From Christiangramia portivictoriae DSM 23547 (GTDB lineage: Bacteria > Bacteroidota > Bacteroidia > Flavobacteriales > Flavobacteriaceae), in the NCBI RefSeq assembly GCF_000423045.1, contig NZ_AUHF01000001.1, positions 806,001 to 870,000 on the forward strand: a stretch of DNA of 64,000 nucleotides. Direction: 5' to 3'. A model generated the notes under the pieces. That model saw only the letters and a list, made by a program, of their open reading frames with translations. It was not told where the DNA came from and did not search any database. Each line of letters begins with the position of its first letter. Within the stretch, counting starts at the first letter, position 1. The position numbers and the translations under genes were made by a program. Below are positions 1 to 64,000 of the stretch, piece after piece.

Positions 1-318
1 AAAAGAGTGTATAAAGACGCTAAAAAGAGATTTTTGCTGGCAAATATCGCAGATACACCAGAACTCTGCGATTTCTATATGGGCGGGATTGTAAATAAGG
101 GGCATGTGAAAATTGCCATATCAACAAATGGCAAATCACCCACGACTGCAAAGCGTTTACGACAGTTTTTTGAAGAAGTGATTCCGGAAAATGTAAATGA
201 AATGGTGGAGAATTTGAATGAATACCGAAAATCCCTTAAAGGTGATTTTGAAGCCAAAGTGGACCAAATGAATAGTATTACCGAGTCTTTAATTTATAAA
301 AAAGAGAAAAATGATTAA
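1..318 (+). CDS. Siroheme synthase (precorrin-2 dehydrogenase), 3' part only
   Basis: The 5' end lies outside the window; the reading frame is open from base 1. The visible ~105 residues contain 'FYMGGIVNKGHVKIAISTNG' followed by KSPTTAKRLRQFFEEVIP, matching the CysG-N/Met8p family segment after the Rossmann fold (the family motif is A-x-ST-G-x-SP). These enzymes oxidise precorrin-2 to sirohydrochlorin and may also insert iron to make siroheme for sulfite or nitrite reductase. The stop overlaps the next gene by 8 bases, so the two are probably co-transcribed. No uroporphyrinogen methyltransferase domain follows, so this is the short Met8p-type form. Confidence 0.85.
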   Translation, partial: KRVYKDAKKRFLLANIADTPELCDFYMGGIVNKGHVKIAISTNGKSPTTAKRLRQFFEEVIPENVNEMVENLNEYRKSLKGDFEAKVDQMNSITESLIYKKEKND

Positions 319-1375
319 AACAGATATCCTGATCATTGGAGCAGGACCCACAGGATTGTTTACCGTCTTCGAAGCGGGATTATTAAAGATGAAAACGCAT
401 TTAATTGATGCGCTGCCCCAACCTGGCGGACAGTGTTCTGAGATCTATCCCAAAAAACCTATCTACGATATTCCAGCCTTTCCGGAGATCCTCGCTGGTG
501 ATCTGGTTCAAAATTTAATGGCGCAAATCAAACCTTTCGAGCCAGGCTTTACTCTTGGAGAGCGAGCGGAAACCCTAGAAAAGCTTGATGATGGGACTTT
601 TATCGTCACCACGAACAAAGGAACTCAGCATCATGCACCTGTTGTGGTGATTGCGGGCGGACTCGGTTCTTTTGAGCCGCGAAAACCACCAATTCCCAAT
701 ATTGCAGATTTTGAGGATAAGGGAGTTTCCTATTTTATCAAGGATCCTGAAGTATATCGCGATCGAAAAGTAGTAATTGCCGGTGGCGGTGACTCCGCTT
801 TAGACTGGGCTATTTACCTGGCACATGTTGCTTCAGAAGTTGCACTGGTACACAGAAGAGAGGAATTTCGTGGTGCGCTTGATTCTGTAGAAAGAGTTTC
901 AGAACTGGCTAAACTTGGTAAAATCGAAATGATCACCAATGCAGAAGTGGTAGGTTTGAAAGGCGAAATTGGACTTCATCAGGTGGTCATTCGGCATAAA
1001 GATAAAGCGCGTGGAGAAGAATTCAGGGAAGTGGATGAATTCATTCCACTATTTGGTTTATCGCCTAAACTAGGACCAATTGGAAATTGGGGACTGGAGA
1101 TCGAGAAGAATGCGATCAAAGTAGATAATTCTTATGATTACCAGACTAACTTACCAGGAGTCTATGCAATTGGTGATGTAAATACCTATAAAGGGAAACT
1201 AAAATTGATTTTGTCTGGCTTTCATGAAGCGGCTATTATGTGCCAGAGTGCTTACACTCGAATTAATCCTGATAAAAAGTATGTGATGAAGTATACGACT
1301 GTTGGCGGGGTGGAAGGTTTCGACGGGACAAAGAAAGAAGCAAAACGAGAAGTGGTTAAAAGTATTAGCGTTTAA
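311..1375 (+). CDS. Ferredoxin--NADP(+) reductase-like flavoprotein (TrxR-type)
   Basis: A 354-residue two-dinucleotide-binding flavoprotein. An FAD GAGPTG motif sits at residues 9-14, an NADP-binding GGGDSALDWA motif near 157-166, and the FAD-contacting YAIGDVNTYKGKLKLILSGFH near 285-305. There is no CxxC redox pair after the second Rossmann motif. That is typical of thioredoxin-reductase-like ferredoxin/flavodoxin-NADP reductases (family knowledge) rather than true thioredoxin reductases. It overlaps the siroheme gene, which fits electron supply to a siroheme-dependent assimilatory reductase (inference). Confidence 0.85.
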   Translation: MIKTDILIIGAGPTGLFTVFEAGLLKMKTHLIDALPQPGGQCSEIYPKKPIYDIPAFPEILAGDLVQNLMAQIKPFEPGFTLGERAETLEKLDDGTFIVTTNKGTQHHAPVVVIAGGLGSFEPRKPPIPNIADFEDKGVSYFIKDPEVYRDRKVVIAGGGDSALDWAIYLAHVASEVALVHRREEFRGALDSVERVSELAKLGKIEMITNAEVVGLKGEIGLHQVVIRHKDKARGEEFREVDEFIPLFGLSPKLGPIGNWGLEIEKNAIKVDNSYDYQTNLPGVYAIGDVNTYKGKLKLILSGFHEAAIMCQSAYTRINPDKKYVMKYTTVGGVEGFDGTKKEAKREVVKSISV

Positions 1376-1442
1376 CCATCAGCGAATCATGACCTGCATT
1401 TAAAAGTGCGAGAATTCCTATCTTTATTGAAAATTTGTAAAA

Positions 1443-1865
1443 ATGAAGATCAGCTTAAATAGAATCAACGAGAATTACCTGTTCGAGACGGTAAATGAGC
1501 GTGGAAACATAGTTTTACTCGATAACAAATCTGATGCGGAACCAAAAGGAGCAAGTCCCATGGATCTTCTGCTTAGAGGAATTGCAGGTTGTAGCAGTAT
1601 AGATATAGTAATGATCCTTAGAAAGCAGAATCACGAACTGGAAGATCTTCAGGTTGAGGTGGATGGTTATCGTGAAGATGGCGCCATTCCCAATGTATTT
1701 AAAAAGATCCATCTCGATTTTATTCTAAAGGGTGACATTCCAGCAGCAAAAGTGGCGCGGGCAGTAAAATTATCGATGGACAAATATTGTTCAGTTTCGA
1801 AAATGCTGGAAAAAGCTGCGGAGATATCTTATAGTGTAAGCCTTAATTCTGAAAAAATCCTTTAG
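1443..1865 (+). CDS. OsmC family protein
   Basis: 140 residues. Family features include the N-terminal segment around 'GNIVLLDNKSDAEPKGASPMDLLL' residues 20-45, the central helix 'GIAGCSSIDIVMILRKQ' with Cys near residue 51, and a C-terminal 'VKLSMDKYCSVSKML' with the second conserved Cys near residue 117. OsmC/Ohr proteins are dimeric thiol peroxidases that reduce organic hydroperoxides. This one is closer to the general YhfA/OsmC group than to Ohr (tentative). The next gene starts at its stop codon (TAGTG), so translation is probably coupled. Confidence 0.88.
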   Translation: MKISLNRINENYLFETVNERGNIVLLDNKSDAEPKGASPMDLLLRGIAGCSSIDIVMILRKQNHELEDLQVEVDGYREDGAIPNVFKKIHLDFILKGDIPAAKVARAVKLSMDKYCSVSKMLEKAAEISYSVSLNSEKIL

Positions 1866-2371
1866 TGAATTCGTTCGAAACGAAAATTGTAAAAACCTGG
1901 GATCCCTCCTGGAACGTCCGTATTCTGGTAGCCATATTATTGCTGGGTAGCGGTGTGATCGCCTATGTTTGGAAACCGGAAAATCCCTGGCTGTTACATT
2001 CCGCACATGTGGTGTATGTTATCTGCATGTTTATCGCCCTAGGGCAAAGCTTTCTAAAACCAAAGCATCTAGGCTATCTAAAGATAACTCGCGATGAGAT
2101 TATTATTAAAAAAGAGAATGGGTTGAAGACCTATAATATTTCCGAATTACAGGATCTTGGTTTCGACTATGTAGGATATGCAAGTTTTTGGAAACACACG
2201 ATCTACGGAAATAAGAACCACTTATACTTTACAGATCGATCTGGAGAAAAGAGGGATCTTGAAATTATTCTTTTCAACAAGGAAATGAAGGAAGAATTTA
2301 AGTCATTTCTGAAGGAATTGAGTGCAAATAATTTACTGAAGGTTCAGCAAAGCGGAAATTTTTCCTTTTAA
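1865..2371 (+). CDS. Hypothetical membrane protein with two N-terminal helices
   Basis: 168 residues, starting at a GTG whose G is also the last base of the upstream TAG stop; there is no better start nearby. Two hydrophobic segments (about residues 19-36 and 44-62) form a short hairpin. The rest is a soluble, charged domain ('YLKITRDEIIIKKENGLKTYNISELQDLGF') that reads like the beta-rich PH-like domain of small bacterial membrane proteins. I do not recognise a specific family. It is co-oriented and abutting with the OsmC gene. Confidence 0.7.
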   Translation: MNSFETKIVKTWDPSWNVRILVAILLLGSGVIAYVWKPENPWLLHSAHVVYVICMFIALGQSFLKPKHLGYLKITRDEIIIKKENGLKTYNISELQDLGFDYVGYASFWKHTIYGNKNHLYFTDRSGEKRDLEIILFNKEMKEEFKSFLKELSANNLLKVQQSGNFSF

Positions 2372-2400
2372 TAATCAGATTATTTTTTTTGCTAAAAGCC

Positions 2401-2430
2401 TTGGTTTTTAGTGGCTGAACCCTATATTTG
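2401..2430 (+). promoter_or_regulatory. Promoter for metH operon
   Basis: A perfect Bacteroidota -7 box TATATTTG at 2423-2430 is preceded by TTG at 2401-2403 with 19-base spacing. Transcription would start near 2436, about 25 bases before the riboswitch. Confidence 0.75.
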
Positions 2431-2459
2431 TCTCGTAAGTTCATTGTTTACTAACATTC

Positions 2460-2559
2460 GTTATCAAGAAAGGTTGAGGGATTAGACCCTGTGAAACCTT
2501 AGCAACCCTCCTTTGGAGAAGGTGCTACATTCTACCTGGTTCAGTCCCGGATAGATAAC
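2460..2559 (+). ncRNA. SAM-I (S-box) riboswitch
   Basis: The closing stem P1 is GTTATC (2460-2465) with GATAAC (2554-2559). Inside lies the S-box core: AAG-A-AAGGTTGAGGGATTAGACCCT, then GTGAAACCTTAGCAACC, then a P3 stem-loop with GAAGGTGCTACATTC. The class binds S-adenosylmethionine and lowers expression of methionine genes. Position fits: it precedes a methionine synthase. I find no strong intrinsic terminator between P1 and the start at 2613, only a T-run at about 2582-2588, so control may act on translation or through a weak terminator. Confidence 0.93.
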
Positions 2560-2612
2560 AATCAGAATTCTTTCCAGTCTTCTTTTTTTGATATCGTATT
2601 ATTTGAATAATC

Positions 2613-3641
2613 ATGTCGAAATTAGAAGAATTACTTTCTCAAAAAATATTAATCTTAGACGGTGCTATGGGCACCATGCTTCAGGAATATCAATTTTCTG
2701 AAGAGGATTTCCGTGGAAAACGTTTCGCCGAGTGGCCTGTTTCCCTGAAAGGTAATAATGATCTTCTTTCCCTTACCCAACCTGAAGCGATTGCTACCAT
2801 CCATCGTAAATATTTTGATGCCGGAGCAGATATTGTAGAAACCAATACCTTCTCAGGAACTAGAATCGCCATGGCAGATTATCAAATGGAGGATCTTGTT
2901 TACGAGCTCAATTTCGAATCTGCCAGAATTGCGAAAGGGGTAGCAGAGCAGGTTACTGCGGAAGATCCATCAAAACCAAGATTCGTGGCAGGAGCGATTG
3001 GTCCTACCAATAAAACGGCGAGTATGAGTCCAGATGTGAACGATCCTGGTTATCGCGCCATTTCCTTTGATGAACTTCGGAAAGCTTACAAACAGCAGGC
3101 ACAAGCCCTAGTTGAGGGTGGAGCAGATATTTTACTCGTGGAAACTGTTTTTGATACCTTGAATGCGAAAGCAGCACTTTTTGCGATCGAAGAATTAAAG
3201 GAAGAACTGAATCTTGATATTCCGATCATGGTAAGCGGGACGATTACCGATGCCTCCGGAAGAACCCTTTCCGGACAGACTGCAGAAGCTTTTTTAATAT
3301 CAGTGTCTCATATTCCTTTGTTAAGCGTTGGTTTTAACTGTGCATTGGGTGCAAAACAACTGACTCCGCACCTGGAAGTTCTTAACCGCTATGCAAACTC
3401 TGGTGTTTCCGCTTATCCTAATGCCGGCTTGCCGAATGCTTTTGGAGAATACGATCAGGATGCCCGGGAAATGGCCGCTCAAATTGAAGAATACCTGGAA
3501 AAGGGTCTCGTTAATATTCTTGGCGGCTGCTGCGGAACCACTCCAAAGCATATCAAAGCAATTGCTGAAATCGCTGGAAAATACAAACCACGTACTTTAA
3601 ATAGGAATCGTTTTACCAAACGTGTTTCAGCAACTCTATAA
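2613..3641 (+). CDS. metH: Methionine synthase subunit 1: homocysteine S-methyltransferase domain
   Basis: 342 residues that correspond to the first domain of cobalamin-dependent methionine synthase. Seen are '[12 protein letters not shown]' near the start, '[10 protein letters not shown]', a zinc-ligand Cys in '[10 protein letters not shown]', and the paired zinc Cys in '[14 protein letters not shown]' near residue 308. This domain activates homocysteine through zinc. The remaining domains are in the next gene, so methionine synthase here is split after the homocysteine domain. It is first in the SAM-riboswitch transcript, 53 bases beyond the aptamer. Confidence 0.93.
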
Positions 3642-3682
3642 TTGGATAAATAACATGACTGAAACCCTGGAAAAAGTTCAGG

Positions 3683-6433
3683 ATGACGAAAATGGATAAT
3701 ATGAATACAGGAAGCATAACTTCAAGTAATATAGACTCCTCCACAGAGGGAAGGCGGGGAGAGGGCCGACTCCTAAAACTTTCCGGTTTGGAACCTTTGG
3801 TGATCACACCAGATAGCAATTTTATAAATGTAGGAGAGCGTACCAATGTTGCCGGTTCCAGGAAATTCCTGCGACTTATTAAGGAAGAGAAGTTCGAGGA
3901 GGCTCTTGAGATTGCCCGGGAACAGGTAGAAAACGGCGCCCAGATCATTGATGTAAATATGGATGATGGTCTAATCGATGGTAAAGAAGCGATGGTGAAA
4001 TTCCTGAATCTCATTGTGGCTGAGCCTGATATTTCCCGTGTTCCTATTATGATTGATAGCTCCAAATGGGAAATTATAGAAGCCGGACTTCAGCTGGTTC
4101 AGGGGAAATGTGTAGTGAATTCCATTAGCCTGAAAGAGGGTGAGGAAGAGTTCATCGCTCATGCAAAAAAGATCAGGCGATATGGTGCTGCCGTGATCGT
4201 CATGGCTTTTGATGAAGTGGGACAGGCCGATAATTTTGAGCGCAGAATCGAGATTGCCAGGCGCTCCTACGATATTCTGGTGAATATAGTAAAATTCCCA
4301 CCCGAAGATATCATCTTTGATCTTAACATCTTTCCTGTGGGGACAGGAATGGATGAGCACAAAAGAAATGCGATCGACTTTATTGAAGGTACTCGCTGGG
4401 TCAAAGAAAATCTGCCCTTCTGTAGCGTAAGTGGTGGAGTGAGTAATGTCTCATTCTCCTTCCGCGGAAATAATCCTGTGCGGGAAGCCATGCATTCCGT
4501 TTTTTTATATCATGCGATCAAAGCGGGTATGAACATTGGCATCGTAAACCCATCCATGCTGGAAGTATATGATGAGATCCCGAAAGATCTATTGGAACAT
4601 GTAGAAGACGTGATTTTAGATCGTCGGGAAGATGCTACCGAGCGTTTACTGGATTTTGCCGAAAATGTTGTTGGACGAAAAAAGGAAAATAAAGTAGATC
4701 TATCCTGGCGTGAAAAACCTCTGCAGGAAAGAATTACGCACGCACTTGTAAAAGGTCTCGATGCCTATATTTTGGAAGATATTGAGCAAGCCCGTATTGA
4801 AGCTGAAAAACCTCTGGATGTGATCGAAGGTCCTTTAATGATCGGGATGAACGTAGTGGGTGATCTCTTCGGAAGTGGTAAAATGTTCCTGCCGCAGGTA
4901 GTAAAATCTGCCCGCGTAATGAAAAAAGCGGTCGCACATCTGCTTCCTTATATCGAAGCCGATAAATCTAATAAAAGACAATCGGCTGGAAAGGTTTTAA
5001 TGGCCACGGTAAAAGGTGATGTACATGATATTGGGAAAAATATCGTGGCGGTGGTTCTGGGATGTAATAATTACGAGATCATAGATCTTGGTGTGATGGT
5101 ACCTCCGGAAAAGATCATCGAAACTGCTAAAAAAGAGAAGGTAGATGTGATTGGACTTAGCGGACTCATTACTCCGTCGCTGGATGAAATGGTGTTCCTG
5201 GCAAAGGAAATGGAACGCCAGCATTTTTCTGTGCCCTTGTTAATAGGTGGCGCAACAACTTCCAAAGCACATACCGCAGTCAAAATAGATCCGCAATATA
5301 AGAATGCCGTGGCGCATGTAAATGACGCTTCCCGGGCGGTGACGGTTGTTGGACAATTACTGAAGGCGAGTACAAAAGAACAGTACAAAACCGATCTTAA
5401 AACCGACTATGATACATTCCGCCTTAATTTTAAGAAACGGAGTAAGGTCAAATCTTTTCTAAGTATAGAGGAAGCCCGAAAAAATAAATTTCAGATCGAC
5501 TGGCAGAATGCCGAGATCAGCAAACCAGCGAAACCGGGTATACAGGTCATGGAAGATTTTGATTTGCAAAAGTTGGTCGAGTATATAGATTGGAGCCCGT
5601 TTTTTAGAAGCTGGGATTTACATGGCCGTTATCCTGATATTCTGAATGATGAACTAGTCGGCGAGCAGGCGCAGAGTTTATTCGATGATGCGCAGATCCT
5701 TTTGAAACGTATTCTGGAAGAAAAGCTGCTGAAAGCCAGGGCGGTTTTTGGTTTGTTTGAAGCAAATACGGTTGAAGACGACGATATTCAAGTAAAATTC
5801 TCTGAAAATCAGGAAAAGAAAACTGCGACTTTCAGAACACTTCGTCAACAACTTAAAAAGCACGGGAATCAGCCCAATTTCGCATTGGCAGATTTTATAG
5901 CGCCGGAAGAAAGTGGAGTTCAGGATTATATAGGTTGTTTTTGTGTGACTACGGGATTTGGAACCCAGGAATTAGCACAGCAATTCGAAGCGCAACATGA
6001 CGACTACAATTCGATCATGATCAAAGCACTGGCAGACAGGCTGGCCGAAGCTTTCGCGGAGTACCTTCATCAAAAGGTAAGGACGGAAGACTGGGGTTAT
6101 GCTGCTGCTGAAAACCTTAGCAATGAGGCTTTGATCAAAGAAGAGTATAAAGGAATCCGGCCAGCGCCTGGATATCCTGCCTGCCCGGATCACCTGGAAA
6201 AATTGAGCATTTGGGAGATCCTTCAGGTGAAGGAAAGAATTGGGGTCGAGCTTACCGAAAGTCTGGCAATGTGGCCCGCCGCAAGCGTAAGCGGATATTA
6301 TTTTGCTAATCCTGAAGCCAGATATTTTGGTCTGGGTAAGATCAAGGAAGACCAGGTTAAGGATTATGCGACAAGAAAGGAAATTGATTATCATAAAGCT
6401 GAAAAATGGCTGAATCCAAACATCGCAGAGTAA
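3683..6433 (+). CDS. metH: Methionine synthase subunit 2: pterin, cobalamin and activation domains
   Basis: 916 residues. In order: an unusual N-terminal stretch (1-~30), the pterin-binding domain starting '[24 protein letters not shown]', the cobalamin cap, the B12 domain with the '[11 protein letters not shown]' histidine ligand motif near residue 450, and the C-terminal AdoMet-binding activation domain ('[14 protein letters not shown]'). It transfers methyl groups from methyl-tetrahydrofolate via cobalamin to homocysteine bound by subunit 1. ATGs at 3683, 3692 and 3701 are all possible starts; no later one would keep the pterin domain intact. The gap to subunit 1 is 41 bases. Confidence 0.93.
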
Positions 6434-6535
6434 CAAGGACTCTGGAGATGCTGCGAGATAAACCATAAAAAAAGACTATAGTTTCCCTGGTTACTGAAAT
6501 AGTCCAGGAACTTAAAATTTTGAATTGAAAAATCT

Positions 6536-6634
6536 GCGTTAGGGATTGCAGCGGTATCCTTTTAGCACCGAGCTGAGCCTGTCGAAGCTTTGTGATAAAA
6601 GATTCAGCGAAAAGCCCGGCCCGTAGGGCAACGC
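6536..6634 (-). repeat. Single inverted copy of ~100-bp palindromic element
   Basis: Read on the minus strand, this copy has the same plan as the units at 9506-10424: GCGTT-type start, CCGGGCTTTTCGCT, a CTTCGACAGGCTCAG core, then GGATACCGCTGCAATCCCTAACGC at the other end. It sits between metH and metF, inside what should be one transcript, and may fold into a stem there. Confidence 0.8.
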
Positions 6635-6659
6635 GCAAATTGAAATAATTACCAATATC

Positions 6660-7616
6660 ATGAAGATTACCGAACATCTGGAAAAGAGCAGTGGAGAGAC
6701 CGTTTTTTCTTTCGAAATCCTGCCGCCTTTAAAAGGATTTAATATTCATTCGATCTATGAGAATATTGATCCTTTGATGGAATTTAATCCACCGTTTATT
6801 GACGTGACGTATCACCGGGAAGAATACGTGTTTTCGGAGCGTGAAAACGGACTCCTGGAAAAAAAGATCGTTAGAAAACGTCCAGGGACGGTTGGCATCT
6901 GTGCTGCGATCCAAAGCAAATACGGAGTGGATGCGGTGCCTCATATTCTTTGTGGAGGTTTTACCAGAGAAGACACCGAGAACTTTTTGATCGACCTGGA
7001 TTTCCTGGGAATCAAAAATGTGGTGGCACTTCGAGGGGATGCGGTAAAAAGCGAAACCTATTTTAAGCCTGAAGCGAACGGTCACCAGTTTGCCAGTGAA
7101 CTGGTGGAGCAGATCAGGGATATGAATGAAGGTAAATATCTGGATGAGGTGATCGAAAAAGGTCATAATACCGACTTTTGTATTGGTGTTGCCGGTTATC
7201 CCGAAAAACATATGGAGGCTCCAAGTATAGATTCTGATGTTCGGCGCTTAAAACAAAAAGTAGACGCCGGTGCTTCATATGTGGTAACCCAGATGTTTTT
7301 TAATAACCAGCGTTATTTCGAGTTCGTGGATAAATGCAGGGATCAGGGGATCAATGTGCCAATTATCCCGGGATTGAAACCTTTGGCAACTAAAAAACAA
7401 TTGAGTTTGCTACCGCATAGATTTCATGTGGATCTACCTGAAGCTTTAATTCATGAAGTCGAAAAATGTGAAAATAACCAGCAGGTAAGACAGGTTGGTG
7501 TAGAGTGGTGTATACAGCAAAGCAAGGAGCTTATTAAAGGTGGCGCACCGGTTTTGCATTATTATTCCATGGGAAAAAGCACCAATATCAGGCAAATTGC
7601 GGAAGCTGTTTTCTAA
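6660..7616 (+). CDS. metF: Methylenetetrahydrofolate reductase
   Basis: 318 residues. Typical MetF features are 'FSFEILPPLKG' near residue 16 with the catalytic Glu, 'DVTYHREEY', 'FLGIKNVVALRGDA' and 'GASYVVTQMFFNNQRYFEFVDKC'. It is an FAD-dependent reductase converting 5,10-methylene- to 5-methyl-tetrahydrofolate, the methyl donor for the methionine synthase upstream. The 226-base gap from metH holds a palindromic repeat; I see no strong promoter in it, so read-through from the SAM-controlled promoter is likely. Confidence 0.95.
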   Translation: MKITEHLEKSSGETVFSFEILPPLKGFNIHSIYENIDPLMEFNPPFIDVTYHREEYVFSERENGLLEKKIVRKRPGTVGICAAIQSKYGVDAVPHILCGGFTREDTENFLIDLDFLGIKNVVALRGDAVKSETYFKPEANGHQFASELVEQIRDMNEGKYLDEVIEKGHNTDFCIGVAGYPEKHMEAPSIDSDVRRLKQKVDAGASYVVTQMFFNNQRYFEFVDKCRDQGINVPIIPGLKPLATKKQLSLLPHRFHVDLPEALIHEVEKCENNQQVRQVGVEWCIQQSKELIKGGAPVLHYYSMGKSTNIRQIAEAVF

Positions 7617-7652
7617 GGTCAAACTCTGGCGGAATTATATTCGTAAATATGT

Positions 7653-7660
7653 TAGATTTG
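7653..7660 (+). promoter_or_regulatory. -7 promoter box TAGATTTG
   Basis: A perfect TAnnTTTG match ending seven bases before the ATG at 7668. No convincing -33 element is visible. The transcript would have almost no 5' leader. Confidence 0.55.
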
Positions 7661-7667
7661 TCTGCGT

Positions 7668-8771
7668 ATGAAAAGAATCCTCCCCGCTCTGCTTATGTTT
7701 TTCAGCCTGTTCTTACTGGCACAGGAGGAAAAACCTGAAAAATATTACTCATTCGATGCCAGTTATTTCTACGGAAGCATCCTCGAGCATAATCCTGATA
7801 TTGCACATTTGATCGATGAGCACCAGGAAGGTTTTTTGCTGAGTGTGAACCGTAAAACCTACGGACTCGAAAAATGGGAGAGTCGCTATAATTATCCGGA
7901 TTTTGGATATTCCTTTATTTATCAGGATATGAAAAATCAATACCTGGGAGAAAATTATGCTCTTTATGGTCATTTTAGCTTCTATTTCCTGCAGCGACTA
8001 CTCATGTTTCGAATAGGCCAGGGAGTTGCCTATGCTACCAATCCTTACGATGCTGATACCAATTACCAGAACAACGCTTACGGAACCCGATTTTTGAGTT
8101 CTACTTATCTTATGGGAAATATTCATAAGGAAAAGATCGTGGGTGGCCTTGGGTTAAATGCAGGAGTCACGATCATTCATTATTCCAATGCAGACATGGG
8201 CTCCCCAAATCATAGTACCAACACTTTTACATTCAATGTTGGAGTAAACTACCTGCTGGACCATAAGGAACATCCAAACTACATTCCAAGAGGTGAAGAA
8301 GTGAAATACACCGAGCCATTTCATTACAATTTTGTCTTGCGAAGTGGTGTAAATACTTCAGGCGTCATTGGCTCACCCAGATTACCGTTCTTAACACTTT
8401 CAGCGTATGCAGATAAGGTGCTGAATCGTAAAAGCACATTACAGGGAGGAGCAGAGTTATTTTTCTCAAGATCCCTGGAAGAATTTATCAGGTACCAGTC
8501 TGTGGCATTTCCGCAGAAAGGAACGTCTGGCGATGAAGATGCGAAACGAGTGGGATTATTTCTAGGTCATAAACTTACCTTCAATAAGATGTCCCTGATC
8601 ACGCATCTCGGTTTTTATGCCTATTATCCTTACGATGATTATGTGGATCGAGTGTATAACCGCATGGGTTTACAGCGTGATTTTTCAGACGACTGGTTTG
8701 CTTCGGTCACCGTGAGATCCCACGGCGCGAATGCCGAGGCGGTTGAATTTTCAATAGGTTACAGATTATGA
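7668..8771 (+). CDS. PagL-like acyloxyacyl hydrolase (lipid A 3-O-deacylase family)
   Basis: 367 residues with a signal peptide (about 1-18, ending LLAQ). Amphipathic beta strands and a C-terminal aromatic pattern suggest an outer-membrane barrel. The key motif 'IIHYSNADMGSPN' near residues 170-182 matches the His-x-Ser catalytic pair of PagL, which removes the 3-O-acyl chain from lipid A. The protein is about twice the length of Salmonella PagL because the family in Bacteroidota is extended. Its stop overlaps the next start by 4 bases (ATGA), so the two envelope proteins are translationally coupled. Confidence 0.8.
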   Translation: MKRILPALLMFFSLFLLAQEEKPEKYYSFDASYFYGSILEHNPDIAHLIDEHQEGFLLSVNRKTYGLEKWESRYNYPDFGYSFIYQDMKNQYLGENYALYGHFSFYFLQRLLMFRIGQGVAYATNPYDADTNYQNNAYGTRFLSSTYLMGNIHKEKIVGGLGLNAGVTIIHYSNADMGSPNHSTNTFTFNVGVNYLLDHKEHPNYIPRGEEVKYTEPFHYNFVLRSGVNTSGVIGSPRLPFLTLSAYADKVLNRKSTLQGGAELFFSRSLEEFIRYQSVAFPQKGTSGDEDAKRVGLFLGHKLTFNKMSLITHLGFYAYYPYDDYVDRVYNRMGLQRDFSDDWFASVTVRSHGANAEAVEFSIGYRL

Positions 8772-9517
8772 AAAAACTGATATTCTTATTCTTCGGAATA
8801 GTTCTCTTAAGTTGTGATTCTGAGGATGCTAATGACTGTTTCCAGAAAGCAGGCGCGATCACTTCAGAAGAAATAGTACTGGAAAGCTTTGATGAGATCC
8901 TGGTTTATGACAAGATCAAATTGTTTATTGAACAGGGGGAACAGCAAAAAGTGGTTGTGGAAACCGGTGAAAATCTAAGAAACGAAGTTTCAGCCCAGGT
9001 GATCGACGGTCAGTTAGTGTTACGAAATGAGAACGATTGCAACTTTGTTCGCGATTTTAATATTACAAAGGTTTACGTTACCATACCCGATCTCACTTAC
9101 ATAAGACATGCCGGAAATTTGATGATCGAGAGCGTAGGAACGCTGCGACTTGATGAGCTGTGGCTGGTTTCAGAAAACCAGGATAAGGATATAGAAGTCT
9201 ATACCAATGGTGATTTCAAACTGGATCTGGAGGTACAGAACTTCCGGATCACCAGCGATAATTACTCGCATTTCTTTCTTACCGGAAAGGTGGAAACTTT
9301 CGACGGATTCTTTGCTGCCGGCGACTCGCGGCTGGAAGCGAGAGATCTTATTGTACAGCATTATGACCTGTTGCACCGCGGGACGAATAAGTTAATTATC
9401 AATCCGCAGCAATCTCTAAAGGCCGATTTGTTCAGCTACGGGGATATCATTTCGGTAAATCGGCCGCCAGAGGTCAGTGTGACCGAGCATTTTGAAGGAA
9501 GGCTTATTTTTGAATAA
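8768..9517 (+). CDS. DUF2807-type (head GIN) lipoprotein
   Basis: 249 residues with a lipobox (LLSC, Cys16). The body is a repeating beta pattern ('VTIPDLTYIRHAGNLMIES', 'NFRITSDNYSHFFLTGKVETFDG') typical of DUF2807 beta-solenoid domains, whose function is unknown. It overlaps the PagL-like gene by 4 bases. The last codons and the stop lie within the first unit of the tandem repeat array that follows. Confidence 0.75.
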   Translation: MKKLIFLFFGIVLLSCDSEDANDCFQKAGAITSEEIVLESFDEILVYDKIKLFIEQGEQQKVVVETGENLRNEVSAQVIDGQLVLRNENDCNFVRDFNITKVYVTIPDLTYIRHAGNLMIESVGTLRLDELWLVSENQDKDIEVYTNGDFKLDLEVQNFRITSDNYSHFFLTGKVETFDGFFAAGDSRLEARDLIVQHYDLLHRGTNKLIINPQQSLKADLFSYGDIISVNRPPEVSVTEHFEGRLIFE

Positions 9518-10424
9518 TTCAGGAATTTTTAAAATTTGGGCGTTTCCCTTCGGGCCGGGCTTTCCGCTCTATCTTTTAACCCGAAGCTTCGGCAGGCTCA
9601 GCCTCGTGCTAAAAGGATGCCGCTGCAATCCCTAACGCGAAGAATTCTAAATCAATATAGTTTAGATATTAGCGAGCATTTTCCGGTTAATTTCAGAAGC
9701 CAAATCTTTTGAATAATTCGGGCATCTTTAAAATCTGGGCGTTTCCCTTCGGGCCGGGCTTTCCGCTGTATCTTTTAAACCGAAAGTTCGGCAGGCTCAG
9801 CCTCGTGTTAAAAGGATGCCGCTGCAATCCCTAACGCGAAGAATTCCAAATCAATATAGTTTAGATATTAACGAGCATTTTCCGAATAATTTCAGAAGAG
9901 ACAGTTTTTGAATGATTCAGGAATTAAGATCTGGGCGTTTTCCTTCGGGCCGGGGTTTCCGCTGTATCTTTTAACCCCAAACTTTGGCAGGCTCAGCTTC
10001 GTGTTAAAAGGATGCCGCTGCAATCCGTAACGCGAAGAATTCCAAATCAATATAGTTTAGATATTAGCGAGCATTTTCCGAAGAATTTCAGAAGAGACAA
10101 TTTTTTGAGAATTGTTATGATCTGGGCGTTTCCCTTCGGGCCGGGCTTTCCGCTGTATCTTTGAACCCGAAGCTTCGGCAGGCTCAGCTTCATGTTAAAA
10201 GGATGCCGCTGCAATCCCTAACGCGAAGAATTCTGATTCAATATAGTTTAGATATTAACGAGCATTTTCCGAATAATTTCAGAAGAGACAATTTTATGAG
10301 AATCTTTCAGTTTTGGGCGTTTCCCTTCGGGCCGGGCTTTCCGCTGTATCTTTTAACACAAAGCTTCGGCTGGCTCAGCCTCGTGTTAAAAGGATGCCGC
10401 TGCAGTCCCTAACGTGAAGAATTC
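9506..10424 (+). repeat. Tandem array of five ~195-bp units with a palindromic element
   Basis: The motif GGGCGTTTCCCTTCGGGCCG recurs at 9538, 9737, 9933, 10124 and 10315, giving spacings of 199, 196, 191 and 191 bases. Each unit has a ~100-bp GC-rich element (GGGCGTT ... CTTCGGCAGGCTCAG ... GGATGCCGCTGCAATCCCTAACGC) plus an AT-rich linker (GAATTC, then AATATAGTTTAGATATTA and AGCGAGCATTTTCCG). The fifth copy stops after the GAATTC. An open frame at 10161-10412 inside it is an artefact of the repeat. Confidence 0.92.
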
Positions 10425-10483
10425 TTGAACAGGTATAGAGTTGAAGCTGTATTAATGGTTTTAAAAGCTATGCTCCAGTCAAT

Positions 10484-11401
10484 TTATTTCTGAGTAAGTT
10501 CAGCAAAAAGAGTTTCCAGGTTTTTGGTCTTTTGATTAAGCTGTAACGTTTTGAGTCCGTTATCATGAGCGAAATCAAATACAGCCGGACGCATATCTTT
10601 TTTGGAGTCGAATACCAGCTCATAAGTAAAACCGCCCGTATTCTTTGCAGAGATCATTCCGGGAATCTTTTGGAGGGCAACTTCTTCAATGCGGTAATCG
10701 AATTCCACAAAGATCACCTGTTCTTTCTCATTCCGAAGATCTTTGAGGTATTTATCGGCAACAACCTTTCCTTTGTTGATGATGATCACCCTATCACAGA
10801 TCGCTTCCACCTCACGCATGATATGAGTAGAAAGAAATACCGTTTTTCCCTGCTTACCATCCTGGCCATCTTTACCAATAGAACTAATCAGGGATCTTAT
10901 CTCAATCAATTGATTAGGATCGAGTCCCGTAGTTGGTTCATCGAGGATCAAAACCTCCGGATCATGCAGCAGTGCAGCCGCAAGACCAACACGTTGCCGG
11001 TATCCTTTCGATAATTGTTCTATTCTTTTATTCGCTTCAGGCGTAAGCCCCGTAAGTTTGATAACTTCTTCGATCCTTTTTTTCCCTGCAGAAAATATGG
11101 ATGCCTGGAACTGCAAATATTCCCGAACATACATTTCAGTATACAAAGGATTGTGCTCCGGCAGAAATCCAATACTATGCTGTAGATCTGCCAGCTGTTT
11201 CTCCAGTGTGAAATCATTGATCCTGGCTTCCCCGTGATCTGCAGAAAGATAGCCGGTAAGGATTTTCATCAAGGTGGATTTTCCTGCACCATTGGGTCCA
11301 AGAAACCCAACAATCTCCCCGCGGCCAATTTCAAAGCTTATATTATCCAGCGCCTGCTGATTTCCAAAGCTTTTTGAGATGTTCTTTACGTATATAGACA
11401 T
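10484..11401 (-). CDS. gldA: GldA, gliding-motility ABC transporter ATPase
   Basis: 305 residues, a complete ABC ATPase: Walker A 'GPNGAGKST' near 37-45, signature 'LSKGYRQRV' near 133, Walker B 'VLILDEPTTGLD' near 153, and the H-loop in 'FLSTHIMREVE'. A C-terminal ~80-residue domain follows, as in GldA. In flavobacteria GldA works with GldF and GldG and is associated with gliding. Those partners are not in this window. A perfect minus-strand -7 box lies 10 bases upstream. Confidence 0.85.
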   Translation of the reverse strand: MSIYVKNISKSFGNQQALDNISFEIGRGEIVGFLGPNGAGKSTLMKILTGYLSADHGEARINDFTLEKQLADLQHSIGFLPEHNPLYTEMYVREYLQFQASIFSAGKKRIEEVIKLTGLTPEANKRIEQLSKGYRQRVGLAAALLHDPEVLILDEPTTGLDPNQLIEIRSLISSIGKDGQDGKQGKTVFLSTHIMREVEAICDRVIIINKGKVVADKYLKDLRNEKEQVIFVEFDYRIEEVALQKIPGMISAKNTGGFTYELVFDSKKDMRPAVFDFAHDNGLKTLQLNQKTKNLETLFAELTQK

Positions 11402-11411
11402 AGATAGTGAC

Positions 11412-11419
11412 CAAAATTA
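11412..11419 (-). promoter_or_regulatory. gldA -7 promoter box (TAATTTTG)
   Basis: Plus-strand CAAAATTA reads TAATTTTG on the minus strand, a perfect match, 10 bases from the gldA ATG. No clear -33 element is seen. Confidence 0.5.
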
Positions 11420-11554
11420 GGAATAAATCTTCAGAGAACTGACTGATTATCTTTCAATGTTAATAGTCAATTTTCTAGTATTAAATCGTATTCTGTAAAT
11501 TTTTCACATCAATTTTCAGAATATGGGAAAAGTTCCAATTTGAAGCAGGTTTAA

Positions 11555-11585
11555 TTTTGAGTCTTGAATATTAGTACTAATTTAG
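11555..11585 (+). promoter_or_regulatory. Likely promoter of the aromatic operon leader
   Basis: TTTTG at 11555-11559 and TAATTTAG (seven of eight matches) at 11578-11585 are 18 bases apart. Transcription would begin near 11591, shortly before the leader ORF at 11605. Confidence 0.5.
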
Positions 11586-11604
11586 TAATTCATAATTATT
11601 GTAA

Positions 11605-11682
11605 ATGACAAGCTTAATTAACTGGAACGCATTCTATTATTTTTATTTCTATACCAGGAATAGAATCGGGAATGCTATATGA
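11605..11682 (+). CDS. Phe/Tyr-rich leader peptide of the pheA operon
   Basis: A 25-codon ORF (ATG 11605, TGA 11680) with seven consecutive aromatic codons, F-Y-Y-F-Y-F-Y, at 11632-11652, plus one Trp at codon 7. It is followed by an RNA that can fold in two ways and by a terminator just before a prephenate dehydratase gene. This is the classic layout of ribosome-mediated attenuation: when Phe-tRNA or Tyr-tRNA is scarce the ribosome stalls on these codons and the terminator cannot form. The aromatic run is directly visible; the mechanism is inferred from position and pairing. Confidence 0.8.
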   Translation: MTSLINWNAFYYFYFYTRNRIGNAI

Positions 11683-11737
11683 TTAAGTAAGCTAAAATTA
11701 TATAAAAGTCTCGATCTTAGATCGGGACTTTTTTTTT
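11631..11737 (+). promoter_or_regulatory. Attenuator RNA with alternative pairings and terminator
   Basis: Region 1, ATTCTATT (11631-11638, within the aromatic codons), pairs with region 2, AATAGAAT (11659-11666). Region 2's ATCGGGA (11665-11671) can instead pair with TCTCGAT (11709-11715), the 5' arm of the terminator. The terminator itself is AGTCTCGATC (11707-11716), loop TTA, GATCGGGACT (11720-11729), then nine T (11729-11737). The pheA ATG follows at 11746. So 1:2 plus 3:4 gives termination, and 2:3 gives read-through. Confidence 0.8.
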
Positions 11738-11745
11738 GGAAAAAA

Positions 11746-12570
11746 ATGAGAAAAGTCGGAATTCAGGGTATTAAAGGGTCATTTCATCACCTCGTGGTGA
11801 TGGATTATTTTGGAGAGCGAACTGCTGTGGCGCAACATATGTCATTTCAGGATCTTTCTATAGCGCTGGCTTCCGGTGAAACTACCGAGGCAGTGATGGC
11901 GATCGAGAACAGTATCGCTGGTTCAATTCTTCCCAATTATGCTTTGATCAACGAATACAAGCTTAAAGTCATTGGTGAACACTACACCCCGGTACACATG
12001 AATCTGATGGCGGTAAAGGGTCAGAAAATCCAGGATATCAAGAAAGTGTATTCTCATCCCATGGCCTTATTGCAGTGTAAGGAATTTTTTAAAAAACATC
12101 CGCACATTAAGTTGATCGAAGAAGCAGATACGGCCGAGGCAGCCCGAAGAATAGCTTCGGAAGAGAAACTGAAAGTTGCAGCGGTAGCAAGTGCTGCTGC
12201 GGCGAATATGTATGGTCTCGAAATCATGGCTTCAGGCATTCATACCATCAAATCCAACACCACGAGATTCCTGGTTCTGGGAACAAAAGAACCAAAACCG
12301 AATGGTGAAATTCTGGATAAAGCATCCCTGAAATTTGATTTGAAGAGTGATCGAGGAAGCCTGGTTTCAGTCCTTAATATTCTACGGGATTCTTATTTAG
12401 ATCTAACGAAAATACAGTCTTTGCCCATTATAGATGAACCATGGAAATATTCATTTTTTATAGATGTGATCTTTGAGAAAAGAGATGATTTTGATCGTGC
12501 GATGGACGTATTAAAGTTAATGACCGAAGACCTTAATATTTTAGGAATTTACAAAAGCAGATTGTCATGA
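11746..12570 (+). CDS. pheA: Prephenate dehydratase
   Basis: 274 residues: a periplasmic-binding-protein-like catalytic domain ending in the conserved 'SNTTRFLVLG' near residue 170, then an ACT regulatory domain (about 190-274, 'RGSLVSVLNILRDSYLDLTKIQSLP') that binds phenylalanine in this family. It converts prephenate to phenylpyruvate. It is monofunctional: chorismate mutase is supplied by the fourth gene of the operon. The stop overlaps the next start by 4 bases (ATGA). Confidence 0.92.
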   Translation: MRKVGIQGIKGSFHHLVVMDYFGERTAVAQHMSFQDLSIALASGETTEAVMAIENSIAGSILPNYALINEYKLKVIGEHYTPVHMNLMAVKGQKIQDIKKVYSHPMALLQCKEFFKKHPHIKLIEEADTAEAARRIASEEKLKVAAVASAAAANMYGLEIMASGIHTIKSNTTRFLVLGTKEPKPNGEILDKASLKFDLKSDRGSLVSVLNILRDSYLDLTKIQSLPIIDEPWKYSFFIDVIFEKRDDFDRAMDVLKLMTEDLNILGIYKSRLS

Positions 12571-13712
12571 AGACAGCAAAAAGACTGGAAAGCATACAGG
12601 AATATTATTTTTCCAAAAAACTAAGGGAAGTAGCAGCTTTGCGGGAACAGGGACAACCGGTGATTAATCTTGGAATTGGAAGTCCGGACCTTGCGCCACC
12701 ACAGCAGGTTGTAGATGCGATGCAAAATGGACTCGATCATTCCAAAGCGCATCAATACCAGCCCTATAAAGGCATACCCGCCTTAAGAAATGCCATGACC
12801 GGCTTTTATGCTCGTTTTTTTAATGTAGAGCTTGATGCTGAAAATGAAATCCTTCCGCTTATGGGAAGTAAGGAAGGAATTATGCATATTTCTATGGCCT
12901 TTGTTAATAAAGGAGACATAATACTGGTTCCGGATCCAGGTTATCCTACCTATACTTCAGTTTCAGGATTATTACAGGCCAAAGTTCGTAAGTATGAGCT
13001 GGATGAGTCGCAAAACTGGTTGCCAGATCTGGAAGCTTTGGAGCAACAGGGACTTGAGAATGTAAAAATCATGTGGGTGAATTATCCGCATATGCCTACC
13101 GGTACCAGCGCGACCATAGGTATGTTTGAAAAACTGACCGCATTTGCTGAAAAACACAAAATTCTTGTAGTCAATGATAATCCCTATAGTTTTATTCAGA
13201 ATGCAGAACCATTGAGTATTCTTAATACCGATAAAAGGAGTGAATATGTGATGGAGCTCAATTCGCTCAGCAAGAGTTTCAATATGGCTGGCTGGAGAGT
13301 TGGAATGCTCGCCGGAAGCGCAAAAAATATCGAAGCAGTTCTAAAAGTAAAATCCAATATGGATAGCGGGATGTTCTATCCTTTACAGGCTGGTGCAGTA
13401 CAGGCGCTTCAGCTCGAAGAGGAATGGTTTGTAAATTTGAATAAAATTTACACCTCCAGAAAAAAGAAGGTGATGGAACTGGTAGAAGCCTTGAATTGTA
13501 AGGCGGCACCAGGGCAATCAGGACTTTTTATCTGGGCGAAAGCACCTGCCGGTCAAAGTGCAGAAAGCCTGGTAGATGAATTATTATATCAAAAAGATCT
13601 GTTCGTGACACCTGGTTTTATCTTTGGGGAACAGGGCAGGAATTATGTTCGTTTTTCTCTTTGTGCTACGGAAGAAATGATCGATGAAGCTTTAAAAAGA
13701 ATTAGATCATGA
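12567..13712 (+). CDS. Class I/II aminotransferase, probably aromatic
   Basis: 381 residues of a fold-type I PLP aminotransferase. Seen are 'VINLGIGSPDLAPP' near residue 32, 'VPDPGYPTY' with the ring-stacking Tyr, and the PLP lysine in 'SLSKSFNMAGWRVG' near residue 235. Between prephenate dehydratase and prephenate dehydrogenase, the obvious role is transamination of phenylpyruvate and 4-hydroxyphenylpyruvate to Phe and Tyr. A substrate such as LL-diaminopimelate precursor is not excluded by sequence alone. It overlaps both neighbours by 4 bases. Confidence 0.88.
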   Translation: MKTAKRLESIQEYYFSKKLREVAALREQGQPVINLGIGSPDLAPPQQVVDAMQNGLDHSKAHQYQPYKGIPALRNAMTGFYARFFNVELDAENEILPLMGSKEGIMHISMAFVNKGDIILVPDPGYPTYTSVSGLLQAKVRKYELDESQNWLPDLEALEQQGLENVKIMWVNYPHMPTGTSATIGMFEKLTAFAEKHKILVVNDNPYSFIQNAEPLSILNTDKRSEYVMELNSLSKSFNMAGWRVGMLAGSAKNIEAVLKVKSNMDSGMFYPLQAGAVQALQLEEEWFVNLNKIYTSRKKKVMELVEALNCKAAPGQSGLFIWAKAPAGQSAESLVDELLYQKDLFVTPGFIFGEQGRNYVRFSLCATEEMIDEALKRIRS

Positions 13713-14593
13713 AAGTATATATAGTGGGAGTTGGATTGATTGGCGGCAGTTTTGCACTTGATCTGAAAGAGAGCATGCCAGGAATTGAAATTGCCGGAAT
13801 AGATGGAAATGAGGATCACCTCAAGCAGGCGCTGGAATTGGGTTTTATTGACAGCATGTCTTCCATGGAGGCTATTGATGAAGCCGACCTGGTGTATCTT
13901 GCTATTCCAGTTGATGCGAGCATTCAGGTGCTTCCAGAAATTCTAAACAGCGTAAAAGATGATTGCGTGGTGATAGATGCAGGTTCCACCAAAGAAAATA
14001 TCTGCAGGGTAGTGGAGAATCACAGGAAAAGAAGAAATTTTCTGGCTGCTCACCCCATTGCCGGAACTGAGTTTTCTGGACCACAGGCTGCGATTCACGG
14101 ATTGTTCAGAAATAAGACCAATATCATCTGTGAAGTAGAAAAAACGGCTTTTAAGCTTCAGGAAAAAGCACTGGAGGTATTTCAGAAGATAGGGATGAGG
14201 ATACGTTATATGGATGCCCGGTCACACGACAGGCACATAGCGTATGTTTCTCACCTATCGCATATCAGCTCTTTTATGCTGGGGAAGACCGTGCTGGAAA
14301 AGGAAAAGAACGAGCGGGATATATTTGATCTTGCCGGTAGTGGTTTCGCTTCTACGGTACGACTCGCGAAAAGTTCTCCGGCGATGTGGACGCCTATATT
14401 TAACCAGAATAAAAAAAATGTCCTGGAAACGCTGGATGAGTATATTCTGAATCTTCAGAATTTCAGAAAATTGATGCAGGAAGACAACTTCGATCAACTA
14501 TACCAGGAAATGGATCGAACCAATCATATTAAAGAAGTATTAAACGGAATAAATAAGAACGAAGAATTAAAATTAGAGGAGAATGGAAAATAA
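13709..14593 (+). CDS. tyrA: Prephenate dehydrogenase
   Basis: 294 residues. The N-terminal Rossmann motif 'GVGLIGGSFALDLKE' (residues 6-20) binds NAD(P). The motif 'HPIAGTEFSGP' near 113 and 'SHLSHISSFML' near 182 are typical of TyrA. It oxidatively decarboxylates prephenate to 4-hydroxyphenylpyruvate. There is no C-terminal ACT domain, so feedback control by Tyr would have to come from elsewhere, such as the leader. It overlaps the next gene by 11 bases. Confidence 0.92.
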   Translation: MKVYIVGVGLIGGSFALDLKESMPGIEIAGIDGNEDHLKQALELGFIDSMSSMEAIDEADLVYLAIPVDASIQVLPEILNSVKDDCVVIDAGSTKENICRVVENHRKRRNFLAAHPIAGTEFSGPQAAIHGLFRNKTNIICEVEKTAFKLQEKALEVFQKIGMRIRYMDARSHDRHIAYVSHLSHISSFMLGKTVLEKEKNERDIFDLAGSGFASTVRLAKSSPAMWTPIFNQNKKNVLETLDEYILNLQNFRKLMQEDNFDQLYQEMDRTNHIKEVLNGINKNEELKLEENGK

Positions 14594-15665
14594 AAAAGAA
14601 CTCAGAGGCTGGTTAGACAATTTCAACCTTTCTCACCCATTGGTGATTGCCGGCCCGTGCAGTGCAGAAACCGAAGAGCAGGTACTAACGATCGCTCACC
14701 AGTTAAAAGACAGTGACGCCACTGTTTTACGTGCAGGAATCTGGAAACCAAGAACGCGCCCAGGAAATTTTGAAGGGGTTGGAGCCTTGGGATTGAAGTG
14801 GCTTCAGAAGGCGAAAGAAGAAACCGGAATGTTAACAACGACTGAAGTTGCAAACCCAAACCATGTGGACCTTGCATTAAAACATGATGTTGATATTCTC
14901 TGGATTGGAGCCCGAACTACAGTTTCTCCCTTTATCGTACAGGAGATCGCAGATGCTTTAAAAGGAACAGATAAGATCGTGCTGGTCAAGAATCCTGTGA
15001 ATCCAGATCTGTCTTTATGGCTTGGAGCTGTAGAGCGTTTACATACCGCTGATATTAACAATCTTGGGGTAATACATCGTGGATTCTCTGCTTACGAAAA
15101 GACAAAATACCGTAACAACCCGGAGTGGCAGATTCCTATTGAATTACAGAATAAATTTCCAGATCTTCCTTTGATCCTGGATCCTTCGCATATCGCAGGA
15201 AGAAGAGATATCATCTTCGATCTTTGCCAGACCGCTTTAGATCTTAATTATGACGGGATCATGGTGGAAACTCACCATACTCCAGACAAAGCATGGAGTG
15301 ATGCGGCTCAGCAAATTACGCCTGCTGCCTTAATACAGATGATGGAAGATCTAAAGGTGAGAAAAGAGATTTCCGCAAGCCAGGATTTTCAGAATAAACT
15401 AACGGCTTTGCGTTCCAAGATTGATATTACCGATAGTCAGATTCTAGAGATTTTGTCCAAGCGTATGAAAATTTCCGAAGAAATAGGACAGGTAAAGAAA
15501 GACCAGAACGTAGCCATTCTGCAAACTAAAAGATGGAACGAGATCCTTGGGAAAATGGTACTGGAAGGTGAAGATAAAGGCCTGAGTGAAGAATTCGTTT
15601 TAAGATTATTCAAAGCCATTCACCAGGAGTCCATCAACCACCAGCAAAAAATCCTTGATGCTTAA
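14583..15665 (+). CDS. Bifunctional DAHP synthase / chorismate mutase
   Basis: 360 residues. Residues ~1-255 form a DAHP synthase of the short AroA-Ibeta type ('PLVIAGPCSAETEEQV', 'LRAGIWKPRTRPGNFEG', 'LPLILDPSHIAG'). Residues ~270-355 are an AroQ-type chorismate mutase ('ALRSKIDITDSQILEILSKR'). So the operon's last gene encodes both the entry step to the shikimate pathway and the committed step to prephenate, and a single attenuator can control both. Confidence 0.93.
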   Translation: MENKKELRGWLDNFNLSHPLVIAGPCSAETEEQVLTIAHQLKDSDATVLRAGIWKPRTRPGNFEGVGALGLKWLQKAKEETGMLTTTEVANPNHVDLALKHDVDILWIGARTTVSPFIVQEIADALKGTDKIVLVKNPVNPDLSLWLGAVERLHTADINNLGVIHRGFSAYEKTKYRNNPEWQIPIELQNKFPDLPLILDPSHIAGRRDIIFDLCQTALDLNYDGIMVETHHTPDKAWSDAAQQITPAALIQMMEDLKVRKEISASQDFQNKLTALRSKIDITDSQILEILSKRMKISEEIGQVKKDQNVAILQTKRWNEILGKMVLEGEDKGLSEEFVLRLFKAIHQESINHQQKILDA

Positions 15666-15705
15666 GATGATATCACGCTACCCGGTAGCTTCATAAATTA
15701 ATGCC

Positions 15706-15713
15706 TAAATTTG
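15706..15713 (+). promoter_or_regulatory. rsgA -7 promoter box (TAAATTTG)
   Basis: Perfect TAnnTTTG match 36 bases before the rsgA ATG. A small palindrome GCTACC-CGGTAGC just upstream (15677-15690) is a weak candidate for the end of the aromatic operon. Confidence 0.6.
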
Positions 15714-15749
15714 CCTAAAGAAATTGTTAGATATGAATAGTTTAGCTTA

Positions 15750-16694
15750 ATGCAGGGTGTTGTTTACAAGTCTACCGGGAGCTGGTATCAGGTAAAAGCC
15801 GAAAACGGCAAATTTTATGAATGCCGTATCAAAGGAAAGTTCCGGATACAGGGAATTAAAAGTACGAACCCGGTAGCCGTTGGTGATGTGGTAGGTTTTG
15901 ATGTGGAAGATGGAGATGAAGAAACAGGAGTGATCAAGAAGATCATTGAGCGGGAAAACTATATTATCCGGAAGTCGGTTAATCTTAGTAAGCAAACACA
16001 TATTATTGCCTCGAATGTGGATCAGGTTTTTCTGTTGATCACCCTTAACAATCCGCCTACATTAACCACATTTATAGACCGCTTTCTGGTAACTGCGGAA
16101 GCCTACGATATTACTGCAATTCTATTATTTAATAAAGTAGATACCTATAGTATCGAGGAACTTGCAGAGGTGAGATATCTGGCTGAACTCTACCGAAGCG
16201 CCGGCTATGAATGTATTGGGATTTCAGCGAAAGAAGGCAAGAACGTAGATAAGGTAAAGGAAAAAATGATTGGAAAAATCAGTATGATTTCGGGTCATAG
16301 CGGTACTGGAAAATCCACCCTTATCAATGCAATCGAGCCAACTCTCGATCTTAAAACTTCAGAAATTAGCAGGCAGCACAGTCAGGGCCAGCATACCACG
16401 ACTTTCGCTGAAATGTTTGACCTTCAATTCGATGCAAGGATCATCGATACTCCAGGAATCAAAGGTTTTGGGGTAGTGGATATGGAGAAGGAAGAAATAG
16501 GCGATTATTTTCCTGAATTTTTCCAGCTAAAACAAGATTGCAAGTTTCATAATTGTTTGCATCTCAACGAGCCAAAATGTGCGGTGAAAGATGCCCTGGA
16601 AGAAGGTGAGATTGCCTGGTCGCGGTACAAAAGTTATTTGCAGATCATGGAAGGTGAAGATGAAAACTATAGAGTAGATCAATACCAGAAATAA
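15750..16694 (+). CDS. rsgA: Ribosome small subunit-dependent GTPase RsgA
   Basis: 314 residues with the circularly permuted GTPase order: N-terminal OB fold, then G4 'LLFNKVD' near 127, G1 'GHSGTGKST' near 181-189, G3 'DTPGIKGFG' near 232, and a C-terminal zinc knuckle 'CKFHNCLHLNEPKC' near 263. It helps mature the 30S subunit. The stop overlaps the dtd start by one base (TAATG). Confidence 0.95.
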   Translation: MQGVVYKSTGSWYQVKAENGKFYECRIKGKFRIQGIKSTNPVAVGDVVGFDVEDGDEETGVIKKIIERENYIIRKSVNLSKQTHIIASNVDQVFLLITLNNPPTLTTFIDRFLVTAEAYDITAILLFNKVDTYSIEELAEVRYLAELYRSAGYECIGISAKEGKNVDKVKEKMIGKISMISGHSGTGKSTLINAIEPTLDLKTSEISRQHSQGQHTTTFAEMFDLQFDARIIDTPGIKGFGVVDMEKEEIGDYFPEFFQLKQDCKFHNCLHLNEPKCAVKDALEEGEIAWSRYKSYLQIMEGEDENYRVDQYQK

Positions 16695-17146
16695 TGCGAG
16701 CAGTAATTCAACGAGTATCAGAAGCCTCGGTCACAGTAGATCATAAAGTATGCGCTGTCATGCGTGAAGGTTTATTAATCCTTCTTGGTGTAGAGGGAGA
16801 AGATACCCAGGAAGATATTGACTGGCTATGCCGTAAGATCATCAATATGAGAATTTTTGGGGATGATGAGGGCAAAATGAATGAGTCTCTCAAAACGGTG
16901 GATGGAGATGCTATTGTTGTAAGTCAGTTTACCCTACACGCCAGTACAAAAAAAGGAAACAGGCCCAGTTTTATAAATGCTGCCAAACCTGATATCGCCG
17001 AACCATTATACCAGGATTTTGTAAAGTCCTTCGAAAAGGAATTTGGTAAAAGCGTTGGGGTAGGAGTTTTTGGAGGAGATATGAAAGTATCCCTGCTCAA
17101 TGATGGTCCTGTAACAATTATCATCGATTCGAAAGAAAAGCGTTAA
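16694..17146 (+). CDS. dtd: D-aminoacyl-tRNA deacylase
   Basis: 150 residues. The conserved 'SQFTLHAS' segment with GNRPSF (near 78-93) and the C-terminal 'NDGPVTI' motif place it in the Dtd family. It hydrolyses D-amino acids (and Gly from tRNA-Ala) mischarged on tRNA. Start 'MRAVIQRVSEASVTVD' is canonical. It is translationally coupled to rsgA. Confidence 0.95.
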   Translation: MRAVIQRVSEASVTVDHKVCAVMREGLLILLGVEGEDTQEDIDWLCRKIINMRIFGDDEGKMNESLKTVDGDAIVVSQFTLHASTKKGNRPSFINAAKPDIAEPLYQDFVKSFEKEFGKSVGVGVFGGDMKVSLLNDGPVTIIIDSKEKR

Positions 17147-17198
17147 AAAGAGTTAATTTTTTATATATTGCGGACTGAACTAACCTATTTTCAGCTTA

Positions 17199-19115
17199 AT
17201 GCGCAAAAGAATCATCACTTTTTTGCTGCTGGTCTGCATGTCATTCATGTATTCCCAGCAAGAATATTCTATTTTAAAAATTTCCCCGGAATTATTGGAA
17301 AATGCAGATGCGGTCGTTCGCAAGATGCATACAAAACTCGTTGTTGAAGACATAGATAAAGTTGTAGTATATACTACGCGGATAGTCACTGTTTTCAATG
17401 AGAATGGTGAATACTTCATAGATGCCTTCCAGCATCATGATGTAGGCCAGGGTATAGAAAAACAACAGGCCATCATCCTTGACGCTATGGGATATGAAGT
17501 TGATAAGTTCAGGAAAAAGGACTTTTCTAATGTGAGTGCTTTTGGCTCCGGAACTTTATTTGCAGACAATAGGGTTAGTTATCTGGATTATAACGCCCGA
17601 ACCTATCCTTACACAGTGATCTATACCAGCGAATTTGAAAATGAAGATACCGTATTTCTCAATCAGTGGTTCCCTTTAGAAGGTTATAATGTAAGTATTG
17701 AAGAATCTGTCTATGAACTTGAAAATCCCGATGGGCATGCTCTAAGATTCCAGGAAAACAATTTTGAAGATCTAGCCATAGAAAATCATTCGACTGGGAA
17801 TCATTATCTCTACAAGTTAAAGAATATTAAAGCCCGAAAACACGAAGATTTCGAGCCTTCCTTTCGAAATACAACGCCCAACTTACTTTTTAGCCTCGAT
17901 AAATTTGAGTTGAAAGGCGTTGCTGGGGAAACCAGAGACTGGAAACATTTTGGAAAATGGATGTACGATCATCTTGTTGCAGAACATGATCACCTGCCAG
18001 AGAGCACCATTAAAAAAATGGAGGATTTGACCGCTGGTGCCAGTAGTATAGAAGAGAAGGCCAGACTAATTTATCAATACGTTCAGGAGAATACCCGTTA
18101 TATTTCTGTGCAGTATGGCATTGGCGGCTGGGAACCGGAAACAGCCATGAATGTGGACAGGCTGGGTTATGGCGACTGTAAGGGATTAACAAATTATACA
18201 AAAGCCTTGCTAAAAAGTCAGGGGATCGAGTCTTATTACACCGTAATCCATGCAGGCGAATCAAAACGTCATATAGAGCCAGATTTTACCATTATGCAGG
18301 GGAATCATGTGATCCTTAATATTCCTGCGGAAGATGGTACAGATCTATGGTTGGAGTGTACGAGCCAGACCACACCTTTCAATTATATAGGGGAATTTAC
18401 AGATGATCGCTATGCGCTTAGAGTTTCCGAAGATGGTGGAGAAATAGTACGTACAAAAAAATATATGGCTTCAGATAATGTACAGGCGATAGACTGCGAT
18501 ATTCAGCTGGATGTAAATGGAAATTTTGAGGCTGTTTTTACGCGCACTTCGGAAGGAGTGCCTTATGGTGAATACTACAGACTCCAGAGAGAAAACGAAG
18601 ATGACCTGAAAAAGTACTATAGAAATGAATGGGGCAGACTTCAGAATTTAAACTTTGAAGATATTGAGTTCCATGATGACCGCGTTGCTATCCAGTTTCA
18701 GGAAGAACTGAAGTTTAGCGGTAGCAGGCTGGCAAGTCCCGCTGGCGAAAGATTGCTGGTTCCGCTCAATTTTATTCAGCAGGGGAACATCATGAAGAAA
18801 ACATCGCAGGAGCGAACCATGCCTTTTGTGTTCGAACGTGGAAAAACCTACAAAGATCACTTCAGCTTTAAAATTCCGCCTGGTTACGAAATCGAAGCAT
18901 TACCTGGAAGTGACGAGATCGCTTCAGAATTTGGGGAATTCAGTATAAACATAAGCGCTTCCGGAGAAGATAATAGCATAGAAGTAGACAGAGTGCTCAT
19001 TATTCAGGAAGGGGAGTGGCCAAGTGATCAATTCCAGAATTTCACCCAGTTTATAGATAAAGTAAATACCCTGAATAACCTAAAAGCGGTAATCGCCAAA
19101 TCCAAAAAATCCTAA
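17199..19115 (+). CDS. DUF3857 / transglutaminase-like protein, intact active site
   Basis: 638 residues with a signal peptide (about 1-20, MYSQ). An N-terminal DUF3857 domain is followed by a transglutaminase core. Its Cys is at 327 in 'GYGDCKGLTNY', the His at 370 in 'QGNHVILNI', and an Asp about 13 residues later, the expected Cys-His-Asp order. Members are periplasmic or surface proteins of unknown substrate, common in Bacteroidota. A paralog follows after two bases, and the two probably form one transcript. Confidence 0.85.
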   Translation: MRKRIITFLLLVCMSFMYSQQEYSILKISPELLENADAVVRKMHTKLVVEDIDKVVVYTTRIVTVFNENGEYFIDAFQHHDVGQGIEKQQAIILDAMGYEVDKFRKKDFSNVSAFGSGTLFADNRVSYLDYNARTYPYTVIYTSEFENEDTVFLNQWFPLEGYNVSIEESVYELENPDGHALRFQENNFEDLAIENHSTGNHYLYKLKNIKARKHEDFEPSFRNTTPNLLFSLDKFELKGVAGETRDWKHFGKWMYDHLVAEHDHLPESTIKKMEDLTAGASSIEEKARLIYQYVQENTRYISVQYGIGGWEPETAMNVDRLGYGDCKGLTNYTKALLKSQGIESYYTVIHAGESKRHIEPDFTIMQGNHVILNIPAEDGTDLWLECTSQTTPFNYIGEFTDDRYALRVSEDGGEIVRTKKYMASDNVQAIDCDIQLDVNGNFEAVFTRTSEGVPYGEYYRLQRENEDDLKKYYRNEWGRLQNLNFEDIEFHDDRVAIQFQEELKFSGSRLASPAGERLLVPLNFIQQGNIMKKTSQERTMPFVFERGKTYKDHFSFKIPPGYEIEALPGSDEIASEFGEFSINISASGEDNSIEVDRVLIIQEGEWPSDQFQNFTQFIDKVNTLNNLKAVIAKSKKS

Positions 19116-19117
19116 CC

Positions 19118-21169
19118 ATGACCAAATACCTGTTAATCCTCAGTTTTTTAATCCTGAGTTGCACGACCTATGCCCAGAATTATAAATTCGGAAAAGTTTC
19201 AAAAGATGAAGTGGCCCAGCAGCAACATGATAAAGATCCTGATGCGAACGCTGCCGTTTTATACAAATATCAGCGTACCTACTATGATTATAAACAAAAC
19301 ACCGGATTTTTTGTGGTAACCGAATATCACGAAAGAATCAAGATCTACAATAAAGATGGTTTTGACTGGGCAACGCATCATATAAATGCCTATAAAGGCG
19401 GTTATGAGGAAAGTGTTTCTGGAGTAAAGGGAGTTAGCTATAACCTTGAAAATGGAAAAATTACAGAAACCAAACTCGAGCGGAAGGATATTTATGAGAA
19501 CGAAGCAAGTAAATATCGCGTCGTAACCACGTTTACCATGCCTGCTGTAAAGGAAGGAACGGTGATCGAATATGAGTATAAAAAGATCAGCGACCAGATC
19601 ACGACTTCGATGGATCGTATCAACTTGCAGTATTCAATTCCTATAGATAAACTAAGTGTAAGCGTGACCATTCCGGAATATTTAAATTTCGGAGTGTATA
19701 ACAATCCCAAGGCAGCATTTTATGCGAAGATCAAGCAGGGAACCAAGCCGTATAAAAGATCCTTTTCAAACAATCAAAGAAATTCTTCCTACGGCGGAAA
19801 GGTTGTTAGTCATTCTACCAGTAACAGCGTGCTTGATTATACGCAGAATACCTATGAGATCGACCAGGAAGATATTCCTGCACTTAAAGCTGAAAGTCAT
19901 GTAGATTATATGGATAATTATGCAGCGTTTCTGGACTGGGAATTAAAGTTCACCAAGTTTCCAAATTCTCCTATCGATAATTACTCGCAAACCTGGGAAG
20001 GTGTTTCCAAGTCTATCTACAATGATAGCGGATTCAAAACAGAATTGCGAAATCAGCGATTTTTTGATGATGAGATCGATGCTCTGCTTGGCACTCTTAC
20101 CAACCAGGAGCAAAAAATGCATAAGATCTTTAATTTCGTAAAACAGAAAATGACCTGGAATGATTACGTGGGTTACGTAGCTGAAAATGGGCTTCGGGAA
20201 TCTTACGAGGAAGGCGCTGGAAATACGGGAGATATCAATCTTTTACTGGTCTCTATGCTAAAGTATGCCAATATCGACGCAAACCCGGTCCTGGTAAGCA
20301 CTGTTAGTAATGGAATTCCTTTATTTCCAACAAAGAATGGATTCAATTATTTGATCGCTGCGGCTAAAATCGGCGATAAAATGATCCTGATGGATGCGAG
20401 TGATCAATTGGCGATTCCCGGAGAATTACCTAAAAGAGCAAGAAACTGGCAGGGTAGAATGATTCGTGAAGACGGTACTTCAGAATGGGTGAACCTGCAA
20501 CCTTTATACTTTTCAGAAAATAAGACGAGGCTGAATGTACAGCTGGAAGAAAACGGAATTTCAGGGAAATATTTTAATAATCTTCATGCTCTTTACGCTA
20601 GAGACTTCAGATTAAATCATGGTAATTTGAGCGATGCCACGACAAATTTGGAATCGGCACTAAGCAATTATTCCATTTCCGAAGTAAGCATCGAGAACTT
20701 CGAGCAACTGGGGGAAGTAATTCAGAACAGCTATGAATTTACTACAGAAAGCGGTCAGGATGTGATCGGGGATAAGATCTATGTCAAGCCAATGCTTTTT
20801 GATGTGACTTCTGAAAATCCCTTTAAAGCAGAGACCAGAACACTTCCTGTTTATTTTGATTTTCCAATGAAAAAACATCACCAGGTAAATATGTTGATTC
20901 CTGAAGGGTACGAAGTGGAATCGCTGCCACAAAGTGCCATGGTAAAATTAAAGGATGCCGCCGGAGAATTTAAATACCTGGTAAAGCACAGCAATAATGT
21001 GATTAGAATAGAATCTGAAGTGAATCTGGCGCAAACGATCTTTGCCTCAACAGACTATGAATACCTTCAAAAGTTTTACGACAACATTATCAAAAAACAA
21101 AATGAAAGCATAGTTTTGAAGAAAATTTCAGCGAATGGACTTGAAGAACGCGCAGAAAGCGGTAGATAA
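19118..21169 (+). CDS. DUF3857 / transglutaminase-like protein, degenerate active site
   Basis: 683 residues with a signal peptide or lipobox (LSCTTYAQ at 14-21). It has the same domain plan as the preceding gene. At the site of the catalytic Cys the sequence reads 'GNTGDINLLLVSML', with Ile373 in place of Cys, and the position of the His reads 'FNYLIAAAK', with Tyr411. So the fold is kept but the protease or transglutaminase chemistry is probably lost. A structural or binding role beside the active paralog is an inference. Confidence 0.82.
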   Translation: MTKYLLILSFLILSCTTYAQNYKFGKVSKDEVAQQQHDKDPDANAAVLYKYQRTYYDYKQNTGFFVVTEYHERIKIYNKDGFDWATHHINAYKGGYEESVSGVKGVSYNLENGKITETKLERKDIYENEASKYRVVTTFTMPAVKEGTVIEYEYKKISDQITTSMDRINLQYSIPIDKLSVSVTIPEYLNFGVYNNPKAAFYAKIKQGTKPYKRSFSNNQRNSSYGGKVVSHSTSNSVLDYTQNTYEIDQEDIPALKAESHVDYMDNYAAFLDWELKFTKFPNSPIDNYSQTWEGVSKSIYNDSGFKTELRNQRFFDDEIDALLGTLTNQEQKMHKIFNFVKQKMTWNDYVGYVAENGLRESYEEGAGNTGDINLLLVSMLKYANIDANPVLVSTVSNGIPLFPTKNGFNYLIAAAKIGDKMILMDASDQLAIPGELPKRARNWQGRMIREDGTSEWVNLQPLYFSENKTRLNVQLEENGISGKYFNNLHALYARDFRLNHGNLSDATTNLESALSNYSISEVSIENFEQLGEVIQNSYEFTTESGQDVIGDKIYVKPMLFDVTSENPFKAETRTLPVYFDFPMKKHHQVNMLIPEGYEVESLPQSAMVKLKDAAGEFKYLVKHSNNVIRIESEVNLAQTIFASTDYEYLQKFYDNIIKKQNESIVLKKISANGLEERAESGR

Positions 21170-21461
21170 CTGGATACAGGAACACGGAGTGAGATACTTC
21201 AATGAGCTCACGAATATGGCCCAGCTAACAGAAGAAGTGGGAGAGGTTGCACGTATCATCGCCCGTCGTTATGGCGAGCAAAGTGAGAAAGAAAGTGATA
21301 AAAATAAAGATCTTGGAGAGGAGCTGGCAGATGTGGTATTCGTAGTACTCTGCCTGGCAAACCAGACAGGCATTGATTTGCAGGACGCATTTGATAAAAA
21401 GCTGGACCTTAAGACAAAGCGTGATAAGGACAGACACAAAAACAACCAAAAACTGCAGTAA
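21135..21461 (+). CDS. MazG-like nucleotide pyrophosphohydrolase
   Basis: 108 residues of the all-alpha NTP pyrophosphatase fold. The metal-binding pattern E-x-x-E is in 'LTEEVGEVARIIARR' (about 31-45) and E-x-x-D in 'DLGEELADVVFVVLCLAN' (about 60-77). Such enzymes hydrolyse (d)NTPs, often to remove damaged ones. The start lies 35 bases inside the end of the preceding gene; later ATGs would cut into the first helix. The stop overlaps the next start (TAATG). Confidence 0.85.
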   Translation: MDLKNAQKAVDNWIQEHGVRYFNELTNMAQLTEEVGEVARIIARRYGEQSEKESDKNKDLGEELADVVFVVLCLANQTGIDLQDAFDKKLDLKTKRDKDRHKNNQKLQ

Positions 21462-21715
21462 TGAAGTTTAAAGAAATGATCTCTGAACGTCCATTCTGGA
21501 AGTCGGTTTTCTGGCTTGGACTTTCCTTCCTCGTTCTGTATAATGTGATCACGATGCTATTTGAGTACGGCGGTTTTGAATTTACAAGGTTCTTCGAGGA
21601 GCGTACGGCAAACGGGAAATTAGCACGTTTTATCATTGGACAGTTGATCGCTTCATTCCTGTATGGGTTTATTTTGTCGTTTGGACAGTTTCGCAGTAAA
21701 GAAAAGAAAGAGTAA
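21461..21715 (+). CDS. Small two-helix membrane protein
   Basis: 84 residues. Two hydrophobic helices, about 14-34 ('VFWLGLSFLVLYNVITMLF') and 56-72 ('FIIGQLIASFLYGFILSF'), are joined by a charged loop, with a basic C-terminus. No recognised domain. It is coupled to the MazG-like gene by a one-base overlap and precedes aroA by 27 bases. Confidence 0.7.
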   Translation: MKFKEMISERPFWKSVFWLGLSFLVLYNVITMLFEYGGFEFTRFFEERTANGKLARFIIGQLIASFLYGFILSFGQFRSKEKKE

Positions 21716-21742
21716 TTTCGTAATTCATCTTTACGAACTCTC

Positions 21743-22963
21743 ATGAATCTATCCCTACATACCGAAGAAAAGAACCTGAAAGCAGCACTTCAAATCACTG
21801 GTTCCAAAAGTGAATCGAATCGTTTGCTCATTCTACAGGCCTTGTACCCGGAAATTTCGATCGAAAATCTTTCGAACAGTGATGATTCTGAAGTATTGAA
21901 AAAAGCCCTTGAGAAGGGAAACGGGATCATCGACATACATCACGCTGGAACAGCCATGCGTTTTTTAACGGCTTACTTCGCGGTAAAAGAGGGTTGTGAA
22001 GTAGAACTTACCGGTAGCAAGCGAATGAAAGAGCGACCTGTTCGATTGCTCGTGGACGCTCTACAACGTATGGGTGCCGATATCACTTATAAAAATGAAA
22101 CAGGCTACCCGCCATTACTCATCAAAGGAAAAAAACTACATGCTTCTTCGATAAAGCTGGAAGCCAATGTGAGCAGCCAGTATATTTCAGCATTGATGCT
22201 TATTGGTGCAACCTTACCAAAAGGTCTGGAGATCATACTTGAAGGTCCGGTCACATCCACTCCTTATATTTTAATGACGCTGGAAATTATCAGGCAGGCT
22301 GGGATTCAGGGCAAATTTGTAAAGGACAGGATCTTTATAGAACCTCAGAAATCTGTAAAACCGGTGGGTATTCCTGTGGAGTCAGACTGGAGTTCGGCTT
22401 CTTATTTCTATAGTCTTGCCGCTATTTCTGAAACTGCGGAAATTCAGCTTAGCAACTACCGGAAGGAAAGCAGGCAGGGAGATTCATCCCTGGCTGAAAT
22501 TTATAAGCAGTTTGGAGTAGAAACAATCTACAGCGACCATAGTATCACACTGAAGAAAACAGGGAATACACGTACCCGAAGCCTGCGGGAAGATCTTCGA
22601 AATTCTCCGGATATTGCTCAAACGATCGCCGTTACCTGCCTTGCTACCAATACAGAGTGCATGCTCACGGGTTTACATACTTTAAAGATCAAGGAAACCG
22701 ACAGACTACAGGCTCTCAAAAATGAAATTGAAAAATTTGGGACAGAAGTGAGAATCACCGGGGACAGTCTTCATCTAATCCCGAATCCTGTGTTGAACAA
22801 GGACGTCGAGATCCAGACTTATAATGATCATCGTATGGCGATGGCTTTTGCTCCGCTCGCTCTAAAAACAGATCTACGTATCATGGAGGCAGAGGTGGTT
22901 TCTAAATCCTATCCAGATTTCTGGCAGGATCTTAAAGAACTTGGCTACACCTGTAAAGAATAG
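21743..22963 (+). CDS. aroA: 3-phosphoshikimate 1-carboxyvinyltransferase (EPSP synthase)
   Basis: 406 residues. Motifs seen are 'GSKSESNRLLIL' near 21, 'AGTAMRFLTAYFA' near 73, 'ANVSSQYISALMLIGATLP' near 147, 'DWSSASYF' near 214 and 'NDHRMAMAFAPLAL' near 363. It joins shikimate-3-phosphate and PEP on the pathway to chorismate. The enzyme is shorter than typical (~430) but has all parts. It is not in the attenuator-controlled operon. Confidence 0.93.
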   Translation: MNLSLHTEEKNLKAALQITGSKSESNRLLILQALYPEISIENLSNSDDSEVLKKALEKGNGIIDIHHAGTAMRFLTAYFAVKEGCEVELTGSKRMKERPVRLLVDALQRMGADITYKNETGYPPLLIKGKKLHASSIKLEANVSSQYISALMLIGATLPKGLEIILEGPVTSTPYILMTLEIIRQAGIQGKFVKDRIFIEPQKSVKPVGIPVESDWSSASYFYSLAAISETAEIQLSNYRKESRQGDSSLAEIYKQFGVETIYSDHSITLKKTGNTRTRSLREDLRNSPDIAQTIAVTCLATNTECMLTGLHTLKIKETDRLQALKNEIEKFGTEVRITGDSLHLIPNPVLNKDVEIQTYNDHRMAMAFAPLALKTDLRIMEAEVVSKSYPDFWQDLKELGYTCKE

Positions 22964-22992
22964 AATTATTCTATAAATAAACCTGCATTTAC

Positions 22993-23024
22993 TTGACATC
23001 GCCTATGTTGAGATTGTATATTTG
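22993..23024 (+). promoter_or_regulatory. queA promoter
   Basis: TTG at 22993-22995 and a perfect -7 box TATATTTG at 23017-23024 (21-base spacing), 20 bases before the queA start. Confidence 0.7.
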
Positions 23025-23044
23025 CAGCTTTTAAAACAGGAACT

Positions 23045-24100
23045 ATGGGAATGAAACTTTCGAATTTCAATTTTGAACTGCCTCAGGAACTATTGGCTGA
23101 ATATCCTACTGAAAACAGGGACGAAGCAAGACTAATGGTTCTAAACCGTAAGGAGCAGACGATTGAACATAAAAAATTTAAAGATATAATTGATTATTTC
23201 GAGCCGGAAGATGTGATGGTTCTTAATAATACAAAAGTTTTTCCTGCGAGGCTCTTCGGAAATAAAGAGAAAACCGGAGCCAGAATTGAAGTTTTTCTAC
23301 TCAGAGAACTGAATCCTGAAACTAAATTGTGGGATGTACTTGTAGATCCTGCACGAAAAATAAGAATTGGTAATAAATTATACTTCGGAGATGACGAAAG
23401 TCTTGTAGCTGAAGTGATCGACAATACAACTTCAAGGGGTAGAACACTACGTTTTCTTTATGATGGATCTTACAGCGATTTCAGACAGAAACTAAAGGAT
23501 CTTGGTCAGACTCCGCTTCCAAAGTACATCAAAAGAGAAGTTGAGCCTGAAGATGAAGAAAGATACCAGACGATCTACGCTAAAAACGAAGGTGCTGTAG
23601 CAGCTCCAACAGCCGGATTGCATTTTTCCAAACACCTGTTGAAGCGTCTGGAAATAAAAGGAGTGGACTTTGCTGAAGTAACACTTCATGTGGGACTGGG
23701 AACTTTTAGCCCGGTTGAGGTTGAAGACCTTTCCAAGCACAAAATGGATAGTGAAGAAGCTTTTATTGAAAAGAAAGCTACAGATGTGATCAATAAAGCA
23801 AAACGTGACAAGCGTAGAGTTTGCGCTGTGGGAACGACTGTAATGAGAGTGCTGGAAAGTGCTGTTTCTTCAGATCAGACTTTGAACGAATTTGGTGGGT
23901 GGACCAATAAATTCATCTTCCCTCCATACGATTTCAATATCGCAAATTGTATGATCACGAACTTCCATACTCCAAAATCTACGTTATTGATGATGATTTC
24001 TGCATTTGCTGGTCATGATTTTATGAAAAAGGCTTATGAGGAAGCAGTAAAGGAAAAATACAGATTCTACACTTACGGTGACGCAATGCTGATCATCTAA
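23045..24100 (+). CDS. queA: tRNA preQ1(34) S-adenosylmethionine ribosyltransferase-isomerase
   Basis: 351 residues. Characteristic segments are '[17 protein letters not shown]' at the start, '[16 protein letters not shown]' near 59, '[13 protein letters not shown]' near 181 and 'HVGLGTF' near 217. It forms epoxyqueuosine from preQ1 in tRNA using the ribosyl part of SAM. The start at 23045 encodes MGMKLSNF; the ATG at 23051 is an equally good start. A clear terminator follows. Confidence 0.95.
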
Positions 24101-24120
24101 TGAGTCTGAATTAAAATTTT

Positions 24121-24156
24121 AAGGCCATAATCCTGATAAGGTTTATGGCCTTTTTT
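24121..24156 (+). terminator. Terminator after queA
   Basis: AAGGCCATAA (24121-24130) pairs with TTATGGCCTT (24143-24152), followed by a T-run to 24156. Confidence 0.85.
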
Positions 24157-24194
24157 GTAAGCTTAAATCTGGTAATAGACTGAAGCTTCGGTAA

Positions 24195-24202
24195 TAACTT
24201 TG
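24195..24202 (+). promoter_or_regulatory. rlmN -7 promoter box (TAACTTTG)
   Basis: Perfect TAnnTTTG match ending 12 bases before the rlmN GTG start; no clear -33 element. Confidence 0.5.
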
Positions 24203-24214
24203 TAATTTAGCAGC

Positions 24215-25258
24215 GTGAAAGACAGGAAAAAAGACATACGTGCATTAACCAAGCAGCAATTGCAGGATTTCTTTGTGGAACAGGGAGATAAATCTTTTCG
24301 TGGAACGCAGGTGTATGAATGGCTATGGAATAAAGCAGCGCATTCTTTTGGCGATATGACGAACTTATCAAAATCTACCCGGCAAATGCTGGATGAGAAT
24401 TTTGTGATCAATCATATACGTGTAGATCGAATGCAGCGTAGCAGTGATGGCACCATCAAAAATGCCGTGAAATTACATGATTCCCTTACCGTCGAATCTG
24501 TTTTGATCCCGACTAAGACCAGGACTACAGCGTGTGTGTCCTCTCAGGTTGGTTGCAGCCTGGATTGCCAGTTTTGTGCCACGGCAAAATTGAAACGTAT
24601 GCGTAACCTGAATCCTGATGAGATATACGATCAGGTAGTTGCGATCGATAACGAAAGCAGACTGTACTTTGACCGCCCTTTATCCAATATCGTATTTATG
24701 GGAATGGGCGAGCCTTTGATGAATTACAATAACGTAATGAAGTCTATTGAAAAGATTACTTCCCCGGAGGGTCTCGGGATGTCACCGAAGAGAATTACCA
24801 TTTCGACTTCGGGCGTTCCAAAAATGATTAGAAAGCTGGCAGATGATGAAGCAAAGATCAAACTGGCCGTTTCCCTGCATTCCGCCAGAAATGAAGTGCG
24901 CACCCAGATCATGCCTTTCAATGAAACTTTTCCCTTGGAAGACCTTCGAGCTTCTCTGGAATACTGGTATTCTAAAACCGGAAGCAGGATTACTTACGAA
25001 TATATCGTATGGAAGGGAATAAACGATACGCGCGAAGATGCCCAGGCGCTGGTTCGTTTCTGCAAATATGTTCCCTGCAAGGTAAATCTTATTGAGTACA
25101 ATCCCATCGATGACGGGAATTTCCAGCAGGCATCTGGCGAAGCGACAAATATGTATGAGCAAATGCTGGAGAGAAACAATATTACGGTTACGGTAAGACG
25201 TTCGAGAGGTAAGGATATTGATGCAGCCTGCGGACAGCTCGCTAATAAATCGGCCTGA
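24215..25258 (+). CDS. rlmN: 23S rRNA (adenine2503-C2)-methyltransferase RlmN
   Basis: 347 residues starting at GTG. The radical-SAM cluster motif C-x3-C-x2-C is in 'GCSLDCQFCATAK' near residue 112. 'FMGMGEPLMNYNNV' near 168 binds SAM, and the catalytic Cys is in 'DIDAACGQLA' near 340. It methylates A2503 in 23S rRNA and A37 in some tRNAs. The gene downstream overlaps its 3' end only if an upstream start is used, which I doubt. Confidence 0.95.
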   Translation: MKDRKKDIRALTKQQLQDFFVEQGDKSFRGTQVYEWLWNKAAHSFGDMTNLSKSTRQMLDENFVINHIRVDRMQRSSDGTIKNAVKLHDSLTVESVLIPTKTRTTACVSSQVGCSLDCQFCATAKLKRMRNLNPDEIYDQVVAIDNESRLYFDRPLSNIVFMGMGEPLMNYNNVMKSIEKITSPEGLGMSPKRITISTSGVPKMIRKLADDEAKIKLAVSLHSARNEVRTQIMPFNETFPLEDLRASLEYWYSKTGSRITYEYIVWKGINDTREDAQALVRFCKYVPCKVNLIEYNPIDDGNFQQASGEATNMYEQMLERNNITVTVRRSRGKDIDAACGQLANKSA

Positions 25259-25304
25259 TGAGAAGGAACAGATCTTCTTTAAAACCACTATATTTACAGC
25301 CTTC

Positions 25305-26282
25305 ATGAAGGTCATTTCTCAAATAAAGCTACCGGTAGAGAAAGAGATGGAACTTTTCGAAAAAAAGTTCTTCGAATCCATGTCTTCCAAGGTAGCGCTT
25401 CTCAACAGGATCACTCATTACATTGTGAACCGTAAAGGCAAGCAAATGCGACCCATGTTTGTGTTCCTGGTGGCTAAAATGGTTTCTGAAGGAAGTGTGA
25501 ACGAACGCACTTATCGTGGTGCATCTGTCATTGAGCTAATACATACCGCCACACTCGTGCACGACGATGTGGTGGATGATTCCAACAGAAGAAGAGGTTT
25601 TTTCAGTATTAACGCATTATGGAAAAACAAAATCGCTGTCCTTGTAGGTGATTATCTGTTAAGCAAAGGCCTGCTACTTTCCATAGATAATAATGACTTT
25701 GATCTGCTGAAGATCATTTCTGTGGCCGTTCGTGAAATGAGCGAAGGTGAGCTGCTGCAAATTGAGAAAGCACGAAGGCTTGATATTACGGAAGCCGTTT
25801 ATTATGATATCATAAGGCAAAAAACTGCCACCTTGATCGCGGCTTGTTGTAGTCTTGGTGCAGCTTCAGTAAATCCTGAAAGCCCTGATGTCGCAAAGAT
25901 GCGAAGATTTGGAGAACTAATAGGGATGGCATTCCAGATCAAGGATGATCTTTTCGATTATGGAACAGAGAAAATAGGCAAGCCAACGGGTATCGATATC
26001 AAAGAGCAAAAAATGACCCTGCCTTTGATCTACACGCTAAATACAGTTTCTGAAAAAGATCAGAGATGGCTGATCAATTCTATTAAGAATCACAATAAAG
26101 ACCGTAAAAGAGTTAAGGAGGTGATCGAATTTGTGAAAAATAATGGCGGGCTGGAGTACGCGGTGAAGCGTATGAAGGAATTTCAAAAGGAGGCACTGCT
26201 GTTATTACAGGATTATCCAGATTCTGAATACCGGGACAGCTTAGAGCTTATGGTCAATTATGTGATAGAGCGAAAAAAATAA
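25305..26282 (+). CDS. Polyprenyl diphosphate synthase
   Basis: 325 residues from ATG 25305. An open frame extends upstream to 25218 inside rlmN, but its first 29 residues are unlike the family. 'MKVISQIKLPVEKEMELFEKKF' is a normal start, and a near -7 box TATATTTA lies about 15 bases before it. First Asp-rich motif 'LVHDDVVDDSNRRRG', second 'FQIKDDLFDY'. It makes a long all-trans isoprenoid, probably the menaquinone side chain (inference). Its stop lies in the hairpin that ends the convergent gene. Confidence 0.9.
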   Translation: MKVISQIKLPVEKEMELFEKKFFESMSSKVALLNRITHYIVNRKGKQMRPMFVFLVAKMVSEGSVNERTYRGASVIELIHTATLVHDDVVDDSNRRRGFFSINALWKNKIAVLVGDYLLSKGLLLSIDNNDFDLLKIISVAVREMSEGELLQIEKARRLDITEAVYYDIIRQKTATLIAACCSLGAASVNPESPDVAKMRRFGELIGMAFQIKDDLFDYGTEKIGKPTGIDIKEQKMTLPLIYTLNTVSEKDQRWLINSIKNHNKDRKRVKEVIEFVKNNGGLEYAVKRMKEFQKEALLLLQDYPDSEYRDSLELMVNYVIERKK

Positions 26283-26303
26283 AGCGACACCCGGTGTCGC
26301 TTT
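26281..26303 (-). terminator. Terminator for the convergent small lipoprotein gene
   Basis: AAAGCGACACC (26281-26291) pairs with GGTGTCGCTTT (26293-26303). On the minus strand it is followed by ATTTTTTT, which lies in the last codons of the polyprenyl synthase gene. Confidence 0.8.
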
Positions 26304-26308
26304 CAAAA

Positions 26309-26557
26309 TTACTGGACAGTATCATCTGTCGCTTCTTCATTATTTACATCGTCTGTATCGTGAATTTCTTCATCGATCTCCTTACCAACTTTTTTAGCAC
26401 CACGTTCGATCTTTTCACCAGCTTCTCTGGCACCTTCTTCGATATCATTCCCAATCGCTTCGGCAGCTTCTTCGGTTTTTTGCTGAGTAGTTTCCCGGCA
26501 GGAGTACATGCAAATACTCATTGCAGCTACAGCAAGAATCATTACAGTTTTTTTCAT
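26309..26557 (-). CDS. Small acidic lipoprotein (paralog 1)
   Basis: 82 residues. A signal peptide with lipobox-like 'SICMYSC' (Cys20) is followed by RETTQQK and a Glu/Asp/Lys-rich helix (about 28-80), predicted as a long amphipathic helix. Its N-terminus is nearly the same as the neighbour at 26633, and both share YSCRETT right at the Cys. I recognise no function; small envelope helices of this sort are stress-linked in some bacteria, but nothing here shows that. Confidence 0.75.
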   Translation of the reverse strand: MKKTVMILAVAAMSICMYSCRETTQQKTEEAAEAIGNDIEEGAREAGEKIERGAKKVGKEIDEEIHDTDDVNNEEATDDTVQ

Positions 26558-26585
26558 CTTTGAAATTTTAAGGGTTTAACTAAAA

Positions 26586-26609
26586 AAAGCCATTCGAAAG
26601 AATGGCTTT
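26586..26609 (-). terminator. Terminator between the two small lipoprotein genes
   Basis: AAAGCCATTC (26586-26595), loop GAAA, GAATGGCTTT (26600-26609). On the minus strand it ends in a run of T (26582-26588). Confidence 0.85.
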
Positions 26610-26632
26610 AATTTTATTAAGAAAGAAAATGA

Positions 26633-26866
26633 TTATAGATCATCATCACCGTTCATATCGTCAGTTCCTTCTACTTCTTCTTCCATTTCGGTTTCAGCGT
26701 CCTCAGCAGCAGCTTCTACTTCCTGACCAGCTTCTTCCATTTCGTTTTCTACGTCTTCACCTGCTTGCTCGATGTCTGCTTCCATGTTTTCTTCAGTAGT
26801 TTCTCTACAAGAATAGATAGAAAGGCTCATTGATGCAACTGCAAATAATAATAAGAATTTTTTCAT
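26633..26866 (-). CDS. Small acidic lipoprotein (paralog 2)
   Basis: 77 residues from ATG 26866. The frame runs 10 codons further up (26896), but that start would overlap the -7 box at 26894-26901, and MKKFLLLFAV is a proper signal peptide. Cys20 in 'SIYSC' is the lipid site. The mature part is extremely acidic ('EADIEQAGEDVENEMEEAGQ') and has a heptad-like repeat of E/D/A, close to paralog 1 but with almost no Lys. Confidence 0.75.
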   Translation of the reverse strand: MKKFLLLFAVASMSLSIYSCRETTEENMEADIEQAGEDVENEMEEAGQEVEAAAEDAETEMEEEVEGTDDMNGDDDL

Positions 26867-26893
26867 TGTAAAATGTTTAATTAGTTGAAGACA

Positions 26894-26901
26894 CAAATTT
26901 A
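26894..26901 (-). promoter_or_regulatory. -7 box for small lipoprotein paralog 2
   Basis: Plus-strand CAAATTTA reads TAAATTTG on the minus strand, a perfect match, 27 bases before the ATG at 26866. Confidence 0.6.
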
Positions 26902-26913
26902 AACAAAATTTTA

Positions 26914-27690
26914 TTATGCAAAAGGACTCTTTTCACTTAAATATTTCCAATATCTTTTAGGGACGTGTTGGATGTGAAGCCGCATATTTACTCGACTTTT
27001 GATGTTTGTAGAATCAAAATATTCTTTCCATAAATGCTGAAAGTAGATTTCACCTTCAGCAAAATAGTCTGGATTTCCGCCTGAAATACCAATGTCCTCA
27101 GGTAATTCCATAGATACATATTCAGCTTTCTGAAGATCATAATGCACCCCCAGTTTCCGCTTCAGGTCATAGATCAACCAGCGCTGGTCTGCATAACGAC
27201 TTTTAAAGTGTTTTGTTATCACTGGCAGGACATGAAAGTCTGGCTCGATTACCGCGAAATACAGGTCGTCCTTTGTAAGCCTGAATCGTATGAACGCCTC
27301 CATTCGATGCTTTTCACGACCTACCTGCTTTGCAGCTTTAGATATATCCAGTACAGAAGGATGTGAATAATCCAGTTCTGCCTTTTCCCGTGAACTATAG
27401 ACGTATCGAATCATATCATACATCTTCAATTCGATCCCTGGAATTTCACTTAAGAACGAATAATATAATCTCGTAAATCCATTTGAAGACAACTTCTTCT
27501 TCAATGATTTCAATACACGCTGAACTTTAAAATCTTCAGTAATAACTTCGAGAGTTTCACTAAATAATTGCTTCTGGTCTTCGCCTTCAGGAATAATCTC
27601 TGCGATTTCCAGTTTTTGTTCATAAGCATTAAACACGCAGGTTAAAAACCCGGGAAAACTGCCATCATATTTAAGTACCACGCTTTTCAT
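26914..27690 (-). CDS. TIGR03915-type putative DNA repair protein (DUF4130)
   Basis: 258 residues. Sequence pattern 'VLKYDGSFPGFLTCVFNAYE' at the start, 'MEAFIRFRLTKDDLYFAVIEPDFHVLPVITKHFKSRYADQRWLIYD' at 120-170 and a C-terminal 'LWKEYFDSTNIKSRVNMRLHIQHVPKRYWKYLSEK' are characteristic of this family. Such proteins are almost always paired with the radical-SAM protein encoded next. A role in DNA repair is assumed from a uracil-DNA-glycosylase-like fusion in some members, not shown. Its start overlaps the stop of the upstream gene by one base. Confidence 0.85.
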   Translation of the reverse strand: MKSVVLKYDGSFPGFLTCVFNAYEQKLEIAEIIPEGEDQKQLFSETLEVITEDFKVQRVLKSLKKKLSSNGFTRLYYSFLSEIPGIELKMYDMIRYVYSSREKAELDYSHPSVLDISKAAKQVGREKHRMEAFIRFRLTKDDLYFAVIEPDFHVLPVITKHFKSRYADQRWLIYDLKRKLGVHYDLQKAEYVSMELPEDIGISGGNPDYFAEGEIYFQHLWKEYFDSTNIKSRVNMRLHIQHVPKRYWKYLSEKSPFA

Positions 27691-28949
27691 TAAAATAAAC
27701 TAAGTTGCTGGGTAAATTCCTTTCTATATTTACTGAAGGAATTTTGCATAATCAATTGCTTTAGATTTTCACTGCTCACATCCTTTAATTCTTTTTCACG
27801 AGCATCGCAGGTAATGAAATATTTGGCTCTATTCATAGAAATCCCGATCTTCTTGAGGTGCTCCCAGTTCAATTTTCGAAATTTTCTAGCCTGAAGTATT
27901 TTGTTGACCGATTTTAATCCAATTCCAGGAACGCGTAATAGAAGTTGTTTGTCGACTTTATTAATATCTACAGGAAATAAATGGCGGTTTCTAAGGGCAT
28001 AACTCAATTTAGGATCAATGTCCATTTCCAGATGCTGAAAGTCATTATTTAAAAGCTCTCGAACATCATATCCATAAAAACGCATAAGCCAATCTGTTTG
28101 ATACAAACGGTTTTCACGCATCATGGGAACCTGGGTTCCTAAAGCTGGTAATCGAGGATCATTACTTATGGGTACATAACCAGAGTAATAAACCCGTTTC
28201 ATATTATAATTCTTATAAAAGAATGCGGAGGAATACATGATGTCCCGATCGCTCTCACCCGTAGCTCCAACGATCATTTGGGTGCTTTGTCCCGCGGGAG
28301 CATACTTAGGGGTACTCTTGATAAGTTTCGATTCAGATTTGTACTGTATGATTTCATTCTTCACCTTTTCCATAGGTTTCATGAAGTCTTCATGTTTTTT
28401 CTCTGGAGCAAGTAGTTTGAGACCAGATTTGGTTGGGATTTCAATATTAACACTTAATCTATCTGCATATAGACCAGCTTCTCTCATTAGTTCATCACTA
28501 GCCCCGGGGATACTTTTAAGATGTATATAGCCATTAAAATTTTCTTCTTCTCTTAGTTTTTTGGCTACACGAATCAATCTTTCCATCGTATGATCGGGAC
28601 TCTTAAAAATCCCGGAACTTAGAAAAAGACCTTCAATATAATTCCTGCGATAGAAGCTTATGGTAAGATCTACAACCTCCTGTACTTTAAAAGCAGCTCT
28701 CTTAATATCGTTAGACTTTCGGGTGACGCAGTATGCGCAATCAAATATGCAATGATTCGTAAGAAGTATCTTCAATAAGGAAACACACCGGCCATCTTGA
28801 GTATAGGAATGACAAATTCCCATCCCTGAAGAATCACCCAAACCTTTCTTGGTATTAGTTCGTTTGGATCCACTACTAGAACATGAAACATCATATTTAG
28901 CAGCATCCGCAAGTATGTTTAATTTTTCTTTTATTCGATCGAAATCCAT
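27690..28949 (-). CDS. TIGR03916-type radical-SAM DNA modification/repair protein
   Basis: 419 residues from ATG 28949 (MDFDRIKEKLNILADAAKYD). The frame extends 12 codons upstream, but those residues do not look native. The radical-SAM motif C-x3-C-x2-C is in 'LTNHCIFDCAYCVTRK' near 75-90. A C-terminal helix-hairpin-helix, 'LLLRVPGIGLKSVNKILQARKF' near 335, suggests DNA binding. It overlaps the TIGR03915 gene (1 base), as these pairs usually do. The reaction is unknown. Confidence 0.88.
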   Translation of the reverse strand: MDFDRIKEKLNILADAAKYDVSCSSSGSKRTNTKKGLGDSSGMGICHSYTQDGRCVSLLKILLTNHCIFDCAYCVTRKSNDIKRAAFKVQEVVDLTISFYRRNYIEGLFLSSGIFKSPDHTMERLIRVAKKLREEENFNGYIHLKSIPGASDELMREAGLYADRLSVNIEIPTKSGLKLLAPEKKHEDFMKPMEKVKNEIIQYKSESKLIKSTPKYAPAGQSTQMIVGATGESDRDIMYSSAFFYKNYNMKRVYYSGYVPISNDPRLPALGTQVPMMRENRLYQTDWLMRFYGYDVRELLNNDFQHLEMDIDPKLSYALRNRHLFPVDINKVDKQLLLRVPGIGLKSVNKILQARKFRKLNWEHLKKIGISMNRAKYFITCDAREKELKDVSSENLKQLIMQNSFSKYRKEFTQQLSLF

Positions 28950-29027
28950 AATTAGGAATTTATCCAAAAATAGGAAATAATCCATAATTATGCTGACTCC
29001 TAAACGATAAAGTATTAGCTCAAAAGA

Positions 29028-30713
29028 TTAATTTTTCTTCAAATATTGATACCCTTCATAAGAATTTGGCTCCTCATCGGCAAGACGAGCAAAATTTTCA
29101 TAAGCTTTTTTTACCTGAGCTTTTGGGGTAGTGGCGAATTCCTCTTCGGTCACTGCGTAGTTCTTCTGTAGTTCTTTTAGCTCTATAAGTAATTTCTTCT
29201 GAATCTCAGCATACTTTAAATCGCCATAAAGATTATTCAACTCTTTTGGATCTGTTTTAAGATCATAAAGTTCCCACTCGTCAATATCATCATAAAAATG
29301 GATGAGTTTATACCGTTCTGTTCTTATTCCGTAGTGCCTTTTTACCATATGAAAGGCGGGGAAATCATAATAATGATAGTAAATAGCATTTCTGAAACTC
29401 TTATTATTTTCAGGATTGGAGAGTAAGGGTTTCAACGATTTGCCCTGCATTTTTTCAGGAATTTCAGCGCCTGCATAGTCCAGAAAAGTTGGAGCAAAAT
29501 CCAAGTTTTGAGTTAGTGCATCGATGACAGTTCCTTTTGAAATATTCTTAGGATATTGAATTAGCAAAGGCATAGCTAATGACTCTTCGTACATGAAGCG
29601 CTTGTCAAAAAATCCTTTTTCTCCCAAGTAGAATCCCTGGTCTGTCGTATAAACAATAATCGTATTTTCTGTTAAGCCTTCTGCGTCCAGATAATCGAGG
29701 ATTTTTCCAACGCCTTCATCCACAGCCTGTACTGTACCCATATAATCCCGCATATATCTTTGACCTTTCCATTCTGCAAGATCTTTACCTTTAAGATTTG
29801 CTTCATGAAAAGCATCATTTTTAGTCCGGTAGGCGTCATTCCAGTCGGTTCGCTGTTTTACTGTCATGCGTTCAAAATCTGATTTCCAGGGATTGTGTCT
29901 TAGTGAATCACTGCCTTTTTTAATGGTCATTTTTAGATCATGACCCTCATACATGTCTTTATAAATGGTTTGCAACTGATGTTGCGCAGCCAGTTGATCT
30001 TCGTGCTCACTGTAATAACTTTTTGGAAGTGGAAATTGGATGGAGTCATATGTATTGATGTGCCTGATAGGAGGCATCCAGTTTCTATGCGGAGCTTTAT
30101 GGTGTACCATGAGGAAGAATGGTTTTTTCTTTTCTTCATCACTACGGTTTTTCAACCAGTCTATACTCATCCCGGTGATAAGGTCTGTCGCGTAACCTTC
30201 TACCACGCTGGTATCATTTTCTGTAATAAATTCGGGATTATAGTAATTTCCCTGGTCGTTTAAAATTCGCCAGTGATCGAAACCCTCTGGTTTACCGTGC
30301 AAATGCCATTTCCCGATAATAGAAGTTTGGTATCCAACGTTCTTCAAATATTTAGGCAAAGTTGGCTGGGAGCCATCAAAAATATCGCCATTCATTCTAA
30401 AGCCATTAAGATGACTGAATTTTCCGGTTAGGATCACAGCCCTGCTGGGACCACAAATAGAATTAGTACAGAAGTTATTCTTAAACAAAGCTCCGTTTTG
30501 CGCAATCCTGTCAATATTAGGAGTGGGAGCCAATTGGCTTACGGGATGTCCATAAGCACTGATGGCCTGAGCCGCATGATCGTCTGTCATGATAAACACG
30601 ATGTTTGGCTTCTGAATATTATTGGGTTCTTTTGGGATTTTTTCCTTACAAGCATTTAAGACGATTGGAAGAAATAGAAAGAGAAAATGAAAGGGACGAT
30701 TTCGAAATAGCAT
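29028..30713 (-). CDS. Family S1 (formylglycine) sulfatase lipoprotein
   Basis: 561 residues. Lipobox LNAC with Cys22. The formylglycine motif C-x-P-S-R is at Cys87 ('NSICGPSRAVILTGKFSHLNG'). 'MTDDHAAQAISAYG' near 42 supplies calcium ligands. It removes sulfate esters from sugars and needs an anaerobic sulfatase-maturating enzyme or FGE, neither of which is in the window. It is divergent from the regulator at the left edge of the glycan locus. The precise S1 subfamily is not clear; it looks like the group with N-acetylglucosamine-6-sulfatases. Confidence 0.9.
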   Translation of the reverse strand: MLFRNRPFHFLFLFLPIVLNACKEKIPKEPNNIQKPNIVFIMTDDHAAQAISAYGHPVSQLAPTPNIDRIAQNGALFKNNFCTNSICGPSRAVILTGKFSHLNGFRMNGDIFDGSQPTLPKYLKNVGYQTSIIGKWHLHGKPEGFDHWRILNDQGNYYNPEFITENDTSVVEGYATDLITGMSIDWLKNRSDEEKKKPFFLMVHHKAPHRNWMPPIRHINTYDSIQFPLPKSYYSEHEDQLAAQHQLQTIYKDMYEGHDLKMTIKKGSDSLRHNPWKSDFERMTVKQRTDWNDAYRTKNDAFHEANLKGKDLAEWKGQRYMRDYMGTVQAVDEGVGKILDYLDAEGLTENTIIVYTTDQGFYLGEKGFFDKRFMYEESLAMPLLIQYPKNISKGTVIDALTQNLDFAPTFLDYAGAEIPEKMQGKSLKPLLSNPENNKSFRNAIYYHYYDFPAFHMVKRHYGIRTERYKLIHFYDDIDEWELYDLKTDPKELNNLYGDLKYAEIQKKLLIELKELQKNYAVTEEEFATTPKAQVKKAYENFARLADEEPNSYEGYQYLKKN

Positions 30714-30785
30714 TAAAATATCTTTTGAGCATTTGAAAAATACAAAAGTTTTATAGGAATTGTTTAAATTTCACCTGCTCACAGT

Positions 30786-33551
30786 ATGCACAATCACCTC
30801 AACGAAATGAAAACTAATATAATTAATCTATTGATTACCATAATTTTAACGGTAGTCAATGCCTATTCTCAGGAATTACTTCCACCTATACAAAACTTTA
30901 AGCCTTCTGTTTACGATGCGGCGAGCCAGAACTGGGACATTGCCGTAGACGATCGCGGAGTAATTTTTGCCGCAAACAATCAGGGTCTTTTAGAATACGA
31001 CGGACTCAGCTGGGAGCTGCATAAATTAGAAAGTGGATCCATCATTAGATCGGTGTTGCCTGTAGGAGAAAGAGTTTATACTGGATCTTACAGAGAGTTT
31101 GGTTACTGGAAGACCGATGCCAAGGGTCAATTGATTTATCATTCGCTGGGTAAACTTTTAAACAAGCTGGAATTACAGAGTGATGAATTTTGGAGCATGG
31201 AGGCTCTTGGAGAAACTATTTACTTCAGATCTTTTGGAGGAGTGTTCAAGTACAAAAATAACGAGATCATCAAAGTTCAGAATCATATTTCCACGGCCAT
31301 GGAGACTTTTCAAGGTCGGCTAATCATCGCTGAAAGGGGTAAAGGAATTTATCTTCTGAAAAGTGATGACAGCCTGGAGGAACTGGAAGGAGATCTTTCA
31401 GCATTGGAAGGCTTGAACATTATTGAACTATTTGCGTTTGGTGATACCTTATATATAGGAAGTAAAAATGCTGTTTTCATTTATTCCGAAGGAGAGCTGA
31501 GCAAGCTAAACGATATAGAGCTGAATAACTTTCTTCAGGAATCTGAACTTAATCATATTCTGGGTGTTTCCAACAATAAATTGCTGATTGGTACCATCAA
31601 GAATGGGGTAGCAGAATATGATCTTGTTTCTAAAAATCTCAAATTCTTTAATCGTATAAAAGGTCTACAGAATAACACGGTTTTAGGAATGAGTTACCAT
31701 CATGGAAATTTGTGGCTGGCATTGGACAAGGGCATCGATAAGCTGGATCTCGAATCCCCTGTGGAATTCTTTACAGATCATTCTGGGGAGCTGGGCGCTG
31801 TTTACGATATTGAAATGTTCGAGGATAATATATATCTGGCCAGTAATACAGGGGTACATACGTTCAAAGATGGAAACCTGAAATTACTGGACGGAAGCCA
31901 GGATCATGTTTGGAATCTGGAAGTTCTGAATAATCAACTTTTTGTTAATCACAATACGGGCATCTATAAAGTGAAGAATGCCAGCTTCAATCCTGTGAAA
32001 AAAAGAACAGGTAGCTTCTGTATTGAAAAAGTACCCGGCAAAGACAATCTTTATCTGGTTGGCGAGTATACAGGAATTAGTACTTATGATGAAAGGTCGC
32101 AACAGGTAAGCGAACTGGAAGGTATCAACTTTCCCGTTAAGCAAATCGTATTCGAAAATGACCAGGTGTTCTGGGCAGCCCATCCCTACGAAGGTTTGTA
32201 TAGAATTACCCATGATAACTTTCAAAATATTGAAGTCGAGAAGTTCCCTGTTATAGGTAAAGAGGACAACTACAGAGTAAAACTATATCATCTCAACGGA
32301 CAGATCATATGCTATGTGAATGGTAAATGGTACAGATACAATCCATTTAAGGTGAGTTTTGAAGTCTTTACGGAATTTGAAGAACTGCGTGGTTTAAGAT
32401 TACTTCAGGATGCTGGCAATTTTTCGATCTTTAATAATGAAGAAAATGGGGCATTGTTATTTACAGATTTTAAGGAATTAAATCTCAGGTTTTCCAGTGA
32501 TCGCTTAGGCAACAGGCTGGTCAAAGCGAATGAAAATGTAATTATGGTAAATGATTCTGTGTATTACATAACTTTAAACGACGGTTTCGCCAAACTGAAC
32601 CTCGTTTCTTTCCAGAAAGATAATTCAGTAGCAAATGGATCTAGCGCATTTATAAAGAAGTTTACAGATAATCACGGTATATATGATCTAAATTCTACTC
32701 CTACTTTGCAATACAGGACATCCGGCAATATTCAGGTACAGATTGGTGCCCCAGATATCAATTGGAATCAATTGTCTTATAAATTGAAGGGTGAAGAAGA
32801 ATACAGGGGCGAGGTTGGCAGCGATGGCTGGTTGACCCTTAGAAATCTTTCTTACGGGGATTATGCTCTGGAAATTGTTCACAATCGGGATGGGGAAGCA
32901 GAAGAAGTTCTTGCCAAATACGAATTTGGAATTGCTCCGCCATGGTACTTGTCTGCCTGGATAAAAGCCTTCTATGTATTGCTTTTTATCGTTCTCATTG
33001 TCATGGTTTTTTTAATTAACAGGAGAAAACTCAAGAAGCATCAGCAACAACTGGAGGAAAAATTTGAAGAAGAACATCAGGAAAGGCTAGCTAGAATTGA
33101 ACATGATCGACTGGTAAATGAAATTGATCTGAAAAGAAAGGAACTCGCCAACACCACCATGATGGCAGCAAAGAAGAACGAGGTGCTCATGGAAATTCAA
33201 AGTGAGCTTTCCAAAGACAAGAATTCATTCTCCAACCAGTATAGAATGAAACATATCATGAATAAGATCAACGCTGCAGTTAAAAGCAAAGATGAATGGA
33301 AAGTTTTTGAAACCAATTTTAATGAAGTCCACGAAGATTTCTTTAAGGATATCTTAGCAGAATATCCAAAACTTTCCAGTAAGGATCTCAAACTATGTTC
33401 GTATCTAAAAATGAATTTGAGCTCGAAAGAAATTGCTCCTTTAATGGGTATTTCAGTTCGAGGTGTTGAAGTACACAGATACCGTTTAAGAAAAAAAATG
33501 GCCTTGGAAAGCGATGTGAATTTGACAAAATTCCTGATAAAGAATTTTTAA
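30786..33551 (+). CDS. Membrane-bound one-component regulator: beta-propeller, Y_Y_Y, TM, LuxR-type HTH
   Basis: Up to 921 residues; ATG 30807 (MKTNIINLLITIILTVVNAYSQ) may be the true start because it gives a clean signal peptide. Periplasmic part: ~600 residues of short beta-propeller repeats, then a Y_Y_Y-type domain. One transmembrane helix is at about 721-745, then a coiled coil with many Lys/Glu, and a C-terminal LuxR-like helix-turn-helix (863-921, 'LSSKDLKLCSYLKMNLSSKEIAPLMGISVRGVEVHRYRLRKKM'). There is no histidine kinase or receiver. Sensors of this design regulate glycan loci. It is upstream of susC in the same direction. Confidence 0.88.
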   Translation: MHNHLNEMKTNIINLLITIILTVVNAYSQELLPPIQNFKPSVYDAASQNWDIAVDDRGVIFAANNQGLLEYDGLSWELHKLESGSIIRSVLPVGERVYTGSYREFGYWKTDAKGQLIYHSLGKLLNKLELQSDEFWSMEALGETIYFRSFGGVFKYKNNEIIKVQNHISTAMETFQGRLIIAERGKGIYLLKSDDSLEELEGDLSALEGLNIIELFAFGDTLYIGSKNAVFIYSEGELSKLNDIELNNFLQESELNHILGVSNNKLLIGTIKNGVAEYDLVSKNLKFFNRIKGLQNNTVLGMSYHHGNLWLALDKGIDKLDLESPVEFFTDHSGELGAVYDIEMFEDNIYLASNTGVHTFKDGNLKLLDGSQDHVWNLEVLNNQLFVNHNTGIYKVKNASFNPVKKRTGSFCIEKVPGKDNLYLVGEYTGISTYDERSQQVSELEGINFPVKQIVFENDQVFWAAHPYEGLYRITHDNFQNIEVEKFPVIGKEDNYRVKLYHLNGQIICYVNGKWYRYNPFKVSFEVFTEFEELRGLRLLQDAGNFSIFNNEENGALLFTDFKELNLRFSSDRLGNRLVKANENVIMVNDSVYYITLNDGFAKLNLVSFQKDNSVANGSSAFIKKFTDNHGIYDLNSTPTLQYRTSGNIQVQIGAPDINWNQLSYKLKGEEEYRGEVGSDGWLTLRNLSYGDYALEIVHNRDGEAEEVLAKYEFGIAPPWYLSAWIKAFYVLLFIVLIVMVFLINRRKLKKHQQQLEEKFEEEHQERLARIEHDRLVNEIDLKRKELANTTMMAAKKNEVLMEIQSELSKDKNSFSNQYRMKHIMNKINAAVKSKDEWKVFETNFNEVHEDFFKDILAEYPKLSSKDLKLCSYLKMNLSSKEIAPLMGISVRGVEVHRYRLRKKMALESDVNLTKFLIKNF

Positions 33552-33564
33552 ATTATCAATAAAA

Positions 33565-33712
33565 AGTACTAAATATTACCAAATTTTAGTACTACAAAAC
33601 TACATCAACTTATAAATTATGCTTTTCTAAATTACTTCAAAACTAATGTAAACCTCATTATAACAGTGTCTTATGTTTTTTCTGGGCTTGTAGTAGTAGA
33701 TGTGTACTACAA
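33565..33712 (+). promoter_or_regulatory. Two inverted repeats upstream of susC, candidate operators
   Basis: Site A is AGTACTAAA (33565-33573), an 11-base spacer, then TTTAGTACT (33585-33593). Site B is TTGTAGTA (33688-33695), a 9-base spacer, then TACTACAA (33705-33712). Both contain GTACTACAA, at 33589-33597 and 33704-33712. Site B ends four bases before the likely -33 element. This is where an activator would bind. Confidence 0.55.
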
Positions 33713-33715
33713 CGA

Positions 33716-33747
33716 TTGCGTAAAATCTGAGCTTGGATGTATATTGT
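33716..33747 (+). promoter_or_regulatory. Likely susC promoter
   Basis: TTG at 33716-33718 and TATATTGT at 33740-33747 (21-base spacing). The -7 box is imperfect, as expected for an activated promoter. Transcription near 33753 leaves ~25 bases before the ATG at 33779. Confidence 0.45.
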
Positions 33748-33778
33748 GACCTCAAATAAGCATAAACACCCAACAAGT

Positions 33779-36700
33779 ATGAAGGTAAAATTACTATTAG
33801 CCTGTGTAATTTTTGGAGTAAGTTCTCTACTCGCTCAAGCACAGCAAACCAAAACCATTAGTGGTATCATTACAGACACAGGTGGTGTTCCATTACCTGG
33901 TGCTGAAATCAAGGTGACAGACAAAGACATTTTTGATGTGACAGACTTCGACGGGAACTTTAGTCTCGAAGGTGTAGCAGTAGGAGATACATTCAGGGTT
34001 ACTTTCTTAGGATTTAAACAGCAGATTGTCGAGATCACTTCTGCCAGCGAGTATAATATTTCTTTGGAAGAGGATGCAGGCCAATTGGATGAAGTGGTAG
34101 TGGTAGGATATGGAACTCAGAAAAAAAGAGATCTTACCGGGGCGATCGTTTCAGTAGATTCAGAAGAAATTGAGAAAACACCAACTTCTAATGTGATGCA
34201 GTCTTTACAGGGTAAAGTTTCTGGTGTGCAGATCGTTAGTGCGGGTTCACCTGGAGACTCCCCTACAGTGCGAATTAGAGGACTAGGTACTTACCAGGAT
34301 GCAACCAATGTACTTTATGTAGTTGATGGAACTTTATATGATAATATTGATTTTCTAAATACAAAGGATATTAAATCCATAAATGTTCTGAAGGATGCTT
34401 CATCTTCAGCAATATACGGGGTAAGAGCGGCCAATGGAGTTGTGATCATCGAGACCAAGTCTGGTAAGAAGAATCAAAAACCTCAGATCGAATATGATGG
34501 TTATACCGGGATTCAACGAGCTCAGAATGTACTCAAAATGGCTAATGCCGAGCAATTTACTACCATGGCTTACGAATCTGGCTCTGCTCCAGATGTACAA
34601 TTTGTTTTGAATGCCATGGAGCGCTATGGCAGAAGCAGGATTAATCCAAACGTACCAGCTGTAAATACCGACTGGTACGAAGAAGTTCTTCGAGATGGTA
34701 TCATTCAGAACCACAGTATTGGGATTTCAGGAGGAGCTGAAAAAGTGGCGTATTCTGTTGGTGCCAACTACTTTGGCCAGGAGGGGATACTGGATATGAA
34801 GAATGAATACGAGAGATTTAACCTTCGATCTAAAATAGATGTTGATGTTTCAGATAGATTTAAAGCTGGACTAAACACTGTTTTCAGTAATGCTACAAAG
34901 TATGCACCTGAGAACGCAGCATGGTTCAAATCATATTTTGCGGTGCCTATCATGCCGGTACTTGATCCTACTAATACAGAGGCACAACCAATTCCTTATT
35001 CAAATGCTCAAAACCTTGGATACAGGGGAACTCAAAATCCATTTACAGACCTTACTTATAATGAGAACAGGCTGAAGATTAGAAAGATTCTTGCCAGTGT
35101 TTACTTTCAATACGAGATAATTCCAGAATTACTGGATTTTAAAACCACTTATAGTCATAACTATTCGGCATTGGAGGAACGTTATGTGGATCTTCCATAT
35201 ACTTTAGGAAATAATGTGGAAAGAAGATCCAGCATTCGAAGAGCAAATAATACATTTTCCAATCAGTACTGGGATAATATCTTAACCTATCAAAATGATT
35301 TTGGTGCGCATGATCTTACTGTAATGGCCGGTGCATCTTATCGAGATGAGGCGAGCAATAATTTTGCAGCGACAGGAACTGATATCGCTGGTATCAAACT
35401 TGAGTCAAGCTGGTACCTGGATTTCGCAGATAATGAATCTTTTAATAACAACGTTAGTGAAATTGGAAGAAGGTATTACGGAATTTCTTACTTCGGAAGG
35501 ATCGCCTACAATTTTGACGACAAATATCTTCTCTACGGAACTTTCAGAGCTGATGGCTCTTCAAAATTCACCAAAGATCCATGGGGTTATTTCCCTTCTG
35601 TAGGAGCTGGTTGGGTGATTTCTGAAGAAGAATTTATGCAGGATAATGGAGTTGTAGATTTTCTTAAGCTTAGAGCGAGCTGGGGTAAACTGGGGAATGA
35701 TAATGTAGCTGCCAGTGATGGATCGAATACCATTTCAGTAATAACAGCAGCACTGGGTGAACAACCAGTTTCAGGAATAACTTCTACCAGCGTATTCTCT
35801 AACAATACCTGGGAAATCATCGAGGAAAAGAACTTCGGTGTTAATATAGAAGCTTTAGATAACAGGCTGTCTATTGATGCAGATTACTATATAAGAGATA
35901 CAAAAGATGCCATACTACCGGTATTCATTCCTATCATTAACCGAAGTGTAAATCAGAATTCAGGGACCATTAGGAATGAAGGTCTGGAACTTGCCGTAAA
36001 CTGGAACCAGTCTGTAAACGATGACTTTAGCTATAGAATTGGGGCGAATTTCACCACGATAAACAATGAAGCTTTAGAGATCGCCAATGAGAGTGGTTAT
36101 ATAGATTCAGGTTCAGCAGAATTTCGTCAAAGAACACAGGAAGGTGGACCTCTATTTGCCTTTTATGGTTATGAAAGAACCGGTGTGTATCAAAACCAGG
36201 CACAGATCGATGCAGATCCAATCGCTGTAAATAACAATCTGGTTCCCGGGGATCTTATCTTTAAAGATCAGAATGGGGATGGCGTGATCGATGATGCCGA
36301 TAGAGTAATTCTTGGATCATTTCTTCCAGACTTCACCTTTGGTGGAAATATAGGATTCAATTATAAGAACTGGGATTTCTCCACAAGTTTTTATGGACAG
36401 GTTGGGAACGAGATCCTAAACCGTAAGCGTGGAGAGATCATCTTTACCAATGATACGAATATGGATGCAGATCTTGCCATTAACAGATGGCATGGTGAGG
36501 GTACTAGTAATAGCTATCCGTCATCTGCAGGACTTCGCAAAGTATGGAACCAGAAATTGAGCGACTTTTGGGTAGAAGAAGGAGATTTCTTCAGAATCCA
36601 GAATATCCAGTTCGGTTATACGATCGAGAGTTCTTCACTGCCTCAAACCAGACTGTATTTTACAGCTGAAAGACCTTTCACTTTCTTTGACTACAATGGT

Positions 36701-36787
36701 TTTGATCCTGAAGTATCAAATGGAGTAGACAGACAAACGTATCCAATACCTTCAGTATATACTATTGGACTAAACATTAAAATTTAA
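33779..36787 (+). CDS. SusC/RagA-family TonB-dependent outer membrane transporter
   Basis: 1002 residues from ATG 33779. A longer frame from 33737 would start inside the promoter. Signal peptide 1-~20 (LLAQAQQ), then a carboxypeptidase-regulatory-like beta domain (~23-95, 'ISGIITDTGGVPLPGAEIKV'), the family signature 'LDEVVVVGYGTQKKRDLTGA' near 103-122, a plug with 'LYVVDGTLYDNIDFLNTKDI' and 'VLKDASSSAIYGVRAANGVV', then the barrel. It imports oligosaccharides with SusD as the lid. The SusD gene follows after 11 bases. Confidence 0.97.
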   Translation: MKVKLLLACVIFGVSSLLAQAQQTKTISGIITDTGGVPLPGAEIKVTDKDIFDVTDFDGNFSLEGVAVGDTFRVTFLGFKQQIVEITSASEYNISLEEDAGQLDEVVVVGYGTQKKRDLTGAIVSVDSEEIEKTPTSNVMQSLQGKVSGVQIVSAGSPGDSPTVRIRGLGTYQDATNVLYVVDGTLYDNIDFLNTKDIKSINVLKDASSSAIYGVRAANGVVIIETKSGKKNQKPQIEYDGYTGIQRAQNVLKMANAEQFTTMAYESGSAPDVQFVLNAMERYGRSRINPNVPAVNTDWYEEVLRDGIIQNHSIGISGGAEKVAYSVGANYFGQEGILDMKNEYERFNLRSKIDVDVSDRFKAGLNTVFSNATKYAPENAAWFKSYFAVPIMPVLDPTNTEAQPIPYSNAQNLGYRGTQNPFTDLTYNENRLKIRKILASVYFQYEIIPELLDFKTTYSHNYSALEERYVDLPYTLGNNVERRSSIRRANNTFSNQYWDNILTYQNDFGAHDLTVMAGASYRDEASNNFAATGTDIAGIKLESSWYLDFADNESFNNNVSEIGRRYYGISYFGRIAYNFDDKYLLYGTFRADGSSKFTKDPWGYFPSVGAGWVISEEEFMQDNGVVDFLKLRASWGKLGNDNVAASDGSNTISVITAALGEQPVSGITSTSVFSNNTWEIIEEKNFGVNIEALDNRLSIDADYYIRDTKDAILPVFIPIINRSVNQNSGTIRNEGLELAVNWNQSVNDDFSYRIGANFTTINNEALEIANESGYIDSGSAEFRQRTQEGGPLFAFYGYERTGVYQNQAQIDADPIAVNNNLVPGDLIFKDQNGDGVIDDADRVILGSFLPDFTFGGNIGFNYKNWDFSTSFYGQVGNEILNRKRGEIIFTNDTNMDADLAINRWHGEGTSNSYPSSAGLRKVWNQKLSDFWVEEGDFFRIQNIQFGYTIESSSLPQTRLYFTAERPFTFFDYNGFDPEVSNGVDRQTYPIPSVYTIGLNIKI

Positions 36788-36798
36788 AAAAACACGAT

Positions 36799-38376
36799 AT
36801 GAAAAGAATTGATAGATCAGTAATTCTTGGCGTATTTTCTATGCTTTTCCTTGCTACTGCAATTTCGTGTAGCGATAAGCTGGATACGCGGGAAGGACAA
36901 TTAAACACTGGCGACCTGGATTATACAAATACCAGTGACATGATCCAGCCTGTAATTGGAGCATATTACGAGTTTTCAACCAGGGGTTGGGAAGAACCTT
37001 TACTATTGGGCGTAAGAGGTGATGATGTGAATGCGGGTGGAGAAGGTGATCAACAACCTTTTTCTGCGACAGATAAATTTACGTACGACAAAGATTACTG
37101 GATGTACAACTCCCTGTGGAATGTACATTACAATGACATCGTGAATATGAATACCGCCATCCTTCAGGTAGAATCTTTTAAAGAATTTGCGGAAGGGAAT
37201 GACGTTGCGAAGGCAGACCAGTACATTTCTGAAATTAGTGTTTTAAGAGCCTGGTTTCATTTAAACCTGGCAAGAACCTGGGAAGATGTGTTTATCATCA
37301 CCTCGAACCAACCGGCAAGTGAAGTTGAAGCAGGACCGGCCTCAAAAGCTGAAGTTATGCAGTGGATCGTAGACCAAATGGATGCTGCAATTCTAAATCT
37401 GCCAGATATGAGACCTAACCAGCGAACCGATATTCCTGGTGGTGTAACAAAATATACCGCGCTGGCCATACAGGCATTGGCTTACCAGGAACTTGAAGAT
37501 TACCAGGGAGTGGCAACTTCTACAGCCGAGATCATCAATAATGGCGGATTCTCGTTATATAACGATTTCTATCAGCTATTTAAAAAGCCAGGAGAACTAA
37601 GCGATGAAAGTCTGCTGGAAATGCAGTATTCAGATTTTGGTCAGGAAAGTGGTGGAGAAGTGTATCATCTATACGCTCCATTTGGACCATCCAACTGGAC
37701 GCCGGCCAGAGAGAATGCCAGCAGTGGCTGGGGATTCTACGAGCCTAGCATGAAATGGATCGAATTTATGATCAACAGAGGTGAAGAGCGACGTTTGGAA
37801 ACTTCAGTATTGTTTACAGACAGAGGGATCGCTGCCCTGGAAGCTAATGGTGTGAACGTTCCTGGTTTTATCGATAATACGACAGAATCTGGCGATGTGA
37901 TCAATGATTATGCGCGTGCGCTATTTGCCAGCGGGAAACACTACTTACCATCTGTACAATTAACCGATGGTAGAAATGATTATGGTGCTGGAAAGAATAA
38001 CATTGTTATACGATACGCCGAAATCTTACTGATGTACGCTGAAGCCGTTACTCATGGAGCTTCTGCATCTGCAGTATCAGCAGATCAGGCTGTAAATATG
38101 GTGAGAGAACGTGCCGGACTTTCATCAATCTCAGCAGTCAGCACTCAGGATGTGCTTGATGAAAAATTCGCGGAACTGGCTATGGAATGGGGCAAACGGT
38201 ACTATGATCTTATAAGATTAGATGAGTATGATGAACTCAGCTATGATGGAAGAAGCTTTTCTGCTGCCAATGAATATCTGCCTTATCCTCAGGCTCAGGT
38301 GGATGCATTGCCTCTAAATGCCACTGCAGTAGACAGGAATACAGTGATGAATGAGATTTTGAACCAACTAAACTAA
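36799..38376 (+). CDS. SusD/RagB-family surface glycan-binding lipoprotein
   Basis: 525 residues. Lipobox ATAISC with Cys24. The family's TPR-rich part and C-terminal 'NIVIRYAEILLMYAEAVTHG' and 'LDEKFAELAMEWGKRYYDLIRLDEY' are clear. It forms the lid on the SusC barrel and binds the glycan. It follows susC by 11 bases and precedes the LamG lipoprotein by six. Confidence 0.96.
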   Translation: MKRIDRSVILGVFSMLFLATAISCSDKLDTREGQLNTGDLDYTNTSDMIQPVIGAYYEFSTRGWEEPLLLGVRGDDVNAGGEGDQQPFSATDKFTYDKDYWMYNSLWNVHYNDIVNMNTAILQVESFKEFAEGNDVAKADQYISEISVLRAWFHLNLARTWEDVFIITSNQPASEVEAGPASKAEVMQWIVDQMDAAILNLPDMRPNQRTDIPGGVTKYTALAIQALAYQELEDYQGVATSTAEIINNGGFSLYNDFYQLFKKPGELSDESLLEMQYSDFGQESGGEVYHLYAPFGPSNWTPARENASSGWGFYEPSMKWIEFMINRGEERRLETSVLFTDRGIAALEANGVNVPGFIDNTTESGDVINDYARALFASGKHYLPSVQLTDGRNDYGAGKNNIVIRYAEILLMYAEAVTHGASASAVSADQAVNMVRERAGLSSISAVSTQDVLDEKFAELAMEWGKRYYDLIRLDEYDELSYDGRSFSAANEYLPYPQAQVDALPLNATAVDRNTVMNEILNQLN

Positions 38377-38382
38377 TTAAAG

Positions 38383-40095
38383 ATGAAAAAATTCAACATA
38401 TATTTTTTTGGGTTGTTATCGCTTTTCTTCACGGTCACTTCCTGTGAGTATGAAGGAATCGATCCAATCACAGAAGTAGATCCTGGTCCAGATCAGGGCG
38501 CTCCGGAAGTAACGATCACTTCTCCTGCAGATGGTAATGTAATCAAAGTTCTGGATGAGGTATCTAGTATCAACATCCAATTCGAAGTTGTGGATGATAT
38601 TGAGGTGGCCATGATTGAAGTCCTGGTCAACAACAATGTGATCGCTACCATGAGCGAATTTATGGATTACAGAATTGTAAACAAGCAGGTTGCCTTTAAT
38701 AATGTGACTAATGGAGAACATACGGTTACCGTTAGAGCCACAGACCTTGAAGGTAATGTAACAACTGAAATGGTGAACTTCAGTAAAGAACCACCTTATA
38801 CGCCAAAATTTGAAAATGAGAGTTTATACATGCCTTTTGATGGGGATTATGTAGATCTTATAACCCTTAGAAGTTCAGAGGTAACAGGTAATCTTAACTT
38901 TGCCGGGGAATCCTTTGCAGGTTCCAATGCTTTTACGGGATCACCAGACTCATGGCTGGAATTTCCATTCAATGGATCTGTAGGTACAGAGTTTACTGCT
39001 GCTTTCTATTACAAAGTGAGTGGTGATCCATCCAGAGCAGGAATACTTGTGGCTGGAGCAGATGAAAACCGTACTCAGGGATTCAGATTATTCAGAGAAG
39101 GAAGTGCTGATGAACAGCGAATCAAACTTAATGTTGGAACGGGTGCAGGAGAAAGCTGGAACGATGGTGGTGTTATTGATGTGAATGCGGGAGAATGGGT
39201 GCATGTAGCCTTTACGGTGACCGAATCTCAATCTGTCATTTACCTGAACGGTGTTGCTATGAATACCGGGAACCTTGCTGCGCCTATCGACTGGACAGGA
39301 GTTGAGCAGCTTACCATTGGAGCTGGTGGCGAAACCTTCAGTTACTGGGATCATAAATATGACAGCAGTGCCATTGATGAATTGAGGATTTTTGACAAGG
39401 CACTTAGCCAGGATGAGATCTCCAATCTTATCAATGCTTCTTCAGAAACTTTAAAAATATCTTTTGATGGTTCTTATCAGGATGCAGCGAGTAATCGTAC
39501 TATTAACATCGTGGGAAGTCCGGGTTTTGCCGGTGAGGCAGCTGCAGGATCTAATGCCTATGCCGGAGCTGCAGACTCTTATCTTACCGCTTCTACGGAA
39601 GGTCTTACGTCTTCGGAGTTTAGCGCAACCTTCTGGTACAAGGCAGATGCGACGAACGATCGTGCTGGGATTCTAGCGATTGCTGCTGAAGATACCGCAA
39701 ATCCTGACGCTCAGAATAACCGTACCAAAGGCTTCAGATTATTTCGAGAAGGAAGTGCTGAAGAGCAGCGTATCAAATTAAACGTTGGAACCGGAGAAGG
39801 CGAAAGTTGGAATGATGGCGGAGTTATAGACGTAACCGCTGGAGAGTGGGTTCATGTAGCCTTCACCATTTCAGAAACCGAGACTGTGATCTATCTTGAT
39901 GGAGAAGCTGTAAATACGGGTACACTGGCAGCTCCAATAAACTGGACAGGAGCAGATCTTCTTTCTATCATGTCTGGAGCACCAAGATTTACCGGCTGGG
40001 GTCACCTGGCTGATACCAGCTTTATGGATGAGCTCACTTTCTTCAATAAAGTACTTACTGAAGATGAAATCCAGTCCATGATGGCTCAGGAATAA
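38383..40095 (+). CDS. Surface lipoprotein with Ig-like and two tandem LamG domains
   Basis: 570 residues. Cys21 lipid site. An acidic linker is followed by a cadherin/Ig-like domain (~43-135, 'PEVTITSPADGNVIKVLDEV'), then two LamG jelly-roll domains (~145-350 and ~355-568). These share almost identical stretches, for example 'GFRLFREGSA' followed by EQRIKLNVGTG and ESWNDGGVIDV in both. In the SusE/SGBP position of the locus it is probably an extra surface glycan-binding protein. No catalytic residues are seen. Confidence 0.88.
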   Translation: MKKFNIYFFGLLSLFFTVTSCEYEGIDPITEVDPGPDQGAPEVTITSPADGNVIKVLDEVSSINIQFEVVDDIEVAMIEVLVNNNVIATMSEFMDYRIVNKQVAFNNVTNGEHTVTVRATDLEGNVTTEMVNFSKEPPYTPKFENESLYMPFDGDYVDLITLRSSEVTGNLNFAGESFAGSNAFTGSPDSWLEFPFNGSVGTEFTAAFYYKVSGDPSRAGILVAGADENRTQGFRLFREGSADEQRIKLNVGTGAGESWNDGGVIDVNAGEWVHVAFTVTESQSVIYLNGVAMNTGNLAAPIDWTGVEQLTIGAGGETFSYWDHKYDSSAIDELRIFDKALSQDEISNLINASSETLKISFDGSYQDAASNRTINIVGSPGFAGEAAAGSNAYAGAADSYLTASTEGLTSSEFSATFWYKADATNDRAGILAIAAEDTANPDAQNNRTKGFRLFREGSAEEQRIKLNVGTGEGESWNDGGVIDVTAGEWVHVAFTISETETVIYLDGEAVNTGTLAAPINWTGADLLSIMSGAPRFTGWGHLADTSFMDELTFFNKVLTEDEIQSMMAQE

Positions 40096-40102
40096 ACTTT
40101 TG

Positions 40103-40134
40103 CAGGCTTTGGAGTAATACTCTGAAGCCTGTTT
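40103..40134 (+). terminator. Hairpin after the SusCD-LamG genes
   Basis: CAGGCTT (40103-40109) and GAGT (40112-40115) pair with ACTC (40119-40122) and AAGCCTG (40125-40131), then TTTC. The T-run is short, so it may cut expression of the enzyme genes only partly relative to susCD. Confidence 0.45.
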
Positions 40135-40199
40135 CAATTCAATTATAATTCAATTTCTGATTCAAAATTTAAAATATTGAACCAGATCAAAGCACTATT

Positions 40200-41549
40200 A
40201 TGCTAAAAAATAAGAATTCTGCAGTATTTCTTTTTCTAAATATGCTTCTTTTTTCGGCTTGTTCAGATGATTCAGGTCCCGGTTACCAGGAACCCTATAA
40301 TCCAGACCCTACAGATGATGATGTGGCCGAAGTTCCCTCGATTACAGATGAAGAACTTCTCGATAAAGTTCAGCAGCAAACCTTTACCTATTTCTGGGAT
40401 TTCGCTGAACCTAATAGCGGGATGGCCAGAGAGCGTTCCCAGGATGAAGCTTATGGTGGCGATTCACCCAATATCGTAACTACTGGTGGTACAGGATTTG
40501 GATTAGCCTCTTTTCCTGCGGCAGTAGAACGTGGCTGGATTAGTAAGACTGAAGCTCAGGATCGTATCATCAAAATTCTGGATTTCCTTGAAACAGTTCC
40601 AACCTATCATGGTGCATTTTCTCACTGGTATATGGGAAATACGGCTCAAACCAGAACATTTGGTGAATTTGATGATGGTGGAGATCTAGTTGAAACTGCT
40701 TTCTTAATTCAGGGTCTTCTAATTTGCCGAGAATACTTTGACAATGATGAAATCAATTCCCGAATTACCGCTTTATGGGAAGGGGTTGAATGGGACTGGT
40801 ACACTAAAAATGAGAATGTGCTCTACTGGCACTGGTCTCCAAATTTCGCATTTCAAAAGGATCTGCAAATCAATGGCTGGAATGAGTCATTAATTGTATA
40901 CGTGCTGGCTGCTGCTTCGCCTACACATTCTATAGAAAGGGAAGTATATACCAGCGGATGGGCGGCTAATGGCAACATGGTAAATAATCGGGAACATTAT
41001 AACATAGACCTGCCCCTGGGACCTTCCTACGGCGGACCCCTATTTTTTAGTCATTATTCCTTTATTGGTCTGGACCCAAGAAATCTGCAGGATCAATATG
41101 CCAGTTACTGGGAGCAAAACACTGCACATTCCCTGATAAATTACGAGTACGCTGTTAGAAATCCTAAAAATTTCGAAGGCTACGGAGAGAATTCGTGGGG
41201 CCTTACAGCCTCGGATTCTAAAGATGGATATGCCGCTCATAGCCCTACGAATGATTTGGGAGTGATCACTCCCACTGCGGCATTATCCTCTTTTCCATAC
41301 ACTCCTGAAAAATCCATGAATGCCCTTAGGTATTTTTACGAAGAACTGGGAGATGATCTTTGGGGGAATATGGGCTTTTATGATGCTTTTTCAGAAGAAT
41401 ATAACTGGTATGCCGATGGTTACCTGGCTATAGACCAGGGGCCAATCGTCGCAATGATAGAAAATTACAGAACACAGCTTTTATGGGATCTTTTTATGGC
41501 GAACCCTGAAATTTCTGCAGGACTGGATAAACTGGGCTTTAGTTACTAG
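40200..41549 (+). CDS. GH144-type 'glucoamylase' lipoprotein, copy 1
   Basis: 449 residues. Lipid Cys21. The (alpha/alpha)6-barrel 'glucoamylase' domain (PF10091) covers 55-440: 'QQQTFTYFWDFAEPNSGMARERS', 'TTGGTGFGLASFPAAVERGW', 'FDDGGDLVETAFLIQGLLI', 'NSWGLTASDSKDGYAAHSP' and 'YLAIDQGPIVAMIENYR'. Known members in CAZy GH144 are endo-beta-1,2-glucanases or release sophorose from sophoro-oligosaccharides. Whether this copy is endo or exo cannot be read here. It is followed by a related copy after 26 bases. Confidence 0.85.
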   Translation: MLKNKNSAVFLFLNMLLFSACSDDSGPGYQEPYNPDPTDDDVAEVPSITDEELLDKVQQQTFTYFWDFAEPNSGMARERSQDEAYGGDSPNIVTTGGTGFGLASFPAAVERGWISKTEAQDRIIKILDFLETVPTYHGAFSHWYMGNTAQTRTFGEFDDGGDLVETAFLIQGLLICREYFDNDEINSRITALWEGVEWDWYTKNENVLYWHWSPNFAFQKDLQINGWNESLIVYVLAAASPTHSIEREVYTSGWAANGNMVNNREHYNIDLPLGPSYGGPLFFSHYSFIGLDPRNLQDQYASYWEQNTAHSLINYEYAVRNPKNFEGYGENSWGLTASDSKDGYAAHSPTNDLGVITPTAALSSFPYTPEKSMNALRYFYEELGDDLWGNMGFYDAFSEEYNWYADGYLAIDQGPIVAMIENYRTQLLWDLFMANPEISAGLDKLGFSY

Positions 41550-41575
41550 ATCCTGAATCTTTTTAAATTAATCGA

Positions 41576-42952
41576 ATGTCACACAGATCAATATATTTAT
41601 TAAGCTTTATCCTGTTGGTGTTCACCGCTTGTAAGGAGGGCGGGAACAAGACTGAAACTATAGATGAAGCTGGTAGCAAGTCGGTGAAATTATCTGAAAC
41701 TGCCTTGTTGGATACCGTTCAGAAGCAGACATTGAAATACTTCTGGGAATATGCAGAACCCAATAGCGGTATGGCCCGGGAGCGCTTTCATCCAGACGAT
41801 AATTATCCAAAAAATGATAAGCATGTAGTGACAACTGGTGGAACTGGTTTTGGACTCATGGCCCTGGTCGCAGGGGTGGAGCGTGGATTTATTCCGAAGG
41901 ATTCGGCATTGGCAAGGTTTGACAGGATCGCAGATTTTCTGGAGAGTACTCCAAGATTTCATGGTGCCTGGTCGCACTGGCTTAATGGAGAAACTGGCGA
42001 AATCCAGGCGTTTGGGGAGAAAGACAACGGAGGGGATATTGTAGAAACTTCCTTTTTAGCACAGGGCTTTATAGTGGTTCGTGAATATTATAAAAATGGA
42101 ACTACAGAAGAGAAAGCAGTAGCTGCCAAATTCGATAATCTCTGGAAAGGGATCGAATGGGATTGGTATACAAATGACAAAGATGGAATTTACTGGCACT
42201 GGTCACCCGAATACGAATGGGAAATGGACTTTATGATCGAGGGTTATAATGAATGTCTTATCACCTATGTTCTGGCCGCATCCAGTCCCGATCATGCGAT
42301 CAAAGCCAATGCATATCACGATGGCTGGGCAAGAAGTGGTAAAATCACTACGGGCGCAGAAGCTTTCTCCTATCCTCTAATATTAAAGCACAATACCAGG
42401 GGCAATATGGGAGGTCCTTTATTCTGGGCTCACTATTCATATTTGGGGCTGAAGCCTCAAGGTCTAAGCGACAGGTATGCGAATTACTGGGATCTCAATG
42501 TAAATCATACGCTCATCAACTATGAGTATGCTCTTTCGAAGGCTGATAGCTCAGAAACATATGCTGAAAATTCCTGGGGATTAACTGCAAGTTACACCCG
42601 AAATAAGGATAACTCCATTGGTTACACTGCACATTCACCAGATAATGATCGTGGCGTGGTTTCACCTACGGCAGCGATTAGTTCCATTCCTTACACTCCT
42701 GAAAAATCCTTGGCAGCAATGAGATATTTTTTCGAGGAGCAGAATGAATTGCTGTGGGGACCTGCTGGCTTTTATGATGCTTTTAGTCTTGAAGGTGAGC
42801 CATGGGTGAGCCAGAGATATTTAGCGATCGATCAGGGTCCAATGGTAGTCATGATCGAAAATTATCGAAGCGGACTTATATGGGACCTTTTTATGCAGGC
42901 TCCGGAAGTTCAGGAAGGATTAAAAAAGCTTGATTTTCAATTTACTAAATAG
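41576..42952 (+). CDS. GH144-type 'glucoamylase' lipoprotein, copy 2
   Basis: 458 residues. Lipid Cys19 (VFTAC). Same domain and motifs as copy 1 ('QKQTLKYFWEYAEPNSGMARER', 'KDNGGDIVETSFLAQGFIV', 'NSWGLTASYTRNKDNSIGYT'), roughly half identical by eye. It has an inserted loop around residue 260-280 (AEAFSYPLILKHNTRG) that copy 1 lacks. Two lipidated copies side by side suggest different roles, for example surface endo-cleavage and periplasmic trimming (inference). Confidence 0.85.
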   Translation: MSHRSIYLLSFILLVFTACKEGGNKTETIDEAGSKSVKLSETALLDTVQKQTLKYFWEYAEPNSGMARERFHPDDNYPKNDKHVVTTGGTGFGLMALVAGVERGFIPKDSALARFDRIADFLESTPRFHGAWSHWLNGETGEIQAFGEKDNGGDIVETSFLAQGFIVVREYYKNGTTEEKAVAAKFDNLWKGIEWDWYTNDKDGIYWHWSPEYEWEMDFMIEGYNECLITYVLAASSPDHAIKANAYHDGWARSGKITTGAEAFSYPLILKHNTRGNMGGPLFWAHYSYLGLKPQGLSDRYANYWDLNVNHTLINYEYALSKADSSETYAENSWGLTASYTRNKDNSIGYTAHSPDNDRGVVSPTAAISSIPYTPEKSLAAMRYFFEEQNELLWGPAGFYDAFSLEGEPWVSQRYLAIDQGPMVVMIENYRSGLIWDLFMQAPEVQEGLKKLDFQFTK

Positions 42953-42957
42953 AAGAG

Positions 42958-43746
42958 ATGAGAATTAAAATAACAGTTTTAGCATGCTTTTTCAGTTTCA
43001 TAAGCTTTGCTCAGGAATATTCAGAATATCAAAAAGAGCATTTTGTATCAGGAAGCGACACTTTAAATTACCGAATCCTTTTTCCGAAGGACTTCAGTGA
43101 AACTGAAAAATATCCAGTGGTATTAGTGCTTCATGGTGCCGGAGAACGTGGAGATGATAATGAATCCCAATTGGTTCATGGCGGCGATCTTTTTCTGAAG
43201 GATTCGGTTAGAACACAATTTCCAGCTATTGTGATTTTTCCGCACGCACCAAAGGATGATTACTGGGCAAAAGTTGAGGTGAATAGAAATATTAAACCTT
43301 TTGAATTTGATTTTAAAAACAAAGCCGAAAGCACTCCGTCCTTAAAACTGGTCATGGAATTAATGGAAGAAATGAAGCAGAAATCATTTGTAGATAATGA
43401 TCGCTTATATGTGGGTGGATTGAGTATGGGCGGCATGGGAACTTTTGAGATCATCTTCAAAAAACCTGAAATGTTCGCTGCAGCATTTGCCATTTGCGGT
43501 GGAGCGAATACCGAGATCGCGGCAGACTATCCTGAAAACTTTAATATCTGGATCTTCCATGGGGAGCAGGACGATATCGTTTTACCAAAATATGGCAAAG
43601 CGATGGCACGTGCGATCAATCATCATGGGGGAAATGCCAAGCTTTCATTGTATCCAGAGGATAATCATAACAGCTGGGATTCAGCCTTTGCAGAACCTTA
43701 TTTACTAAAGTGGCTATTTTCTCATAGTCAGAACCAACAAAAATAA
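42958..43746 (+). CDS. Secreted alpha/beta-hydrolase (prolyl-oligopeptidase-like esterase)
   Basis: 262 residues with a signal peptide (ISFAQ, ~18). Triad candidates: Ser in 'YVGGLSMGGMGTFE' (about 150), Asp in 'FHGEQDDIV' (about 205) and His in 'EDNHNSWDSAF' (about 238). 'LVLHGAGERGDD' makes the oxyanion hole. Such proteins in glycan loci are usually sugar acetyl- or feruloyl-esterases. It follows copy 2 by five bases, so it belongs to the operon. Confidence 0.8.
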   Translation: MRIKITVLACFFSFISFAQEYSEYQKEHFVSGSDTLNYRILFPKDFSETEKYPVVLVLHGAGERGDDNESQLVHGGDLFLKDSVRTQFPAIVIFPHAPKDDYWAKVEVNRNIKPFEFDFKNKAESTPSLKLVMELMEEMKQKSFVDNDRLYVGGLSMGGMGTFEIIFKKPEMFAAAFAICGGANTEIAADYPENFNIWIFHGEQDDIVLPKYGKAMARAINHHGGNAKLSLYPEDNHNSWDSAFAEPYLLKWLFSHSQNQQK

Positions 43747-43760
43747 TTCTCCCTGAATCG

Positions 43761-45575
43761 ATGAATAACATGATTGGAATCAGACAGTGTTTTTTGGTTG
43801 TAATTCTTTTGTTTTCAGGTGTTCTGACAGCACAGGATAGTGTGCCTGAAACCTACTGCAATCCACTGGATATCGATTATACCTATATGGTATATAATTC
43901 CAGCAAGAATATTTCCTATCGTTCTGGGGCAGATCCCGCAGTGATCGAATTTCGTGGTGAATATTATATGTTCGTTACCCGCTCTTTCGGTTACTGGCAT
44001 TCAAAAGATCTGGTAAACTGGAAATTTATCAAACCAAAACAGTGGTATTTCGAAGGTTCTAATGCGCCAACCGCTTTTAATTATAAAGATTCGCTCGTTT
44101 ATTTCGCGGGTGATCCTGCAGGCTACGGAAGCATAATTTACACAGACGATCCTAAAAAAGGCGAGTGGGAACCGGTAGCATCCATTTCTAATAATATTCA
44201 GGATTCAGAATTATTCATTGACGATGATGGTAAAACCTATCTCTACTGGGGGTCTTCGAACGTTCATCCATTGAAAGTCAAAATGCTGGATAAGGACGAT
44301 CGGTTTCTGGAAACCGGCGATCATAAAGAACTTTTTAACCTGGTAGAAGAGGAGCATGGATGGGAGCGATTTGGAGAGAATAACTTTCATCCTACTTTGA
44401 AAGAAGGATATATGGAAGGAGCTTCCATGACCAAACATAATGGCAAATATTACCTGCAATACGCCGCACCGGGTACACAGTTCAATGTATATGCAGATGG
44501 AGCTTATGTAGGTGAAACACCACTGGGACCTTTTAAATATATGAAAAACAATCCCATGAGCTTTAAACCGGGAGGCTTTACCAACGGCGCAGGACATGGG
44601 ATCACGGTAAAACAAACCAATGGACAATACTGGCATTTTTCTACCATGGCACTGGCATCCAATTCTCACTGGGAAAGAAGACTGGCAATGTTTCCTGCTT
44701 ACTTTGATGAGGATGGATTGATGCATTCAAACACCAGTTATGGTGATTATCCACTTTTTGCGCCCTCTCACCCTGAAAAGCCAGGAGAGCATACGGGATG
44801 GATGCTCCTTTCGTATAATGCAAAAACCATGGTTTCCAGCTCAAAAGTACAGGTGCGAAAAAGTACGTCTACAGACGGGGAATTTGATATGGAAGAAATC
44901 ACCGCCGGCAGGGACGCCAATAATAATATTACTACGGAATTACTTACAGATGAAAGTCCAAAATCCTACTGGGTAGCTGAAAATAATGATGCGGAACAAT
45001 GGGTAGAATTAGAAATGATATCCCCCGGTGATATCTATGCGCTTCAGCTAAACTTTCATGATCACGAGGCAGGCATTTATACCAGAACTGAAGGATTGAA
45101 ACATCAGTTTAGCATAGAAACTTCCGAAGATGGAAAGAATTGGAAAATGATCGTGGACCGAAGAAATAGCGACAAGGATGCTCCGAATGCCTACATCCGT
45201 CTAGATCAACCCGTAAGAGCCAAATACGTGAGATATAATAATGTTCAGGTACCGGGAAAAAACCTGGCACTTTCAGAAATAAGGGTTTTTGGAAAGGGTT
45301 ATGGAGCTGCACCAAAAAAAGTAAAGGATTTTAAAGTTAACAGAGAGGATGATAGACGGGACGCCAGTTTAAACTGGAAGAAAGTAGATGGCGCTCAAGG
45401 ATACAATATCAGGTGGGGAATAGCTCCAGATAAGCTGTACCATTCCTGGCTGGTATATGACAAAACAGAACATTTTATGAGAAACCTGGATAGAGATACT
45501 AAATACTTCTTCTCTATTGAGTCTTTCAATGCAAATGGAATTTCAGAAAAGACCCAAATTATAACTGTAGACTAA
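43761..45575 (+). CDS. Family 43-type glycoside hydrolase with F5/8C and Fn3 domains
   Basis: 604 residues with a signal peptide. A five-bladed propeller (30-350) shows the three acidic sites: Asp in 'YRSGADPAVIEF' (~58), Asp in 'IQDSELFIDDDGKTYLYWG' (~150) and Glu in 'YMEGASMTKHNGKYYLQY' (~215). An F5/8-type C (CBM32-like) domain (~370-505) and an Fn3-like domain (~510-600) follow. GH43 enzymes act mostly on arabinose, xylose or galactose side chains. I cannot place the subfamily. Confidence 0.82.
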   Translation: MNNMIGIRQCFLVVILLFSGVLTAQDSVPETYCNPLDIDYTYMVYNSSKNISYRSGADPAVIEFRGEYYMFVTRSFGYWHSKDLVNWKFIKPKQWYFEGSNAPTAFNYKDSLVYFAGDPAGYGSIIYTDDPKKGEWEPVASISNNIQDSELFIDDDGKTYLYWGSSNVHPLKVKMLDKDDRFLETGDHKELFNLVEEEHGWERFGENNFHPTLKEGYMEGASMTKHNGKYYLQYAAPGTQFNVYADGAYVGETPLGPFKYMKNNPMSFKPGGFTNGAGHGITVKQTNGQYWHFSTMALASNSHWERRLAMFPAYFDEDGLMHSNTSYGDYPLFAPSHPEKPGEHTGWMLLSYNAKTMVSSSKVQVRKSTSTDGEFDMEEITAGRDANNNITTELLTDESPKSYWVAENNDAEQWVELEMISPGDIYALQLNFHDHEAGIYTRTEGLKHQFSIETSEDGKNWKMIVDRRNSDKDAPNAYIRLDQPVRAKYVRYNNVQVPGKNLALSEIRVFGKGYGAAPKKVKDFKVNREDDRRDASLNWKKVDGAQGYNIRWGIAPDKLYHSWLVYDKTEHFMRNLDRDTKYFFSIESFNANGISEKTQIITVD

Positions 45576-45603
45576 CCGAATTCAAATTAGAAAATCAGAA
45601 GAA

Positions 45604-47871
45604 ATGAAGAGAACTTATTTATCCATTTTATGTGTTGCCATTTTTGGAATATCCATGCAGGCACAGAATAAGATCCCGGAGGTGGAAGAAATTCTGGCGA
45701 AAATGACCCTGGAGGAAAAAATTGGTCAGTTAAACCTGGTAACACCTGGTGGTGGAGTAGCTACGGGAGCCGTGGTTAGTAAGAATGTTGAGGATAAGAT
45801 AAAACAAGGTAAAGTAGGAGGGCTGTTTGGAGTTTCTGGTCCAGATAAGATTAGAATGGCGCAGGAATTTGCTGTGAATGATACAAGATTGGGTATTCCA
45901 CTTTTAATTGGTTCAGATGTGATCCATGGATATAAAACAACCTTTCCCATTCCGTTGGGAACTGCTTCCAGCTGGGATATGGAATTGATCAAAAGAACGG
46001 CTGAGGTAGCCGCGAAAGAAGCGACGGCAGATGGGATTAACTGGAACTTTTCACCAATGGTGGATATAGCCCGTGATCCAAGATGGGGTAGAATTGCTGA
46101 AGGAGCAGGTGAAGATCCATATTTGGGTAGCCAGATCGCAATAGCAATGGTAGAAGGTTACCAGGGAGAAGATCTTGCACTGCCAAATACCATGATCTCC
46201 ACGGTAAAACACTTTGCACTATATGGCGCTGCGGAAGCCGGAAGAGATTATAATACGGTGGACATGAGCAGACTCAGAATGTTCAACGAATATCTGCCTC
46301 CATATAAAGCGGCTTTAGATGCTGGCGCAGCCAGTGTTATGAGTTCGTTCAATGATGTGGATGGAATCCCTGCATCGGGGAACAAGTGGTTGCTTACAGA
46401 GCTACTCAGAGAGAAATGGGGATTTGACGGTTTTGTAGTTTCAGATTATACTTCAGTCAATGAAATGATCGCACATGGATTAGGTGATCTGCAGGCAGTT
46501 TCAGCATTGTCGCTAAAGGCCGGACTCGATATGGACATGGTTGGAGAAGGATTTCTAACAACCCTGGGAAAATCTGTTGCAGAAGGTAAGGTTTCCGAAG
46601 AAGAGATTACTATCGCTGCCAGGAGAATCCTGGAAGCAAAGCATAAACTGGGACTTTTTGAAGATCCATACAAATACCTGGACAGCAACAGGCCCGCTAC
46701 CGATATTCTGACGAAAGAACACCGAACGCTGGCAAGAGAAGCTGCGAAAGGATCTTTTGTTTTATTAAAGAAGCATGAGGATATTTTGCCAATTTCGAAA
46801 TCGGCAAAGATCGCTTTGGTGGGACCACTCGCAGACAATAAAAATAATATGCTGGGAACCTGGGCTCCAACCGGAGATCCATCTCTCTCGGTTTCTATTC
46901 TGGAAGGTTTCAAAAATGTAGCTCCACAGGCTACAATTTCGTATGCGAAAGCAGCGAATATTTCGAATGATACCAGTTTTGCCAAGAAAGTAAACGTTTT
47001 TGGACCACGAATTATGATCTCAGAAAGGTCTTCGGAAGCTATGCTGAGCGAAGCTCTGGAGGTTGCAAAAAATGCGGATGTAATCGTGGCTGCCGTAGGG
47101 GAAGCTACTGAAATGAGTGGAGAAGCTGCCAGCAGAACAGATATCCAGATTCCCGAAAGTCAGAAAAAAATGATCCGTGAATTAGCTAAAGTCGGTAAAC
47201 CGATGGTTTTAGTGCTTATGAGCGGTAGACCTTTGGATATTTCTGAAGAAATGGAATTGCCGGTAAGTATTTTGCAGGTATGGCATCCAGGAGTGGAAGC
47301 TGGAAACGCTATTGCCGATGTTGTTTTTGGAGATTATAATCCTTCCGGCAAGATCACCGCTTCCTGGCCTAGAAATGTAGGACAGATCCCGGTATATTAT
47401 TCAGTAAAAACCACAGGTAGACCGGCACCTTCAGAAGATTTCGCCAAATTTAAAACGAATTACCTCGACACTAAAAATTCAGCATTGATCCCATTTGGTC
47501 ATGGGCTTAGTTATACAACTTTCAAGTATGATCATATCAAAGCCAGTAGGACCGAACTGGTTGCAAACGCTTCTATAGAACTTAGTGCCACGATCACGAA
47601 TACCGGAGATTTTGATGGAGAGGAAGTGGTACAACTTTACCTGCATGACAAAGTTAGGAGTGTGACTCCGCCGGTTAAAGAACTGAAAGGTTTTCAGAAG
47701 ATTGCTTTAAAAAAGGGAGAGTCAAAAACTGTCACATTTAAGATTACTGAAGAGGATCTGAAATTTTACAACGCCCAGTTGGATTTTGTTGCTGAACCAG
47801 GAGAGTTTGAATTTTTTATTGGAGGTTCATCAGCTATAGAAGCAGCGGGTAGCTTTAGTTTTAAAAGATAA
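45604..47871 (+). CDS. GH3 beta-glucosidase
   Basis: 755 residues with a signal peptide (SMQAQ). GH3 N-terminal barrel with the nucleophile Asp281 in 'GFVVSDYTSV', 'KHFALYGAAEAGRDYN' substrate pocket, GH3 C-terminal domain ('IALVGPLADNKNNMLGTW', 'VAAVGEATEMSGEAASR') and a C-terminal Fn3-like domain ('VQLYLHDKVRSVTPPVKEL'). It is a BglX-like exo-enzyme that would release glucose. In other Bacteroidota a GH3 beside GH144 acts on beta-1,2-gluco-oligosaccharides (family knowledge). Confidence 0.93.
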   Translation: MKRTYLSILCVAIFGISMQAQNKIPEVEEILAKMTLEEKIGQLNLVTPGGGVATGAVVSKNVEDKIKQGKVGGLFGVSGPDKIRMAQEFAVNDTRLGIPLLIGSDVIHGYKTTFPIPLGTASSWDMELIKRTAEVAAKEATADGINWNFSPMVDIARDPRWGRIAEGAGEDPYLGSQIAIAMVEGYQGEDLALPNTMISTVKHFALYGAAEAGRDYNTVDMSRLRMFNEYLPPYKAALDAGAASVMSSFNDVDGIPASGNKWLLTELLREKWGFDGFVVSDYTSVNEMIAHGLGDLQAVSALSLKAGLDMDMVGEGFLTTLGKSVAEGKVSEEEITIAARRILEAKHKLGLFEDPYKYLDSNRPATDILTKEHRTLAREAAKGSFVLLKKHEDILPISKSAKIALVGPLADNKNNMLGTWAPTGDPSLSVSILEGFKNVAPQATISYAKAANISNDTSFAKKVNVFGPRIMISERSSEAMLSEALEVAKNADVIVAAVGEATEMSGEAASRTDIQIPESQKKMIRELAKVGKPMVLVLMSGRPLDISEEMELPVSILQVWHPGVEAGNAIADVVFGDYNPSGKITASWPRNVGQIPVYYSVKTTGRPAPSEDFAKFKTNYLDTKNSALIPFGHGLSYTTFKYDHIKASRTELVANASIELSATITNTGDFDGEEVVQLYLHDKVRSVTPPVKELKGFQKIALKKGESKTVTFKITEEDLKFYNAQLDFVAEPGEFEFFIGGSSAIEAAGSFSFKR

Positions 47872-47936
47872 TCGACCAATGAAAAATTGATAATTTATAC
47901 ATAACCAGTTAGTATCAACCAATAAAAACAAACATT

Positions 47937-49937
47937 ATGAGAGATCCCAGGCAATTTTACAGGTTTAGTTATGTCTTCCTCATCTTTGCAGCCATGCTAC
48001 TGGCGTTTACCGCCTGTGAAGACGATGATATTGAAGAGCCATTGAGCGCGGTCGCGTTAGATCTTGACTACGCGCACATGGTCGTAGGGAACGAGCTAAC
48101 GCTTACTCCGGTCATTAGAAACTTTAAAACTGCTTCCAAAGAGTATCAATGGGCCGTTTCAGATTCGACCGTAATTGAAATCGTTTCTGTAGCCAGTAAT
48201 TATGCAGCGACCGTAAGAGCGATTGGGGAAGGCACGGCGACCGCATCCATAAGCACGATGGATGGAGCAGAGCAGGCTAGCACAACCATAGAAACCAATC
48301 TGATCATGGAATCTGAAGTGAGGTTGCCGGCGACAATTACCGCATACACTCAGTCCACGGTCAACATCATTCCAGATTTTAACCTGGTGGATCGACCGGT
48401 AAGAGACTATACCTGGACCGCAACTCCGGAAGGAATCATCTCATTTGAAACAGACCCGGAAACTTACGAAATCGAGATCCAGGGATTACAGGAAGGTACT
48501 GCAGAACTTAGTATAACTTCTGATGATGGTCAGGTTGTCGGGACTACCAGAGTAACCGTAGAAGATGAAAACGACGGAATTCTAAAGGTTCTTGCCATTG
48601 GTAATAGTTTTTCTGAAGATGCTTTGGAATCATATTTATATGGGCTGGCCGATGCTGCCGGTGAAGAAATCGTGATAGGGAACCTTTATATTGGTGGAGC
48701 CGAACTGGATTTGCATGCTCAAAACGCCACAGAGAATAACGCGAGCTATAGTTATCGAAAGATCGATGCACAGGGAAATAAAAGCGCTACGGCAGATGTT
48801 GCGATCTCTACTGCCCTGGATGATGAGAACTGGGACTACATCAGCTTCCAGCAGGTGAGTCAGAAATCTGGACAATATGAAACATTTATAACACCATTAA
48901 CCGAGCTATACGACTATGTGGTTTCAAATGTGGATAATACGGATACTAAATATTTGCTTCATCAAACATGGGCATATTCTGAAAATTCGACTCATTCAGG
49001 ATTTGTGAATTACGATAATGACCAGATCAAAATGTACGAAGCGATAGTTGATGCGTATGATCAGGCCAGCGATCTAATTCCAACATATAGCGTTGTTCCG
49101 GCTGGAACGGCTATTCAGAATGCCAGAACGAGTTACATTGGTGATAACTTCAATAGAGATGGTTATCATTTAAATGAAATAGGAAAATATACTGCCGCAA
49201 GTACATGGTTCGAGATCCTTTTTGAACAGAGTGTTGTGGGGAACAGTTATGTGCCAGATGGTTTTGTGCCTCTGGATGCTGAAATTGCTCAGCATGCTGC
49301 CCACGAAGCTGTTCAGAATCCAATGCTAATCACCGAGCTTACCGACTATCAAACTGCAGGAGGATCTGGTGTTATAACCAAGAATGTACTGATTGATTTT
49401 GCAACAGCTTCAAATTCTGCAGGATGGAATGGTTTAACCAGTTTTCTTGAGGATGCTACCATACCAAATCTAAAGTATGAAGACAATGAGTTTACTGGAA
49501 TTGAGCTGACAGTTACAAGCAGGTTTAACGGTCAGAATACTGCAGGAGAGACTGTCACCACAACAGATTTAAATATGCCAGCAGAAGTTTCTGGAAATTC
49601 TTTCTACGGAAACTCAAAAGGAGAATGGGCTGGAATACTTGTTGAAAAAGGTGTTCTGAAGCTAAGTGGTTTTGAAAGTGATAGCACTTATGAGTTCTGT
49701 TTCTTTGGCTCGAGAACGGCCAGCGATAATCGAGAAACGCTTTATACTGTGATAGGAAGTAATACCGGTTCAGCAGTCTTAAATGCCGCGAGTAATACAG
49801 ATGAGATTGCATGTGTTCAGGGTATACAAGCAGATGAGAATGGGGAGATCTTCATTGAAGTGACTTCGGGAGCAAATAATGATAATTCTAATGGATTCTT
49901 TTATATCAATGCCATGCGTATTGCTCCGGAAGAATAG
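47937..49937 (+). CDS. DUF4886 lipoprotein with N-terminal Ig-like repeats and unknown C-terminal domain
   Basis: 666 residues. Lipid Cys27. Residues ~35-205 look like two Big2-type Ig repeats ('HMVVGNELTLTPVIRNFKTASKEYQWAVSDSTVIEI'). Residues ~210-460 are DUF4886, an SGNH-like fold: 'KVLAIGNSFSEDALESYLYG' with Ser, 'NLYIGGAEL' and 'NRDGYHLNEIGKY' with Asp and His. The last ~200 residues ('VLIDFATASNSAGWNGLTSF' to the end) are a beta-rich domain I do not recognise. An esterase on the same glycan is the likely role. Confidence 0.78.
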   Translation: MRDPRQFYRFSYVFLIFAAMLLAFTACEDDDIEEPLSAVALDLDYAHMVVGNELTLTPVIRNFKTASKEYQWAVSDSTVIEIVSVASNYAATVRAIGEGTATASISTMDGAEQASTTIETNLIMESEVRLPATITAYTQSTVNIIPDFNLVDRPVRDYTWTATPEGIISFETDPETYEIEIQGLQEGTAELSITSDDGQVVGTTRVTVEDENDGILKVLAIGNSFSEDALESYLYGLADAAGEEIVIGNLYIGGAELDLHAQNATENNASYSYRKIDAQGNKSATADVAISTALDDENWDYISFQQVSQKSGQYETFITPLTELYDYVVSNVDNTDTKYLLHQTWAYSENSTHSGFVNYDNDQIKMYEAIVDAYDQASDLIPTYSVVPAGTAIQNARTSYIGDNFNRDGYHLNEIGKYTAASTWFEILFEQSVVGNSYVPDGFVPLDAEIAQHAAHEAVQNPMLITELTDYQTAGGSGVITKNVLIDFATASNSAGWNGLTSFLEDATIPNLKYEDNEFTGIELTVTSRFNGQNTAGETVTTTDLNMPAEVSGNSFYGNSKGEWAGILVEKGVLKLSGFESDSTYEFCFFGSRTASDNRETLYTVIGSNTGSAVLNAASNTDEIACVQGIQADENGEIFIEVTSGANNDNSNGFFYINAMRIAPEE

Positions 49938-49987
49938 GAAAGCGAGTTGATTTCCAGATAATTTAAATCGTAAGTTTTAGTTTGTTG

Positions 49988-50023
49988 GCCCCGGGTTTTG
50001 GTTTTTACTCCCGGGGCTTTTTT
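49988..50023 (+). terminator. Terminator at the end of the PUL plus-strand operon
   Basis: GCCCCGGG (49988-49995) pairs with CCCGGGGC (50010-50017) over a T-rich loop, followed by six T (50018-50023). Confidence 0.9.
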
Positions 50024-52598
50024 ATAGCTTTTCTAAACGAATTCCTGATACAATAGGCTTCCCTGATTTACTGCGGAATTTAATAACGATATCTTCTTTC
50101 GTTTCCACTTCATAACTAAGTTCTATAGCGGTTAGAATACCAAATTCTGAAGCAGGATTCATATTTTCTTCTACCAGTGTATCATTGATAAGAATATCAA
50201 ACACCCGGTGCTTTTCTGTAGATTTATTTTCATCTGAACCGAGATTATAGATATTACTAACAGATGCAGATCTGTTCGGTTCCGACATTAATAAAGAAAT
50301 CCTGTAGGTGCCCTTAGGTACTTCAAAACGATATGATTCAATTCCCTCCCGCATAGTTTGAAATAGCGGTTCGCTGATGGTGTTTTTAATATTAGCATCG
50401 GTTCCCTGGAATTTTGTCTTCGAATGCTGGAAAACCTCACCACCCACAAAACCGAAAGTCTTATTATTATAATCCTGGTCACTTATCCAGATCTCACCGG
50501 TTTCTTCATCTATAAAATCGCTGTGACTCCCAACATTAATAAGCAGAGGTTGTGTTTCTATATTCTGAAGAAGGTTTTCGCGGTAGTGAATAGCGATTTC
50601 CCTGGAGTGCTGAGCATTTCCTGCTTTCACGTTGATAATATGTTTTCCTTCGGATAAGTTCAAACTAAAAGAAGCAATATTATCAACGACTTTAGCCGAC
50701 TTTTCTTCCCAACCATCGATATGAAGATCTACGTTCTCTGCAGTTGAAAAGACCTTAATAGGCACCTGCTCATTCTTATGTATAAAGCGATTTTCAAAAT
50801 GTTCACCGGCGATATACACAAAATTTTCATCGCTTAACCGGGCTTTATAATAATAGTAAACATCTTTTGGCTCACGATTGAAATTTACAAGACCTTTCTG
50901 GTTAATAAAAGGTCGGCTATCTTGTCTTCCTCCGGAACCAAAATCGGCAAAATTCCAAGCCGCCATTCCCAGCATATAGTCGCGTTCTATTACCTGGTTA
51001 AGATAGCTCACATGAGATTTCAACTGATAAGCTTCACTAAAATCCCATGGTTTCGGAGAATTAGTTTGAATTCTAGTATCACTTCCCGGGCCGTACTCTG
51101 AGATAAGCAAGGGTCGGTTTGGATACTTTTCATGCTGCTCATCAAGAAATTTACCTAGGTTTTCCAGTCCCTGTGTGTACCATCCAAAATACAGGTTCCA
51201 TCCTATAACATCAGGAATATCTGCAATTCCAGAGGTATTATAGACCTCATTTTCATGAAGTGCCATAACACTAAGTCTCGAAGTATCCAGTTTTTTTGTT
51301 TCTGCTTCCAGTTTATGGGCGAGTTCAACGCTGGCTTTGATCTTAGCCTTTCTATCTTCCTCGGTCATATTTCCTGTAAATACCATCCTAATAAATATTT
51401 CGTTCATGTATCCCCAGAAAACGATGGAAGGATGATTGTAAAGCTGCAAGATATGTTTTCGCTGCATTTCAACTGCGTTTCTGTGGTAGGCTTCTGTATC
51501 GGTTACATCATTTATCACGGGAATTTCAGTCCACACCAGCAGGCCAAGCTCATCGCATAGATCATATACCTCCGGATCCTGCGGATAATGAGCCGTACGT
51601 ATAAAATTTGCCCCCATGTCCTTGATCATCTTATAATCCTTACGATGAATGGAATTAGGTAGCGCATTTCCCAGGTTCTCAAAATCCTGGTGACGGTTAG
51701 CACCTATAAGCTTTATAGGTTTGCCATTCAGGAAAAAGCCTTTCTCCGGGTCTGCTTCAAACCATCTGCAACCAAATTTTGAAGAGTATGTGTCCATGAT
51801 CTCTCCGGAAGAGATTTCTGTAATCCTAGCTTGTAATTGGTATAGATCTGGCTGATCAGGAGACCAGAGCAGAGGCTCATCAATAAGGAAATCTATATCG
51901 AAATCTTTTCCTTCGAGTTGTGATTCGTATTCTGAAATTCTATTTCCGGAAGGATCTAAAATGGCTACGGATAGCTTTACAGCATTATTCTCATTATTTA
52001 TAAAATTACCCGAAAAATTCACTTTTGCCTTTTCATTACTAATTTCAGGGGTTTTGATAATAAGGTTGCCTGCCGCTTCGCCCTCCAGCTGAAAGTGAGA
52101 CTTTCCGGTTACGATCAGTTGGAGATCACGGTAAATTCCGCCGTAGAAATTAAAATCGGCTTCCAGCGGAGGAATATTTTTATTATGGGAATTATCTACT
52201 TCAATTCTTAGTTCATTGGGAGCCTCAAATTTCAGGAATTTAGATAATTTTACTATAAAGGCCGTGTAACCTCCAATATGTGTTTTGACCAATTGATTGT
52301 TCACATATACCTTTGTTTCCTGGTTTGCGGCTTCGAATTTCAGAAAAACAGCCTTCTTTTTCCAGGATTCGGGCGCATTCAATTGTTTCCTGTATATTCC
52401 TTTTCCGCGGAAGTATTTTATATTATCCTTGAAAGCGTCTTCGGAATTCCAGGTATGCGGGAGATTTACTATAGCAGAATCTGAACGGTCCTCCAGCTGA
52501 AATTCCCATCCTGAATTGATAGTCTTTACAAGACGTTGCCCGGATACTGAAATATTCGTCAGGATGAATAAAATGGGTAGATATTTGAAAAGTTTCAT
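50022..52598 (-). CDS. GH2 family glycoside hydrolase (beta-galactosidase-like)
   Basis: 858 residues with a signal peptide (ISVSGQ, ~21). GH2 sugar-binding domain (~30-170), Ig-like domain, then TIM barrel (~280-560). The acid/base Glu is in 'FWGYMNEIFIR' (~400) and the nucleophile Glu in 'LLISEYGPGSD' (~500). A C-terminal ~270 residues include Ig-like and malectin-like parts ('GEIWISDQDYNNKTFGFVGG'). Typical substrates are beta-galactosides, glucuronides or mannosides; none can be chosen from sequence alone. It is convergent with the main PUL operon. Confidence 0.88.
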   Translation of the reverse strand: MKLFKYLPILFILTNISVSGQRLVKTINSGWEFQLEDRSDSAIVNLPHTWNSEDAFKDNIKYFRGKGIYRKQLNAPESWKKKAVFLKFEAANQETKVYVNNQLVKTHIGGYTAFIVKLSKFLKFEAPNELRIEVDNSHNKNIPPLEADFNFYGGIYRDLQLIVTGKSHFQLEGEAAGNLIIKTPEISNEKAKVNFSGNFINNENNAVKLSVAILDPSGNRISEYESQLEGKDFDIDFLIDEPLLWSPDQPDLYQLQARITEISSGEIMDTYSSKFGCRWFEADPEKGFFLNGKPIKLIGANRHQDFENLGNALPNSIHRKDYKMIKDMGANFIRTAHYPQDPEVYDLCDELGLLVWTEIPVINDVTDTEAYHRNAVEMQRKHILQLYNHPSIVFWGYMNEIFIRMVFTGNMTEEDRKAKIKASVELAHKLEAETKKLDTSRLSVMALHENEVYNTSGIADIPDVIGWNLYFGWYTQGLENLGKFLDEQHEKYPNRPLLISEYGPGSDTRIQTNSPKPWDFSEAYQLKSHVSYLNQVIERDYMLGMAAWNFADFGSGGRQDSRPFINQKGLVNFNREPKDVYYYYKARLSDENFVYIAGEHFENRFIHKNEQVPIKVFSTAENVDLHIDGWEEKSAKVVDNIASFSLNLSEGKHIINVKAGNAQHSREIAIHYRENLLQNIETQPLLINVGSHSDFIDEETGEIWISDQDYNNKTFGFVGGEVFQHSKTKFQGTDANIKNTISEPLFQTMREGIESYRFEVPKGTYRISLLMSEPNRSASVSNIYNLGSDENKSTEKHRVFDILINDTLVEENMNPASEFGILTAIELSYEVETKEDIVIKFRSKSGKPIVSGIRLEKL

Positions 52599-52725
52599 AG
52601 TATATTAATCGATATAGGTTTGATGGCGCTTTTAACATCCTTAAAAATAATTCTCTTATTATGATATTTTTTGTACGCTATCTTTTTATGAGCCTAGAGA
52701 AATAAGGATTTACGATCCTAATAAT

Positions 52726-53631
52726 TTATTTATAGATATGACTCTGAATTTTGGTGTTTTCAAAGACCACCTCGCTAAGGAAATTAAGTTCATGCGGTAA
52801 GTATTTGAACGGCATCCCTGAGATTTCATATCCGGCACCGTCAAACGAGTAGAATAAATAAGAAGCATCCAGTTCTTTTAGCCTGTCAACGATAGTTTTT
52901 GAGCCATCCAGCATGAGGTATCCTGGTTTATTACTATCACAAAAGTGATGAGGTGAATTGGTAAAGGGAACCAGGTTGTCTTTGGTTCCATGAAAGAATA
53001 TACCGGGAACAAGTTCGTCTTCACCCAGGTACCGCGAATCTACCAATGCACCGGTGAGAGATATTACCTCGGAAAATTTGATATCGGCATATTTACTGGA
53101 ATTCGGGAACATGAGATCAGGATTGTAAACGGCATTTAAAACCGCTTCGGCTCCTGCGCTACTACCACCAACGATGATCTTTTCAGCATCTATTTGGAAT
53201 TTGTCAGCATTAGTTTTGATAAATTTTACGGCATCCTTAAAGTCTTCAGCCGCCATTTTGAAGGTTTCCGGTTTTTCGGAAGCAGCGTAATTACAGCTAA
53301 ATCCGGTTTTTATTCCTTGTCTTTTCAAACTATATGAAATCAGGCCCACAGTATATTCTTTTGCAGCCGCTATATTTGCGAATTTCACTTCCTGAGGATT
53401 TCTAGGACTTCCCCCTGCGAATCCTCCACCATGCATAAAGATGATTAGGGGTCTATCTTTTTGTGAATTTTCGGGTTGATAAAGGTCTACAATAAGTTTT
53501 TCATTCTCTTTGTCCGCATAATTGCGTGTAATGGGTTTTTGAACTTTGAAAAGACTGTCAGTGAATTTTTGTTGAGCTTCAGCTAGTTGAGAGGACAAAA
53601 GAATGATGAGAAAAAGAAAAATATGTTTCAT
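52726..53631 (-). CDS. Secreted alpha/beta-hydrolase (carboxylesterase/acetylesterase-like)
   Basis: 301 residues with a signal peptide (QLAEAQ). It has the HGGG oxyanion motif ('FMHGGGFAGGSPRN' near 68) and the nucleophile in 'IVGGSSAGAEAVLNAVY' (~158), as in hormone-sensitive-lipase or family CE esterases. Asp is likely in 'FFHGTKDNLVPF' (~215) and His in 'FKYLPHELNFLSEV' (~285). It is in the same direction as the GH2 gene, with 127 bases between, so it could deacylate the same glycan (inference). Confidence 0.82.
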   Translation of the reverse strand: MKHIFLFLIILLSSQLAEAQQKFTDSLFKVQKPITRNYADKENEKLIVDLYQPENSQKDRPLIIFMHGGGFAGGSPRNPQEVKFANIAAAKEYTVGLISYSLKRQGIKTGFSCNYAASEKPETFKMAAEDFKDAVKFIKTNADKFQIDAEKIIVGGSSAGAEAVLNAVYNPDLMFPNSSKYADIKFSEVISLTGALVDSRYLGEDELVPGIFFHGTKDNLVPFTNSPHHFCDSNKPGYLMLDGSKTIVDRLKELDASYLFYSFDGAGYEISGMPFKYLPHELNFLSEVVFENTKIQSHIYK

Positions 53632-53721
53632 GTAGGATTAAAATATTAAACTCAACAATATACATTATTTAGAAGGATAAATAACTGGTGAAATCATGCA
53701 GAAAATTTTATCTTCGCTGCA

Positions 53722-53729
53722 TAATTTTG
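53722..53729 (+). promoter_or_regulatory. -7 box (TAATTTTG) abutting the yqeY start
   Basis: Perfect TAnnTTTG match ending five bases before the ATG at 53735, where transcription would start on or next to the start codon. Confidence 0.5.
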
Positions 53730-53734
53730 GAGTC

Positions 53735-54187
53735 ATGAGTTTACAGGAAAAGGTAATGGTCGAAATGAAGGCGGCCATGCGAGCAAAGGATAGTGTAAAG
53801 TTAGAAGCTTTACGCGCGGTTAAGAGTGAGATACTCCTGGCCAGCACTGCATCCTCTTCTAAAGAAGGTCTTACTGAAGATGAAGAGATGAAGTTGTTAC
53901 AGAAACTTGTGAAACAACGTAAGGATAGCGCTGAAATTTACAAGCAACAGGGACGTGAAGATCTTGCTGAACCTGAATTAGCTCAGGCAGCTGTCATCGA
54001 AGAATTTCTTCCTGAACAGTTAAGCGAAGCTGATATTGAGAAGGAAGTGGACCAGGTGATCGCCGAAACCGGTGCAACCGGAATGCAGGATATGGGAAAA
54101 GTAATGGGTGCTTCAACCGCAAGATTGGCTGGCAGAGCAGATGGAAAAACTATCTCAGCAATCGTAAGAAAAAGACTGAATAAATAA
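53735..54187 (+). CDS. GatB/YqeY domain protein
   Basis: 150 residues from ATG 53735 (MSLQEKVMVEMKAAMRAKDSVKLEALRAVKSEI, first 20 shown: MSLQEKVMVEMKAAMRAKDS). The upstream frame to 53696 would pass through the -7 box. Family YqeY: all-helical, related to the C-terminal tRNA-binding part of GatB. Conserved 'IEEFLPEQLSEADIEKEV' and 'GKVMGASTARLAGRADGKTI' are present. The role is unclear; it is thought to touch tRNA. It precedes tRNA-Arg by five bases. Confidence 0.9.
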   Translation: MSLQEKVMVEMKAAMRAKDSVKLEALRAVKSEILLASTASSSKEGLTEDEEMKLLQKLVKQRKDSAEIYKQQGREDLAEPELAQAAVIEEFLPEQLSEADIEKEVDQVIAETGATGMQDMGKVMGASTARLAGRADGKTISAIVRKRLNK

Positions 54188-54192
54188 TATTA

Positions 54193-54266
54193 GGCCCCGT
54201 GGCGCAACTGAATAGCGCATCAGATTTCGGCTCTGAGGGTTGCAGGTTTGAATCCTGCCGGGGTCA
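54193..54266 (+). tRNA. tRNA-Arg (anticodon TCG)
   Basis: Acceptor GGCCCCG pairs with CGGGGTC (one G-T), discriminator A. D-arm GCGC/GCGC, anticodon stem TCAGA/TCTGA with loop TTTCGGC, so anticodon TCG reading CGA. T-arm GCAGG/CCTGC with loop TTTGAAT. CCA is not encoded. 74 bases. Confidence 0.95.
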
Positions 54267-54273
54267 CATAGAG

Positions 54274-54306
54274 AATCCGTAGAAATTTTGTTCTACGGAT
54301 TTTTTA
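54274..54306 (+). terminator. Terminator after tRNA-Arg
   Basis: AATCCGTAGAA (54274-54284), loop ATTTTG, TTCTACGGATT (54291-54301), then a T-run. Confidence 0.9.
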
Positions 54307-54837
54307 TTTTAAATACTGCTTAAACTTCAGCGAAGTACTTTAAATTGAACCGCTGTGGAAGTTCGTATGCTATAAAATATTCCGAAGCAAGACTATTGGC
54401 TGGCAATAAAAAAGCCAGATCGGATATTGCAAACCGACCCTACTCAGTTAACAAATCCATATGATCTGGCATTTTGTAATAATCAGAAGAATTTAAATCC
54501 TTCCATCGAATTTAGACAGCAATGTATTAAAGTTTTAATATTCAGATTACGGAAATCCATAATCGAACTGTAAAATTTCAAAAACATTTGCATTAATTTA
54601 CGCGCATACGAAAATATACAATATCAGGAATTTTCAATCCTGATCAGCATCTTTATTATACGATTTGATTTCTAAGATCTAAATGAAAGCTCTGTGAACC
54701 TAAATCTTTTCCTAAGTTCATAGTATAACCATGCAAAATTTTTGATTTATTTAGAGATGGGCGTTAAACATTGTATAAATAGTTTCCGAAGGCTTAGTTA
54801 TCAAATATTTTAGCCCTGAGATAAAAAAGTAACTATT
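54307..54837. other. Gene-free stretch between tRNA-Arg and hypothetical gene
   Basis: About 530 AT-rich bases without a convincing gene on either strand. On the minus strand an 8-bp stem, GCCAGATC (from 54470) with GATCTGGC (to 54414), encloses 41 bases and is followed by six T; a 10-codon frame starts at its 5' side. It may be a small RNA end or a remnant of something larger. Confidence 0.5.
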
Positions 54838-55203
54838 ATGGCAGCATATTTTAATACCAACCAGTTAAGACTTACGATGAAGGAACTGGTAAAGATCTAC
54901 ATGAGCGATTGTGAAGAATGTAATGAGCTTTCGCAGGATTGTATGGATTTACTGAAACACAATTTCCAGGCTGAGTTTGCTGTATATAATAAGCAGACCA
55001 AATCTGTTGAAATTGGGATCAATCAGAATGAGGAAGATTTTTCAGGATATCCTGAGATTGAAGTCTATGCATTTCCTATACAGGAAATAGGCAAAAAGAT
55101 TGATCATTCTTTCAAACATAACCAGGAAGATTTAGAGTTCTATGGTAAACTAATTGGAAGAAAGAAAGGGCTTGGCTCAAATTCGGTAGTCTTAATGGAC
55201 TAA
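54838..55203 (+). CDS. Hypothetical protein, 121 residues
   Basis: Starts 'MAAYFNTNQLRLTMKELVKI'. A possible Cys cluster C-x2-C-x6-C is in 'SDCEECNELSQDCMD' (24-38). Beta pattern in 'AEFAVYNKQTKSVEIGI' follows, then a helix. No signal peptide or recognised domain. A weak -7-like box (TATTTTAG) lies upstream near 54805, and a strong bidirectional terminator follows, so it is a single-gene unit. Confidence 0.65.
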   Translation: MAAYFNTNQLRLTMKELVKIYMSDCEECNELSQDCMDLLKHNFQAEFAVYNKQTKSVEIGINQNEEDFSGYPEIEVYAFPIQEIGKKIDHSFKHNQEDLEFYGKLIGRKKGLGSNSVVLMD

Positions 55204-55220
55204 CCGGAACTTCAAAATAA

Positions 55221-55250
55221 AAAAAGTCGATTCGAAAGAATCGACTTTTT
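55221..55250. terminator. Bidirectional terminator between convergent genes
   Basis: AAAAAGTCGATTC (55221-55233), loop GAAA, GAATCGACTTTTT (55238-55250), with a T-run on both strands. Confidence 0.92.
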
Positions 55251-56225
55251 TTATTTTCCAATATCATCTATAATTAATTTGGCATGAACCCTGGAGTTTT
55301 CGATAAACCACTTATGAGTTTCAGTTCCACCACAAATTACTCCAGCAAGATAGATCCCTGGAATGTTGGTTTCCATTGTTTCAGGATCATATTCCGGAAT
55401 TTTTCTTCCATCATCAGATAGATCAATACCAATACTTTGTAAAAATCCAAAGTTTGGTCGGTAACCAGTGAGCAATAACGCAAAATCATTTTCAATAGTC
55501 ACGTCGCCCTTATCGGTCTCGATGACAACTTCCTTGCTTTTGATTTCTTTCAAACTGGCATTGAAATAGGCCTTGATACTTCCTTCTTCAATTCTATTTA
55601 CAATATCTGGACGCACCCAATATTTCACTCTTTCACCAATTTCTGGTTTCCGTATGATCATCGTCACATCGCCACCTTTCCTGTAAATTTCCAGAGCAGC
55701 ATCCACGGCAGAATTACTTGCTCCTACGACTATTGTTTTCTGGGTGGCATAATAGTGTGGATCGTTATAATAATGTGAAACCTTAGGTAGATCTTCACCA
55801 GGAATTCCAAGATAATTTGGAATGTCATAAAAACCAGTTGCCACAATCACTTTGGAAGTATGATAGATAGATTTTGTAGTTTTCACGACATGACCAAACT
55901 TTTTGCCTGCTTCTACACCCGTAACTTTCTCGAAAAGATGAATGTTAATCTTATTGGCGACCGTAATCCTTCGATAGTATTCTAAAGCTTCTCTTTTACC
56001 AGGTTTAGGATTATTACTAATGAAAGGAATATTGTCCAGTTCCAGCTTTTCAGAGGTGGAAAAGAAGGTCATATTCGTAGGGTAGTGGTATAGCGAATTT
56101 ACCAGGCAACCTTTTTCTATGATGACATAGGAAATGCCTTTTTTTTCTGCCTCCAGCGCACAGGCGATCCCGATTGGACCGCCTCCAATGATTACCAGTT
56201 CATAATTCTCGTTAGGAGTTTGCAA
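55251..56225 (-). CDS. YpdA-like FAD/NAD(P)H-dependent thiol-disulfide reductase
   Basis: 324 residues. FAD motif 'IIGGGPIGIACALEAEKKG' (11-29), NADPH motif 'VVGASNSAVDAALEIYRKGG' (~163-182), and the C-terminal 'IPGIYLAGVICGGTETHKWFIENSR' typical of YpdA. It lacks a CxxC motif of thioredoxin reductase. In Firmicutes YpdA reduces bacillithiol disulfide; Bacteroidota carry the gene too. The start overlaps the rpe stop by 14 bases. Confidence 0.88.
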   Translation of the reverse strand: MQTPNENYELVIIGGGPIGIACALEAEKKGISYVIIEKGCLVNSLYHYPTNMTFFSTSEKLELDNIPFISNNPKPGKREALEYYRRITVANKINIHLFEKVTGVEAGKKFGHVVKTTKSIYHTSKVIVATGFYDIPNYLGIPGEDLPKVSHYYNDPHYYATQKTIVVGASNSAVDAALEIYRKGGDVTMIIRKPEIGERVKYWVRPDIVNRIEEGSIKAYFNASLKEIKSKEVVIETDKGDVTIENDFALLLTGYRPNFGFLQSIGIDLSDDGRKIPEYDPETMETNIPGIYLAGVICGGTETHKWFIENSRVHAKLIIDDIGK

Positions 56226-56874
56226 TAGATCTCAAATTTTTAATGGTTCCAGGCTGATCATCAGACTTAAATACGAAACTTCCAGCTACCAGTACATCTG
56301 CACCGGCATTGCTCAATTCAGCCGCATTCTTATCGGTTACACCACCATCAATTTCGATAAGGGTAGTCGCATTATTTGTTACAATGATCTCCTTCAATTT
56401 CTTTACTTTCTTAAAAGTATTTTCAATAAAACTCTGTCCGCCAAACCCTGGATTTACGCTCATTATGCAAACCAGGTCTATATCCTGAATTACGTCCTTC
56501 AACAGATCCACATTGGTATGTGGGTTAATCGCGACACCTGCTTTCATGCCTTCAGCTTTAATAGCCTGCAGGGTACGGTGCAAATGAGTACAGGCTTCGT
56601 AATGAACCGTGAGGATATTGGCGCCTAATGCGGCAAACTCCTTAATATACCTGTCTGGATCAACGATCATAAGGTGGACGTCGATAGTTTTAGTCGCATG
56701 TTGAGAAATAGCTTTCAAAACAGGCATTCCAAAAGAGATATTCGGTACAAAAACACCGTCCATGATATCAATATGGAACCAGTCTGCTTCACTCTGATTG
56801 ATCATTTCCACATCTCTTTGTAGGTTTCCGAAATCTGAAGCCAGAACGGAAGGGGCAATTAGTGTTGTGCTCAT
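56212..56874 (-). CDS. rpe: Ribulose-phosphate 3-epimerase
   Basis: 220 residues, TIM-barrel: 'IAPSVLASDFGNL' at the start, 'FHIDIMDGVFVPNISFG' (metal-binding His and Asp) near 33, 'VDVHLMI' near 65, 'IMSVNPGFGGQSF' near 135 and 'IEIDGGVTDKNA' near 170. It interconverts ribulose-5-P and xylulose-5-P. Read on the minus strand into the YpdA gene. Confidence 0.95.
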   Translation of the reverse strand: MSTTLIAPSVLASDFGNLQRDVEMINQSEADWFHIDIMDGVFVPNISFGMPVLKAISQHATKTIDVHLMIVDPDRYIKEFAALGANILTVHYEACTHLHRTLQAIKAEGMKAGVAINPHTNVDLLKDVIQDIDLVCIMSVNPGFGGQSFIENTFKKVKKLKEIIVTNNATTLIEIDGGVTDKNAAELSNAGADVLVAGSFVFKSDDQPGTIKNLRSIANS

Positions 56875-56896
56875 TAAAATTTAGTTGTGTGAGCTG

Positions 56897-56904
56897 CAAA
56901 AATA
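56897..56904 (-). promoter_or_regulatory. rpe -7 promoter box (TATTTTTG)
   Basis: Plus-strand CAAAAATA reads TATTTTTG on the minus strand, a perfect match 22 bases upstream of the rpe ATG. Confidence 0.6.
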
Positions 56905-57022
56905 AGAAGAATTCAAGGCTTTTAGAGCATTACACGATAAATGCTTGAATAATATTGTTGGTTGTAGTTATCTCAAGTATCAATTGAGTTGCGCCTGTCG
57001 AATTACCCCCACATTTAATTGC

Positions 57023-57391
57023 GAAGTGCGCTTATTTAAATTTGTAGCTGTGTACTCCAGCCTTCGACAAGCTCAGTCTGGCATTTCGGTAACTGAATTT
57101 TAATATAGAATAGTAGTCGGACTAAGGTTGTCTAAATACCCGACATTCACTTGGGAAATAGTTTTAGCACTGAGCCTGTCGAAGTGCGCCTATTTGCATT
57201 TGTAGCTGTGTACTTGAGCCTTCAGCAAGCTCAGTCTGGCATTTCCGTAACTGAATTATAATATAGATTGTATTTTGACTAAGGCTGTCGATGCGTTCCA
57301 CGTTTAATTGATATAGTTGCAGCACTGAGCCTGTCGAAGTGCGCTTATTTAAATTTGTAGCTGTGTACTCCAGCCTTCGACAAGCTCAGTC
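57023..57391. repeat. Three-copy ~156-bp repeat with palindromic CTGAGCCTGTCGAAG core
   Basis: GAAGTGCGC begins copies at 57023, 57181 and 57336 (spacings 158 and 155; the third is cut short). Each has GTAGCTGTGTAC, then CTTCGACAAGCTCAGTCTGG. Copies 2 and 3 are also preceded by ACTGAGCCTGTCGAAG, which is the inverse complement of CTTCGACAAGCTCAGT with one mismatch, so each copy can form a hairpin. The rest of 56875-57467 holds no gene. Confidence 0.85.
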
Positions 57392-57467
57392 TGGCAGAAA
57401 TCGATCCAAATTATCTGCAGATTAATTGTTGCAACAAGCCAATCCGAGATGGCTATCCAAATTCCTA

Positions 57468-58892
57468 CTACTTCTTCAGAAATCTTTCTGCAGATTTTGC
57501 CGCATGATAACCACACATTCCATGTACACCACCGCCAGGAGGAGTAGAGGAGGAGCCTATAAAAATTTTTGGGTTGGATGTTGCATAGGGATCCAAACTG
57601 GCAATTGGTCTGGTAAATAGCTGAGTGATATCCTGTTTTCCGCCATTAATATCCCCTCCAATCAAATTTGGATTTAAAGCCTGTAATTCATCTGTTCTCA
57701 TGGTACTTCTGGCTATTATACTCTTTTTGAAACCCGGTGCAGCTCTTTCAATCTGTTCTTCGATGTATGGAGAAACATCTTCAGTATTTCCATTAGGCAC
57801 GTGACAATAGGCCCAGGCAACATGTTTTCCTTCAGGAGCCCTGCTGCTATCAAAAACTGTTGGTTGGGCAAGTAAAACATAGGGCTCCTCACAGATTCTG
57901 TTTTCATGTGCTGCCGCTTCTGAATCTTCTATGGATTGCTTACTGTATCCAAGATGTACGGTTCCGGCTTTTCTGCATAGTTCGTTCGTGAAGGGGATAG
58001 GATTGTTGAGAGCCCAGTCCATTTTAAAGATCCCGGCCCCGTAATCATATTTTTTCAATCTGTTTCTATACGTCTCGCTAAGATTGGTGTTCTTGAGCTC
58101 CAGGATCTGCTTTGGGGTGAGGTCCAGAATGAAAGACCTGCTTTGGGGTAATTTCTCGAGATCAGTTACGGGCTGGTTCAGGAATAATTTACCACCATGT
58201 TCTGTGTAATATGCCAGAAGAGCATCAACAATCTTAACTGCCCCGCCTTGAGGAAAAGGCCAGCCATGTCTATGCGCCAGAATAGTTAATACTAAACCGA
58301 AAGATGAGGAGACCAGTTTAGAGAGAGGCAATGTTGAATGAGCAGCGGCACCATAAAAGAAGATCTTACTCCTTTCTTCCTTAAAGGAACGCTCTGCAAT
58401 AAATTTTGCCGAAGGCAGTGCTTTTAAACCAAAGCGGAACATCATTTCCAAGTTTTGTGGTATTCGCAAAGGAGCAAGTAAATCTTCTTCCAGTTCTAGC
58501 CATTCCTCAACAAATTTTAATAGCAGATCTAGGTAATTCTGCTTATCCTCCCCTAACTGCGCGGCGGTTTTATGGATATCCTTATAACATCCAAAAGCAC
58601 TACCGTCTTCAAAAGGATGTGCAAAAGGAATTTCGGGATGTATCCATTTAAGTCCGTAATCTTCCAGAGGTAAGGTTTTGAAATAAGGAGAGGCAAAGCC
58701 CAGCGGATGCACAGCAGATCCAAGATCGTGCTTAAAACCAGGTAAAGTGGTTTCCTCTGTTCTCGCCGCTCCACCGGGTTTATCTGCCTGCTCGAATATG
58801 GCAGTCCTGTATCCCTGCTTTTGAAGATAGGTAGCTGCTGCCAGTCCGTTTGGACCACTTCCAATAATAATGACGTCATATTCTTCCTTCAT
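57468..58892 (-). CDS. CrtI/PYROXD2-like FAD-dependent oxidoreductase
   Basis: 474 residues. FAD motif 'VIIIGSGPNGLAAATYLQKQG' (8-28) followed by 'FEQADKPGGAARTEE'. The C-terminal 'IFIGSSSTPPGGGVHGMCGYHAA' is typical of phytoene-desaturase-like oxidoreductases. The group includes PYROXD2, and its substrates are mostly unknown; the usual crtB or crtZ neighbours are absent, so a carotenoid role is doubtful. It overlaps the next upstream gene by one base. Confidence 0.85.
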   Translation of the reverse strand: MKEEYDVIIIGSGPNGLAAATYLQKQGYRTAIFEQADKPGGAARTEETTLPGFKHDLGSAVHPLGFASPYFKTLPLEDYGLKWIHPEIPFAHPFEDGSAFGCYKDIHKTAAQLGEDKQNYLDLLLKFVEEWLELEEDLLAPLRIPQNLEMMFRFGLKALPSAKFIAERSFKEERSKIFFYGAAAHSTLPLSKLVSSSFGLVLTILAHRHGWPFPQGGAVKIVDALLAYYTEHGGKLFLNQPVTDLEKLPQSRSFILDLTPKQILELKNTNLSETYRNRLKKYDYGAGIFKMDWALNNPIPFTNELCRKAGTVHLGYSKQSIEDSEAAAHENRICEEPYVLLAQPTVFDSSRAPEGKHVAWAYCHVPNGNTEDVSPYIEEQIERAAPGFKKSIIARSTMRTDELQALNPNLIGGDINGGKQDITQLFTRPIASLDPYATSNPKIFIGSSSTPPGGGVHGMCGYHAAKSAERFLKK

Positions 58893-59743
58893 CAGGGGAG
58901 ATCGTTTTTGTCTATAGTGTATAAATACTCTTTGAAAGTTCTTTGTCCGTAGGCTTTTCCAATCATGTCATGAGTGGTGATGTATTTAAAATTCTCGAGC
59001 TTGTGCTTGATGTCTTTAGAAAATGAGGATAATATAACCCCTGCTTCAGCAATACTTTCGGGGACTTTTAAGGTTTTGGCGTCAAAGCGTTCAGCAATCA
59101 TTTCAGCCATTTCCAATCGGGTATGGGTTTCTGGGCCACCTATTTCGATAAGTTGCTCACCAGTTTCTAAAATTTCAGAAATAAACAGTGCGAGGTCTGC
59201 CTGATGCATCGAATTGGTTTTTGCCTTCCCGTCGCCAATGACTGGCACCAGTTTCCTCTTCGCCATAATGCCCAGATCGTGTAACCCGCTAAACAGGCCT
59301 ACCGGGCGAACAATAGAGTAGTCTATTCCAGAATTTTCCAGTGATCTCTCTAATAATCGTTTAGAACCGGGAATGCTCATTTTCTCATTTTCCTCTGCTC
59401 CCAGAATGGAAATATAAATAAACCTTTTCACCTGGTTTATTTTCGCATCTTCAAGTATCTTTTTATTGGTATAGAGGTCGGTTTTATAAAACGAGGTATC
59501 ATTGCTGGTAAATAAACTTACACTGTTTCCAAGGGCTGAGATCACGATATCTATATTTCTGGTGATCCCGGTGAAATCATCATCGTCACCTGCGATAAAA
59601 ATATCATCACAATACTTTTTAAGCCGTTCAGCACCTTCCCTGGAACTGGTTTGTAACCTTAGTTCAATGTTTTGGTCGCTCAACAATTTGCAGATCTCGA
59701 GACCCACTACTCCGGAAGCTCCAACAATTAACACCTTCTTCAT
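58892..59743 (-). CDS. NAD(P)-binding atypical SDR (NmrA-like)
   Basis: 283 residues from ATG 59743 (MKKVLIVGASGVVGLEICKL). The frame extends 11 codons further, but the Rossmann motif G-A-S-G-V-V-G should be close to the N-terminus. Later parts 'RFIYISILGAEENEKMSIPGSKRLLERSLENSGIDYSIVRPVGLFS' match atypical short-chain dehydrogenases, which modify or bind NAD(P). Co-transcribed with the CrtI-like gene. Confidence 0.85.
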   Translation of the reverse strand: MKKVLIVGASGVVGLEICKLLSDQNIELRLQTSSREGAERLKKYCDDIFIAGDDDDFTGITRNIDIVISALGNSVSLFTSNDTSFYKTDLYTNKKILEDAKINQVKRFIYISILGAEENEKMSIPGSKRLLERSLENSGIDYSIVRPVGLFSGLHDLGIMAKRKLVPVIGDGKAKTNSMHQADLALFISEILETGEQLIEIGGPETHTRLEMAEMIAERFDAKTLKVPESIAEAGVILSSFSKDIKHKLENFKYITTHDMIGKAYGQRTFKEYLYTIDKNDLP

Positions 59744-59835
59744 ATGCCAAATTTTATCAATAGAATTTAAGAACAAAATAATGGATAAGATGCTACCTGA
59801 AGGGGATTAACAAAACTTTAGTTGATGCGTGAAAA

Positions 59836-59929
59836 GAAAAAACCCCGGTCATCACTCCGGGGTCATTCATCAATCAAAAAACGAACAGTTATTCTCATAA
59901 CGGGTCATCACTCCCGTCACTAAACTGTT
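59836..59929 (-). ncRNA. Structured 3' UTR of rpoD with two like-looped hairpins
   Basis: Read on the minus strand: AACAGTT ... hairpin ACGGG-AGTGATGA-CCCGT ... AACTGTT (outer stem 59929-59884), then hairpin ACCCCGG-AGTGATGA-CCGGGGT (59863-59842) followed by seven T, a good terminator. Both hairpins have exactly the same eight-base loop. It starts 16 bases after the rpoD stop. Confidence 0.65.
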
Positions 59930-59944
59930 GTCATCTTAAATATT

Positions 59945-60808
59945 TTAACCAAGATAAGTTTTTAAAATCTTACTTCTGGAAGTATGCTTTAATCTTCTTA
60001 TCGCTTTTTCCTTAATTTGGCGTACTCTCTCCCTGGTAAGGTCAAAAGTCTCTCCAATTTCTTCCAAAGTCATAGGATGTTGATCACCAAGTCCAAAATA
60101 AAGTCTGATCACATCAGCTTCACGCGGAGTAAGAGTCTCTAAAGCACGCTCGATCTCGGTTCTGAGAGATTCGTGAAGAAGTTCCTTGTCTGGATTTGGA
60201 GATTCACCCGAACGTAATACATCATATAGGTTGGAATCTTCACCTTCAACAAGCGGAGCATCCATGGATACGTGACGACCGGAATTCTTCATGGATTCCT
60301 TCACGTCGTTAATTGTCATGTCCAGTTCTTTCGCGATCTCTTCGGCACTTGGCGGACGCTCATGTGACTGCTCCAGAAAAGCAAAAGTTTTATTGATCTT
60401 GTTGATAGATCCAATTTTATTCAATGGAAGACGAACAATACGGGATTGCTCGGCTAATGCCTGCAGGATAGATTGACGAATCCACCATACGGCATAGGAT
60501 ATAAATTTGAAACCGCGAGTTTCATCAAAACGTTTCGCAGCCTTTATAAGTCCTAAATTCCCTTCGTTGATAAGGTCAGGTAAGGTTAATCCCTGGTTTT
60601 GATATTGTTTAGCTACAGAAACCACAAAACGAAGGTTCGCTTTAGTTAATTTCTCCAGCGCACGGTCATCACCCGCTTTAATTCTTTGTGCCAGCTCCAC
60701 TTCTTCATCAGCCGTGATCAGGTCCACTTTTCCAATTTCTTGCAAATACTTGTCTAACGAAGCGGTTTCACGATTGGTAACCTGCTTCGTAATCTTCAGT
60801 TGTCTCAT
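59945..60808 (-). CDS. rpoD: Primary sigma factor RpoD (sigma-70)
   Basis: 287 residues. Region 1.2 '[27 protein letters not shown]', region 2 '[57 protein letters not shown]', region 3, and region 4 HTH '[49 protein letters not shown]'. There is no region 1.1, as usual for the short Bacteroidota sigma that recognises TTG/TAnnTTTG promoters. Confidence 0.97.
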
Positions 60809-60903
60809 CTATCTTCTCTTGGATTTAATTGTGCATAGGGTCTCTGTGTATTTATACGTAAGAACTCCAATAAATGTTACAAAAAGTTTTAAAAATCTTT
60901 TCC

Positions 60904-60988
60904 GGGCGTTGCACTTCGTGCCGGGCTTTACGCTGCTAGTCCGCGCTCCCTGCAGTCGCTGTGAGCTATTCGCTACAATCCCTAACGC
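60904..60988 (+). repeat. Diverged copy of the palindromic element
   Basis: It shares both ends with the elements at 9506-10424, GGGCGTT and CCGGGCTTT near the left and CAATCCCTAACGC at the right, but has a different middle (GTCCGCGCTCCCTGCAGTCG). Lies in the ~300-base gene-free gap between rpoD and pnp. Confidence 0.8.
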
Positions 60989-61065
60989 AAATTCTTACAG
61001 TAAATAATTTCTGAGTAACCTTTGGGTAGGTCTGCAAGAAGTTGAAAGCCTTACATTTTGGAAAC

Positions 61066-61096
61066 AAAAAAGCCCGGAAGTTCCGGGCTTTTTTTA
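61066..61096. terminator. Terminator after pnp
   Basis: AAAAAAGCCCGGAA and TTCCGGGCTTTTTT are a perfect palindrome around 61080, with T-runs on both sides. Confidence 0.9.
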
Positions 61097-61111
61097 TTCA
61101 TCTGAGAAAAA

Positions 61112-63379
61112 CTATTCTTTGTCTTCTCTTGGTTTTCTATCGTCACGACGATCGTCTCTGCGATTATCACGGCCTCGGTTATCACGAGAACCACGATTAT
61201 CTCTATCTCTGGATCCACGATTGTCACGTTTGTCATCTCTTGGGGCTCTTTCCTTGTAACCTTCTGGTTTAGGCATAAGCGCTTTTCTTGATACTTTGTC
61301 TTTTCTTGTTTTAGGATCTAATCCAAAGTATTTTACATCAAGAACATCTCCCATTTTCACGACATCGTTCACATCGTTCGTACGTTCCCAGGCTAGCTCA
61401 GAAATATGCAGCAACACCTCGTTTCCTGGTGCGTCAACATATTCTACTACAGCTCCAAAATCAAGAATCTTGATTACTTTTACTTCGTAAACACTTCCTT
61501 TTTCAGGTTTAAAGGTAATAGATTCGATCTTCGCGATCACTTTATCGATCCCTTCCTGCTTCGTTCCAAGAATTTCCACGATACCTTCTTCGGTTACCGG
61601 GTCTTCGTTTATAACGATGGTCGTGTCGGTTTCTTTTTGAAGTTCCTGTATCACTTTTCCACCAGGACCAATTAAAGCGCCAATATATTCATTAGGAATT
61701 CTTCTCGTAATGATTTTAGGAGAATGAGCTTTAACTTCAGTGTTTGCTGTTGGTAAAGTTTCAGTAAGTTTCTCCAGGATATGAAGTCTGCCATCCCTGG
61801 CCTGTTTTAATGCAGCTACAAGAATTTCATAAGAAAGACCTTTTACCTTGATATCCATCTGGCAGGCAGTGATTCCATCTGCAGTACCGGTAACTTTAAA
61901 GTCCATATCACCAAGGTGATCTTCATCACCCAGAATATCAGATAAGACTGCATAGTCGTCCCCTTCAGTAATAAGACCCATGGCGATACCAGAAACTGGC
62001 TTCTTCAATTGAACTCCGGCATCCATAAGTGAAAGAGTTCCTGCACAAACAGTTGCCATAGATGAAGAACCATTGGATTCCAGCACTTCAGAAACTACAC
62101 GTACAGTATAAGGACAATCGGCAGGGATCATTCCCTTAAGTGCTCTTTGAGCAAGGTTACCATGACCAATCTCACGTCTTGAAGTACCTCTAATTGGGTA
62201 TGCTTCTCCTGTCGAGAACGGTGGGAAGTTATAGTGCAGGTAGAAAGTTTCTTCTCCCTGTTGGGTTGGAAGATCTACCTGGTTTGCTTCTCTGGAAGTT
62301 CCTAAGGTCACTGTAGCCAGGGCCTGAGTTTCTCCACGAGTAAAGATGGCAGACCCATGTGTAGATGGTAAATAGTCCACCTCACACCAGATTGGCCTGA
62401 TCTCATCGGTTTTTCTACCGTCTAATCTAACACCTTCTTTTAGTGTAAGATCACGAACTGCTTTTTTCTGAGCGTCTGCAAAGTATCCAGAGATCATTTT
62501 GCCTTTCTCTTCCAGTTCTTCTTCAGAGAACATAGCTTTCACTTCTTCTTTCAATTCAGAAAAAGCTTCTGTTCTTTCTTTTTTACTAGTACCGCTTTTA
62601 GCGATATCGTATGATTTCTGGTAAGTAGCCTCAAGAATTTTCTTCTCAAGAGCCTCATCGGTTTCAGCTACTTCATATTCACGAGTTTCTTTCTTTCCAA
62701 ATGCTTCAGCAAGTTTTATCTGTGCTTCACACTGTACCTTAATAGCTTCGTGCGCAAATTTAATTGCATCAGCCATTTCTTCTTCAGAGCACTCATCAAA
62801 TTGTCCTTCAACCATCATCACAGAATCTGCGGAAGCACCAACCATGATATCCATGTCTGCTTCAGCAAGTTTTTCCCTGCTTGGGTTTAGAACGAACTCC
62901 CCGTTAATTCTGGCTACTCGAGCTTCAGAAATAGGAGTTTCAAAAGGAATATCAGATAATTGAATAGCTGCTGAAGCTGCCAATCCAGCCAGAGCGTCTG
63001 GCATCACCTCATCGTCATGAGACATGAGCTGGATCATTACCTGGGTTTCAAATTTGTAATCTTTTGGGAATAGAGGACGCAGTACGCGATCTACTAAACG
63101 CATTACTAAAATCTCTTCACTACTTGGTCTTGCTTCTCTTTTGAAGTAACCTCCAGGGAAAAGACCTGCAGCGGCAAATTTTTCACGGTAATCCAGTGTT
63201 AATGGAAAGAAGTCCATGGTAGTAGGCTTGTAAGAAGATACTACAGTACATAGTAACATAGCCTTACCCATTTGAACTACAACAGAGCCGTGAGCCTGTT
63301 TCGCTAATTTTCCGGTTTCGAGAGAAATAGTCCTGCCATCTCCTAAATCGATAACCTCCTTAAATGTTTGTGGAATCAT
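61112..63379 (-). CDS. pnp: Polyribonucleotide nucleotidyltransferase (PNPase)
   Basis: 755 residues. Two RNase PH-like domains ('[20 protein letters not shown]', '[32 protein letters not shown]'), the alpha-helical linker, a KH domain with '[15 protein letters not shown]' (~565), then S1 '[22 protein letters not shown]' (~625). The last ~45 residues are an Arg/Asp/Asn/Gly low-complexity tail ('[20 protein letters not shown]'). It degrades RNA phosphorolytically. The rpsO-pnp order is widespread. Confidence 0.97.
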
Positions 63380-63547
63380 AATAATTTCAAATTCGATCTG
63401 AATAACTTCAACCAGATCATTTTAGTTAAACAAAGGTCTCCGCCATCCGGACGGCCGGGTTGTGTTGTGTGTAGTTGTTGTGACCAATGAAAAACTACCC
63501 CCCTGGGCGACAATTTTAAAAACCTGTGAAAGGTTGTTTCAAGATAT

Positions 63548-63571
63548 AAAAAAAGGGGGCATAAAGCCCCC
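63548..63571 (-). terminator. Terminator after rpsO
   Basis: GGGGGC (63555-63560), loop ATAAA, GCCCCC (63566-63571). On the minus strand it is followed by seven T, so rpsO and pnp are probably only partly co-transcribed. Confidence 0.85.
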
Positions 63572-63577
63572 TGAAAA

Positions 63578-63847
63578 TTATTTTCTTAGTCCAAGTTCCT
63601 TGATGATCGCACGATATCTCATGATATCCTTCTTCATTAAGTAATCAAGTAAGCTTCTTCTTTTACCAACAAGCTTTACCAGTGAACGCTCTGAGTTAAA
63701 ATCCTTACGGTTTTTCTTCAGGTGCTCAGAAAGGTGAGCAATTCTGTAAGTAAATAATGCGATTTGTCCTTCTGCTGAACCGGTATCGGTTTTCGATTTC
63801 CCGTGTTTTTCGAAGATCTCTTCTTTTTTCTCTTTTGCTAGATACAT
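63578..63847 (-). CDS. rpsO: 30S ribosomal protein S15
   Basis: 89 residues. Normal S15: 'MYLAKEKKEEIFEKHGKSKTDTGSAEGQIALFTYRI', then 'HLKKNRKDFNSERSLVKLVGKRRSLLDYLMKKD'. Binds the 16S rRNA central domain early in assembly. Often autoregulated at its own leader, and the leader here contains a good hairpin. Confidence 0.97.
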   Translation of the reverse strand: MYLAKEKKEEIFEKHGKSKTDTGSAEGQIALFTYRIAHLSEHLKKNRKDFNSERSLVKLVGKRRSLLDYLMKKDIMRYRAIIKELGLRK

Positions 63848-63877
63848 TCCAATATTATTTAAATGATTTTTATGTAT

Positions 63878-63894
63878 TGACAGCTTTTCTGTCA
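63878..63894 (-). promoter_or_regulatory. rpsO leader hairpin
   Basis: TGACAG (63878-63883), loop CTTTT on the plus strand, CTGTCA (63889-63894). In the rpsO transcript it lies six bases after the -7 box, so within the first bases of the mRNA. Possible S15 binding site or promoter-proximal stem. Confidence 0.45.
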
Positions 63895-63899
63895 GGCGG

Positions 63900-63907
63900 C
63901 AAAGATA
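63900..63907 (-). promoter_or_regulatory. rpsO -7 promoter box (TATCTTTG)
   Basis: Plus-strand CAAAGATA reads TATCTTTG on the minus strand, a perfect match 53 bases before the rpsO ATG. Confidence 0.6.
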
Positions 63908-63967
63908 TCATTTATTTTTTATTCCGTATGTATAAGCTTTTAAATTTATAAACTCTTCAAAAATTCA

Positions 63968-63975
63968 TATTTTTG
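63968..63975 (+). promoter_or_regulatory. -7 box (TATTTTTG) at the right edge
   Basis: Perfect TAnnTTTG match followed five bases later by GTG (63981), which opens a frame KISLPH running out of the window. It suggests a new plus-strand gene starting here, too short to identify. Confidence 0.4.
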
Positions 63976-64000
63976 CAAAGTGAAAATTTCATTGCCACAT

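Follow-up and report, generated by a model that had tools for sequence, protein, structure and literature searches.

A probable ribosome-mediated transcription attenuator with Phe, Tyr and Trp codons before the pheA operon of Christiangramia portivictoriae and its relatives

Ribosome-mediated attenuation of transcription is textbook knowledge. In the case of E. coli pheL-pheA (RF01859), a product-rich leader peptide, the 1:2, 2:3 and 3:4 pairing logic and a terminator directly 5' of pheA form a switch whose leader logic and terminator position are like those of the element described here; pheL carries Phe codons without Tyr and the E. coli pheA is a chorismate mutase fusion, whereas our locus has a four-gene operon with a DAHP synthase behind Phe, Tyr and, in many relatives, Trp codons. 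The E. coli trp attenuator, which serves another amino acid and another operon, is laid out alike: control codons come first, then a strand 2 close to the stop of the leader, then the antiterminator and last the terminator. No homology with it is claimed. Attenuators in the Bacteroidetes/Chlorobi were reportedly listed in a 2004 comparative study by Vitreschak and colleagues. As summarized in PMC11802643, the E. coli pheL-pheA attenuator is regulated by Phe-tRNA. The same source describes the aroR-aroF system of Corynebacterium glutamicum (Neshat et al. 2014), which resembles ours in its Phe-Tyr-Phe leader, its DAHP synthase operon and the part given to ribosome stalling; it belongs to another phylum and responds to Phe and not to Tyr, whereas the present leader has seven aromatic codons in a row plus Trp. 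That case is a caution against inferring sensing from codons alone.

Strong clues for leader-peptide attenuation before amino-acid operons were reported in 2021 for Flavobacterium psychrophilum, together with a structured element 5' of pheA that occurs in other Flavobacteriaceae genera without Rfam hits (PMC9723704). That element, from the same family and before the same gene, is very probably the one analysed here; the main text of that paper names pheA once and gives neither a sequence or codons nor an antiterminator or the amino acids to which it responds. For Bacteroides thetaiotaomicron, short ORFs that recall attenuation leaders are mentioned (PMC7366714), the accessible part of PMC2864571 lists a pheA motif for Actinobacteria only, and PMC4833913 offers a general treatment of leader genes near structural genes and cites a 2010 comparative study by Lopatovskaya and colleagues. 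Our literature search, with subscription papers mostly outside it, found no description of a Phe/Tyr/Trp leader before pheA in this phylum. The switch is of a known kind, with an unusual mix of control codons; the added Trp codon and the reach of the element in this group are what call for attention. Kept at one gene in most sampled genera of the family, the element extends textbook attenuation to bacteria for which little was found in print. Such an attenuator would need tight coupling of ribosome and polymerase in bacteria whose ribosomes are independent of Shine-Dalgarno signals and whose start signals are unlike them (PMC9723704).

The window, a stretch of 64,000 nucleotides of C. portivictoriae DSM 23547 (NZ_AUHF01000001.1, positions 806,001 to 870,000, forward strand), holds the features collected in Table 1. 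The start of pheA lies 344 bases from a divergent ABC-transporter gene on the minus strand (10484-11401); since that gene is divergent, the terminator before pheA has no gene of its own to end, and a constitutive terminator of the upstream gene was ruled out. The four operon genes overlap one another in the order pheA, aminotransferase, tyrA, DAHP synthase-chorismate mutase. The initial annotation had named a pheA-tyrA-DAHP synthase operon, and these genes are indeed present, with the aminotransferase gene, which it had passed over, sitting between pheA and tyrA. Its 25-codon ORF with seven aromatic codons in a row was borne out; the run, which it had described as alternating, proved not to be strictly so, and Trp codon W7 had been missed next to the Phe/Tyr run. 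When codons were tabulated for 20 of the 24 congeners, namely those with 25-codon leaders, the Trp codon was invariant in all 20, and the variable columns within the genus numbered 8, 9 and 12 of 24 by codon position, a weakly coding-like pattern.

Table 1. Features of the pheA leader region and operon, in window coordinates
Feature	Position	Strand	Basis
Promoter-like motif, TTG (11557-11559), 18 nt, TAATTTAG (11578-11585)	11557..11585	+	motif search, alignment of 24 congeners
Leader ORF, 25 sense codons, MTSLINWNAFYYFYFYTRNRIGNAI, stop TGA (11680-11682)	11605..11682	+	ORF reading and relatives
Trp codon W7, three codons 5' of the Phe/Tyr run	11623..11625	+	invariant in congeners with 25-codon leaders
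Strand 1 (GCATTCTATT), overlaps first control codons	11629..11638	+	fold prediction
Control codons F-Y-Y-F-Y-F-Y, codons 10-16, seven consecutive aromatic	11632..11652	+	
Strand 2 (ATCGGGA), antiterminator 5' arm within end of leader ORF	11665..11671	+	
A+U-rich hairpin in antiterminator loop (11676-11684 with 11696-11704), 5' arm contains leader stop	11676..11704	+	
Intrinsic terminator, 13-bp stem (11704-11732), 3-nt loop, U run	11704..11737	+	
Strand 3 (TCTCGAT), common to antiterminator and terminator	11709..11715	+	
Strand 4 (ATCGGGA), terminator 3' arm	11722..11728	+	
pheA, prephenate dehydratase	11746..12570	+	PF00800
Class I/II aminotransferase	12567..13712	+	PF00155
tyrA, prephenate dehydrogenase	13709..14593	+	PF02153/PF20463; NF006307 above its cut-off
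DAHP synthase/chorismate mutase fusion	14583..15665	+	PF00793+PF01817

The 7-mer ATCGGGA occurs twice, at the end of the leader ORF and in the 3' arm of the terminator, and both copies pair with TCTCGAT, strand 2 therefore imitating strand 4. The proposed 2:3 pairing holds, with one G-U pair, and the terminator, whose stem is followed by a U run, was confirmed to end eight bases before the ATG of pheA. As for the 1:2 stem of the initial annotation, ATTCTATT (11631-11638) is the exact complement of AATAGAAT (11659-11666), but the minimum-energy fold favours a larger hairpin akin to it, in which 11629-11635 pairs with 11669-11675 around an inner helix of 11641-11650 and 11656-11665, and which occupies four of the seven bases of strand 2. 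A 156-nt stretch folds at -37.9 kcal/mol (z -5.2), with none of 200 shuffles equally good. For the full RNA the terminator fold is predicted at -18.7 and the antiterminator fold at -12.2 kcal/mol, so the antiterminator must win by forming first. The hairpin in the antiterminator loop was considered as a strong conserved feature and rejected, its energy across loci (-2.6 kcal/mol, against -1.8 for shuffled spacers) being only a small excess; hairpins of at least five pairs are found in this loop at 89 of 94 loci and in 91% of shuffles.

Upstream of the leader, the promoter-like motif suggests a transcription start near 11590, 15 nt 5' of the leader ATG, from which a terminated RNA of about 148 nt would be expected. 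The motif is similar to the sigma-A signal of flavobacteria, in which the -7 box, TAnnTTTG, spans -12 to -5 (PMC9723704). A loose form of the motif, TTG-N16-20-TAnnTT[TA]G, turns up in a comparable position in 62 of 93 genera (0.8% of shuffles) and, with the same script, in 16 of the 24 congeners; the loosening, which allows A in the last TTTG, was chosen after the congeners were seen, and the strict TAnnTTTG is present in 12 of the 93. An exact TAnnTTTG at 11551-11558 was rejected as the promoter, its position not being kept in most congeners and the TTTTG there fitting a -33 element. Because the promoter-like motif stands upstream of the leader and recurs in relatives, transcription starting 3' of the leader is unlikely.

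From the parts of the element, their conservation, their spacing and their predicted folding, we infer with high confidence that the element before pheA is a ribosome-mediated transcription attenuator, and its working, from transcription and stalling to the regulatory effect and the answer to the single amino acids, would be as follows. RNA polymerase would begin near 11590, with a ribosome trailing it on the leader ORF. When charged Phe- or Tyr-tRNA, and probably Trp-tRNA too, is scarce, the ribosome would stall on codons 7-16 and occupy strand 1, leaving strand 2 free when strand 3 emerges; the 2:3 antiterminator would form and polymerase would read through to pheA, the aminotransferase gene, tyrA and the DAHP synthase gene. 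With all tRNAs charged, the ribosome would reach the stop codon and cover strand 2, allowing 3:4 pairing and termination at about 11737. If the leader is left untranslated, 1:2 pairing would favour termination again in this window.

The initial annotation would have been refuted by a lack of conservation of the aromatic run or the stems in relatives, and both are kept. Genomes of the family were drawn evenly, one per genus; 102 of the 120, counting the own genome, had a PheA match. We compared the pheA regions of 100 other genera and added a 101st genus afterwards. Loci were scored for an ATG leader with Phe/Tyr in at least five of eight codons, followed by a terminator within 110 nt of its stop. 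This combination is present in 95 of the 100 genera and in none of 200 shuffles; it is absent from all 275 regions 5' of the aminotransferase, tyrA and DAHP synthase genes of the same genomes, and it appears in six of 200 random windows of the same loci, all six catching the leader itself. Taken singly, an ORF with at least six Phe/Tyr in eight codons occurs in 81 of 100 genera (11 of 1000 shuffles) and a terminator of -8 kcal/mol or lower in 96 of 100 (1 of 100 shuffles). All 24 congeners and 75 of 80 loci from GTDB records also carry the combination; the three sets overlap, some genomes standing in more than one.

Inspection of the misses brings the count to 99 of 101 genera, the added genus (L289) included. 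At L168 a contig end cuts the locus, with the aromatic run and the terminator visible; at L207 and L208 the leader and terminator lie farther upstream than the 400 nt scanned, and the L208 leader, counted by eye, has Phe/Tyr in four of eight codons and so falls below the rule; at L229 and L247 the attenuator is absent on inspection. Among the GTDB-record misses, contig ends truncate L044 and L073, L066 is apparently cut inside the terminator by the pheA start chosen, and L095 and L097, both Gelidibacter, have repeats before pheA, the terminator of L097 being visible 5' of them. The repeat, of about 110 bases (TGAGTTCGAAGAACGAAATAAAATGAACTAGTTGAACTAATCCCGCC...GGCGGGAT), lies between attenuator and pheA in L208, in several copies, and in L097, and a repeat of the L208 type is also found upstream of pheA in L095; a stretch spanning the L208 copies (L288) gave no Rfam match at gathering score. 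The genome of L229 (G046) has pheA and the DAHP synthase gene (L286) about 950 kb apart on one contig, both without an attenuator, as would be expected if the leader goes with the joint operon.

Pairing and spacing were analysed at 94 of 101 loci (the window locus and the 100 genera), from which L168, L207, L208, L229 and L247 had dropped out on the criteria and L216 and L231 by hand; in the last two the terminator finder had picked the wrong hairpin, the leader and, by eye, a suitable terminator being present. Strand 2 pairs with its own strand 3 at a mean of -10.95 kcal/mol, against -8.08 (sd 0.21) with the strand 3 of other loci (0 of 5000 permutations; 93 rows, window locus left out), a permutation that takes no account of relatedness. 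On a PheA tree of 88 loci, for which the window locus and five rows with an off-motif strand 3 were set aside, the state of strand 3 (C or U at one position) agrees with the preference of strand 2 in 84, and each strand shows seven changes, none in opposite directions; tree-based covariation offers fewer than six informative independent pairs (sign test p 0.5), too small a number for proof. A table of pair types was discarded as circular, since it takes in paired bases alone. Most telling is the geometry: in 84 of 93 loci the distance from the last Phe/Tyr codon to the start of strand 2 is 8-11 nt (11% of shuffled strand-2 regions), which would put that start at about the front edge of a ribosome stalled at the codon, a spacing that fits stalling; in 90 of 93, half of strand 2 or more would lie under a ribosome that has reached the stop codon.

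Stalls were simulated with assumed footprints, on the premise that RNA becomes available for pairing 9 nt past the A-site codon. A ribosome stalled at the first, middle or last Phe/Tyr codon leaves the antiterminator in the predicted nascent fold at 94 of 94 loci, one stalled at Trp does so at 66 of 66, and one at the stop codon gives the terminator at 94 of 94; as the loci were preselected for leader and terminator, and the definition of strand 2 was itself its being the best partner of strand 3, the simulation speaks for consistency and is not an independent proof. Strand 2 is at least half sequestered at 91 of 93 loci, compared with 55 when strand 1 is shuffled. With no ribosome, strand 1 of the window locus is predicted to hold strand 2, the antiterminator being absent from the nascent fold; in the same simulation the antiterminator still appears at 61 of 94 loci, and protection by strand 1, or fail-safe termination, is therefore not general. 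By sequence, spacing and predicted folding, the antiterminator is exclusive with the terminator, would be free on a stall and would be masked with a ribosome at the stop.

Two explanations that do without a sensing ribosome have to be weighed against this attenuator. The terminator hairpin might obey another signal, a small-molecule riboswitch or an RNA-binding protein, with the ORF being incidental; the 5' region is conserved and highly structured, and such elements are common. No Rfam family reaches its gathering score over the leader-terminator stretch, however, the best weak match being the proteobacterial Phe_leader, RF01859 (26.9 bits, where the cut-off is 55; E 0.023 for 501 bases), and across genera, by eye, only the run, strands 2-3-4 and their spacing are kept. 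A riboswitch or other known RNA family was rejected for want of a match at gathering score over this stretch, and we consider control by another signal very improbable; for the same want of an Rfam family, Rfam-based annotation would miss the element. Harder still to credit is a peptide that acts in trans, the hairpin being then a constitutive partial terminator. All 95 leaders counted (the 94-locus set with L216 and L231 returned) have an ORF that begins with ATG, as such a peptide would have it, the ORF picker having favoured ATG on tied scores so that this uniformity is partly by choice; yet the peptide sequence outside the aromatic run differs widely between genera, the length varies from 18 codons upward, and the C-terminal codons overlap strand 2 in most loci.

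What the attenuator senses is a finer matter, since the same switch could answer to Phe only, or mainly, with the Tyr and Trp codons as tolerated bystanders, as in the aroR leader of C. glutamicum (PMC11802643). TAY is one change away from TTY, Trp is lacking in 28 of the 95 leaders, and across the 88-locus PheA tree its presence has switched at least 15 times, so the Trp codon is dispensable. On the other hand, all 95 leaders, which were selected for Phe/Tyr content and not for Tyr alone, have Phe and at least two Tyr codons (means 5.4 Phe and 3.6 Tyr); an in-frame Trp codon, at a distance of two to four codons from the first Phe/Tyr in the dense stretch, is found in 67 of 95, against 22% of shuffles of the same leaders, and the two other frames contain one in 6 and in 12 of 95; and the operon makes Tyr and feeds Trp. 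We judge a sensor of Phe only, or mainly, rather unlikely, and the sensing of both Phe and Tyr by one leader, as first suggested by the mixed run, plausible.

The DAHP synthase genes offer a possible reason for the Trp codon. The own genome has two DAHP_synth_1 matches, one in the operon and the other a KDO8P synthase, and no type II DAHP synthase was found in it, the operon enzyme being the only DAHP synthase found. Among 80 of the 100 genera, two such matches occur in 75, one in four and three in one, the second match having been identified as KDO8P synthase in the own genome only, and no type II enzyme was found in these 80. A DAHP synthase match lies on the same stretch as pheA at 99 of 102 loci; of the remaining three, L001 and L244 are on stretches too short and the genome of L229 has its DAHP synthase elsewhere. 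Since the Trp codon is common and no second DAHP synthase was found beside that of the operon, Phe, Tyr and Trp may all be sensed by the leader. Tentatively, and with a confidence a little short of an even balance, we propose that one leader senses Phe, Tyr and Trp and gates the only DAHP synthase of the cell, a single attenuator thus controlling entry to the aromatic pathway across the Flavobacteriaceae and many other Bacteroidia. For a pathway with a single DAHP synthase the logic would be simple, a lone sensor that carries codons for two or three of the end products taking the place of several isozymes and repressors. Ten loci gave tblastn matches (1e-8) for pheA and DAHP synthase and none for the aminotransferase and tyrA, and the Trp codon is present in all ten, a pattern that is compatible with sensing of all three amino acids and is no proof of it. 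Eight genera in which pheA and DAHP synthase alone were detected together (L254-L260 and L289) share a distinct leader of the TYFNFWFFYF type, with Trp in 8 of 8.

Beyond the family, we examined the best 30 of 46 matches of a draw from the order and the best 30 of 31 from the class, window locus included. Among the matches listed, the leader-terminator combination is present at 37 of 56 new loci; with the ten loci of the own family removed, it is found at 27 of the 46 outside the family and missing at 19, its share being 9 of 19 in the order outside the own family and 18 of 27 in the rest of the class. The order accounts for ten misses, of which eight fall in genomes of about 0.6 Mb, probably those of insect symbionts. 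A draw from the phylum gave a PheA match in 128 of 148 genomes, and its best 13 new loci (L273-L285), judged from the best ORF and terminator and not by the combined rule, show leader and terminator in 12, L276 being the one without; three of these twelve (L277-L279) are labelled as outside the class. None of 14 hand-picked weaker matches outside the class (L290-L303) has the leader, nor has either of two hand-picked loci (L304, L305) from f5, a family of the same order. Within the class, the element thus seems to be old.

Other RNA elements and codon runs were recorded alongside. No Trp leader was seen 5' of trpE in the own genome, where the scanned stretch was possibly too short or wrongly oriented, and a short pattern for His-codon runs gave 46 matches there against 15 for the reversed control. 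In the window, a SAM riboswitch (2458-2561, plus strand, 81.6 bits) lies 51 bases 5' of an ORF at 2613 that reads as a methionine-synthase homocysteine-binding-like part; farther 3', two ORFs resemble, on reading of their sequences, a cobalamin-dependent methionine synthase (3683) and a methylenetetrahydrofolate reductase (6660). On the minus strand there are two Flavo-1 RNA motifs (9549-9643 and 9748-9842, about 200 bases from start to start) and a flavobacterial S15 ribosomal protein leader (63845-63907, 78.7 bits).
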